Shown: in pieces, positions 1 through 35,464 of the stretch
Layout: each line of letters opens with the position of its first letter
Position numbering within the stretch: the first letter of the stretch is position 1
Origin: a virus
DNA length: 35,464 nt
Virus record (IMG/VR): IMGVR_UViG_3300011013_002565
Location: 1-35,464 of that record
Strand: one strand, 5' to 3'
The notes under the pieces: generated by a model
Told to the model about the DNA's origin: nothing
Database searches by the model: none
Seen by the model: the letters and a program-made list of their open reading frames with translations, nothing else
Program-made: the position numbers and the translations under genes

Positions 1-1754
1 CCCCACCACAAACATTCTCTTGCATATTTTTCTAAATCTCCCTCATATACAAGAAATGGATCAAGCATTTTGTCTGATTGTTTTTTTACTAATACGGGAT
101 ATCTACTATTATATGTATTCTCCAAAAAATCACCGATTTCATTGTAAAATCTTTTTTTGTTTTTTGCGATATAAATACCTGTTGCTTCTTCATATTCCCA
201 ATAAATGTCAGAAGCTCCTTTTACTTTTCTTCCCCAAGGAATTTCTTTTTTAAATACTTTATTTAATAATCTCATTGTCACATAATATTCTTTATATAAT
301 AAAGTAGACGAATTTTGTATAGACCAATTAAATAAATCATCATAAAATTGTCTATGAGTAATATTATGTTTCTTTTTTAAATCTATTGCAAGAACTCTTA
401 ACCAACCAAGAAAATGAACAGATATCATATACCATTTCCAACCACATGCTTTTAAATAATCATCATAAGACATAACACTAGAACCAATAACAACATCATT
501 TGTATCTTCCATAAGTTTTTCTGAAGGATGTTCATGATGAAAAAAACAAGGAGCAGTTTTAACTATCTTTACTCCATATTTTTTTAAATATTCGGGATCA
601 CCAAATGGTGTATTTGGTAACGCTACCATAGTATAAATTCCAATATAATTATGATATCCTATATCATCAATCAATCTATATAATCCTTCTTTAAAACTAC
701 TTAAAGTCTCTTCTGGTAATCCTAAAATAGTCTCAATATACGCAGGCATTCCTTTCTTTTTTAAATAAGCTATAACCTGTTCCAAATTTGTATTTTCATT
801 TGCTCGTTCAACTGCTTTAAGAGTAGAAGAATTAGTGGACTGTAAGGCAAGAGTTACACTTTTATTCAGACCCACTTTCCACAAATCTTCGGCAATATCA
901 AAAAGATAAGGTTTTTTATGTTTTGCCCAAGTAATATTTAATGCATTTGGATAACCTTTTGTTTCTAATTTATCAATCAATAAATCTGATATAATTTTAT
1001 GTTCTTTATACATTCCAAAATTATTATCGATTAAATGTAGATAATCAATCTTATGATCTGAAATCCAATTTATTTCTTTAACCATCTTATCATAATCTTG
1101 TTTAATAACTTTAGTCCAATGTCTATCTCCAACTTCACAAAAAGTACAAGTATATGGACATCCTCGTTCAAGTTCAATTAAACTTTCCCATTCATAATCA
1201 TGATCTTTAGTAGCAACTAAATTATCAAAGAGCCCATCAAGATATGGACTAGGCATTTCAGAAATATTTTTTATTCTATTTGCAAGGGGAGTTTGAAAAG
1301 AATGAGTTGTAATTCCGTTAACTTTAGACCAGTCATCATTCTTTAAGAGGTTTGCAAAAACTAATTCTCCTTCATTGTGTACAATAGCATCAATATATGG
1401 TCGATCATTCAAAAATTCTTGACATCTACCATACTTAGGGGTACCCAATCCTCCATATATTATTCTACAAGCGGGATTAAGTCTTTTTATTTCTGCACTA
1501 ACTCTATCGCTTGTATGAGTATTCCATACAAAATATGATACTCCTATAATATCACATTCAGCGAGTTTCCTAGCTGTGGATGAAACATCAAAAGACCCAT
1601 CAAGTACATAGTACCAATCATGAATATCAAAAGAATAATTATTTGAAATTTCTTCATCTGTTTTACAATAGCTCCAAATACATCCAGTAGAATATGGTAA
1701 TTTTACTTGATTTGTGAAAATATGAGAAAGTTCAAGAAATCCTACTTGTTTCAT
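1..1754 (-). CDS. B12-binding-type radical SAM protein (3' end outside window)
   Basis: The frame is open from ATG at 1754 to the window edge (about 584 codons), so the C-terminus is missing. Around residues 65-102 there is a Rossmann-like segment (CDIIGVSYF ... IIYGG) typical of the cobalamin-binding domain of B12 radical-SAM enzymes, although the classic DxHxxG motif is not evident. The radical-SAM cluster motif CPYTCTFC follows at C199, C203 and C206, preceded by ELERG. Such proteins reductively cleave S-adenosylmethionine, often for methyl transfer to unactivated carbons; the substrate here is unknown. The start overlaps the stop of the amidinotransferase gene by 4 bp (ATGA), so it is the last visible gene of the 8923-to-1 operon. 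Family call is strong; exact reaction unknown. Confidence 0.85.
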   Translation of the reverse strand, partial: MKQVGFLELSHIFTNQVKLPYSTGCIWSYCKTDEEISNNYSFDIHDWYYVLDGSFDVSSTARKLAECDIIGVSYFVWNTHTSDRVSAEIKRLNPACRIIYGGLGTPKYGRCQEFLNDRPYIDAIVHNEGELVFANLLKNDDWSKVNGITTHSFQTPLANRIKNISEMPSPYLDGLFDNLVATKDHDYEWESLIELERGCPYTCTFCEVGDRHWTKVIKQDYDKMVKEINWISDHKIDYLHLIDNNFGMYKEHKIISDLLIDKLETKGYPNALNITWAKHKKPYLFDIAEDLWKVGLNKSVTLALQSTNSSTLKAVERANENTNLEQVIAYLKKKGMPAYIETILGLPEETLSSFKEGLYRLIDDIGYHNYIGIYTMVALPNTPFGDPEYLKKYGVKIVKTAPCFFHHEHPSEKLMEDTNDVVIGSSVMSYDDYLKACGWKWYMISVHFLGWLRVLAIDLKKKHNITHRQFYDDLFNWSIQNSSTLLYKEYYVTMRLLNKVFKKEIPWGRKVKGASDIYWEYEEATGIYIAKNKKRFYNEIGDFLENTYNSRYPVLVKKQSDKMLDPFLVYEGDLEKYARECLWW

Positions 1755-2764
1755 TTTCTCTTTAAATCCAATGTTACACAGTGGAAACCACCGCCTAATG
1801 TTCTTGCATGTTTCATAGATAAAGGTATACTATCTATTTTATATTGTTCTAAAATTTTTATTAATGGTTTTTGATTTTCATCAACAATGACTAAATTGGG
1901 ATTAATGTTTAATAAATTTAATCCAATTGAATCGCTTGATATTCCAGAGTCTTCAGAATTAGTTGAAATAATATCAGTAAAAAATATTCTTTCCCAATCA
2001 TCAAAAAATTTAGGATAATTATCTTGATTACATCTTAGTCCATTTAATAATACAAGTCCTTCTCTTAAAGGAATTATTGTACTATCAAAATGGGCGCCTG
2101 AATATGCATCATGTTCAATATGAATTTTATATTCAGGAAACATTCTTTCTAACCATTCGGCTCCTTTTTCATTCCCACTATTACTTATTTGAAAAATTAA
2201 ATCTTTATTAATTCTTATTACATTAGGGGCATCAAAAAGAATCTCATTGTTCATTAATGTTGGTTTTGATAAATCTGAAAAATCAAAACTTTCATCTTTA
2301 ATAATTTGCTTTGGTGCAGAAAACCATCTTGCACCATCTTCAAATGCTTTGTGTAAAATTGTATTATAAGACCAAGTTTCAAACACCCGACTTCTCATAA
2401 CACTAGGAACTTCGATAATATTATTTCCCAAAATTAAAAAAATATCTCTGGGACAATAATTATGCCAACCAGTAGTTCTCCATTTTGGAGTCTGAATTCG
2501 CTGATGATGTTGTGTTCTTTCTGGTCTATGAACTACAACTCCACAATCTTCCAATACTTCAGATAAAATATCAAGATCCTCATTTGCTTCTTTAAGAAGA
2601 TCCTGATTATATGATCCAACATGTTTTTTTATTTCTTCATTTGACAGATTTGCAAACATGAAATTTTTCATTGAAGAATCCACTGGAGGAATATGTGCAA
2701 AATCTGCACGACCTACAATTATTTCTTCAAGAGAATCCCAATCATTATGAGAATTAACGTCCAT
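1751..2764 (-). CDS. Amidinotransferase (glycine/inosamine amidinotransferase family)
   Basis: 337 aa, close to family length. Such enzymes move an amidino group from arginine to an amine acceptor through a covalent Cys intermediate. Visible catalytic features are CPRD near residue 105 (Asp), GAHFDS near 225 (His) and GGGFHCVT near the C-terminus (nucleophilic Cys about 329), in the order of the AGAT/StrB1 catalytic triad. I chose the ATG that forms a TGATG overlap with the upstream oxygenase gene; an in-frame GTG lies one codon earlier. Its neighbours, a 2OG oxygenase upstream and a B12 radical-SAM protein downstream, suggest synthesis or tailoring of a guanidino compound. The acceptor cannot be told from sequence. 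Confidence 0.85.
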   Translation of the reverse strand: MDVNSHNDWDSLEEIIVGRADFAHIPPVDSSMKNFMFANLSNEEIKKHVGSYNQDLLKEANEDLDILSEVLEDCGVVVHRPERTQHHQRIQTPKWRTTGWHNYCPRDIFLILGNNIIEVPSVMRSRVFETWSYNTILHKAFEDGARWFSAPKQIIKDESFDFSDLSKPTLMNNEILFDAPNVIRINKDLIFQISNSGNEKGAEWLERMFPEYKIHIEHDAYSGAHFDSTIIPLREGLVLLNGLRCNQDNYPKFFDDWERIFFTDIISTNSEDSGISSDSIGLNLLNINPNLVIVDENQKPLIKILEQYKIDSIPLSMKHARTLGGGFHCVTLDLKRK

Positions 2765-3456
2765 CACATTTCCATATAATAATGTTTTGTACTATACCAA
2801 TCTTTTTGTTTAAATGGTGAGCCTCTTTTTAAAATCATTTGATCACTCAACATAGTTTCATCATAATCATCTACTGCTAAACCTTTAAAATCCAAAGAAC
2901 ATCTAGTTTGAGAAGATTTATTATGTACACTATTTCCATGTATCACATCACTACTAAAAATTAGCAATTCATTTATACGTATATCTGCTCTTCGATATGA
3001 TCCATATTCATCTTGATAATAAAAATCATTTAAATAATTACATTCTGTCAATGGTATCCAAAAACTGCTCTCAAATTTAGGATGATAATAAGGAGGCTCT
3101 GCATCTAAATGTTTATTATATCCATCAGTTGTATTTTCAACATATTTTACAGAATGTCCTGCAGGAAATATTCTAAAAGAAGGAAGTTTTTGAATGTAAA
3201 TAGATTTATTATCAAAATATGATTTAATAACATTTTCAACAAATTCAATCCATAAATCATTAAAAGCTAAAGTTTTAATAACATCTGTATAAGTTTGTGA
3301 TACTACTTCAAACTCTTCTGTTCCTCCTGCCATTTCCGAAAATTCACGTTCAAATTGAAGTTTTTTATGTAATTTTGTTAAATCTTCTTCAAAATATTCT
3401 TGAAAAACTTTAACAAAATTATATTTTTTAGTATCGTATTCTATTTTTTCAATCAT
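2764..3456 (-). CDS. 2-oxoglutarate/Fe(II)-dependent oxygenase
   Basis: 230 aa. The double-stranded beta-helix metal facial triad is visible as HLD (H116, D118) and HGN (H173), followed by Arg185 in TRCSLDFK for 2-oxoglutarate binding. The layout resembles StrG/phytanoyl-type oxygenases that hydroxylate small molecules, and StrG-like proteins are known beside amidinotransferases in aminocyclitol antibiotic clusters; that link is inference. The start overlaps the end of the SGNH-like gene by 8 bp, and its stop overlaps the amidinotransferase start (TGATG), so translation is probably coupled. Substrate unknown. Confidence 0.8.
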   Translation of the reverse strand: MIEKIEYDTKKYNFVKVFQEYFEEDLTKLHKKLQFEREFSEMAGGTEEFEVVSQTYTDVIKTLAFNDLWIEFVENVIKSYFDNKSIYIQKLPSFRIFPAGHSVKYVENTTDGYNKHLDAEPPYYHPKFESSFWIPLTECNYLNDFYYQDEYGSYRRADIRINELLIFSSDVIHGNSVHNKSSQTRCSLDFKGLAVDDYDETMLSDQMILKRGSPFKQKDWYSTKHYYMEM

Positions 3457-4183
3457 AAATAAATCTATTTTTTATTTTTTCTTTTGATCCGTCATATAAA
3501 TTTTGATAAAATGATTCATTATAAGAAGTATTCATAAAAAAATTTAAAATAATATTAAACATGATTGTATGATTACATTCACTTATATGCGAAACTCTTT
3601 TTTCTTCTTCAATAGGATCAATTATTCTGTTTCGAAATTCTTCTTGACTCATATGCCAAATATTTTTTCTATGTACTTTAAAATGTTCATTATTAAAATA
3701 AAAATAATTTTCATTTGCAACATCATTTGGATCACATAAAAAAATCAATATTTTACAATTATTTTTTAAAGCATAAAAATGTAAATATAATATACATAAG
3801 AAAGGAGACATTTCTATTTCATCTCCAAACATGTTATAAACCATATCAATTTCATATAACCATTCTAGTGCATAATTAACTTCTTTTCTAGGAGAAGTGC
3901 GAGAATCATGAATTTCTTTAAAATCTTCACTATGACCACGTTCTTTCGAAAAAGGAAATGGTATTCTGTATTTTATAGATAACAAAAATATTATATTAGT
4001 ATCTTTTAATTTTTTTTCTAGAAGCAGTTTTAAATTTTCTATTGGACCAGTACATCCTAAGCAATAATTAAAAACTGTTCCATCAACTTTTAATTTTAAA
4101 TTATTGAACCAGCAAAATTCAGGAGAATCACTATGTAATGGATTTTCCCCAAAACTATCTCCAAAAATATGAAAATCATTCAT
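3449..4183 (-). CDS. SGNH/GDSL-hydrolase-like protein (tandem copy 3)
   Basis: 244 aa. Residues 8-11 read GDSF after a hydrophobic strand, the block-I nucleophile motif of SGNH hydrolases. A G-rich block (GCTGP) follows near residue 45, and a C-terminal S-H-x-S-x-x-N-H-type segment (SHISECNH) matches the position of the catalytic Asp/His block in its two sisters. The protein ends in FIYD, like its sisters' FIYE, and the following gene starts inside those codons (8-bp overlap). It may be an acyl/acetyl esterase or transferase acting on glycans or lipids; activity is inferred from family only. It is the most diverged of the three copies. Confidence 0.7.
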   Translation of the reverse strand: MNDFHIFGDSFGENPLHSDSPEFCWFNNLKLKVDGTVFNYCLGCTGPIENLKLLLEKKLKDTNIIFLLSIKYRIPFPFSKERGHSEDFKEIHDSRTSPRKEVNYALEWLYEIDMVYNMFGDEIEMSPFLCILYLHFYALKNNCKILIFLCDPNDVANENYFYFNNEHFKVHRKNIWHMSQEEFRNRIIDPIEEEKRVSHISECNHTIMFNIILNFFMNTSYNESFYQNLYDGSKEKIKNRFIYD

Positions 4184-5039
4184 ATATAAATTCCTGTGGA
4201 ATTAAATGTGGATCATCATAATCTAAAAAACCAGTTTCGAAAAAATTATCAGTATTTATAGGTCTTTTATTATTAATAAAAAAATCCAAAATAATATTAG
4301 CAAAAGTATTATGAGTTCTTTGACTCATATGATTTACTCTACTATCATTGACTTCTGCTTTTACTTTAAATTGTGAATCTTCATTGTGTGTAAAATGCAA
4401 TCGTTCATGAGACATATAAATCTTGTATTTTTTTTTAAATTCTTTCATATGAATAATACCTAATTCACAATCGCACAAATAAAACCAATTATTACTATCA
4501 TTTAAATTATATAACTTTTCAAATTTAAAATCTTTAGATGGAAAATCATTTTGGTGTATTCCAAATTCACCTTCTCTACTTGAATAATATTCACCTTCAA
4601 AAAATGAACTTTCTTTCCATATAACATTACAAAAAAACTTGACTTCTGGAAAAAAATATTTTGACATATATTGAAGATATATAAGATTTCTTATATTTTC
4701 AAATCCATAATGAGGTCTGTCCCCTAATTCAACATATTTTACTTCTTCTATATCATTTTCTTTAGGGTTATAATCTCTACTAGGATCTGACAATAATAAA
4801 ACTATATAATCATTTTTTTTAAATTTATAATGATACAAAGCCTGATGAAATTTAAGCATTGTATATTGTGGGCCAGAACCACTTAATGAAAAATTATAAC
4901 ATTCAGCTTTTAACTTTTCTGCTACTATACGATAAAATGTAAAAAATTTATCATCAATAAACTCACATAAAGGCAATTTATCAATATCAACTCTATTTGG
5001 ATGACTAAAACTATCTCCAAAAACAAATAATCTATTCAT
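4176..5039 (-). CDS. SGNH/GDSL-hydrolase-like protein (tandem copy 2)
   Basis: 287 aa from the ATG at 5039. A longer frame reaches 5078 without an ATG advantage; 5039 gives the same 8-bp stop/start overlap as the neighbouring junctions and puts GDSF at residues 8-11 as in the sister genes. Further motifs are SGSGP (block II/III-like) and NHMSQRTH near the C-terminus, where the SGNH general base His is expected. It ends in QEFIYE. Predicted cytoplasmic, with no signal peptide. Likely ester hydrolase or O-acyl transferase; substrate unknown. Confidence 0.72.
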   Translation of the reverse strand: MNRLFVFGDSFSHPNRVDIDKLPLCEFIDDKFFTFYRIVAEKLKAECYNFSLSGSGPQYTMLKFHQALYHYKFKKNDYIVLLLSDPSRDYNPKENDIEEVKYVELGDRPHYGFENIRNLIYLQYMSKYFFPEVKFFCNVIWKESSFFEGEYYSSREGEFGIHQNDFPSKDFKFEKLYNLNDSNNWFYLCDCELGIIHMKEFKKKYKIYMSHERLHFTHNEDSQFKVKAEVNDSRVNHMSQRTHNTFANIILDFFINNKRPINTDNFFETGFLDYDDPHLIPQEFIYE

Positions 5040-5838
5040 AAATAAATTTTCCTGTTTTTGAATTACGAAATTGTCCAAGATTTTGAGAATGATTTATATT
5101 TTTAACAAACGGAATATATTCATAATCATTTTTAATCATTTTTTTTATATTTTCATATAAAACTTTATGATTTTCTTGTGATAAATGATTTCTTCTATAA
5201 TCTACAAAATCATAACCACCAGCAGTTTCTAAATCAACAAATTCTTGATGAGCAATATATCCCAATTCAGTTGGATATAAATAAAAATTTGAATTATTAA
5301 GTTGCGTAAGATTTAAAAAATTACCCATTCCACTTAATATTTTAATACCATAAGTACAAAATACAAATGTTTTCATATTTAATAATAAAGAATTCATATA
5401 AAGGAATCCTAAATTTTTAAAATTAGACCATTTTAATTCATCATGCATTGTTAAAAAGAAAAAATCAATTTCAGATTTAAATGTATCATAATATATTTTT
5501 TGTTTCGTTAAATTTGAATCTTCTGCCCACCAACTTTCTTTTTTATCAAAGTTCCAATTAATATGTGTAATAGTTTGGGGATCAGCATTATAGAAATGAA
5601 TTCTATCTTCTCCACTTAATAAAAAAATACAAATATACTCTTCTTTATTATTATCACTAGAAATAAAATTATAATATTCTTTAAATGAATAGTGAGGACC
5701 TGTACCAGATAAAGCATGATTTGTTATTTTATAATCTGATTTCAAAAATTCATACCACGTTGTTACATTTTTATTTTCGTATTTTCTGTCTGCAGGATCT
5801 GCAAAACTATCTCCAAATATTATTATTTTATCTTGCAT
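5032..5838 (-). CDS. SGNH/GDSL-hydrolase-like protein (tandem copy 1)
   Basis: 268 aa, first of three paralogs in transcription order. GDSF sits at residues 9-12 and LSGTGP near 43. A C-terminal RRNHLSQENH carries the likely catalytic His. It ends in GKFIYE, and the next copy's ATG lies within these codons. The start overlaps the upstream SPASM-like gene by 16 bp. The three copies share order of motifs and the C-terminal FIY(E/D) tail but differ in length and middle sequence, so this is an old duplication rather than a recent one. Confidence 0.72.
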   Translation of the reverse strand: MQDKIIIFGDSFADPADRKYENKNVTTWYEFLKSDYKITNHALSGTGPHYSFKEYYNFISSDNNKEEYICIFLLSGEDRIHFYNADPQTITHINWNFDKKESWWAEDSNLTKQKIYYDTFKSEIDFFFLTMHDELKWSNFKNLGFLYMNSLLLNMKTFVFCTYGIKILSGMGNFLNLTQLNNSNFYLYPTELGYIAHQEFVDLETAGGYDFVDYRRNHLSQENHKVLYENIKKMIKNDYEYIPFVKNINHSQNLGQFRNSKTGKFIYE

Positions 5839-6182
5839 AATGTTTTACAGCATTCGGGTAATGTTTTTTCTTTTTTCCAAAATTCTGGTTTAATATGTTC
5901 TCTCCATATTTTTAAGATATCTTTCAATTTATGTTTCTTTAAATTATTCCATTCCTTATCAAAACTATCTAATTTTTTATCTAAGAATCTTTTATTTAAT
6001 TGATGCTCTGCATGTAAAGCACAACAAGGATATACAGAAAAATCAGATGCTATTTCAACTTCTGCCCATTTTTTATGTTCATGCCATCCTATACAATAAA
6101 CCAAATCTTCAAATTCTTCAGGTAAATTATGTTGATTATTATTTATTTTTTTCGGCAAATTTTCATACAAAGAGGAGGACAT
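5823..6182 (-). CDS. Free-standing SPASM-like Cys-rich domain protein
   Basis: 119 aa. It contains YC-x-GW, then SVYPCC near residue 52 and a C-terminal PECCKTLC, the Cys spacing of SPASM/twitch auxiliary Fe-S cluster domains that normally follow a radical-SAM core in the same polypeptide. No CX3CX2C SAM-binding motif is present, so it cannot be a complete radical-SAM enzyme. The ATG lies 40 bp inside the preceding SPASM-like gene, in the -1 frame, with no clear Shine-Dalgarno of its own. It probably works in trans with one of the two upstream radical-SAM cores, or is made as a frameshift fusion. Confidence 0.65.
   Translation of the reverse strand: MSSSLYENLPKKINNNQHNLPEEFEDLVYCIGWHEHKKWAEVEIASDFSVYPCCALHAEHQLNKRFLDKKLDSFDKEWNNLKKHKLKDILKIWREHIKPEFWKKEKTLPECCKTLCKIK
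6143..6152 (-). other. A AAA AAA slippery heptamer directly before a TAA stop
   Basis: In the zero frame the SPASM-like gene ends CGA AAA AAA TAA. The heptamer A-AAA-AAA followed by a stop is a classic -1 frameshift site. A -1 slip would continue into the reading frame of the next SPASM-like gene (K-K-I-N-N-N). Seen in sequence; use as a frameshift site is inference, and no downstream stimulatory hairpin was identified. Confidence 0.45.
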
Positions 6183-6448
6183 GTTTTTTTATTTTTCCAA
6201 AGTTTTTCATTTAATACTTTATCATATTCTTTAAAAATATTATTTAAAGAATTGGTTTTAAGACTATTATCTATATGACTAATATGCTTATTAGGTTTTT
6301 TAGTTAAAGTGTGGTCCATATAATAATGACAACAAGGAAATACATTTAAATCTAAATCTATTTCATATTGACTCCAACTAGCAGATTCATAATTATAAAA
6401 ATCACATTTTATTTTAATTTCTTCTTCATTCTCACATCTTCTTTGCAT
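6143..6448 (-). CDS. Free-standing SPASM-like Cys-rich domain protein
   Basis: 101 aa. Cys residues are at the N-terminal IKC, in VFPCC near residues 38-39 and in C-PPLC-MKIC at the end, the pattern of SPASM auxiliary cluster domains. It lacks a radical-SAM core. It starts 40 bp inside the end of the upstream radical-SAM gene, in the -1 frame. Joining the two by a -1 shift would give a normal-looking radical-SAM/SPASM protein of about 330 aa. Whether it is translated alone, coupled, or fused is not decidable here. Confidence 0.65.
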   Translation of the reverse strand: MQRRCENEEEIKIKCDFYNYESASWSQYEIDLDLNVFPCCHYYMDHTLTKKPNKHISHIDNSLKTNSLNNIFKEYDKVLNEKLWKNKKTCPPLCMKICRKK

Positions 6449-7098
6449 ATGTAATAGTCTGTATTATGTTTTTTAAGTAATGTTTCACACTTAACTATAT
6501 TTTCATCATCAAGTTTATTAAAAGTTCGGCCATTAAATCTACATAATAACTTTAAGTCGTGTTTTTTTGCAAACATTATCACATCAAATAATTCTAAATA
6601 ATTGTGACTAAATATCGTATATTCCCATCTAGTAGGTCTATATTTTGCAGATTCAATCATATTTTTTAATGCAATATCAGTTCTCACATTAACTCTATAC
6701 ATTTGATTTGTTTCATCAGACAATCCATCAATACCAAACACAAAACGAGTTTTTCCATATCGTCTAAATAGATTTTTTATCCAAGTTGTATTTCTAAGTC
6801 CACCATTTGTATAAATTTCAACTCTATTAAACACACTTTCAGCTATACCAATTAATTGATCAATCTTAGGATGTAACAGAGGATCTCCAACTTCTCCACA
6901 AAATTTTGCAATTTGTATTTCGTATCGATTATTTTTTATAAAATTTATATTGTTTAATATTAAAAATTCGAAATCTTCAACTTTTAAATGTCTAAGTGGC
7001 AATTTACTTTTATTCATTGTTCTAAAACAACTAGGACAATCAGCATTACAATACGATGTAATTTCAAAATTGTATATAAAAGTTTCTGCAGGTAACAT
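6409..7098 (-). CDS. Radical SAM core protein
   Basis: 229 aa. The SAM-binding [4Fe-4S] motif CNADCPSC is at about residues 17-24, followed by a GEVGDPLLHP strand and IYTNGG (the GGE-like and beta-strand motifs of the partial TIM barrel). The SPASM region expected after the core is missing from this frame but is encoded next door in the -1 frame. The ATG forms TAATG with the stop of the upstream radical-SAM gene. Similarity of the two cores (SxxCNAxCPSC, GE.GDP, TNGG-RN) shows they are paralogs. Likely peptide- or small-molecule-modifying enzyme; substrate unknown. Confidence 0.82.
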   Translation of the reverse strand: MLPAETFIYNFEITSYCNADCPSCFRTMNKSKLPLRHLKVEDFEFLILNNINFIKNNRYEIQIAKFCGEVGDPLLHPKIDQLIGIAESVFNRVEIYTNGGLRNTTWIKNLFRRYGKTRFVFGIDGLSDETNQMYRVNVRTDIALKNMIESAKYRPTRWEYTIFSHNYLELFDVIMFAKKHDLKLLCRFNGRTFNKLDDENIVKCETLLKKHNTDYYICKEDVRMKKKLK

Positions 7099-7784
7099 TA
7101 ATTCGCTAAAACAAGATTGCTTAATTTAAATTTATTTTTTTCATATTGTTTAACAACACTAGGTATTAATCTATCTTCTATTCTAAATTTAGGTCGAGTA
7201 TTTATTTTTAATACAATAGGTATATTGTATAATTTTGCAAAATCTAAAACTTCTGGTATTTCAAACCAGTTGTGTTCAAAAATAAGATATTGCCAACTCA
7301 CTCCCCATGATTTTCCATACTTACTTTTAGCAAATGCAACCATATTACCAATTGCTTTTTTAGTATTTACTTTTACTCTATACAACCCATTTAAATCATC
7401 TTCTAGACCATCTATAGAAAACATAATTTCTAAATTATTATATGTATTTCCCAAATCATTAAAAAATTTTGCATTTCTAATTCCACCATTAGTAACTATT
7501 TTTAATTTTTTAAAAACACCTGTACTAAAATTTATAAAAGATTTTATATGTGGATGAACCATAGGATCCCCAAGTTCACCTTCAAATGTTACAAGTTTGT
7601 TTTTAAATAAATTAATATCTCTTTCAATAATATATTTAAATTCATCAAAATCCATATGAATTTGATTTAATCCTGGATGCAAAGGTTCATTATATAAATT
7701 AATCGGATTATTGTGACTTTCATATCTCTTACAAGAAGGACATGCGGCGTTACAATGACTACTTATTGTAAAATCATAATCCAT
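7098..7784 (-). CDS. Radical SAM core protein (paralog)
   Basis: 228 aa from the ATG at 7784, chosen because it forms TAATG with the stop of the preceding gene (a TTG 15 bp upstream is in frame but less likely). CNAACPSC near residue 10 is the iron-sulfur motif; GELGDPMVHP and TNGGIRN follow. No SPASM domain is attached. Paired with the next radical-SAM core and two separate SPASM-like proteins downstream, it suggests a 2+2 split enzyme set. Confidence 0.82.
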   Translation of the reverse strand: MDYDFTISSHCNAACPSCKRYESHNNPINLYNEPLHPGLNQIHMDFDEFKYIIERDINLFKNKLVTFEGELGDPMVHPHIKSFINFSTGVFKKLKIVTNGGIRNAKFFNDLGNTYNNLEIMFSIDGLEDDLNGLYRVKVNTKKAIGNMVAFAKSKYGKSWGVSWQYLIFEHNWFEIPEVLDFAKLYNIPIVLKINTRPKFRIEDRLIPSVVKQYEKNKFKLSNLVLAN

Positions 7785-8923
7785 TAACACCCCAAACAAA
7801 TCTTTTTAATTATGTTAAACCCCTTATCTGGTAAATATTCTTTTTCGTAAAAAGTAGAATAAAGATAGAAATAATGAGCCAACTCATCATATTCTGGTCG
7901 ATGATCATTTAATACGTTATCTATATTTGATATCCATTTAATGTAGGTATTTCTATTATGTATTAGCTTTTTTTTCAATATAATAAGTTTCTTCTCAAAA
8001 TCAGAAACATCAAGGTCTAAATATCGTTCTATTTGAGTCCAAAACCCCTCTAATCTTCTTATATTATTATCTTCTAAGTCATAATCATAATCAAAAATTT
8101 CATCATATAATTCAAATCCTAAATCTTGTAAATAATGATTAATACCTTTTGTGCCTATCATAATAAAAGGCTTTTGAAACAAAAATTGTTTCCATGTTTT
8201 TTCAGTAAAATAAAGTGGACCATCTAAATAAGTTTCTAATACTACATCACAACAAGATTCAAAACTTTCTTTAGGAAGAAATGCATTAAAAATATATTTA
8301 TTAAGTTTTTTATTATTTACAGTAATTGTTTCCCAATCTTTTAACTCTTTACCTCCATCAACATCATTAATCCATATATCAGACAATTCAATTTCTGTAA
8401 GTATTCTATTTTTTATATCAAAATTATTTTCATGATCATTATGAAACTGAGGAACTAAAGAATATTCATAATTTAGATGTTTATAATAACGATTAACAGT
8501 TGCTATTCTAGAAACATCAGGATTACAAATTAATTGTATAAAATTTTTTTTCTTAGGAATATTGGCGAGAGAATCAACGTGTTCTTGTTTGATATAATCA
8601 ATAACATCTAATCTAACAGTAAATGGAAAATATAATACATTAAACTTTTTTTCAACACCTACTTTTTTACACCATTTTGTATATCTGGTCTTAATATTTA
8701 CATCAGAACACAAATACCAAACATCAAATTTGTGATATTGTAAAATTTCATGTGCTTTTGAAAATAAAATATAAGAAAAGTCTTCTTCTTCGTCTAATGG
8801 CCATAATCTTGATCCTTCGGGCATATCAAATAGTAAAATTGAATCTTTTTCATGTTTCAATTCTTCTAATATTGATAATAATTGTGGTTTTCTTTTGATC
8901 TCATCAAGATTAAGTGTTATCAT
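7784..8923 (-). CDS. Putative glycosyltransferase-like phage protein
   Basis: 379 aa. The region TEKTWKQFLFQKPFIMIG (about residues 241-258), followed by G-x-x-x-YLQDLGFELYD, resembles the TEKT...PFI..G..G.L..L...GF block of putative glycosyltransferases in marine T4-like phages. No DxD donor motif can be assigned with certainty and there is no transmembrane segment. It opens the 8923-to-1 operon and overlaps the upstream exonuclease gene by 14 bp. The family call is from pattern memory and moderate; a sugar transferase role would fit a surface- or DNA-decoration operon. Confidence 0.5.
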   Translation of the reverse strand: MITLNLDEIKRKPQLLSILEELKHEKDSILLFDMPEGSRLWPLDEEEDFSYILFSKAHEILQYHKFDVWYLCSDVNIKTRYTKWCKKVGVEKKFNVLYFPFTVRLDVIDYIKQEHVDSLANIPKKKNFIQLICNPDVSRIATVNRYYKHLNYEYSLVPQFHNDHENNFDIKNRILTEIELSDIWINDVDGGKELKDWETITVNNKKLNKYIFNAFLPKESFESCCDVVLETYLDGPLYFTEKTWKQFLFQKPFIMIGTKGINHYLQDLGFELYDEIFDYDYDLEDNNIRRLEGFWTQIERYLDLDVSDFEKKLIILKKKLIHNRNTYIKWISNIDNVLNDHRPEYDELAHYFYLYSTFYEKEYLPDKGFNIIKKICLGC

Positions 8924-9560
8924 AATTATTTCTAATCTCTATAAACTTATCGATCCAATTATCTCTGTGTTCAATAAAAATCTGTGGCATTTCATCTGCT
9001 ACAGCAATAATTATTGCGATATAAGGTATAGATATGCCAGTCATTTCTTCCCACATAACAGAATATGCTGACCCTTGCATAAAATAATTATCAATCCATT
9101 CTTCTTTTTTGGGTTTGCTTGAAGTCTTAAAATCAATTATGTGTTTTTTTCCACGAAATTTACCAACACAATCGACTCTTCCTCCTACTCTTAAATGATT
9201 TGAAAATAGTGTACGTTCCTGGCCATAAACCAACTCTATTTCATCCAAAATAGATTGAATACTTTTAAACATAACAACATTATCAGGAGTATAATCGTCA
9301 AATGATAATTCGTTATTCAAATAATCTTCACACAGTTTATGAACTTTTGTACCGCGGCGGGATGCTTGAGTGGAAATCTTATTGGCCTGTTTTTCACCAA
9401 CACGTTTTCTCCATTTGATTATACCTTCTTTTTTATAATCAGAAAGTACAGTAGTAACGGAAGGATATTTTTCACCATCAGGAGTTACATAACATCTTTT
9501 TCCATTTTCATTTGTAGTTTTTAGTTCTAAATCACCAAGAACATTTTCATGTATAAACAT
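8910..9560 (-). CDS. RecB-like PD-(D/E)XK exonuclease
   Basis: 216 aa. The N-terminal SVTTVLSDYK segment, RRGTKVHKLCEDYL helix (H catalytic-associated), VDCVGKFRG and IDFKTSSK (D...DFK, motif II/III) form the RecB/Cas4-type nuclease fold common in phages. Gln in YFMQGSAYSVMWEE matches motif Q-x-x-x-Y. Likely acts on phage or host DNA during replication or recombination. Starts in a TAATG with the FmdB-like gene. Confidence 0.8.
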   Translation of the reverse strand: MFIHENVLGDLELKTTNENGKRCYVTPDGEKYPSVTTVLSDYKKEGIIKWRKRVGEKQANKISTQASRRGTKVHKLCEDYLNNELSFDDYTPDNVVMFKSIQSILDEIELVYGQERTLFSNHLRVGGRVDCVGKFRGKKHIIDFKTSSKPKKEEWIDNYFMQGSAYSVMWEEMTGISIPYIAIIIAVADEMPQIFIEHRDNWIDKFIEIRNNYDNT

Positions 9561-9841
9561 TATTCAATTATAGGTAAAGTACTATACTTATGAGCCTTCT
9601 TTATTTCTTTTAGTTTATCATTAAAAGAAGCATCTGGTTTCTTTGGGCCGATATTATCATAAGCAAATCCTGGAGCAGAAAGCAGTTGTATTATTTCACC
9701 ATTACACTTAAAATTCATATGTTTTGTCTGAGGAACATCTTCTGCACAAGGAGATTCAGTTGGAATCTTTCTGTCAGCTATTTTTAATTCTTTTTCAAAG
9801 ACATTTCCACATTTTGTACATTTATAATCATATGTTGGCAT
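9560..9841 (-). CDS. FmdB-family zinc ribbon protein
   Basis: 93 aa beginning MPTYDYKCTKCG, the hallmark start of FmdB-type regulatory zinc ribbons. The metal ligands are probably C8, C11, C32 and C46. The C-terminal half is low-complexity and charged. In T4-like phages this family is common, but its role is not established. The small gap of 10 bp from the nucleotidyltransferase gene and the TAATG with the exonuclease place it in the same transcript. Confidence 0.8.
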   Translation of the reverse strand: MPTYDYKCTKCGNVFEKELKIADRKIPTESPCAEDVPQTKHMNFKCNGEIIQLLSAPGFAYDNIGPKKPDASFNDKLKEIKKAHKYSTLPIIE

Positions 9842-9851
9842 AATAATCCTT

Positions 9852-10562
9852 TTACATTCTACTAATACCAGTCATGCCTTTTGAATTAGCAATTGACAAA
9901 TATTCTTTTGCAGTATTAAAAAATTGAACGGAAGCATTATCTACTATTACATTAATATCTTCCAATTGTTTAGGAAAAATATCATCGATTAAATGTCTGT
10001 CCCTCTTTCCAATTTTATCAAAAATCGTTGGACTTAAAAAACATGCTCCTGATGTTGCTAAAAGTTCTTTAGTCATTTTATAATCAGGTCTAACTGAAAT
10101 CTTTTCTATTTTATCAGAATCATTTTTATATTTAATGAAAGTTTTATATTTACTATCTCCCATAGTCATATGAGATAAAACAGAAATCATTTTTTTATTA
10201 TCTTTATGTGATTTATAATGTTTATCTATATCAAAATTATATAAATTGTCACCACGTAAAAATAAAAAATCATCATTTTCAAATTTATAACTTAAATTTC
10301 TCAAAGACTGTGCTGATCCAACACCGCCCTTTTGTTTATGAGTATTAACTATAAAACTTCCAAATTTTTTTAATGCTAATTCAATTTGATTATGATAATA
10401 ACTTGTTGTAAGAATTACTTCATCAATATTAAATTTTTGTAGCCATTCAAGATTGTGAAATAGAATCGGTTTCGCCTTCACTGGCAATAAACACTTTGGC
10501 ATCATATCCGTAAAGGGCCTTAACTCTGTATTCATGCCAGCACAGGTCATCAATACTTTCAT
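9852..10562 (-). CDS. Sugar nucleotidyltransferase (NTP_transferase family)
   Basis: 236 aa. The N-terminus carries the pyrophosphorylase signature in slightly altered form: AGMNTELRPFTDMMPKCLLPV (about residues 8-28), with ELRPFT and PKCLLPV intact but the usual GxGTR replaced by GMNTE. LRGDNLYNFD near residue 105 is the metal/NTP-binding region. It would activate a sugar phosphate to an NDP-sugar, supplying the glycosyltransferases at 7784 and 13072. ATGA overlap with the upstream gene. Confidence 0.8.
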   Translation of the reverse strand: MKVLMTCAGMNTELRPFTDMMPKCLLPVKAKPILFHNLEWLQKFNIDEVILTTSYYHNQIELALKKFGSFIVNTHKQKGGVGSAQSLRNLSYKFENDDFLFLRGDNLYNFDIDKHYKSHKDNKKMISVLSHMTMGDSKYKTFIKYKNDSDKIEKISVRPDYKMTKELLATSGACFLSPTIFDKIGKRDRHLIDDIFPKQLEDINVIVDNASVQFFNTAKEYLSIANSKGMTGISRM

Positions 10563-11089
10563 TTTTTTGCTTTCTTTTTCTTAGTTTTTTTGGTGCTTGT
10601 AAAACGGCCCTGACTATCCCTAGTAGGTTCAGGTTCGGGTTGTCGAAGATACTCCGGAAAAGAGTTATAAGCCACGAGGTGAGTAATCTTATCATATTTT
10701 TCTTGAAGTTTTTTATCCTTCATATGCCAAAGATCATCAGCCTCAGAGGGGTGTAACGAGTTAACCAATTCGATCCACAGAGTTTCACGCTTTACGCTGG
10801 TTAAATTTGGGTGTCCCCCCTCAATAAATAAATATAATTTTCTTACTTCATAATTCAAAGTAGCTCCATCATCAACTCCTTCAATAAATCCTCTTCGTGG
10901 ATTAAACTCATCTTCTTTTAAATCAGGTCTTCCCTCGGGAAGCAAAAACTTTATATCTTTATCAAAATTATGCCGCAGTAATTCCTTTACTGCTTTAGAT
11001 GGATTTTGTCGCAAATAATTACTACGTTCTTCATCAGTTTTCATCATATTTGCAACTGATAATATATCACTTGTCATTTTAGCTGGCAT
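10559..11089 (-). CDS. Conserved T4-like phage protein (DUF6433-like)
   Basis: 176 aa. The block LRHNFDKDIKFLLPEGRPD ... VRKLYLFIEGGHPNL ... LWIELVNSLHP resembles a family shared by marine T4-like phages that I know as DUF6433. The last 20 residues are Lys-rich, a likely nucleic-acid-binding tail. No enzymatic motif seen. Sits between RNase H and the nucleotidyltransferase. Confidence 0.65.
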   Translation of the reverse strand: MPAKMTSDILSVANMMKTDEERSNYLRQNPSKAVKELLRHNFDKDIKFLLPEGRPDLKEDEFNPRRGFIEGVDDGATLNYEVRKLYLFIEGGHPNLTSVKRETLWIELVNSLHPSEADDLWHMKDKKLQEKYDKITHLVAYNSFPEYLRQPEPEPTRDSQGRFTSTKKTKKKKAKK

Positions 11090-11097
11090 AATGTCTC

Positions 11098-11931
11098 CTA
11101 AAATTCATTTATATGCTCCATTAAATTTTTAAGTTTATGTTTTACGAAATAATTAAAAAGTTTAGTTCTACCAACTTCAGGTTGTTTATCATATTCAACC
11201 ACAATATTAGTTTGCAACCATTCAGGAATCTTTGTTAAATCAATTAACATTTCATTTCTGCGATAATTACGTAATTGTTCACCCTGACAATATACATCGG
11301 GCTCAAGTTCGGACCAAACTGAAACCTTTTTCTTTGATAATGGCGTTTGTCTTTTATCAGTAACAAATGTATCATCACTAGACAAAAAATTAGGAACACC
11401 ATCACTTACATCACCCCTAAGAATATGTTCTCTTAAAAAATTTTCTGGATTATCAGTATCAAGAAAGTTTTTCTTTAGAGGAGAATATTGATTAACATTT
11501 TTGTATTTTTGTAACTGAATAAAATCTTTATCACTTGACAATATTAAAACAGGTTCTTCTTTATCTTTATTTAGTATAAGAGTGGCGATAATATCATCTG
11601 CCTCTGCTTTATCTATATATACGACCTTATAAGGGAAATTTTCAGCTATTTCTTCTCGCACCATGTGTAATAATCTGAATAATTCAGACCAATCAAAATC
11701 AGATTTATCTCTTGTTGTTTTTCTTTGTGCTTTATAATATTTAAATGCTTCTTTTCGCCAATTATTTGTTGCATCACAACAAACAACCAGATCACCATAT
11801 TCTTCAGTAAATTTATGATGATACATTCTTATAGTATTTAAAACCGCATGTCTAACAAAATCTTCAGACATTGATTTCTTATTCATCATCACATTCGCAA
11901 TAACGATTTGTGAATAATCAAGTAATATCAT
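11098..11931 (-). CDS. rnh: T4-type RNase H (5'-3' exonuclease)
   Basis: 277 aa (T4 RNase H is about 305). The acidic residues of the FEN-1/PIN-like nuclease core are visible: LLDYSQ at the N-terminus, VCCDAT near 50, DKAEADD near 110, and SSDKDF near 135, followed by the helix-hairpin region RGDVSDGVPNFLS. It removes RNA primers and processes flaps on the lagging strand during phage replication. 4-bp overlap with the upstream gene. Confidence 0.9.
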   Translation of the reverse strand: MILLDYSQIVIANVMMNKKSMSEDFVRHAVLNTIRMYHHKFTEEYGDLVVCCDATNNWRKEAFKYYKAQRKTTRDKSDFDWSELFRLLHMVREEIAENFPYKVVYIDKAEADDIIATLILNKDKEEPVLILSSDKDFIQLQKYKNVNQYSPLKKNFLDTDNPENFLREHILRGDVSDGVPNFLSSDDTFVTDKRQTPLSKKKVSVWSELEPDVYCQGEQLRNYRRNEMLIDLTKIPEWLQTNIVVEYDKQPEVGRTKLFNYFVKHKLKNLMEHINEF

Positions 11932-13121
11932 TTTACAACTTTAAGCAGTATAGTTTCATTGTTAATACGACCCGTTAAGTCTTTTTCTTTAGAATTAATA
12001 GATTCGTACTGTCTTTTAATAGCAAGTTTACCTCCAGAGAGCATTTTTGATAATACTTCTTCTGGCTTTCTTACTTTTTTACATTTAGAAAGTGATGTAT
12101 CAAATCCTCGGAGAGTACTTCCTTTTACAGATAGTCCTGCATGACCTTCTGCTTGATACACACCAAGTTTACGATACTTTGAATTGAATACATACAATCG
12201 ATCAGCACCAACAATCTCAGAAGGATTGATAGATGCTATTTTATATTCGTCATCTTGTTTTTTGTAATTTAATTTAGCAATTTGTTTCGAAACTGAAACG
12301 GGCTTTTTCTTTCGTGGCTTTCTTTGCTTATTAGCATTTTCAGAATATCGTTCACAGTCATCAATAATTGATTGAATATAATTCTCATAACTAACAAGTT
12401 GTTTCTTCTTCATATGAGCAAATGCTTCAGCCATATCTTCATCTGTAGGAATTAATCTTATTTCATCTAGATAAGGTTCAAACTTTTTTGCTATCTTTTT
12501 AGCAATCAATCCTTTTACATTATTACTAACCAACCAATCATATACATTCATAGTCGATTCATAATTGTTGTCTATAAAATCATCTATGGATTGTTCTAGT
12601 TCAGAAGCATATAAAGAAACTTGTTCTTTTATATGATCTTGAATTGACGGTTTATCATTTCCGTTAATTTCTTTTTCAGCAGATTTTTCTTTTGAAACAA
12701 GTTCGCCTTTTTTCCTACTATAGTCAATAAGATTACTAATTTTTTCTACATACTCTTTGGGAAAATGTTCATATCCTCTCATAATCATTCTAGCAAGAAA
12801 ACCTCCACCCTTCAAATGAATAACGTTTGGTCCATCAACAAGAAGTCCACCTTTTCCCCATGGAAAGGATCTTACTTTCTGAATATCTTCTTTACTATAT
12901 CCAGAATGTTTCATGTATTCCAGCATCCATTTTTTAGATTGATCTGCTTCATGAAAATGGCTATACCAATTCAATCCATGCATGATATCTGATGGAGTAG
13001 AATTTTCATCAAAGACTGGTTCTGTTCCCATCTTCTGTTCATCAAAGGTTCTTCCCGAACCAATAACTCTATTAATTTTTTTTGTTAATAGTGATTTCTT
13101 TTTTAACTTCTTCTTCGGCAT
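11928..13121 (-). CDS. Large hypothetical phage protein next to RNase H
   Basis: 397 aa; no domain recognised. It has a Lys-rich N-terminus (KKKLKKKSLLTKK), a GGG-containing segment around residues 105-110, a long helical middle and a basic KQRKPRKKKP stretch near 275, which suggest nucleic-acid or virion binding. The C-terminal part (about 300-395: IVGADRLYVFNSKYRKLGVY ...) looks like a compact beta-rich domain. The first 50 bp overlap the end of the upstream glycosyltransferase gene; an internal Met at residue 31 is an alternative start. Neither has a strong ribosome-binding site. Confidence 0.7.
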   Translation of the reverse strand: MPKKKLKKKSLLTKKINRVIGSGRTFDEQKMGTEPVFDENSTPSDIMHGLNWYSHFHEADQSKKWMLEYMKHSGYSKEDIQKVRSFPWGKGGLLVDGPNVIHLKGGGFLARMIMRGYEHFPKEYVEKISNLIDYSRKKGELVSKEKSAEKEINGNDKPSIQDHIKEQVSLYASELEQSIDDFIDNNYESTMNVYDWLVSNNVKGLIAKKIAKKFEPYLDEIRLIPTDEDMAEAFAHMKKKQLVSYENYIQSIIDDCERYSENANKQRKPRKKKPVSVSKQIAKLNYKKQDDEYKIASINPSEIVGADRLYVFNSKYRKLGVYQAEGHAGLSVKGSTLRGFDTSLSKCKKVRKPEEVLSKMLSGGKLAIKRQYESINSKEKDLTGRINNETILLKVVK

Positions 13122-14076
13122 AATCTAGTTCATATGTTAAGTTATCAAGAAAATCAATCCATTGATTGATACGTTTATCCCAACTATAATGAGTATATGC
13201 GTATTCTAATGCATTGTCAAGATTTTTTTGAACATCTTTTGTCCAATATGAATCCATAACATCTTCAAGTGCATCAGCAAATCTTTCAACATGCTTATTT
13301 TTATCTTCTGTATAATTGTACATGTAAGCATATTCACCACATGTTTCAGGTAAAGCACCATAATTAGAAGTAACAACTGCACAACGGGCCGTCATTGCTT
13401 CCATAGCTACTCTACATGAAGTTTCTAGCCAAGTAGATGGATATGCTAATATATGCATATTTTTCCAATGTTCCCTTAATTCATCATAAGGAACTGCACC
13501 ATAATAAGTTACTCTTGGATCTTTTTCACACATTTCAAATAAAGGCTTATATGGCTCATCATTTTTTTCCCAACCATATAATTTATAGCTAGAAAAAACA
13601 TGTAAATGAAAATCACTTCTATCTATTAAATTTAAAGAATTCACAAGAACATCAAGACCCCGCTGAGGTGTTGAAGCATATATTAATTGAAGATCCTTTG
13701 TTTCTGTTTCTTCATGTTTCGGAATAGGATCTATCGCATTCTTAATTACTACTCCATTATCATATGGAATTTTTAATATAGTATTAAATTGTTGTTGTTG
13801 CCAATGACTAACAAAAATTAATTTATTAAAAAGATCAAGTTGAGTTTTAAGAATATTGTATGAAGGATCTTGTGCAAGATCATGAATCCAAAAAAGTCTA
13901 CGTTTATCTTCTTCTATATTATGGACTCTTGAAATCACGAATTGAAATTTATCTTTATATTCCTCAGGTAATCTGCGGAATAATTCCATTGAAAGAAGTT
14001 CTGTTCCTCCTAAAGAATTCTCCGCAAGATTTCCTTTTTCATGCTGAGGAATTTTCACATCTGCATTATCAATCAT
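13072..14076 (-). CDS. Group 1 (GT4-type) glycosyltransferase
   Basis: 334 aa. LGGTELLSMEL near residue 22 is the acceptor-side glycine-rich loop. LIFVSHWQQ and VIKNAIDP mark the linker between the two Rossmann domains. ASTPQRGLDVL (about 152) and EAMTARCAVVTSNYGALPE (about 248) form the donor nucleotide-sugar site with the E-x7-E-like motif. It retains the GT-B fold. Sugars may go to virion proteins, DNA or host glycans; not decidable. Confidence 0.85.
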   Translation of the reverse strand: MIDNADVKIPQHEKGNLAENSLGGTELLSMELFRRLPEEYKDKFQFVISRVHNIEEDKRRLFWIHDLAQDPSYNILKTQLDLFNKLIFVSHWQQQQFNTILKIPYDNGVVIKNAIDPIPKHEETETKDLQLIYASTPQRGLDVLVNSLNLIDRSDFHLHVFSSYKLYGWEKNDEPYKPLFEMCEKDPRVTYYGAVPYDELREHWKNMHILAYPSTWLETSCRVAMEAMTARCAVVTSNYGALPETCGEYAYMYNYTEDKNKHVERFADALEDVMDSYWTKDVQKNLDNALEYAYTHYSWDKRINQWIDFLDNLTYELDYAEEEVKKEITINKKN

Positions 14077-14086
14077 AATTTACTTT

Positions 14087-14695
14087 CTAAAAATTATAAC
14101 TCCGTTTATAAAATATATGATCATCAATTGTTACATTTTTTTTATATTTTCTCGACCACTTAGGAAATTTTTGCATCCAATTAGCATGATAATGCGTTGC
14201 ACCATCTGTTATATCCATAAGTCTGTCTTTATGATCATAAAACCATTTAGCTACTGATTGTGAATTTCTCCAACCATATCCTTCTCTTGGATCATCTCCC
14301 ATTCCATCACAATACCATGAAAACTGGCATCGATCTCTTTTTGGATGTCCTGAGGCATAATGAGGGCCTTCATATATTACATCACAAAAAGTACTGGGAA
14401 AATGAGTTGAATCTACTCTATTTTTTGTTACAAATGCAACTGCTAATTTTCCTGCAGTTGATTGGGTTGCCGCTTCAAAGTAAATATTTTTTGCCAAACA
14501 CGTAATTTGCTCCTGATTTTGCACGATTATATCTAAGTTAGGATTTTTAATTGATTGTGTCTTGACTAATGAGACTGATGGCAGTTGTGGAATAAGAATT
14601 TTTGTGCTTGATTTTCCAAGTGGTACTCCTACAACTCCTGGTATCAGTATTGTTGCGACAATTACCATCAAAAAAGCATAAACCTTTTTTAACAT
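14087..14695 (-). CDS. Cell-wall hydrolase, SleB family (endolysin candidate)
   Basis: 202 aa. An N-terminal hydrophobic segment (about residues 5-24) looks like a signal peptide or signal-anchor. The hydrolase domain starts near residue 60: CLAKNIYFEAATQS...GKLAVAFVTKNRV (family Glu in YFEA) and continues with QFSWYCDG and ATHYHANW, typical of Hydrolase_2 lytic enzymes that cut peptidoglycan. A good GGAG ribosome-binding site precedes the ATG. A T4-type late promoter sequence lies about 55 bp upstream, fitting a lysis or late function. A Sec-exported endolysin is plausible. Confidence 0.85.
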   Translation of the reverse strand: MLKKVYAFLMVIVATILIPGVVGVPLGKSSTKILIPQLPSVSLVKTQSIKNPNLDIIVQNQEQITCLAKNIYFEAATQSTAGKLAVAFVTKNRVDSTHFPSTFCDVIYEGPHYASGHPKRDRCQFSWYCDGMGDDPREGYGWRNSQSVAKWFYDHKDRLMDITDGATHYHANWMQKFPKWSRKYKKNVTIDDHIFYKRSYNF

Positions 14696-14750
14696 GTAAT
14701 TCTCCGGGTTGTTAACGATTCCATGAATAACAAATCAACCGTATGTTCTA

Positions 14751-14758
14751 TATTTATA
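14751..14758 (-). promoter_or_regulatory. T4-type late promoter TATAAATA
   Basis: The minus strand reads TATAAATA, identical to the T4 late -10-like element recognised by the phage late sigma factor. It lies about 55 bp upstream of the cell-wall hydrolase, at the end of the small coiled-coil gene. Other copies in the window fall inside coding sequence and are less convincing. Confidence 0.6.
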
Positions 14759-14966
14759 ACATTCTTTTCTTTGTGTTTTCGATTGTTTTCTTTATTCGTT
14801 CTATCTTTTTCTTTCTAACAGACTCTACTTTGTCTTTAGAGCCGGTAGAAAGTACTTTATCTTGCATAATAGCAACTGTTAGTTCTGCATTAGCTTCATG
14901 CATTTTAAGGGTGTTTTCAAGCCTTTTAATAGACTTTTCTTGTCTTACACGTTTATTTTTTTTCAT
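14754..14966 (-). CDS. Small basic coiled-coil protein
   Basis: 70 aa, rich in Lys/Glu/Arg with heptad-like spacing (RLENTLKMHEANAELT ... KVESVRKKKIERIKKT). No known family. ATGA overlap with the preceding GTG-started gene supports it being real. Confidence 0.65.
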   Translation of the reverse strand: MKKNKRVRQEKSIKRLENTLKMHEANAELTVAIMQDKVLSTGSKDKVESVRKKKIERIKKTIENTKKRML

Positions 14967-15118
14967 TTCTCCTTTTTTGATCTAATTTTTACTATGCTAC
15001 CCCTGTATCCATCAGGAGTTTTATATCGTAATACAGTTTCAATATAAAAATCTTGTCCTCCATAAACAGAATAATGCGATTTTAAACCTATAAGTGATTC
15101 TTTTTCTAAATTCTCCAC
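14963..15118 (-). CDS. Small hypothetical protein with GTG start
   Basis: 51 aa (V/M-ENLEKESLIGLK ... GSIVKIRSKKEK). The start is GTG at 15118, 13 bp inside the end of the upstream gene, and the stop overlaps the next ATG as ATGA. No ATG is available. A beta-rich middle (SVYGGQDFYIETVLRYKTPDGYRG) looks like a small folded domain. Function unknown. Confidence 0.6.
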   Translation of the reverse strand: MENLEKESLIGLKSHYSVYGGQDFYIETVLRYKTPDGYRGSIVKIRSKKEK

Positions 15119-15318
15119 CCACCGTCCGTTTTTATAGTAGCATAGTACCCTTTCTGTAACATCGCATTAGCAAATGTAGTTGCATCTTCTCTTGATTGAC
15201 AAAATCTTTTCATTATATGTTCAGGTTCTGGAGGATCCCATTTAAGATTTTCTCTCATTTGAGCATGATTATTTTTCCTGTTGTCAGGAACTTTAAAATA
15301 TTCTACCCAAATATTCAT
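15106..15318 (-). CDS. Small hypothetical phage protein
   Basis: 70 aa. The C-terminal SREDATTFANAMLQKGYYATI segment resembles the helix-strand pattern of small phage proteins that handle residue repeats, but no family is recognised. ATGA overlap with the upstream 30-aa membrane peptide gene. Confidence 0.65.
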   Translation of the reverse strand: MNIWVEYFKVPDNRKNNHAQMRENLKWDPPEPEHIMKRFCQSREDATTFANAMLQKGYYATIKTDGGWRI

Positions 15319-15407
15319 ACTACTGCCTCTAACCTACAAGACCATGCTAACATGATACCTACAATAAGTGTAAAAATCCAAAACATTATTTCGTTTCTAT
15401 TAAACAT
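15315..15407 (-). CDS. 30-aa single-pass membrane peptide
   Basis: Thirty residues with one hydrophobic helix (MFWIFTLIVGIMLAWSC) and a short charged start. It fits exactly between its neighbours: 2 bp after the lipoprotein stop and ATGA with the next gene. Function unknown; small phage membrane peptides often affect the host envelope. Confidence 0.55.
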   Translation of the reverse strand: MFNRNEIMFWIFTLIVGIMLAWSCRLEAVV

Positions 15408-15409
15408 AA

Positions 15410-15634
15410 TCACCCATAAGGTCTTTTTTCTTTATTTAATATATGATTATCCTCATCTACACATTGTCGATAAGGTTTCTTATAATTAGCATTTTTTCCA
15501 ACTATAGTTCCCCTTTTTAATCCCCATTTATTATCTTCCCAAAATCCATAACATCCCGTTTGAGATGTTGTTGTACAACTTACAACCATCCATGTCGCCA
15601 TCATTACAAAAACTAATAATAGCTTTTTTTGCAT
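15410..15634 (-). CDS. Small secreted lipoprotein
   Basis: 74 aa. Signal peptide with a hydrophobic core (LLLVFVMMATWM) and a lipobox-like VVSC at residues 17-20, followed by a Thr/Ser linker and a Cys-containing mature part. Predicted to be lipidated and envelope-anchored in the infected host; superinfection exclusion is one possible role (inference). Confidence 0.7.
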   Translation of the reverse strand: MQKKLLLVFVMMATWMVVSCTTTSQTGCYGFWEDNKWGLKRGTIVGKNANYKKPYRQCVDEDNHILNKEKRPYG

Positions 15635-15641
15635 TTAGTCC

Positions 15642-15857
15642 TTAAATATTTTTAAAAAATTTATCCTTTATTTTTAGATGTCCTTTTATTCCACAATGTG
15701 GACAATACATAGCATCTACCTTCTGTTTATGTAATTCTTCTTTATTATCAGGAGTCTTTGCATAACTCCACCACTTACCACACTTTTCATTGCCACAATT
15801 AAAATGATATAATATCTCAAAAACATATTCATGATTATGAGCCAATTTTTCAATCAT
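15642..15857 (-). CDS. Small zinc-ribbon protein
   Basis: 71 aa. Two Cys pairs, C-GNEK-C near residue 21 and CPHCG near 52, form a likely zinc site. No enzymatic motif. Same transcript as the flanking small genes. Confidence 0.65.
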   Translation of the reverse strand: MIEKLAHNHEYVFEILYHFNCGNEKCGKWWSYAKTPDNKEELHKQKVDAMYCPHCGIKGHLKIKDKFFKNI

Positions 15858-15874
15858 TTAGATCCTTCTGGATA

Positions 15875-16063
15875 CTAAGTATGTAAGTCATATATTTTAA
15901 ATAATATCCATATTAATAAAACATTAGTTATTAACAATTCTATTGCTAAAATTGTATGATACCAAACCCATCTAACTTCGTATTTTTTATTCCGTTCTAT
16001 TTCTACATCATACTCTTCTTTTTTAATAAATTTATTTTGAAATGTTTCTATAAATTTTATCAT
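15875..16063 (-). CDS. Single-pass membrane protein
   Basis: 62 aa. A charged N-terminal half precedes one hydrophobic helix near the C-terminus (TILAIELLITNVLLIWILF). Unknown function. Confidence 0.6.
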   Translation of the reverse strand: MIKFIETFQNKFIKKEEYDVEIERNKKYEVRWVWYHTILAIELLITNVLLIWILFKIYDLHT

Positions 16064-16073
16064 CGATCTCCTT

Positions 16074-16328
16074 TTAATTTAGATATGGAGACATAACTCC
16101 TTCCATTTCAGGACTTTCCTCCTGCATTCTTCCACAAAACTCATGAAATTCGTCTAAATTATCTTCTTCATGAAAATGTGCTTCATGATAACGTGAAAAT
16201 AATTCTTTTGCTTCTCGCAACATTCTAACATCAAATTCATGAAATGTACCATCAGGTTCAAGTGCCAACAAGCAATCTTGATCTGGTCTAAAGAATAGTT
16301 CTATTCTTGTTGTCGGAAAACCCAACAT
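16074..16328 (-). CDS. Small acidic hypothetical protein
   Basis: 84 aa, acidic and His-rich (YHEAHFHEEDNLDEFHEFC). The N-terminus (TRIELFFRPDQDCLLALEPDG) is beta-rich. A CAGGAG ribosome-binding site precedes the ATG, and a strong RNA hairpin lies in the leader upstream. Confidence 0.65.
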   Translation of the reverse strand: MLGFPTTRIELFFRPDQDCLLALEPDGTFHEFDVRMLREAKELFSRYHEAHFHEEDNLDEFHEFCGRMQEESPEMEGVMSPYLN

Positions 16329-16362
16329 TATTAACTCCTGATAATATAATGATTATGTAGTG

Positions 16363-16423
16363 GGGCGCGGCCTGAATGGTGGGGGTGCAGATCCATTAGT
16401 CCATTCAGACCTCCCTGCGCCAT
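16363..16423 (-). promoter_or_regulatory. GC-rich RNA hairpin in a 5' leader
   Basis: On the minus strand an outer GGCGC/GCGCC stem and an inner 11-bp stem (GGUCUGAAUGG with CCAUUCAGGCC, one G-U) enclose a loop of about 21 nt. It stands out from the AT-rich surroundings. No U-run follows, so it is not a simple terminator. It sits between the 78-aa membrane gene and the 84-aa gene, 35 bp before the latter's start, and could be a leader regulator or processing signal. Confidence 0.55.
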
Positions 16424-16441
16424 TTTTGAAAACTTGTTCTA

Positions 16442-16678
16442 TTATTTATTCTTTTTTCTCTTAAAGGAATAAAAGTTAAAATTCTTAGAATTTTTCTTTT
16501 TTATGTCTAAGTAGACAAGTATAAGTGCAAAAAATACACCCAAAATAACAAAAAGCTGAAGTGGAAGAAACACATCATTCCAACTCCAACTTATTTTATC
16601 TGTCAATTTTAAAATTACTAAAACCGATGTTATAAAACCCATTAATAACATCGGAATACGATAAATAAATATTTTCAT
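16442..16678 (-). CDS. Two-pass membrane protein
   Basis: 78 aa. Two hydrophobic helices (about residues 6-24 and 38-57) and a basic cytoplasmic-type tail (KKKNSKNFNFYSFKRKK). Overlaps the upstream gene by 4 bp. Holin-like size and layout, but it is distant from the hydrolase; role unknown. Confidence 0.6.
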   Translation of the reverse strand: MKIFIYRIPMLLMGFITSVLVILKLTDKISWSWNDVFLPLQLFVILGVFFALILVYLDIKKKNSKNFNFYSFKRKKNK

Positions 16679-16893
16679 CCAGCTTCTTTTTCTGCTCCTC
16701 TAGCATAAAAATCTTGATCTACTACAGGAGTGTTAAAACTCTTCATTTGACTTTCTTGCCGTACAGTCCTAGGTCGTTCTGGTATAATACATTCCAGTTT
16801 TGTGATCTTCCCACCCTTTTCCAAATATTCATTAATTTTGACATTCAGATCATCTCTTGATATTTTAAATTTCTTTTTATATTTTTTTGGCAT
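16675..16893 (-). CDS. Small basic hypothetical protein
   Basis: 72 aa, Lys/Arg-rich N-terminus (MPKKYKKKFKISRDDL) then a helical/beta part including ITKLECIIPERPRTVRQ. No family recognised. A TGCTATAAT promoter candidate lies just upstream. Confidence 0.6.
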   Translation of the reverse strand: MPKKYKKKFKISRDDLNVKINEYLEKGGKITKLECIIPERPRTVRQESQMKSFNTPVVDQDFYARGAEKEAG

Positions 16894-16912
16894 GTTAATC
16901 TTATATTAGATT

Positions 16913-16941
16913 ATTATAGCAATAAATCAGAAAAAAAGCAA
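16913..16941 (-). promoter_or_regulatory. Extended -10 promoter candidate
   Basis: Minus strand TTGCTT, 17 bp, then TATAAT preceded by TGC (extended -10). The predicted start would give a short leader of about 13 nt before the 72-aa gene. It differs from the TTGACA/GATAAT promoters elsewhere in the window. Confidence 0.4.
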
Positions 16942-16944
16942 CCA

Positions 16945-17193
16945 TTATCGCAAATTTTCCATCCAAAATCCAAGTCCTTTCTCTTTCAACTTGAATTGTA
17001 CATCCTCAAAAGTAAAAAATTTCTGTAATTCATCTTTACTTAAAAACAATTCACCGTTTCGATATAAATCAAATTGGCCCTTTGTTCCTTGTTCAATTTC
17101 GCATGTATCTAGTAAAGATTTATTAATATTAGCGGAAAGACTTTCTGCTTGTGGTCTATAATTTCAAGAACCACAATATTTAAGTACAAACAT
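16945..17193 (-). CDS. SelW/Rdx-family selenoprotein candidate (in-frame UGA)
   Basis: The frame runs from ATG at 17193 to TAA at 16945 with one in-frame TGA at codon 10; read as Sec the product is 82 aa. Residues 4-20 read LKYCGS-U-NYRPQAESL, the Rdx redox motif CxxU followed by the family's NYRPQA segment; later GQFDLYRNGELFLSK matches the conserved F-x-V...G-x-L-x-x-SK block of SelW. Rdx proteins have a thioredoxin-like fold and act in thiol/selenol redox chemistry. TGA stays a stop in many neighbouring genes, so the code is not reassigned. A good AGGGGAG site precedes the ATG. A hairpin with a G-first loop begins about 15 nt after the UGA. The gene follows the 144-aa gene by 27 bp. The alternative is a Cys-to-stop nonsense mutation. 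Confidence 0.8.
17131..17149 (-). promoter_or_regulatory. Bacterial SECIS-like hairpin
   Basis: Starting 15 nt after the UGA, the mRNA can pair A-GC-(A.C mismatch)-GAAA around a GUC loop with UUUC-C-GC-U. The loop begins with G and lies 22 nt after the UGA, inside the 16-37 nt range and with the G requirement described for bacterial SECIS elements that bind SelB. The stem is modest (7 pairs, one mismatch). Folding and SelB binding are predicted, not shown. Confidence 0.5.
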
Positions 17194-17220
17194 ACTCCCC
17201 TTTCGGATTTTAATTTATTT

Positions 17221-17655
17221 TTAATCCCAAAGACCTTGATAATGCTCTGCGAAAAGATTCAGACCTTCGTCAATCTTATCCCACCATGCTTTTCTTGCAT
17301 CTTTATAATCTACGTGGTGAGCAATAACATCATAGTCTTCATCTTTATCAATAATCATTGCAAATGCATCAATCATTTTCTGAAGTTTGTCCATCCATAG
17401 TTCTTCATAATACTTGCTCTCTGCATCACGATCCAAAATTTCTTCAAATGATCCTTGAGAATAATGCTCTGGATATGCTTCTGTTTCATCATAAGGGGTT
17501 GGATAACCAAAATGTGGTACACGTTCCCTTAAACGAACAAGAGCAGGATGAATAATATGAGCAAGAGTGGAATCTAAATTCCAAACATCATGATTATCAA
17601 TATTTACATGAAAGGCTCTGTTTTTTCTAGCAGGAGAACCCATCTTTACAAACAT
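17221..17655 (-). CDS. Conserved phage hypothetical protein
   Basis: 144 aa. NHDVWNLDSTLAHIIHPALVRLRE followed by a helical C-terminus ending in GLWD belongs to a pattern I have seen in many T4-like and other phages, function unknown. No catalytic motif. It directly precedes the selenoprotein candidate and follows tRNA-Asn. Confidence 0.7.
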   Translation of the reverse strand: MFVKMGSPARKNRAFHVNIDNHDVWNLDSTLAHIIHPALVRLRERVPHFGYPTPYDETEAYPEHYSQGSFEEILDRDAESKYYEELWMDKLQKMIDAFAMIIDKDEDYDVIAHHVDYKDARKAWWDKIDEGLNLFAEHYQGLWD

Positions 17656-17684
17656 AATTAATTCCTATTAAGTATTTATTCTAG

Positions 17685-17759
17685 TGGCTCCCTCGGCTGG
17701 ATTCGAACCAACGACAAGCAGATTAACAGTCTACCGTTCTACCACTGAACTACGAGGGA
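17685..17759 (-). tRNA. tRNA-Asn: tRNA-Asn (GTT)
   Basis: A full cloverleaf is visible: acceptor TCCCTCG/CGAGGGA, anticodon loop CTGTTAA (anticodon GTT), T-loop TTCGAAT, and encoded GCCA end. The 5' end abuts the stop codon of the 72-aa membrane gene, so processing from the mRNA is needed. Confidence 0.93.
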
Positions 17760-17978
17760 TCATAATTGTCCTTCGAAAAGATATTTATCCATGAACGCCC
17801 AAACTTCATGTGGGAGTTCCATATATCTACATCCCAAAATAAAATGATACTTTATGAAATTGTAATATTCAATACTTATTCTGCTTGCAATATAACTTAT
17901 TATTAAAAGAGCAATAAGCAAAATAAAAATTTCACGAACAATATTTATTCTAAGCATAAGTCGTTTCTTCAATTGCAT
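17760..17978 (-). CDS. Single-pass membrane protein
   Basis: 72 aa. Hydrophobic helix EIFILLIALLIISYIA near residues 16-31 after a basic start; the C-terminal part (YMELPHEVWAFMDKYLFEGQ) is amphipathic. It overlaps the upstream gene by 29 bp. Function unknown. Confidence 0.6.
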   Translation of the reverse strand: MQLKKRLMLRINIVREIFILLIALLIISYIASRISIEYYNFIKYHFILGCRYMELPHEVWAFMDKYLFEGQL

Positions 17979-18504
17979 ATTTTAAAATTCCTGCTTCCAG
18001 TTCTTCTGCATAACCTATATAATCAGAATTTCCTTTGTCTGCAATGTCTCTAAATCGTTTTATAGCTTCAACAGCTTCATTTGTAAATACATCAGTCAGC
18101 AGTCCAAACCCATTCCAATCATATCGGAATTCTAATCCTTCGTCTGATATAGTATCTAGTTTTGTGTGTTCCCAAGTAGCAACTTGCCACTCATTTCTAT
18201 GTTCTACCCAGATATAAACATACTCAAGAAAAGAACTTTCACGAATGTAATCTTCAAAATCAAGATAATTTTCGTAAACTATTGCTTCATCTGTATTTGC
18301 ACGATCTGCATGAGACTTTTCAATTGTTTCATACAAGGAAGATGCATAACCCAAAGTTGTAGCTAATTCCTTTGCTTTTTCTGCAGTATTGTAATGTTCT
18401 AACAAAGTCCATCCAACACTTGTTGTATTTCCATCCCAATGCACATAGGATGTAGTAACTGTTCCATCATTACTTAAATACGCTACTAAACTATTTGTAC
18501 TCAT
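17950..18504 (-). CDS. Conserved phage protein (NDGTV..HWDG family)
   Basis: 184 aa from ATG at 18504, with a GGAG site 6 bp upstream; a TTG further up would use that site as coding and is rejected. NDGTVTTSYVHWDGNTTSVG...LLEHYNTAEKAKEL is a widespread phage family pattern of unknown role. A central region with many aromatic and acidic residues follows. Confidence 0.75.
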   Translation of the reverse strand: MSTNSLVAYLSNDGTVTTSYVHWDGNTTSVGWTLLEHYNTAEKAKELATTLGYASSLYETIEKSHADRANTDEAIVYENYLDFEDYIRESSFLEYVYIWVEHRNEWQVATWEHTKLDTISDEGLEFRYDWNGFGLLTDVFTNEAVEAIKRFRDIADKGNSDYIGYAEELEAGILKYAIEETTYA

Positions 18505-18506
18505 AA

Positions 18507-18746
18507 TTAACTCCAATTAAAAGAAGGTGAAGAAGACAAAACTATATCCATGCCCTCAGTAGTGGCTGTAAAATCGTGACCTAAATTTTTGAGATCAGTA
18601 ACCAAACCCCACTTAACGCCTCTAAGTTCATCAACTTTTCGTTCTGCGGCTTCAAGTTCATTACAAACCATTTTGAGTTTTCTCAGTTTAAATTTTCTTG
18701 CGTGGGTCACTTCTTTTTCAAGTGCATGATTCAAACTAGCATTCAT
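18507..18746 (-). CDS. Small coiled-coil protein
   Basis: 79 aa, first gene after promoter P1. Helical, charged N-terminal 45 residues (LKMVCNELEAAERKVDEL), then a short beta-like tail. No family recognised. Confidence 0.65.
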   Translation of the reverse strand: MNASLNHALEKEVTHARKFKLRKLKMVCNELEAAERKVDELRGVKWGLVTDLKNLGHDFTATTEGMDIVLSSSPSFNWS

Positions 18747-18759
18747 AATAATTTCTTTT

Positions 18760-18829
18760 TGGGGGTTAATAGTCAGGAAGAATTCCTAACCTTCACTTAT
18801 ATTATCTCAAAACCACACCATAGTGTCAA
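18760..18829 (-). promoter_or_regulatory. Early promoter P1 with leader hairpin
   Basis: TTGACA (18824-18829), 17-bp spacer, GATAAT (18801-18806), preceded by GA to give GAGATAAT. About 10 bp after the predicted start lies a hairpin (TTAGGAA/TTCCTGA, 18773-18789) and then TATTAACCCCC. Same cassette as P2 and P3. Drives the 79-aa gene and probably the small-gene run down to the selenoprotein. Confidence 0.85.
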
Positions 18830-18851
18830 GATAAAAATTGGTTTTTTTGGA

Positions 18852-19004
18852 TTAAAAAATGAGTTCGTCTTCTTCTGAAACTACAAATTCTTCATTTTCA
18901 TAGCAAGGTTCACAAGTGTATTCACCAGTTACTACATCATATCCAAATTCTGGAAAGTAATCGGTATCACTTAGACACCCATATTTACACATTATCATAC
19001 TCAT
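18852..19004 (-). CDS. Small acidic Cys-rich protein
   Basis: 50 aa with C-KYG-C near the start and CEPC near residue 32, a possible zinc site, and an acidic tail (SEEDELIF). ATGA overlap with the previous gene; its stop lies just upstream of promoter P1. Confidence 0.55.
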   Translation of the reverse strand: MSMIMCKYGCLSDTDYFPEFGYDVVTGEYTCEPCYENEEFVVSEEDELIF

Positions 19005-19162
19005 TTTACACTTTCAAATATAGTTGAAACATCAGATACAAATCTAGTAGCAACTTTACTGGGATTAAATCCAACCCCAACTTCATCACTAGAAAAGCTA
19101 ACACTAAATACTCCAGCATATATCATATAAGCTACTGTAGCAACTGCAATATATTTTATCAT
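19001..19162 (-). CDS. Small exported or membrane-anchored peptide
   Basis: 53 aa. An N-terminal hydrophobic helix (YIAVATVAYMIYAGVFSV) is followed by a soluble tail. AGGAG site before the ATG; ATGA overlap downstream. Confidence 0.55.
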   Translation of the reverse strand: MIKYIAVATVAYMIYAGVFSVSFSSDEVGVGFNPSKVATRFVSDVSTIFESVK

Positions 19163-19170
19163 AAAATCTC

Positions 19171-19260
19171 CTATATAAGAATAAACATAAAAAGTATTGC
19201 CAAATATGCTATACCAAATAACAATACTAGGGTTGCAATTTCTTCAAGAAACATTTTCAT
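19171..19260 (-). CDS. 29-aa membrane peptide
   Basis: Almost entirely hydrophobic after MKMFLEE (IATLVLLFGIAYLAILFMF). GGAG site 6 bp before the ATG and neat 8-bp spacing to its neighbours. Function unknown. Confidence 0.5.
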   Translation of the reverse strand: MKMFLEEIATLVLLFGIAYLAILFMFILI

Positions 19261-19268
19261 AATTTCTC

Positions 19269-19571
19269 CTAAAATAATTTCGTATACATTCCAGTATGTC
19301 TTTCAAAAAGTTCTACCAGAGAATCATTATAAACATTCTTATATTCTCTAACCGACTTCCACTCACCCAAACGAGTCAACTTAGCAAAAGTTACATCGTA
19401 AGTGTCCATACTGTTTAGAACAACTTCTAATAAGTTTGCATTGGTCTTGTTTCGACCAATCTTCATTCGAATACCATTCTCAAGATCAATGAAACTATTG
19501 GCTCCTGTCATGGTAACAAATTTTTGTCCACCTAACTGTTTAAAAATTTCATTTGCAACGGTTTTTCTCAT
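19269..19571 (-). CDS. Conserved phage/plasmid hypothetical protein
   Basis: 100 aa. The pattern I-x-x-QLGG-x-KFVTMTGA ... DTYDVTFAKL ... LFERHTGMYTKL is a known small conserved family seen in phages and mobile elements, function unassigned. Overlaps the upstream gene by 4 bp. Confidence 0.75.
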   Translation of the reverse strand: MRKTVANEIFKQLGGQKFVTMTGANSFIDLENGIRMKIGRNKTNANLLEVVLNSMDTYDVTFAKLTRLGEWKSVREYKNVYNDSLVELFERHTGMYTKLF

Positions 19572-19810
19572 ATTGCCCTCACACTATTCTTAAAAAGTTC
19601 ATCAGTTGAAATCTCATATTCAGTAAAATGCTTATCAATTTCAACAACTATGTCACCAATATTGGTGCTTCTCAACATTTCCAAATCAGAAATCAGCAAT
19701 TTGGCTTCTTTCATCGCCCACAATCTTGCTTCTTCCAAAGATTCAAACGTTCCTGAAGAGAGAAATTCTCCTTTCTTCATCAATTTCGCAACGAACTTTG
19801 ATTTTGTCAT
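19568..19810 (-). CDS. Small hypothetical protein after promoter P2
   Basis: 80 aa. N-terminal FVAKLMKKGEFLSSGTFESLEEARLWAM looks like a small alpha/beta domain. First gene of the P2 transcript. No family recognised. Confidence 0.65.
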   Translation of the reverse strand: MTKSKFVAKLMKKGEFLSSGTFESLEEARLWAMKEAKLLISDLEMLRSTNIGDIVVEIDKHFTEYEISTDELFKNSVRAI

Positions 19811-19825
19811 AATAAAAAATCTCTT

Positions 19826-19895
19826 TTGGGGGTTAATAGTCAGGAGAATTCCTAACCTTCACTTATATTATCTCAAAAACCGGTGGGACTGTCAA
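19826..19895 (-). promoter_or_regulatory. Early promoter P2 with leader hairpin
   Basis: TTGACA reads as tgtcaa at 19890-19895, 17-bp spacer, GATAAT at 19867-19872. The leader repeats the P1 sequence almost base for base: TTAGGA/TCCTGA hairpin and TATTAACCCCC before the 80-aa gene. Confidence 0.85.
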
Positions 19896-19913
19896 GCTAA
19901 AAAATGGTTTTTT

Positions 19914-20546
19914 TTAATAAATTCTAGTAAATTCAGTATAATCTTCTGTGGGATAATCATCAGGATCACACGTTGAATATAACGCATTTTCTTCATAATA
20001 ATAAGAACAATAAACAGTTTGCGACTCAAGTCCTAAAATCTCATTATCACATTTTTTTGTAACATTTAACTCCCATTCGTCATATTTACATGTAGTATTT
20101 TTATTAAAAAAGTCTACTGCTTCATTAGATTGTGGAGTCAATTCTACAAAAGATCCACTTGTTGCTGTAAATCTTGAAGAATCTATCATAGAATAAGTAA
20201 AAAATTCATTATGTGAATAATATTTCACAGAACAATTGTCATCAGAATATTTTTCCACTTTAGCAGATATTGTATTATCTTCAAATGAAAATGAAAAATA
20301 ATTGGTTGAATTATCTCTTATTTCATTTCCTTCTAACTCCTCTGCATTTTGATTAGAATAGCATCCTGTTCTCCATATTTCTTTTGTATCTATAGATGCA
20401 GTTCGTGGACTAGAAAATTTTGTTCCACTTGTAGCTACAACTGAATTAGTTGAAGTTGAAGTCGAATCTACATCATGTTCTTCTTCGATGTTCGCACATC
20501 CTGCGATTAAAATTAATGCTGTAATAAAATAAAATACATTTTTCAT
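19914..20546 (-). CDS. Secreted lipoprotein
   Basis: 210 aa from ATG at 20546. A longer open frame runs back through the tRNA-Asp gene and is rejected. The signal peptide (MKNVFYFITALILIAGC) ends in a clear lipobox with Cys at residue 17; a Ser/Thr-rich linker follows (DSTSTSTNSVVATSGT). The mature part is beta-rich with six or so Cys, including paired WRTGCYS and the tail VYCSYYYEENALYSTC, suggesting disulfides in the periplasm. Phage lipoproteins often block superinfection; that is inference. Confidence 0.75.
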   Translation of the reverse strand: MKNVFYFITALILIAGCANIEEEHDVDSTSTSTNSVVATSGTKFSSPRTASIDTKEIWRTGCYSNQNAEELEGNEIRDNSTNYFSFSFEDNTISAKVEKYSDDNCSVKYYSHNEFFTYSMIDSSRFTATSGSFVELTPQSNEAVDFFNKNTTCKYDEWELNVTKKCDNEILGLESQTVYCSYYYEENALYSTCDPDDYPTEDYTEFTRIY

Positions 20547-20572
20547 AATAAATTTATAGTTCAAGTGTGGAG

Positions 20573-20649
20573 TGGCGGTCCCAATGGGATTCGAACCCAT
20601 GTTGCCGGCGTGACAGGCCGGTGTCCTAGGCCGCCTAGACGATGGGACC
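20573..20649 (-). tRNA. tRNA-Asp: tRNA-Asp (GTC)
   Basis: Acceptor GGTCCCA/TGGGACC, anticodon stem CCGGC/GCCGG around CTGTCAC (anticodon GTC), T-loop TTCGAAT, encoded GCCA. Clearly richer in GC than its surroundings. Confidence 0.95.
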
Positions 20650-20654
20650 GTAAA

Positions 20655-20785
20655 TAGCAAGGGATAAGTCTATACATGGCCTGCAGGTTATTCTCCATGA
20701 TCACCTTATCCCTCATAGCACTTCACTCTATAGTAGGAGTGTACTACGGTTGCACCCTACTCTCTCGGGAAGTGGTTAGCTAATC
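20655..20785 (-). ncRNA. Structured intergenic RNA before tRNA-Asp
   Basis: Two strong nested hairpins. One is a 9-bp AGGGATAAG/CTTATCCCT stem (20660-20668 with 20705-20713) enclosing CATGG/CCATG. The other is a CACTTC/GAAGTG stem (20719-20724 with 20769-20774) enclosing AGTAGG-GTG/CAC-CCTACT with one bulge. No coding frame fits. It could be a processed spacer RNA or an independent small RNA; class not recognised. Confidence 0.5.
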
Positions 20786-20786
20786 T

Positions 20787-20942
20787 TTAGAAAGGACAGC
20801 CTGATGCAACTGAACAAAATCCGTGCGGCTTGTCCCAATGATATATTGTTGAACTAATCAATGCAATCCATATTGAATTTTTCCATAACCAAGAATAAGT
20901 AAGCCATGGTATAAATGGAATTAATACTTCTAATCCGAACAT
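20787..20942 (-). CDS. Small membrane protein with Cys-rich tail
   Basis: 51 aa. A long hydrophobic, Trp-rich stretch (LIPFIPWLTYSWLW ... SIWIALIS) is followed by a tail with two Cys (HGFCSVASGCPF). The ATG lies 13 bp inside the upstream gene. No strong ribosome-binding site. Confidence 0.5.
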   Translation of the reverse strand: MFGLEVLIPFIPWLTYSWLWKNSIWIALISSTIYHWDKPHGFCSVASGCPF

Positions 20943-21061
20943 TTTTCGTTTTTAATGTGATACGTTAAATCTCTTTCCAATTTAGCAATTCGTTCTTTAA
21001 GATTTAATATCTGATTTTCTAATTTATCTACTCTACTACTATTTGGTTTAAATGGATTCAT
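20930..21061 (-). CDS. Short coiled-coil protein
   Basis: 43 aa with a heptad-like helix (VDKLENQILNLKERIAKLERDL). It starts 21 bp after the tRNA-Tyr gene and has no clear Shine-Dalgarno, so translation may depend on tRNA processing. No family. Confidence 0.5.
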   Translation of the reverse strand: MNPFKPNSSRVDKLENQILNLKERIAKLERDLTYHIKNEKCSD

Positions 21062-21081
21062 AATATTTATTTATTATATAT

Positions 21082-21166
21082 TGGTGGGGAGAGATGGAGT
21101 CGAACCATCACAGTCTTAGACGGCTGATTTACAGTCAGTTGGGCTCGCCACTTGCTCAGTCTCCCC
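21082..21166 (-). tRNA. tRNA-Tyr: tRNA-Tyr (GTA), overlapped by a CDS
   Basis: 85 nt, class II with a long variable arm. Acceptor GGGGAGA/TCTCCCC, anticodon loop CTGTAAA (GTA), T-loop TTCGACT, encoded ACCA. The upstream metallopeptidase gene ends inside its variable arm (51-bp overlap). Confidence 0.93.
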
Positions 21167-21685
21167 TTTAGCTATTTTTTCTAAGTCTTTAACAAAATCA
21201 TCCCAAACTGAAATGAATGCTAAAAACAAACCACGTTGTCTACCATGTGCTTCTATTTCATATGGTAGTTCGAAATATTCTGTTAAATCATCTGTAATAT
21301 AATGTTGATTTTTCCAAAGTAATTTACCGTGTTTCCAGGTTAATTCTCCAAGAAGATATTGTTTAATATGTACTAATTCATGAGCCAAAGTTTCAAGTAT
21401 CTGATGAACCCATTCATCATCTCCTCTTCTACGACCATATTCATCTTCATTCATTTTACGATGGTCGAGAATGATTTGAAACTTTCTTGGTCTATAGGTA
21501 TTAGTACCAGGTTTAATTCTTGCTTCGCCACCATCATCATGGCGCCTCATATGTACATCTATTTCAACATTATTTAAAAGTCTCTCACGATCAGGAAGCA
21601 ATTTAGCTAGGCCGTAACCAACCATACCATAAATTGCATCCTTAACACCTTGATCAAAATTTCTGCAATGAAGATTAACTTTCAT
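21116..21685 (-). CDS. Zinc metallopeptidase-like protein
   Basis: 189 aa. TLAHELVHIKQYLLGEL carries an HExxH zinc motif (about residues 101-105), and LPYEIEAHGRQ about 45 residues later supplies a likely third ligand Glu, as in SprT-like or related phage peptidases. The last 17 residues (including SPTDCKSAV) are read from the 5' half of the tRNA-Tyr gene, an unusual CDS/tRNA overlap. Substrate unknown. Confidence 0.75.
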   Translation of the reverse strand: MKVNLHCRNFDQGVKDAIYGMVGYGLAKLLPDRERLLNNVEIDVHMRRHDDGGEARIKPGTNTYRPRKFQIILDHRKMNEDEYGRRRGDDEWVHQILETLAHELVHIKQYLLGELTWKHGKLLWKNQHYITDDLTEYFELPYEIEAHGRQRGLFLAFISVWDDFVKDLEKIAKGETEQVASPTDCKSAV

Positions 21686-22054
21686 TTAGTAGGCTCCTGT
21701 CCATTGTACTCTGTTAAAACCATCTTCTTCGAAAACATTTCCTCTAGCAAAATTTCTAGCAGGAGCGGCCCAACCAGCAGGCTTCAAAATGTCTCCAAAA
21801 CGAAATTTTTTATCACGATCAGTATTCACAACAAAAAGACAAACAGAATTTTGATTTCTCTTTCCGCTTATTACTTTTATGTATTTAGAACCATATTCGT
21901 AAACAAGACCATCAGCATACTCTTCTTCCATTTCAGTTTTTATATCAGTTGATCCATCTGGTCCTGATCTTGACCATTTGACATAATTTTCTCTCATATG
22001 ATCAAGCAGATCATCCATCTTATCGGTCATTGCTTCTTTTATTATTTCACTCAT
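21686..22054 (-). CDS. Conserved phage hypothetical protein
   Basis: 122 aa. The C-terminal block KYIKVISG ... FRFGDILKPAGWAAPARNFARGNVF is a recognisable phage-conserved pattern (GDIL-x-AGW-x-APA-x-N-x-ARGN) of unknown function. Starts 2 bp after the previous stop. Confidence 0.75.
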   Translation of the reverse strand: MSEIIKEAMTDKMDDLLDHMRENYVKWSRSGPDGSTDIKTEMEEEYADGLVYEYGSKYIKVISGKRNQNSVCLFVVNTDRDKKFRFGDILKPAGWAAPARNFARGNVFEEDGFNRVQWTGAY

Positions 22055-22056
22055 AA

Positions 22057-22224
22057 TTAAACTCCCAGTAATTCAGATACAGGTTCAGTTATTACAATTC
22101 TACCACCAGTTTTATAATGTCTAATGATATCTTTAACTTCGTCTTCACCATCATAAGGAAAGATAAATTCCGAAGATGACAAAGTTCCATCAAATCCTTC
22201 ATAGAACACAGTCAATTTAAACAT
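22057..22224 (-). CDS. Small hypothetical protein after promoter P3
   Basis: 55 aa (MFKLTVFYEGFDGTLSS ... VSELLGV). Beta-alpha pattern with an acidic middle. First gene of the P3 transcript, with an AGAGA-type weak ribosome-binding site. Confidence 0.65.
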   Translation of the reverse strand: MFKLTVFYEGFDGTLSSSEFIFPYDGEDEVKDIIRHYKTGGRIVITEPVSELLGV

Positions 22225-22235
22225 TTTAATTCTCT

Positions 22236-22306
22236 ATGGGGGGTTATAGTCAGGAGGACTTCCCGACCTTCATGTATATTATCTCAAAAACGAGATGGAG
22301 TGTCAA
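22236..22306 (-). promoter_or_regulatory. Early promoter P3 with leader hairpin
   Basis: TTGACA (22301-22306), 17-bp spacer, GATAAT (22278-22283). The leader hairpin is TCGGGA/TCCTGA with a different loop, so base pairs change but pairing is kept relative to P1 and P2; TATAACCCCCC follows. Confidence 0.85.
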
Positions 22307-22335
22307 GATAAAAATTGGTTATTTTGGAGGGAAAT

Positions 22336-22409
22336 TGGAGCGAGTGACAGGAATCGAACCCGCATTATAAGATTGGAAATCTCAGGTATTGCCATTATAC
22401 GACACTCGC
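22336..22409 (-). tRNA. tRNA-Gly: tRNA-Gly (TCC)
   Basis: Acceptor GCGAGTG/CACTCGC, anticodon loop TTTCCAA (anticodon TCC), T-loop TTCGATT, encoded TCCA. It lies between the OB-fold-like gene and promoter P3. Confidence 0.93.
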
Positions 22410-22413
22410 AATA

Positions 22414-22698
22414 TCATTCTGCAGAGAGTTTTCCTTTATTTTCAAGCAAAACAACTCTATTAAGGTAGGTTTGAGGCTCTCCTTTGTATTTTTTATGTTT
22501 AGCAACCGTTGCGGTTACTGCAATACAATCGCCTTCATCAATAACAACGTTATTTTCATTCTTTATGTTATAAAAAGTAGCTTCATTTCCGTGTCTATTC
22601 ACTAATACATGAATCGTGAATGCAGGAAAATTTAATCGTTTTTTAAGTTTCAAAAAGAACCTTCCACGATGTTTGAGAGGTCCTAAATATTGATCCAT
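22414..22698 (-). CDS. OB-fold-like nucleic-acid-binding protein
   Basis: 94 aa from the ATG that forms TAATG with the preceding stop (a TTG 18 bp earlier is rejected). Alternating strands end in DCIAVTATVAKHKKYKGEPQTYLNRV, the K-x-H-x-x-Y-x-G-x-x-QT-x-LNRV pattern of OB-fold domains found in phage replication or RNA-binding proteins. Exact role unknown. Confidence 0.6.
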   Translation of the reverse strand: MDQYLGPLKHRGRFFLKLKKRLNFPAFTIHVLVNRHGNEATFYNIKNENNVVIDEGDCIAVTATVAKHKKYKGEPQTYLNRVVLLENKGKLSAE

Positions 22699-22868
22699 TA
22701 TCTCAAACCACTCCAATTTAAATCGGGATCGTTATACATGTCTCTTTGAGCCTGTTCTTTTCTATACATTCTAATCTCATCTCCACGAATATCATCTAAG
22801 ACATGTTGAGGAATTTTCTCAGTTTCTTTAATCATATGATCATTAAATTTCTTTTTTTCTGTTCCCAT
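22698..22868 (-). CDS. Small helical hypothetical protein
   Basis: 56 aa from ATG at 22868, which has an AAAGGA site; a longer upstream frame overlaps the zinc-finger gene and is rejected. Charged helix (EIRMYRKEQAQRDMY). No family. Confidence 0.6.
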   Translation of the reverse strand: MGTEKKKFNDHMIKETEKIPQHVLDDIRGDEIRMYRKEQAQRDMYNDPDLNWSGLR

Positions 22869-22869
22869 T

Positions 22870-23100
22870 TTATCCTTTCTCAAAATTAGGGCTTTTGTAG
22901 TTTCCTTTTTGTTTGAATTTATTTTTATAAAGAGTTGTCGGATTATCTGACAACCAATTTTTAGGAGCCTCTTCGGCACATCTTTCAGAACATGCATATA
23001 CAGAATCTTCAGGATTATTCCAAAGATGACTTATATCAATTCCTTTGTTTATAACAATTCCACAATTAGTACAAATCATATACGAATCTTTCCACGACAT
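22870..23100 (-). CDS. Small zinc-finger protein
   Basis: 76 aa. CTNCG near residue 10 and C-SER-C near 36 form a probable zinc site; basic C-terminus. Overlaps the 41-aa basic peptide gene by 25 bp. Confidence 0.65.
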   Translation of the reverse strand: MSWKDSYMICTNCGIVINKGIDISHLWNNPEDSVYACSERCAEEAPKNWLSDNPTTLYKNKFKQKGNYKSPNFEKG

Positions 23101-23201
23101 GCCATTTTAGATATGCGTTTCCTTTCATTCCCCTTCCTCTTAGTAGAGTAACGGGACATTCTTAAAACTGCATCATATTTTTTTAGTTCACTCAAAGTCA
23201 T
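23076..23201 (-). CDS. 41-aa basic peptide after promoter P4
   Basis: Highly basic (SRYSTKRKGNERKRISK), AAGGAG site before the ATG, directly downstream of promoter P4. Possibly nucleic-acid binding; unknown. Confidence 0.6.
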   Translation of the reverse strand: MTLSELKKYDAVLRMSRYSTKRKGNERKRISKMACRGKIRI

Positions 23202-23222
23202 ATTTTCTCCTTTTCTACATCC

Positions 23223-23251
23223 ATTATCTCTAATTTGAAAAGAAGTGTCAA
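23223..23251 (-). promoter_or_regulatory. Early promoter P4
   Basis: TTGACA (23246-23251), 17-bp spacer, GATAAT (23223-23228) in the same GAGATAAT context as P1-P3 but without the leader hairpin. The -35 overlaps the stop of the aspartyl-hydroxylase-like gene. Confidence 0.8.
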
Positions 23252-23763
23252 GACATTTCTGGATTTATACCAACTAAATGCATACGATTGATATCAAGTC
23301 CCGCATTAATTGCAGTATGAGGTTGAGTAGTATCACAAAGATATGCAGATCCATCAGCAAACAAATGATGTGCATACTGATTTATCATAAGAAAACAATT
23401 TTCATTTGTCTCTATTGGTATATGAATACGTTTTGCTGGATCCTCGTGTACTGATAAACAAGTTTTAGGTTTCATTATCATGATACGAGTCCTAACCATT
23501 TTCAAATCATATATTATAGCATTCGTATAATCCAATTCAGGAAAGAGAAATACATTAAAATCTTCTTCTGAAAAATTTGGATGCATTCGTCTACTTCCAA
23601 AATAAGGATCCATGTCTTCATCAGTACCTTGTAAACATATTTGAAGAGAAATATATGTATCATTTAATTGATCTTTAAACTTATCATCACTAAGAACAAA
23701 GAGATCGATTTCAGTATATATTCTATCAATATCAACATAGTGTTTTAATTTTTCTATCGTCAT
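23248..23763 (-). CDS. Aspartyl/asparaginyl beta-hydroxylase-like 2OG oxygenase
   Basis: 171 aa. RTRIMIMKPKTCLSVHEDPAKRIHIPI gives the HxD metal ligands (H and D of HED) and the R-x-HIPI block; G-SAYLCDTTQPHTAINAG gives the distal His, and RMHLVGI the closing strand. It is a paralog of the gene at 31997. Substrate unknown. 4-bp overlap with the upstream gene. Confidence 0.78.
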   Translation of the reverse strand: MTIEKLKHYVDIDRIYTEIDLFVLSDDKFKDQLNDTYISLQICLQGTDEDMDPYFGSRRMHPNFSEEDFNVFLFPELDYTNAIIYDLKMVRTRIMIMKPKTCLSVHEDPAKRIHIPIETNENCFLMINQYAHHLFADGSAYLCDTTQPHTAINAGLDINRMHLVGINPEMS

Positions 23764-24335
23764 ATTAATTTTTCATGTATACACTTTGTTTCATCTAAAG
23801 ATTCTGTCCAAATTTCAACATCAGAAAAAATATCAGTTTTCATATCTCCATTTAATAAAGATTCTTTATATTCTATTTTTCCATCTACAATAAGATATTC
23901 AAGATAAATTGATTTTAAATTTGGTGGCTTTATTTGATTAAAATAATCAAATATTTTTTGAATTGGTGTCTTTTCACCAAGACATAAATGAATAAAAATT
24001 CTTTTGTTTGAATTATGTATAACCTTATCTAATACTTTTTGTGCCAAGAATGGAAAGTTAAATGCTCTAGATTTTATATCTAGTACTATAATGTTTTTCC
24101 AATTTATTGAATCAAAGTCTAAAAAAGGACCTGAATATTGATATTTGCAATCAGTTGTTAATTTAGAATCTGGTGTTACATTTATACATTTTTGCGAATC
24201 GGGAGGGAGTTTAGATCCAAATCTATGAGCCAGTTCAAATTCTAAAATCTTTTCAATACTATTGTCATAAGACATGTTTTTATATAAAATTTCTTTTATA
24301 ACTTCCTTATGATTAGGATTGGTCGGATTAAACAT
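23760..24335 (-). CDS. Hypothetical protein
   Basis: 191 aa, not recognised. A beta/alpha pattern in the middle (NIIVLDIKSRAFNFPFLAQKVL ... RIFIHLCLGEK) could be a Rossmann-type fold. One-base overlap upstream and 4-bp overlap downstream place it in a hydroxylase operon. Confidence 0.65.
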   Translation of the reverse strand: MFNPTNPNHKEVIKEILYKNMSYDNSIEKILEFELAHRFGSKLPPDSQKCINVTPDSKLTTDCKYQYSGPFLDFDSINWKNIIVLDIKSRAFNFPFLAQKVLDKVIHNSNKRIFIHLCLGEKTPIQKIFDYFNQIKPPNLKSIYLEYLIVDGKIEYKESLLNGDMKTDIFSDVEIWTESLDETKCIHEKLI

Positions 24336-24565
24336 TATCTTTGCATTCTAGTTCTCATAATATTGTTACCATATATCATTTCAACTTCCAAGACTCCAGG
24401 TAAAGGAGCAATATCCATTTCTTTTCCCCTTCTTATTTTAAAAGCAACTTCTCCCCACTTGTCTAAATCTTTTTCAGTAATTGAATGATTAAAAAATTCA
24501 CAAAATTCTTCAAAAGTTTTACTTCGGGCTTCAAGTGTTTCTCCACCTTGTTTAATTTTTGGCAT
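24335..24565 (-). CDS. Small hypothetical protein
   Basis: 76 aa. RSKTFEEFCEFFNHSITEKDL then APLPGVLEVEMIYGNNIMRTR; no family recognised. GAAAGG site before the ATG. First gene after the structured RNA element. Confidence 0.6.
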   Translation of the reverse strand: MPKIKQGGETLEARSKTFEEFCEFFNHSITEKDLDKWGEVAFKIRRGKEMDIAPLPGVLEVEMIYGNNIMRTRMQR

Positions 24566-24586
24566 TTTACCTTTCTTTTTAATTTG

Positions 24587-24751
24587 AAAAAAGTAGTTGG
24601 GCAGGGGCTAGACTATTCTATCATCATCCGTACGTGGCGGCTTTCTTTGATAGACCATCTTACTATTCATCTAGCTAGGTCTCTTACTCACATTCAGGTC
24701 TGAGTACGTCCCTCAGCTTCCACCTGGCTTTAGAGTCATTTACCCAACTAC
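24587..24751 (-). ncRNA. Large structured RNA closed by an 11-bp stem and U-run
   Basis: On the minus strand GUAGUUGGGUA (24741-24751) pairs with UGCCCAACUAC (24593-24603), immediately followed by six U. The roughly 135 nt inside hold CAGGU/ACCUG around CUGAG/CUCAG (24700-24716), AGACC/GGUCU, and two loops both containing ACGUA that could kiss. The 5' arm overlaps the stop of the preceding 51-aa gene. It is either an elaborate terminator or a separate structured RNA; no known class recognised. Confidence 0.55.
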
Positions 24752-24895
24752 CTTGGAATTTTTTTTATCTTGTCTCCTTTCATAATCTTCCATCCATTGG
24801 ACATATTGTTGAGCATCCTTATTGTCCAACAATTTTCTCAATCTATCATATTGAGCATCAAAATATTCTCCAAAAGATTCTTTATGTTCTTCCAT
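24740..24895 (-). CDS. Small charged hypothetical protein
   Basis: 51 aa from ATG at 24895, 14 bp inside the methyltransferase end; longer starts are less likely. Helical and charged (YFDAQYDRLRKLLDNKDAQQ). Its stop lies in the 5' arm of the structured RNA. Confidence 0.5.
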   Translation of the reverse strand: MEEHKESFGEYFDAQYDRLRKLLDNKDAQQYVQWMEDYERRQDKKNSKVVG

Positions 24896-25595
24896 ATTCT
24901 TTAATTGCAATTGCTCCCACAAATGCATGGTTTCTCCAAAAAGGTTGTACTGTACTAAATCCCGCATACGATACCTGATGTTCAACTTGTTCCCATGTAA
25001 GAGGTTTCATCATATGTCTCAATGTACGTTCTTTGTCCATAATATCTTCTGTAGCAAACTTACCCACAGTTCTTTTATAATCATAATAATTAAAAGTAAT
25101 CATGTCTTGTACTAATGCAGATTGACATATTGTTTTTTCTGCAAATATAAAAGCTCCACCTTCGTTTAATCCACTATATATGTTTCTTAATACTTCCATT
25201 CTATCTTTTTTCGACATAAACTGTAAAGTAAAAATCGATGTAATAAGACTTATATTTTCCCAACCTCTAAATTTCTTAATATCTAAATGTTGAAATTCTA
25301 CATTATGTCCTTCTTTTTTTAATGATGATTCTCTCTTAACTAAATCTTTTTTAAATCCATCCGCAAATTCGACACCAACCCATTTTGCATTTTTACAATG
25401 ATCTGAATTGTGTCTTAACATTGCTTCTGTTACTTTTCCTGTAGAACATCCAATATCTAATACAGTTGTTTCATCTTCAACAAAATATCTAGAAAGAGAA
25501 ACAACATCTGTTAGTAAATCCGTATATCCTCTAACGGATCTATTGATATGTTCATCAAATCCTTCTTCTCTATGTGCAAAAGTAAAATCAGCCAT
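24882..25595 (-). CDS. CmoA-like SAM-dependent methyltransferase
   Basis: 237 aa. FTFAHREEGFDEHINRSVRGY at the N-terminus, VLDIGCSTGKVTEAML (SAM motif I), FTLQFMSKKDRMEVL, IYSGLNEGGAFIFAEK and a DYKRTVGKFATEDIMDKERTL segment line up in order with CmoA, which makes carboxy-SAM for the cmo5U wobble modification of tRNA. Whether this phage copy makes carboxy-SAM or simply methylates is unclear. With four phage tRNAs nearby, a tRNA link is plausible. Confidence 0.78.
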   Translation of the reverse strand: MADFTFAHREEGFDEHINRSVRGYTDLLTDVVSLSRYFVEDETTVLDIGCSTGKVTEAMLRHNSDHCKNAKWVGVEFADGFKKDLVKRESSLKKEGHNVEFQHLDIKKFRGWENISLITSIFTLQFMSKKDRMEVLRNIYSGLNEGGAFIFAEKTICQSALVQDMITFNYYDYKRTVGKFATEDIMDKERTLRHMMKPLTWEQVEHQVSYAGFSTVQPFWRNHAFVGAIAIKEYGRT

Positions 25596-25603
25596 TTTGG
25601 GTT

Positions 25604-25783
25604 TTATATAGTGAGGTCAACTTTGTTCTTCATTAAATCTTGTTCACGTTTAGCTTTCCATGAAAGATAAACTTTTTTTATAAACTTACGTCTATCTTCT
25701 TTATTTAGGTCTGTCTTTTTATAAATCTTTGTGACAGGTTTAACTTTAAGAAATGCTTTGCCTAATTTAGTCTCTGTCTTCAT
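25604..25783 (-). CDS. Small basic hypothetical protein
   Basis: 59 aa, Lys/Arg-rich (DRRKFIKKVYLSWKAKREQDL). AAAGGA site upstream; 8 bp before the methyltransferase start. No family. Confidence 0.6.
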   Translation of the reverse strand: MKTETKLGKAFLKVKPVTKIYKKTDLNKEDRRKFIKKVYLSWKAKREQDLMKNKVDLTI

Positions 25784-25791
25784 AATGTCCT

Positions 25792-25950
25792 TTATCGGGA
25801 TTCATTTTGTGATTCTAATTCTTTTATACGATGCTGTAAAGTAGTAATTGTGGTATGGATATGTCCCATATCGTGAGGTTCAAGTTTAGATTTCAAATGC
25901 TGTACTTCAGCTTTGAGTACTGTAATATATGTCTTTACTGCTTTATCCAT
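25792..25950 (-). CDS. Small coiled-coil protein
   Basis: 52 aa. Two helices (ITVLKAEVQHLKSKLE and TITTLQHRIKELESQNE) with heptads. 8-bp overlap with the upstream gene, as in other junctions here. Confidence 0.6.
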   Translation of the reverse strand: MDKAVKTYITVLKAEVQHLKSKLEPHDMGHIHTTITTLQHRIKELESQNESR

Positions 25951-26134
25951 TATAACTCTTTTTCTTTAATTTGTCAACATTTTTGATAGCTTGTTCTAAA
26001 TCCACTTTAGGATTAAGATCAATTTCTTTTAATTTACTAAATGCTTTTTGCATTTCTTTCTTATCCCATTCATGATCTTCTTCATCTTTCTTAGGAATTA
26101 TTGCAAGGAATTCTGCTGGCGTAACGCCTGTCAT
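25943..26134 (-). CDS. Small acidic/helical protein
   Basis: 63 aa; TPAEFLAIIPKKDEEDHEWD then a Lys-rich helix. No family recognised. 4-bp overlap upstream. Confidence 0.6.
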   Translation of the reverse strand: MTGVTPAEFLAIIPKKDEEDHEWDKKEMQKAFSKLKEIDLNPKVDLEQAIKNVDKLKKKSYNG

Positions 26135-26433
26135 TTTTCCTCGTCTGGTCCTGGACCATGTAATTCATTTTGAAAATCTTCTATTGAAACTGTTCTTTGC
26201 TTGGTAGGAATACGTGGCATATATTCATAATTTCCTTCATCAGTACCACTAAATAAAGTATCGTTTTTTAATTTTTCTATGTATACACAGGCATCCATCA
26301 GTTCTTCTTGAAGATGTTGCAACCATTCCTGTGTACTAAGGTCTGTTCTATCGGTGCTTACACCATAGGTTTTCATACCTTTTTCTTCTCTCTTTTTTAA
26401 TGCCTTACATACTTTTTCTACGTTACTGTCCAT
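26131..26433 (-). CDS. Phage protein with EWLQH..EELMDA helix motif
   Basis: 100 aa. YGVSTDRTDLSTQEWLQHLQEELMDACVYIEKL is a pattern found in many phage small proteins and faintly resembles the EExxD helices of MazG-type nucleotide pyrophosphohydrolases, but the full catalytic set is not present. Function uncertain. Confidence 0.65.
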   Translation of the reverse strand: MDSNVEKVCKALKKREEKGMKTYGVSTDRTDLSTQEWLQHLQEELMDACVYIEKLKNDTLFSGTDEGNYEYMPRIPTKQRTVSIEDFQNELHGPGPDEEK

Positions 26434-26566
26434 CTACATACTCCACTTTATAATTTTCAACTCTTTTTCGAATCTCAATATAATCAATCAATTCCACCAT
26501 ACGTTTAAAATATGCTGTAAAATAATGCTGTGGATATCCATATATTTGATACGTTAATTTTAACAT
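26423..26566 (-). CDS. Small hypothetical protein
   Basis: 47 aa (MLKLTYQIYGYPQHYFTAYF ... VEYVDGQ). TGATG overlap with the upstream zinc protein and 11-bp overlap downstream support it. Function unknown. Confidence 0.6.
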   Translation of the reverse strand: MLKLTYQIYGYPQHYFTAYFKRMVELIDYIEIRKRVENYKVEYVDGQ

Positions 26567-26784
26567 CAGTATAATGTTGTTCCAACATACTTGGTTGCAA
26601 GATAATCTTTATCTGTTCTATGATCATGACAATCATAACACATGTCCCGCCATTTTATTTGTCCAGAAGAATACTTATTATTCATGTCAGCAGGTTTACC
26701 ACAAATTGTACAGCTAGGGCGTCCTTCATGGGCAGTATAAGTTGGATGTTCTGGATTCCACCAAATTTCTTTATCACTAATCAT
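26566..26784 (-). CDS. Small zinc-binding protein
   Basis: 72 aa from ATG at 26784; a longer frame would overlap the phosphoribosyltransferase and is rejected. CTICGKPADM and CYDCHDH give a four-Cys (plus His) metal site of the kind seen in HNH-like or treble-clef phage proteins, but no clear HNH catalytic Asn/His set. Weak ribosome-binding site. Confidence 0.6.
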   Translation of the reverse strand: MISDKEIWWNPEHPTYTAHEGRPSCTICGKPADMNNKYSSGQIKWRDMCYDCHDHRTDKDYLATKYVGTTLY

Positions 26785-26806
26785 AATCAATTTTTTATTA
26801 TATGGT

Positions 26807-27190
26807 TTAATAAGGCATTTGAAATAATGCAGTAACCCAATCTGGACATTTTGTTCTTGCGAATACAACCCATCCAATATAATCACTAGGATTTCTCCAT
26901 TGTCTTTTTGCTTTAAAATCATTCATCGATCCTCCTGTAGTAAGAACATCATCAACAATACAAATAGGATCTTCTCTTTTTCCCGTGCCATGTCTATTCA
27001 ATAATTTACCTAATACATTTCCTCCTCTAGGAATTCCAATTGCTTCTTTAAAAGGTACAGAAAGTTCTATTATCATAGTTGATATACAATCCCATTCTTT
27101 AGGTGTAAGAGCATCCATTTCAATCTTCCATGTCAAGTCTAATCCAGAATGAGATTTAAAGTCTACCTTTTGAAACAGATCAATCTTCAT
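26807..27190 (-). CDS. Phosphoribosyltransferase (orotate-type candidate)
   Basis: 127 aa, short for the family. ICIVDDVLTTGGSM is the PRPP-binding motif, and VPFKEAIGIPRGGNVLGKLL the upstream flexible-loop/strand region. In a genome that also carries pyrF, orotate phosphoribosyltransferase (PyrE-like) is the attractive reading: orotate + PRPP to OMP. The specificity loop is short, so other purine/pyrimidine substrates are possible. Confidence 0.75.
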   Translation of the reverse strand: MKIDLFQKVDFKSHSGLDLTWKIEMDALTPKEWDCISTMIIELSVPFKEAIGIPRGGNVLGKLLNRHGTGKREDPICIVDDVLTTGGSMNDFKAKRQWRNPSDYIGWVVFARTKCPDWVTALFQMPY

Positions 27191-27365
27191 ATAATTCCTC
27201 TGTCATACCTTCAGCATATAATATCACATCTTCTTCTCCCGTCCATCGGGCAGAAACTACGGGATAAATCTCCCATTGTCTAAGTACTGCTTCTTCGCCT
27301 CCACGACATATCCTTTTAGAACCATCTTCTAATGTAAGTTCTACTACTTTAACTTTTTGTTCCAT
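27180..27365 (-). CDS. Small hypothetical protein
   Basis: 61 aa, beta-rich (VKVVELTLEDGSKRICRGGEE), overlapping both neighbours by 11 and 22 bp. No family. Confidence 0.55.
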   Translation of the reverse strand: MEQKVKVVELTLEDGSKRICRGGEEAVLRQWEIYPVVSARWTGEEDVILYAEGMTEELYED

Positions 27366-27880
27366 ATTTTATTTTCTTGAAAGTAACTATCCAGAGAATA
27401 CCAAATATTTAAAGTATATCTGTTCTGACTTTCTATTGGTGTAACCCCATGATAATGTTTTTTACCATCAAAACATAATGTTCTACCAGTCTTTGGAGTA
27501 CAAGTCATCATGTGATTTGCATCTTCAAAAACTAAAGTTTTTCCTCCTTGGAAATTTTGATTTAAATATGTTATTGATGTATAGTCGGTTTGCATTCTTG
27601 CTTTATCAATATGAAAATTTTGTTTAGAATTTTCTGGCCAAAATGATAAATTTACCGCTTCCATAAAATATTTTTTATTTGTTATTTGATTAATTCTTTT
27701 GTTTATTCTTTCACATATTTTATTACAAAATTGTTCATCAGATAAATCCATTTCAATATTATATAAATGTAAAAAATGAATATCTCTATGCTTTGTTGAT
27801 CTAATAGACCAATCATCAAATATTCTAATTAAATTTTCACATTCATCTTCTTCAAGGAAATTATCTTCTATTCCTACCAT
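27344..27880 (-). CDS. Prolyl-4-hydroxylase-like 2OG-Fe(II) oxygenase
   Basis: 178 aa. NFHIDKARMQTDYTSITYLN gives HxD (about residues 93-95); KKHYHGVTP gives the distal His and NRYTLNIWY the 2OG-binding Arg. G-GKTLVFED precedes the core, as in P4H-type enzymes. Common in marine phages; may hydroxylate protein, nucleobase or small molecule. Confidence 0.82.
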   Translation of the reverse strand: MVGIEDNFLEEDECENLIRIFDDWSIRSTKHRDIHFLHLYNIEMDLSDEQFCNKICERINKRINQITNKKYFMEAVNLSFWPENSKQNFHIDKARMQTDYTSITYLNQNFQGGKTLVFEDANHMMTCTPKTGRTLCFDGKKHYHGVTPIESQNRYTLNIWYSLDSYFQENKIWNKKLK

Positions 27881-28164
27881 TCTATATCATCTGGAAAAGA
27901 TTTCCCTATCAATGGATCTTCATTAGCACTCTTCAACATTGCTATAAGGTCTTTTCTTTTTCCTTCTGGAAAATCTTGTATCAATCTTTTAACTTCTTGC
28001 CAATTTTGATTTAAAGATTCTCGTTGTATTACTTGTAACAACTCATGCTCATTTAAGTGTTCTGGATGTTTCTCTTGTCCATCATTAGGGGGCATGAGTA
28101 CATGTCCTAAATCTTTATCTGCTTTTCTTTTTTCTGTAGCATTCTCAAAATTATATTTATACAT
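27874..28164 (-). CDS. Hypothetical protein
   Basis: 96 aa. A helical pattern (ELLQVIQRESLNQNWQEVKRLI) with a PLIGKSFPDD tail. Starts by a TGA/ATG one-base overlap after ClpP. Function unknown. Confidence 0.6.
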   Translation of the reverse strand: MYKYNFENATEKRKADKDLGHVLMPPNDGQEKHPEHLNEHELLQVIQRESLNQNWQEVKRLIQDFPEGKRKDLIAMLKSANEDPLIGKSFPDDIEW

Positions 28165-28730
28165 CAGTATACTTCCTTAATTTCATCACACAGTCCTAAC
28201 TTCTTTGCTTCTTTAGCAGAAAGCCAAACATCTTGTGGAGGTAAAAGATGTTCTCTAATTTCCTGTTCTGTCAATCCTGTACATTTTTTATAATGATTAA
28301 TCATTCTTTCTGTAGTCAAGTCATATTCTTTTACTACTGCAAATAGTTCATGTTCTTTTCCATAGTTACCCCATGAATACTGATGAGAAAGAATAGAAGT
28401 ATTAGGAGTAAGAAATCTTCTTCCTTTTTCTCCAGAAATAAACATCAACAATCCACAAGATGCAATCATTCCCATACCTATTGTACGAATAGGAATCTGA
28501 GATCCCTTCATAACATCTACTAATGCAAAGCAAGAATTGAGATCACCACCCCTACTACAAATAGCAAGAGTTAATTCTTTATGTTTCGTTATTCCTGTGT
28601 CTTTATTTAAATTTTCTGCAATGATCCAATCTATTATGGGTTTCATTGAATCCTGAGAAACATCTCCCATAAATGTTTTAAATCCTCTTGCAGTTAATTG
28701 CTCTTCAGCACCTTTTTCTTCTTCACTCAT
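28164..28730 (-). CDS. clpP: ClpP-type serine protease
   Basis: 188 aa. GMGMIASCGLLMF contains the nucleophilic Ser in the usual G-x-x-x-S position, SILSHQYSWG the His, and PPQDVWLSAKEAKKLGLCDEI the Asp and C-terminal helix of ClpP. SRGGDLNSCFALVDVM is the substrate-groove strand. Phage ClpP copies may work in capsid maturation, gene regulation or host proteolysis; no ClpA/X gene is visible here. Confidence 0.88.
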   Translation of the reverse strand: MSEEEKGAEEQLTARGFKTFMGDVSQDSMKPIIDWIIAENLNKDTGITKHKELTLAICSRGGDLNSCFALVDVMKGSQIPIRTIGMGMIASCGLLMFISGEKGRRFLTPNTSILSHQYSWGNYGKEHELFAVVKEYDLTTERMINHYKKCTGLTEQEIREHLLPPQDVWLSAKEAKKLGLCDEIKEVY

Positions 28731-28944
28731 TGTCAGGTTTAGATTGATAGTTATAATTAAATTCTGCTTTTATTTTATCTATAATTTCTATTGGTAAAAA
28801 TGGTAAAAAATTCGGAACGAAACTATGTATTAGTCCAATTATGAAAACGCTTAACGCTAAAAAACTTAAATGTATTCCAAGAAATAAATGTTCAAAATAA
28901 TTTAATCCTGTATGATTTAAATGTTTCTTTTCCCACCATGTCAT
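28723..28944 (-). CDS. Small membrane protein (DUF6356-like)
   Basis: 73 aa. H-TGLNYFEHLFLG...LIHSFVPNFLPFLPIEIIDKI has two hydrophobic helices and conserved His residues, a family I know as DUF6356. The same pattern recurs at 31750. Function unknown. Confidence 0.65.
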   Translation of the reverse strand: MTWWEKKHLNHTGLNYFEHLFLGIHLSFLALSVFIIGLIHSFVPNFLPFLPIEIIDKIKAEFNYNYQSKPDNE

Positions 28945-28953
28945 AAAATCTCC

Positions 28954-29103
28954 TCATTCGAAAAACCTATTATACGTTTCTTTAATTGCTTCTTCTTCTG
29001 TCATACCCTCTTCAATACATTCTTGATACAAGATTACGGGTACATCAATAAGTTCTTGTAGTCTATTAATTACTTCTTGACTAGGATAATCTCGCATCAT
29101 CAT
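28954..29103 (-). CDS. Small acidic hypothetical protein
   Basis: 49 aa. DYPSQEVINRLQELIDVP and ECIEEGMTEEEAIKETYN; helical. ATGA overlap upstream and a GAGGAG site for the next gene downstream. Confidence 0.6.
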   Translation of the reverse strand: MMMRDYPSQEVINRLQELIDVPVILYQECIEEGMTEEEAIKETYNRFFE

Positions 29104-29498
29104 GATTTACCTTCTCTCAATTTTCCTATTTCTGAAACAATTTTAGTTTTACCTTCTGTTAAATAGTTATTCTCAATAGCATTTTCATCTATCCCGCCAT
29201 GCTTCTTAATAATTGTATCCACAATTTTAGTAGGTACAAACCCGTAAACAGTATCACAAAGATTTTCATCATCTTCTGCAAACTTCTTAATCAATAATTC
29301 TGGTTCAGATGGATAACCAACTTCTACTTCTTTATATCGTTTAGCATCATCCTTTGGTGTACTGTATAAGGATTGTCCCGCTTGAACCGACATTGTGAAG
29401 CCATCATTACATATTACATGAGGAGTATAAGAGCTAGTCATGCCTGGAATAAGTTGTTTAACTTTTCTATACTTCTTTAAAAATTGATTAATTGTCAT
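29100..29498 (-). CDS. Conserved phage hypothetical protein
   Basis: 132 aa from ATG at 29498 (ATGA overlap; a longer frame is rejected). MSVQAGQSLYSTPKDDAKRY...VEVGYPSEPE...DTVYGFVP matches a widely conserved phage pattern of unknown function. Confidence 0.7.
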   Translation of the reverse strand: MTINQFLKKYRKVKQLIPGMTSSYTPHVICNDGFTMSVQAGQSLYSTPKDDAKRYKEVEVGYPSEPELLIKKFAEDDENLCDTVYGFVPTKIVDTIIKKHGGIDENAIENNYLTEGKTKIVSEIGKLREGKS

Positions 29499-29968
29499 AT
29501 GTACCATTTGGGTGTTTGACTGTAATTCCACTTTGCTATATTGCTTTTTTCTAACATGTAATAATTACGATATGCATCTACTGTATTCGTTTTTTTACAA
29601 TGATCAGGCATACATTGTGGAGGATCGATCCAACCATTTGTTGGAATGTTTTGAGGTAATTTATATAAATGTCGTTTAAGATTTTTCCATGACTTATGTG
29701 TTTTACCATACCGTTTCGTATACTCCATACTTAAATGAGCAAATAATTTATATGTCCATTCATAATGCTCTTTAGAACTTCGTACCCATTTTGCAGTAGG
29801 ATGATTCTTATGTGTTGCCCTATACAATTCATCAACAGCATCGGGATCTAATTCTCGATGTGCAGTAGATAGTAATTGAGCGGACTCTATAATCATTTTA
29901 ACAACATGCTTATCACAATGATAAGAAGCACTTGTCTTAGGATCAGTATCGAGAAAAAATATATTCAT
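29495..29968 (-). CDS. Conserved phage hypothetical protein (HCDKHVVKM family)
   Basis: 157 aa. N-terminal FFLDTDPKTSASYHCDKHVVKMIIE and later HPTAKWVRSSKEHYEWTY are a well-conserved signature in T4-like phages. His/Cys/Asp residues hint at a catalytic or metal site, but no function is established that I can state with confidence. Confidence 0.75.
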   Translation of the reverse strand: MNIFFLDTDPKTSASYHCDKHVVKMIIESAQLLSTAHRELDPDAVDELYRATHKNHPTAKWVRSSKEHYEWTYKLFAHLSMEYTKRYGKTHKSWKNLKRHLYKLPQNIPTNGWIDPPQCMPDHCKKTNTVDAYRNYYMLEKSNIAKWNYSQTPKWYI

Positions 29969-29983
29969 TGTTATATTATACTA

Positions 29984-30613
29984 TTAATTAATATATTTTG
30001 CAATATAATTACATTGAGTAATCTGTTTAATTATTTTTATATATTCTTCAAACTTCTTTTTAGCATATTCAGTATGAACTTCAATATGAATCAAAGGATT
30101 ATATTTCTTATATTTTTCACACGCTTTAAGAACATTGTATTCTGCACCTTCAACATCTATCTTAATAAAGTCAACTGGACCTTCTACTCTAGGGGGCGAT
30201 ACTGTAACTGTTAATTCTTTATAGTAATCTGTAGTTTGATGAAATTCTCCTAGTTTATGAAATTCATTTTTATCTATCACATAAGAACCAATACATCCTT
30301 CTGCATGATTAGGAAGATAAGCAAACTCTAACATTTCTGTAGAACAATCGATTCCATAGGGATGTAAGTTAATGTTTTTATATTTAAGAGTATTGTATGC
30401 TAGTACGGGAAACAAATCATGATTGCATTCAAATGCATGTATAGTATTAAAGTAAGGCGACATCTGAACACTCCAATAACCAATATGGGCTCCCACATCA
30501 AGCATTACAAGATTATCTCTATCTTTAAAATGTTCTATAACATATTCTAAAGAATCTTGTTCATATGTTTTACCAGCACCGTCTTTCCATTCCCAATGAC
30601 ATTCAAACTTCAT
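29984..30613 (-). CDS. FkbM-family methyltransferase
   Basis: 209 aa. VMLDVGAHIGYWSVQM is SAM motif I; HAFECNHDLF, and VDFIKIDVEGAEYNVLKAC with the I-K-I-D-V-E-G-A-E signature identify FkbM-type O-methyltransferases. These often methylate sugars on glycans. Common in marine phages. Confidence 0.87.
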   Translation of the reverse strand: MKFECHWEWKDGAGKTYEQDSLEYVIEHFKDRDNLVMLDVGAHIGYWSVQMSPYFNTIHAFECNHDLFPVLAYNTLKYKNINLHPYGIDCSTEMLEFAYLPNHAEGCIGSYVIDKNEFHKLGEFHQTTDYYKELTVTVSPPRVEGPVDFIKIDVEGAEYNVLKACEKYKKYNPLIHIEVHTEYAKKKFEEYIKIIKQITQCNYIAKYIN

Positions 30614-30614
30614 T

Positions 30615-30860
30615 TCATATATACCACTTCATAGTGTCTGGAATTGTTTCTGGAAGTCCCATTTCTCTACGTTCCACGGGATCATCTTTAATCTCAAGTA
30701 GATTTTCTATCTGTCTAATAATATCTATTATTGCAAGCTGAGAACCAGTAGTACCACCACACCCTTGACATGAATTTAATGTTCTATGTCCCTTGCTATA
30801 CTGTTCATTAATATCATTACAGTATTCTAATAGTTCATATAATTTTTCGTCTACAAACAT
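30615..30860 (-). CDS. Small hypothetical protein with CxxC
   Basis: 81 aa. LNSCQGCGGTTGSQLAIIDII carries a CxxCGG motif between helices. TAATG-type start downstream of its neighbour. Function unknown. Confidence 0.6.
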   Translation of the reverse strand: MFVDEKLYELLEYCNDINEQYSKGHRTLNSCQGCGGTTGSQLAIIDIIRQIENLLEIKDDPVERREMGLPETIPDTMKWYI

Positions 30861-31078
30861 TATATCTCTTCGATAATCATTATTTTCTTGTCTAATGATT
30901 TTTTTAATCTTCTAAGTAAAGCAAGAGTTTTCGTGTCTTCAATTTCTGCTCTTACATGATGATCCAATAATGTATCTATTTCTTTTGAGAAATCTTGTAG
31001 TTCGTGAACACAGGAAGAAATATAATGTTTTACTTCAGTAGTCTTTATTCCTACAATTCCCGATTCACCGTATAACAT
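30860..31078 (-). CDS. Small helical hypothetical protein
   Basis: 72 aa, helical with many charged residues (DFSKEIDTLLDHHVRAEIED). Overlaps pyrF by 14 bp. No family. Confidence 0.55.
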   Translation of the reverse strand: MLYGESGIVGIKTTEVKHYISSCVHELQDFSKEIDTLLDHHVRAEIEDTKTLALLRRLKKSLDKKIMIIEEI

Positions 31079-31745
31079 TATTAATTTTCTTTATAGTTGC
31101 TATTGGATCTGATGACTCTGTAACTAATCTTCCTACGACAATATAATCAGCACCATAGTCTAATGATTGTTTTGGAGTAGTTCCTCTGACTTGACCTCCC
31201 AGATTAACACCGAATGATACACCAGGACAAACTCTTTGTAATGTATGTCTAGGGTCTGCACCACTTAGTATCCCGATATCACTGGCAGAACAAACAACAC
31301 CATAGAATCCATGTTCCATAACTCTATTCAAATGTCTGCGCCACATGAAGTCAGGCATCTCTCTGCATATTTGATATTGTTCTTCTGAATCCCATGATGT
31401 GAGATAAGTTACTGCAAGGAGTTTAATATCTTTATTATATTGTTCTAGTTCTTTGTAGACTGCATCATTATTAAAAGTGGATACAGTAGCCATAGTAGCA
31501 CCAGCTTTAATACAGTTCTCAATTACTGTTTTAACTGTGTTTGGTGTATCCCAAAGTTTAAAGTCAAAGAATACTTCTTTAGTCTGTGCTAGTTTATAAT
31601 GATTAAGTTTAGACCATTGGTCGTCACGACAATAACTTATATGTTCATAACCAATATGACCTATCTTCCATCCATCTACGTAATCTTGAATCTTCTCTGC
31701 AATAAGAAAATGTTCTTTCTTTTCTAAGGATAGAATAACTTTCAT
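31065..31745 (-). CDS. pyrF: Orotidine 5'-phosphate decarboxylase
   Basis: 226 aa, usual length. FFDFKLWDTPNTVK is the catalytic D-x-K-x-x-D-x-PNT motif; CPGVSFGVNLGG and DYIVVGRLVTESSDP form the phosphate-binding end of the TIM barrel. It converts OMP to UMP, the last step of UMP synthesis, and would raise pyrimidine supply for phage replication. Same strand as the phosphoribosyltransferase at 26807. Confidence 0.9.
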   Translation of the reverse strand: MKVILSLEKKEHFLIAEKIQDYVDGWKIGHIGYEHISYCRDDQWSKLNHYKLAQTKEVFFDFKLWDTPNTVKTVIENCIKAGATMATVSTFNNDAVYKELEQYNKDIKLLAVTYLTSWDSEEQYQICREMPDFMWRRHLNRVMEHGFYGVVCSASDIGILSGADPRHTLQRVCPGVSFGVNLGGQVRGTTPKQSLDYGADYIVVGRLVTESSDPIATIKKINNVIR

Positions 31746-31749
31746 ATTA

Positions 31750-32010
31750 TTATCTCCTATGATGTCTTACATTTACTTTACGATAAGCACCTTCAGATAA
31801 TTTTACAATTTTATGTGTCAATATAATAGGAAAAAATGGAAGTAAAAAAGGAAATATAGTATGAACCATTCCCGTAATAAAAGAAACAAGGGCTAACATA
31901 TTACATTGCATACCTAAAGCAAAGTGTTCCCAATATCCTGCATGTATTTGTTTTAGATGATTTCTATCAAATAAATTTTTTGATAGATCCAACTTATCAA
32001 TCTCTCCCAT
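31750..32010 (-). CDS. Small membrane protein (DUF6356-like, paralog)
   Basis: 86 aa from ATG at 32010, which has a GGGAG site 5 bp upstream (a GTG two codons earlier is possible). HLKQIHAGYWEHFALGMQ ... FITGMVHTIFPFLLPFFPII matches the gene at 28723 in order and His placement. Two hydrophobic helices. Function unknown. Confidence 0.65.
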   Translation of the reverse strand: MGEIDKLDLSKNLFDRNHLKQIHAGYWEHFALGMQCNMLALVSFITGMVHTIFPFLLPFFPIILTHKIVKLSEGAYRKVNVRHHRR

Positions 32011-32551
32011 ATACACTCCCTACTATATGTACTCTATCATGTTGAGTATGTCCATTCATTGCACTATGTAATTTAGTAGTATCTACAAAATATGCTTGAC
32101 CTGCTCTTAGATGATAGATTGTATTTTGAACAATTACGAAACATTGTTCCTCAAAGGTCCATACAGGAATATGTATTCTAGGATGATTATCACAATGCCG
32201 TGGAAGACAACTTTGTGTTCTCATTACCATCACACGGGTTCGAAACATATTTAAGGAACTCATCAAATCATTTATGTATGTGCATTTAGGAAATACTGGA
32301 TTAATAACTTTATCATCAGTAAGTCCTATTGAAGCAAGCAGGGGTGATGAATATCCTGAATACTCGGGCTTCTCTCCAAACCCGTAACCCTGTAAACTAA
32401 AATGATCATTGTACTTGTGTACGTGTTCGTCTTTTGCGACTTCTTTTATTCTATCGATTATTCCTTCTGATTCTATTTCAGATCGGATTCTATCTACATC
32501 TACTTCTTTTATTATTTCTACATCTTTTGATGTTGAGGAAGTCCGTTCCAC
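31997..32551 (-). CDS. Aspartyl/asparaginyl beta-hydroxylase-like 2OG oxygenase
   Basis: 184 aa, GTG start at 32551 with GGAG upstream, 34 bp inside the previous gene. RTRVMVMRTQSCLPRHCDNHPRIHIPV carries HxD and R-x-HIPV; AGQAYFVDTTKLHSAMNG the distal His and DRVHIVGSV the end strand. Clear paralog of 23248. Target unknown. Confidence 0.8.
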   Translation of the reverse strand: MERTSSTSKDVEIIKEVDVDRIRSEIESEGIIDRIKEVAKDEHVHKYNDHFSLQGYGFGEKPEYSGYSSPLLASIGLTDDKVINPVFPKCTYINDLMSSLNMFRTRVMVMRTQSCLPRHCDNHPRIHIPVWTFEEQCFVIVQNTIYHLRAGQAYFVDTTKLHSAMNGHTQHDRVHIVGSVYGRD

Positions 32552-33102
32552 ATTATCTCCATGACTATTTCTCCGATCAAAGTATTTTCAGGAGTATTAT
32601 ATAACCACATTATTAAATCATAATATTCTTTGCATTCTGTAACCATAGATCCTGGTTCCATAATATGTTTGGAACCTTTAAAATCTCCCATCTTAATATT
32701 TGTTGTCTTATATTTAACGATTCCTTGTTTCCATTTTATATACAAACCTTTACAGTATTCATCCGTTGCATGTTTATTAGAATTATATCTAGAAGGAGTT
32801 AGATTAAAGTAATCTGGAACATGTGTTACCATACTTCCCGTATTAAATATATGACCACCTTTTCCAAACATTTTCCATGAATCAGATACTAATGCTAATA
32901 ATTCTAATTGTTCTCCTTGCTCACCATATATGTGATTAATAAAGATATCATAGTTATGACTTTCAGAAACAATATTATTTCTACCCGCAGAAGTTCTAAT
33001 ATCAAATCCATCTTTCGAACTAAGACTGACACCACCCTTTTCTATAAAGGATTTACCAACTCCATAGTTTTCTCCCGTAAAACATAAACTAATATCACTC
33101 AT
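32518..33102 (-). CDS. SDR-like oxidoreductase
   Basis: 194 aa, short. TG-ENY-GVG near the N-terminus is the TGxxxGxG cofactor loop, FINHIYG holds the conserved Asn, IFNTGSM the Ser and YNSNK (Y106, K110) the catalytic Tyr-Lys pair of short-chain dehydrogenases. Could process sugar nucleotides or another alcohol; substrate unknown. Confidence 0.7.
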   Translation of the reverse strand: MSDISLCFTGENYGVGKSFIEKGGVSLSSKDGFDIRTSAGRNNIVSESHNYDIFINHIYGEQGEQLELLALVSDSWKMFGKGGHIFNTGSMVTHVPDYFNLTPSRYNSNKHATDEYCKGLYIKWKQGIVKYKTTNIKMGDFKGSKHIMEPGSMVTECKEYYDLIMWLYNTPENTLIGEIVMEIMWNGLPQHQKM

Positions 33103-33117
33103 ATTACGCCGCGGAAT

Positions 33118-33270
33118 TTAGTACTTAATACTTTTTCTTTTATTTAACGCTACTGCGATTTCTTCATCTTTAGACAAACGAATCCTAAACGCATCTCTTA
33201 CTTCACGATCTATTATATCTTGTATTAAATAAAAGGAATTATTTTCTCTGCTTGTGGATGCTTTTTTCAT
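33118..33270 (-). CDS. Small basic protein behind a near-leaderless promoter
   Basis: 50 aa from ATG at 33270; a longer frame would cross the promoter. Basic and helical (REVRDAFRIRLSKDEEIAVAL). No Shine-Dalgarno; the predicted transcript begins about 4 nt before the ATG. Confidence 0.6.
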   Translation of the reverse strand: MKKASTSRENNSFYLIQDIIDREVRDAFRIRLSKDEEIAVALNKRKSIKY

Positions 33271-33280
33271 TATTACTATT

Positions 33281-33309
33281 ATTTTACCATAAAAGAAATA
33301 AGATGTCAA
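33281..33309 (-). promoter_or_regulatory. Sigma70-type promoter P5
   Basis: TTGACA (33304-33309), 17-bp spacer, TAAAAT (33281-33286). The -35 overlaps the stop of the upstream gene. The predicted start leaves a leader of only a few bases. Confidence 0.65.
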
Positions 33310-33896
33310 GTAAAAAATTTATATTTTTTTGGCATTTTACCTAACTCTTCTTGATACATATATTCATATTCGCTAATGAACATAAAGTAATGAACATTGC
33401 CATCTATTTTACTACACTCTTTTACACCCTTCTCATAATTCAATAAAAGATCAGAATCAACTATTCGTTTATCAACAACTTCAATAAAGGTATTCTGTAG
33501 ATCATGCATATGCATATCTGTAATAAGAATATCCCATTCGGGCATATCATATATTCTTTTACCATCCTTCCCATTCGCTTCCTCTTGTACAATATGAAGG
33601 ATTCTTAATGCTTGATTATTATCTAAGTAAGTATGAATAGCAGTATGCGATTCTTTATGTTCAAACATTCCTGGTGTAAGTTTATAATCAAAAAACTTAA
33701 CATGATCTAAACTACGAGTCTTAAAGAACAAATCAAAATTAAGACCTTTTTCATGATAGATAGTCTTACAACTTTTCCAATAATGTTCTTTCTCATTCTC
33801 CCATAGAAAACATAATACCTCATGTTCGTGTGGACGAGGTTCTGAAAAATCTGGAACTTGATCTACATGTAAATTAAGTTTCTTAATTAAACTCAT
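33306..33896 (-). CDS. Hypothetical phage protein
   Basis: 196 aa, not recognised. DILITDMHMHDLQNTFIEVVDKRIVDSD and the N-terminal LNLHVDQVPDFSEPRPHEHE suggest a His/Asp-rich alpha/beta domain. A strong hairpin lies in its 5' leader. Confidence 0.65.
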   Translation of the reverse strand: MSLIKKLNLHVDQVPDFSEPRPHEHEVLCFLWENEKEHYWKSCKTIYHEKGLNFDLFFKTRSLDHVKFFDYKLTPGMFEHKESHTAIHTYLDNNQALRILHIVQEEANGKDGKRIYDMPEWDILITDMHMHDLQNTFIEVVDKRIVDSDLLLNYEKGVKECSKIDGNVHYFMFISEYEYMYQEELGKMPKKYKFFT

Positions 33897-33912
33897 GTTA
33901 ATTTAAAACTGA

Positions 33913-33970
33913 TTGGAGGCTAGCGAGGCGACACCACCCTTAAAGATTTTTTACCACCTCGCTAGGTTAG
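33913..33970 (-). promoter_or_regulatory. Leader hairpin upstream of 196-aa gene
   Basis: CTAGCGAGG (33957-33965) pairs with CCTCGCTAG (33920-33928) on the minus strand, a perfect 9-bp stem with a loop of about 28 nt, ending some 25 bp before the ATG at 33896. Confidence 0.5.
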
Positions 33971-33983
33971 AGGTTGAATCTTC

Positions 33984-34072
33984 AAAAAAGTAGGAGTAGC
34001 ATCAATAATCAGAAGTGGAGATTCACTTCACCCGCCAGAAAAAAGCCAAAGGATATCGATAACTACTCCTAC
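33984..34072 (-). terminator. Long-stem terminator-like structured RNA
   Basis: GTAGGAGTAG (34063-34072) pairs perfectly with CTACTCCTAC (33990-33999), followed by six T. Inside is a GAAGTG/CACTTC hairpin (34012-34029). It resembles the 24587-24751 element in design: a long closing stem, internal hairpins, then U-run. Together with the leader hairpin it fills most of the 307-bp gap between 33897 and 34203; nothing coding was seen in the rest. Confidence 0.5.
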
Positions 34073-34209
34073 GGGGTTATACAATATATAGAGGACATCA
34101 ATTCATTTCTATAACACATGCATATAGACACTCGTCCTGGATATTCTTCGTATCGACAAGAATCCAAAACCCGCCTGTTCATTTCAGAACAGAAAAGGAG
34201 AGAGTGATT

Positions 34210-34395
34210 ATGGCACACTCCCTAGAGCCACCAGCAATTGTCGAATTCTCCATAGACAATAATTTCGAATTCTCCATAGATGTAATCTTGCCTCATTCCT
34301 ATATAGTGGACAGATTAATTATATACCGATCATACAGAGAAAAAAAAATTGAAAAAAATAATAAAATAGAAATGTGCAAAAATAAATCCTATTAA
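34210..34395 (+). CDS. Possible plus-strand small protein with 24-bp tandem repeat
   Basis: 61 aa from ATG at 34210 with AAGGAG 9 bp upstream. It would be the only plus-strand gene. The repeat (TCGAATTCTCCATAGA at 34241 and 34265) is 24 bp, a codon multiple, giving FSID twice. The C-terminal third is low-complexity Lys/Asn. The opposite strand also has a short frame. Weak evidence. Confidence 0.3.
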   Translation: MAHSLEPPAIVEFSIDNNFEFSIDVILPHSYIVDRLIIYRSYREKKIEKNNKIEMCKNKSY

Positions 34396-34493
34396 CATTC
34401 TGTCTTTTTTAAATTCTCACCTTTCTCATATAGAACACCTGCACAGAATGCAACAGTAAAAAATCCTACAAAAAATATTAAATCAAACCACAT
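34392..34493 (-). CDS. 33-aa membrane peptide
   Basis: One hydrophobic helix (FDLIFFVGFFTVAFCAGVLY) then a charged tail. AAAGG site upstream; 14 bp after the previous gene's stop. Function unknown. Confidence 0.55.
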   Translation of the reverse strand: MWFDLIFFVGFFTVAFCAGVLYEKGENLKKTEC

Positions 34494-34507
34494 AATATAA
34501 CCTTTCT

Positions 34508-34750
34508 TTAATTAAGTTTAAATCTTCGATCAACTTTGCGTATAATAGCTTCCTGCTGATCATAAATGTATGCTTCCTTAATAGGACCATCTATATTCTT
34601 ATCCCAATAGTCAAGGAACTCAGTAATGCGTGGATAATTTGGTAATTGATCATCTGTCTGCCATACGAACTCATTAATAATGTGTAAGTAGTCTGGAATA
34701 TAGTAAACAACCTGAACAGTAGCAACTGTCCACTTCTCTAGATAAATGAT
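34508..34750 (-). CDS. Hypothetical protein with no canonical start codon
   Basis: About 80 aa with clear coding character (YLEKWTVATVQVVYYIPDYL ... LDYWDKNIDGPIKEAYIYD). There is no ATG, GTG or TTG in frame between the upstream TAA and the body, but AGGAGG lies 6 bp before ATC (34750) and 9 bp before ATT (34747). A 10-codon ATG frame (MKGGGSLSFI) overlaps the start in another frame. Either a rare AUC/AUU start or a frameshift. Start is uncertain; coding is likely. Confidence 0.6.
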   Translation of the reverse strand: MIYLEKWTVATVQVVYYIPDYLHIINEFVWQTDDQLPNYPRITEFLDYWDKNIDGPIKEAYIYDQQEAIIRKVDRRFKLN

Positions 34751-34793
34751 AGTGATCCTCCTCCCTTCATTTATATAGAGAAAAATTTTTGTA

Positions 34794-35105
34794 CTAATTT
34801 AATACAAATCGTACTGGTATTCTTTTCAATTTCAATTCAAGTGCTATTACTAAACGATGATTCCCATCCATAATGTATGATGGTCGATCATCTATTTTCC
34901 ATTTCTCTTTTCTAAACTCTTCCTCATTCATACGTACTATAATTGGATGATTAGAATCAAATCCATTTCTTAACATACTATTTCTTAAATCAGTAAAGAT
35001 AGGAAAGCTCCGAGGTGATACTGGTTTAGGTATAGGTAATGTTTTAGGATTAATATAAAAAATTTTTGATAATTTAAGTGGAAGCATCTTACTGTACTTT
35101 GACAT
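34794..35105 (-). CDS. ParB/sulfiredoxin-fold protein
   Basis: 103 aa. NPKTLPIPKPVSPRSFPIF near the start, then YIMDGNHRLVIALELKLKRIPV, where DGNHR is the ParB-N/Srx signature. ParB-like phage proteins can bind or cut nucleic acids or act as CTPase-type domains; the short length leaves only the core domain. Confidence 0.78.
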   Translation of the reverse strand: MSKYSKMLPLKLSKIFYINPKTLPIPKPVSPRSFPIFTDLRNSMLRNGFDSNHPIIVRMNEEEFRKEKWKIDDRPSYIMDGNHRLVIALELKLKRIPVRFVLN

Positions 35106-35219
35106 AGAAAAAAATCTCAGAAAAATCTTTTTTAATTAATCTATATAGAGTCCGCTAGACAGGCGGCACGATGACCACCCCCCGTCAGCACATGTTGCCC
35201 CCTCCCCCCTTTTGGGTAT
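35106..35219. other. G/C-run-rich intergenic stretch
   Basis: No gene seen. The minus strand carries runs of 5-6 G (GGGGGGAGGGGG and a later GGGGGG), exceptional for this AT-rich genome, and a TATATAG stretch before the ParB-like gene. It could fold as a G-quadruplex or mark a module border. Confidence 0.4.
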
Positions 35220-35256
35220 AAAAAAAACGAGGCCGCACATTTAAGTACGAACCTCG
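35220..35256 (-). terminator. Rho-independent terminator
   Basis: Minus strand CGAGG (35252-35256) pairs with CCTCG (35228-35232), with an inner GTAC/GTGC pairing, followed by eight T. It lies 25 bp after the stop of the partial gene at 35282. Confidence 0.8.
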
Positions 35257-35281
35257 CTTTCCCCCATCCAGTAAAGGATAA

Positions 35282-35464
35282 TTAGATTCCAGCAGGAATT
35301 TCTTTAGTAAGTGGGGCGGACAGCCAGTTCCAGCCACCTCTGCACCACTTGGATAAGAACCGCTCAGTCCAGTCGATACGGACTGGTGCTAGTTCATCAG
35401 AGTATATCTCCTTCTCTGTGCGGAAATCTTCTGCGACTTCTCTTGCACTAATAACTTCCTCGGA
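35282..35464 (-). CDS. Partial gene, C-terminus only
   Basis: The last 60 residues are in the window (SEEVISAREVAEDF ... FLSKWCRGGWNWLSAPLT ... PAGI), open to the right edge. Trp-rich. Codon third positions are richer in G/C than in most of the window. No family recognised. Followed by a strong terminator. Confidence 0.65.
   Translation of the reverse strand, partial: SEEVISAREVAEDFRTEKEIYSDELAPVRIDWTERFLSKWCRGGWNWLSAPLTKEIPAGI

Follow-up and report, generated by a model that had tools for sequence, protein, structure and literature searches.

The locus analysed here raises the question of whether a small viral reading frame interrupted by an in-frame TGA encodes a selenoprotein. The window (the whole stretch of viral DNA that was analysed, 35,464 nt) contains at positions 16945-17193 an 82-codon frame with a single internal TGA, which lies at codon 10 in the context YCGSUNYRPQA. 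Our analysis suggests, with a probability of about 0.92, that this is a genuine SelW-like (Rdx) selenoprotein gene of T4-superfamily phages, whose codon-10 UGA would be read as selenocysteine (Sec) by the host machinery by means of a hairpin. The original prediction had described the 82-codon frame with its single TGA at codon 10 and the pattern YCGS-x-NYRPQA, and all of these are seen in the sequence; its coordinates correspond exactly to ATG through TAA on the minus strand, which it had left unstated, and the G-x-L-x-x-SK block that it reported is present as GELFLSK. With U for the putative Sec, the translation is MFVLKYCGSUNYRPQAESLSANINKSLLDTCEIEQGTKGQFDLYRNGELFLSKDELQKFFTFEDVQFKLKEKGLGFWMENLR*, and it includes a redox motif of the CxxC/CxxU type, C7-G-S-U10 (CxxU). 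The ribosome-binding site of the gene is good. Homologs were collected by three IMG/VR scans, which retrieved 52 further viral contigs from 44 data sets. The features of the locus are the following:

16945 to 17193, minus strand (17193 to 16945): 82-codon Rdx/SelW-like gene from ATG to TAA, with the in-frame TGA at codon 10
17164 to 17166, minus strand: UGA codon, putative Sec, at the second redox position of CxxU; TGA in 45 of 52 viral homologs
17195 to 17203, minus strand: ribosome-binding site AAAGGGGAG, just 5' of the ATG, identified from the sequence
17132 to 17148, minus strand: 17-nt SECIS-like hairpin GCAGAAA-GUC-UUUCCGC
17221 to 17655, minus strand: upstream neighbour of 144 aa, PHROG 11543 of unknown function, in the same place in close relatives
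16675 to 16893, minus strand: downstream neighbour of 72 aa (c22), conserved in close relatives
17685 to 17759, minus strand: tRNA-Asn

To place the protein in a family, we compared it with profile and structure collections. It matches the Pfam Rdx family (PF10262; 33.1 bits, cut-off 22.6; E=6e-8), and a profile search matched all 33 family members to Rdx, which agrees with the assignment made originally. Among the NCBIfam models, the best one is NF041051 (SelTWH_Campy, E=8e-13), and the curated cut-offs were missed for both NF041051 (48.4 versus 88) and TIGR02174 (30.6 versus 34.2). The protein thus belongs to the Rdx superfamily but lies outside those narrower models. It has the domain and fold of the SelT/SelW/SelH family (TIGR02174, NF041051, PF10262) but lies below the NCBIfam cut-offs, and it represents a divergent subfamily relative to the SelT/SelW/SelH models. 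An AlphaFold model built from the 33 family members (pLDDT 90) has the topology beta-alpha-beta-beta-beta-alpha. When used in a PDB structure search, this model gave 21 matches at E<=0.001, all of them SelW-type proteins (the top ones being 2p0g, 2fa8, 2ojl, 2obk, 3dex and 2oka), indicating a predicted thioredoxin-like fold of the SelW type. The BFVD structure search gave no match at E<=0.001, and its best entries were ordinary thioredoxins and glutaredoxins.

A hairpin with the loop GUC had been proposed 22 nt after the UGA. It was found at 17148-17132, and the 22 nt are the distance from the UGA to the G of the loop. In the window hairpin, A at 17146 faces C at 17134, a single A.C mismatch, and the energy of -3.8 kcal/mol is not better than that of shuffles or synonymous recodings. 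This copy ranks among the weakest hairpins of the family; the mismatch characterises the window's own lineage, and most relatives have a perfect 7-bp stem, close homologs L015 and L034 being examples of a perfect stem. The window hairpin is weak alone, and the support for this element comes from the relatives. Every TGA-bearing copy in the alignment has a loop initiated by G (GUC, GGC, GUU or GUA) at a constant distance from the UGA, and 93.4% of the cells of the 7-bp stem are paired across the alignment. Changes on both sides of the stem were observed 8 times, compared with 1.9 in shuffles (0 of 500 shuffles were as high). Column pair 21-33 exchanges A-U, G-C and C-G, and both columns are wobble positions of four-fold degenerate codons. 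The alignment has 183 stem pairs, against 2000 synonymous recodings with phage codon usage that averaged 122 and never exceeded 139, a comparison of related sequences that is not a strict probability. These data indicate that the hairpin covaries at synonymous sites, far above the codon-usage expectation, and its conservation may in part be due to the relatedness of the sequences and to constraint on the protein. In a variant group (AGUUUG) the stem is shifted. A covariance model of the phage hairpins also detects the UGA sites of four Chloroflexota Sec-SelW genes (L111, L115, L116 and L122), with E about 0.001-0.004. The element has the layout of a bacterial SECIS, a hairpin 3' of the UGA with a G starting the apical loop, in a weaker form in the window copy.

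The UGA might also be read through as Trp, Cys or Arg by a near-cognate or suppressor tRNA, and not as Sec. Recoding of TGA as Trp is known in some phages, for example the zeta crAss-like ones (PMC12386605), but here TGA is an ordinary stop that terminates 20 of the 53 minus-strand ORFs of at least 70 aa in the window and is the terminal stop of the SelW-like gene itself in three relatives (L013, L026 and L027). As TGA is such a common stop, the genetic code is not reassigned, as had been stated originally, and code reassignment was ruled out. ARAGORN found no suppressor tRNA, and the four tRNAs of the window are Asn, Asp, Tyr and Gly. In addition, the Rdx homologs examined have Sec or Cys at the position of the phage UGA and the hairpin is placed where a bacterial SECIS would be expected, which makes insertion of another amino acid very unlikely. 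When the window and related contigs were scanned for UGA frames of further selenoproteins, all frames besides the Rdx gene were antisense, upstream of a start or shifted, and this gene is the sole convincing UGA frame in them.

If translation truly ended at the TGA, or if this codon had arisen by nonsense mutation, the gene would be broken or would encode a 9-aa peptide, the rest being a relic or internally started. The standard code ends the frame at codon 10 and a few relatives are without the UGA; against this, TGA is kept at this codon in 45 of the 52 viral contigs, and the protein is conserved before as well as after this codon. Cys codons, TAA and TAG are all absent from this site in the 52 homologs. 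Truncated or otherwise stopped homologs, which the original prediction had named as evidence for a nonsense mutation, were not found, and the other seven homologs have intact frames. The dN/dS after the UGA was about 0.09-0.26 in the closest group for comparisons with dS >0.25; near-identical pairs and a few short, divergent comparisons gave larger, imprecise values. The sequence 3' of the UGA is under purifying selection. No in-frame start after the UGA is shared by the homologs at one position, the first ATG, GTG or TTG being 8, 12, 15 or more codons away or absent within 50. A pseudogene or nonsense mutation was ruled out by the conservation and the dN/dS, and termination at codon 10 is extremely unlikely. 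The selenoprotein reading is consistent with the pattern of bacterial selenoproteins, with a conserved UGA at a Sec/Cys position followed by coding selection downstream.

In seven of the 52 homologs (L168, L039, L169, L171, L173, L178 and L179) an in-frame deletion of one or two codons has removed the UGA, with no Cys gained; these homologs show three sequence types, CSS--YY, CKN--YY and CGR-KY. They retain the first Cys and the remaining protein and are distributed on at least two separate branches. The CSS--YY and CKN--YY types are close to copies that contain Sec and come from phages sharing their gene neighbourhood, and the CGR-KY type is similar to the L046-L048 group. The absence of a Cys replacement in these seven homologs indicates that the redox centre is dispensable in some phages. 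In the Sec-less allele L178 one stem pair is broken, with an energy of -1.6 kcal/mol versus -5.2 kcal/mol in sister copies, whereas the stem of L043 is still stable; hairpin decay after UGA loss is thus seen only partly.

Analysis of the gene content showed that window proteins match phage exonuclease, endolysin, head-protease-like and DenV-like families. The related contig G014 (84 kb) carries a T4-type terminase, sheath, portal and major head protein (capsid) together with the SelW-like gene. Judged by individual proteins, the closest annotated phages include Phage C48C1, Pelagibacter phages and cyanophages, in every case with less than 60% identity; for C48C1 (Kyanoviridae) the record gives no host and no paper was found. 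The carriers are uncultivated T4-like phages whose relatives suggest a marine origin. The chance that the gene is cellular and comes from mis-assigned contigs is negligible: marine bacteria do have SelW-like selenoproteins in abundance (PMC2398784, PMC1088965) and one copy is on a contig binned with a Chloroflexota MAG, but dozens of viral contigs carry the gene with phage genes around it (one of these contigs includes terminase, portal, capsid and sheath), the contig in the MAG belongs to this phage as well, and the phage copies group in a single clade that is separate from the bacterial copies compared. We also found an RNR-like gene in several relatives and a glutaredoxin in three. The SelW-like gene as a glutaredoxin replacement is unsupported, since three relatives carry both. 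The glutaredoxin of T4-like phages (PF00462) is likewise a small thioredoxin-fold redox protein, but it is Cys-based and belongs to another family. C48C1 carries a peroxiredoxin gene (OQ984149.1 48338-48931, L140), and Prx and SelW side by side were reported on GOS reads (PMC2398784).

Searches for the Sec machinery revealed no SelB over the cut-off on the phage contigs tested and no tRNA-Sec over the cut-off in the window or the relatives tested, most of which are fragments. Weak tRNA-Sec matches on phage contigs were below the gathering score, and those checked were ordinary tRNAs. Because the tested contigs have neither SelB nor tRNA-Sec, host machinery would have to decode the UGA, and the proposed dependence on the host agrees with this result. 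The MAG 'Chloroflexi bacterium NAT137' holds a contig with a SelW-like protein 94% identical to that of the window. This contig is matched by 41 window ORFs, most of them with more than 85% identity, which shows that it belongs to a phage of the same type. Another window-like gene, at 95%, lies on a second contig in this bin. In the NAT137 MAG, the one candidate host checked, SelB (318 bits) and tRNA-Sec (61.8 bits) occur together with a Sec-SelW of the MAG itself, and the SelB cut-off was passed by 132 of the 147 genomes of its Chloroflexota order (the order of G016), which is rich in Sec users. Phage contigs are often binned wrongly, and the GC content is about 31-33% for the phage and about 40% for the MAG; given both points, the Chloroflexota link is circumstantial and at most makes a Sec-using host plausible. 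Chloroflexota homologs score up to 37 bits only, and a scan of genome contigs for a close bacterial ancestor gave only the MAG phage contig and a chance-like match. The same MAG includes L097 (G016:C1, 161 kb), which has 28-30% GC where sampled and window-like SGNH-type and radical-SAM proteins, and is probably another large phage.

The family, the fold, the conservation across the UGA, the conserved covarying hairpin and the phage context were established by computation, and the tests available support the original reading as a whole. Sec incorporation we infer from these features and from the bacterial SelB/SECIS mechanism, the established route of Sec insertion. During infection, host SelB with Sec-tRNA would read the codon-10 UGA as Sec, directed by the hairpin 3' of it; the phage would bring only the cis elements (UGA and hairpin), and selA, selB, selC and selD would come from the host. 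SelB and SECIS elements pair in a species-specific way. The product would be small, with a thioredoxin fold and a redox centre of the CxxU type. It most likely acts as a thiol/selenol-disulfide oxidoreductase in infection, a redox role suggested by its family, and may support reductive metabolism or limit oxidative damage.

No phage selenoprotein or phage SelW was found in the open-licence literature, a search that could miss a subscription paper, and neither INPHARED (tblastn) nor PHROGs gave a match to the SelW-like protein, in line with the earlier remark that no phage SelW-type selenoprotein has been described. SelW-like proteins are among the most abundant selenoproteins of marine bacteria (Sargasso Sea, GOS; PMC1088965, PMC2398784). 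The word phage is absent from these two papers, which describe the genes as bacterial, and a later survey has few or no viral sequences in families beyond those it names. The phage gene resembles the marine bacterial ones in the Rdx family, the CxxU motif, the UGA with a SECIS-like hairpin and the apical-loop G, and differs from them in belonging to T4-like phages and forming its own clade. A tRNA-Sec was reported in Basilisk-like Bacillus phages (PMC6145125); both are phage components of the Sec pathway, theirs being a tRNA gene without a described selenoprotein and the present one a selenoprotein gene without tRNA-Sec.

This would be the first phage selenoprotein of which we found any trace in the open-licence literature. 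If the reading is true, phages exploit a costly, context-dependent host recoding that relies on selenium and host sel genes, and infection is tied to the selenium status of the host. Such genes are truncated at the UGA by standard gene callers, a possible reason for their absence from phage databases. We lean towards a wider view in which a widespread T4-like lineage uses Sec, part of the ocean SelW-like pool may be viral, and individual phages keep Sec or drop it by a clean in-frame deletion of the UGA codon, perhaps in step with the ability of the host to decode Sec. The natural Sec+ and Sec- alleles make the retention of selenocysteine by viruses a testable question.

Elsewhere in the window, at 5823-7098 on the minus strand, a radical-SAM ORF is followed by two overlapping out-of-frame Cys-rich ORFs, an arrangement that may reflect split genes or programmed frameshifting; the same layout is present in G002 and G003.
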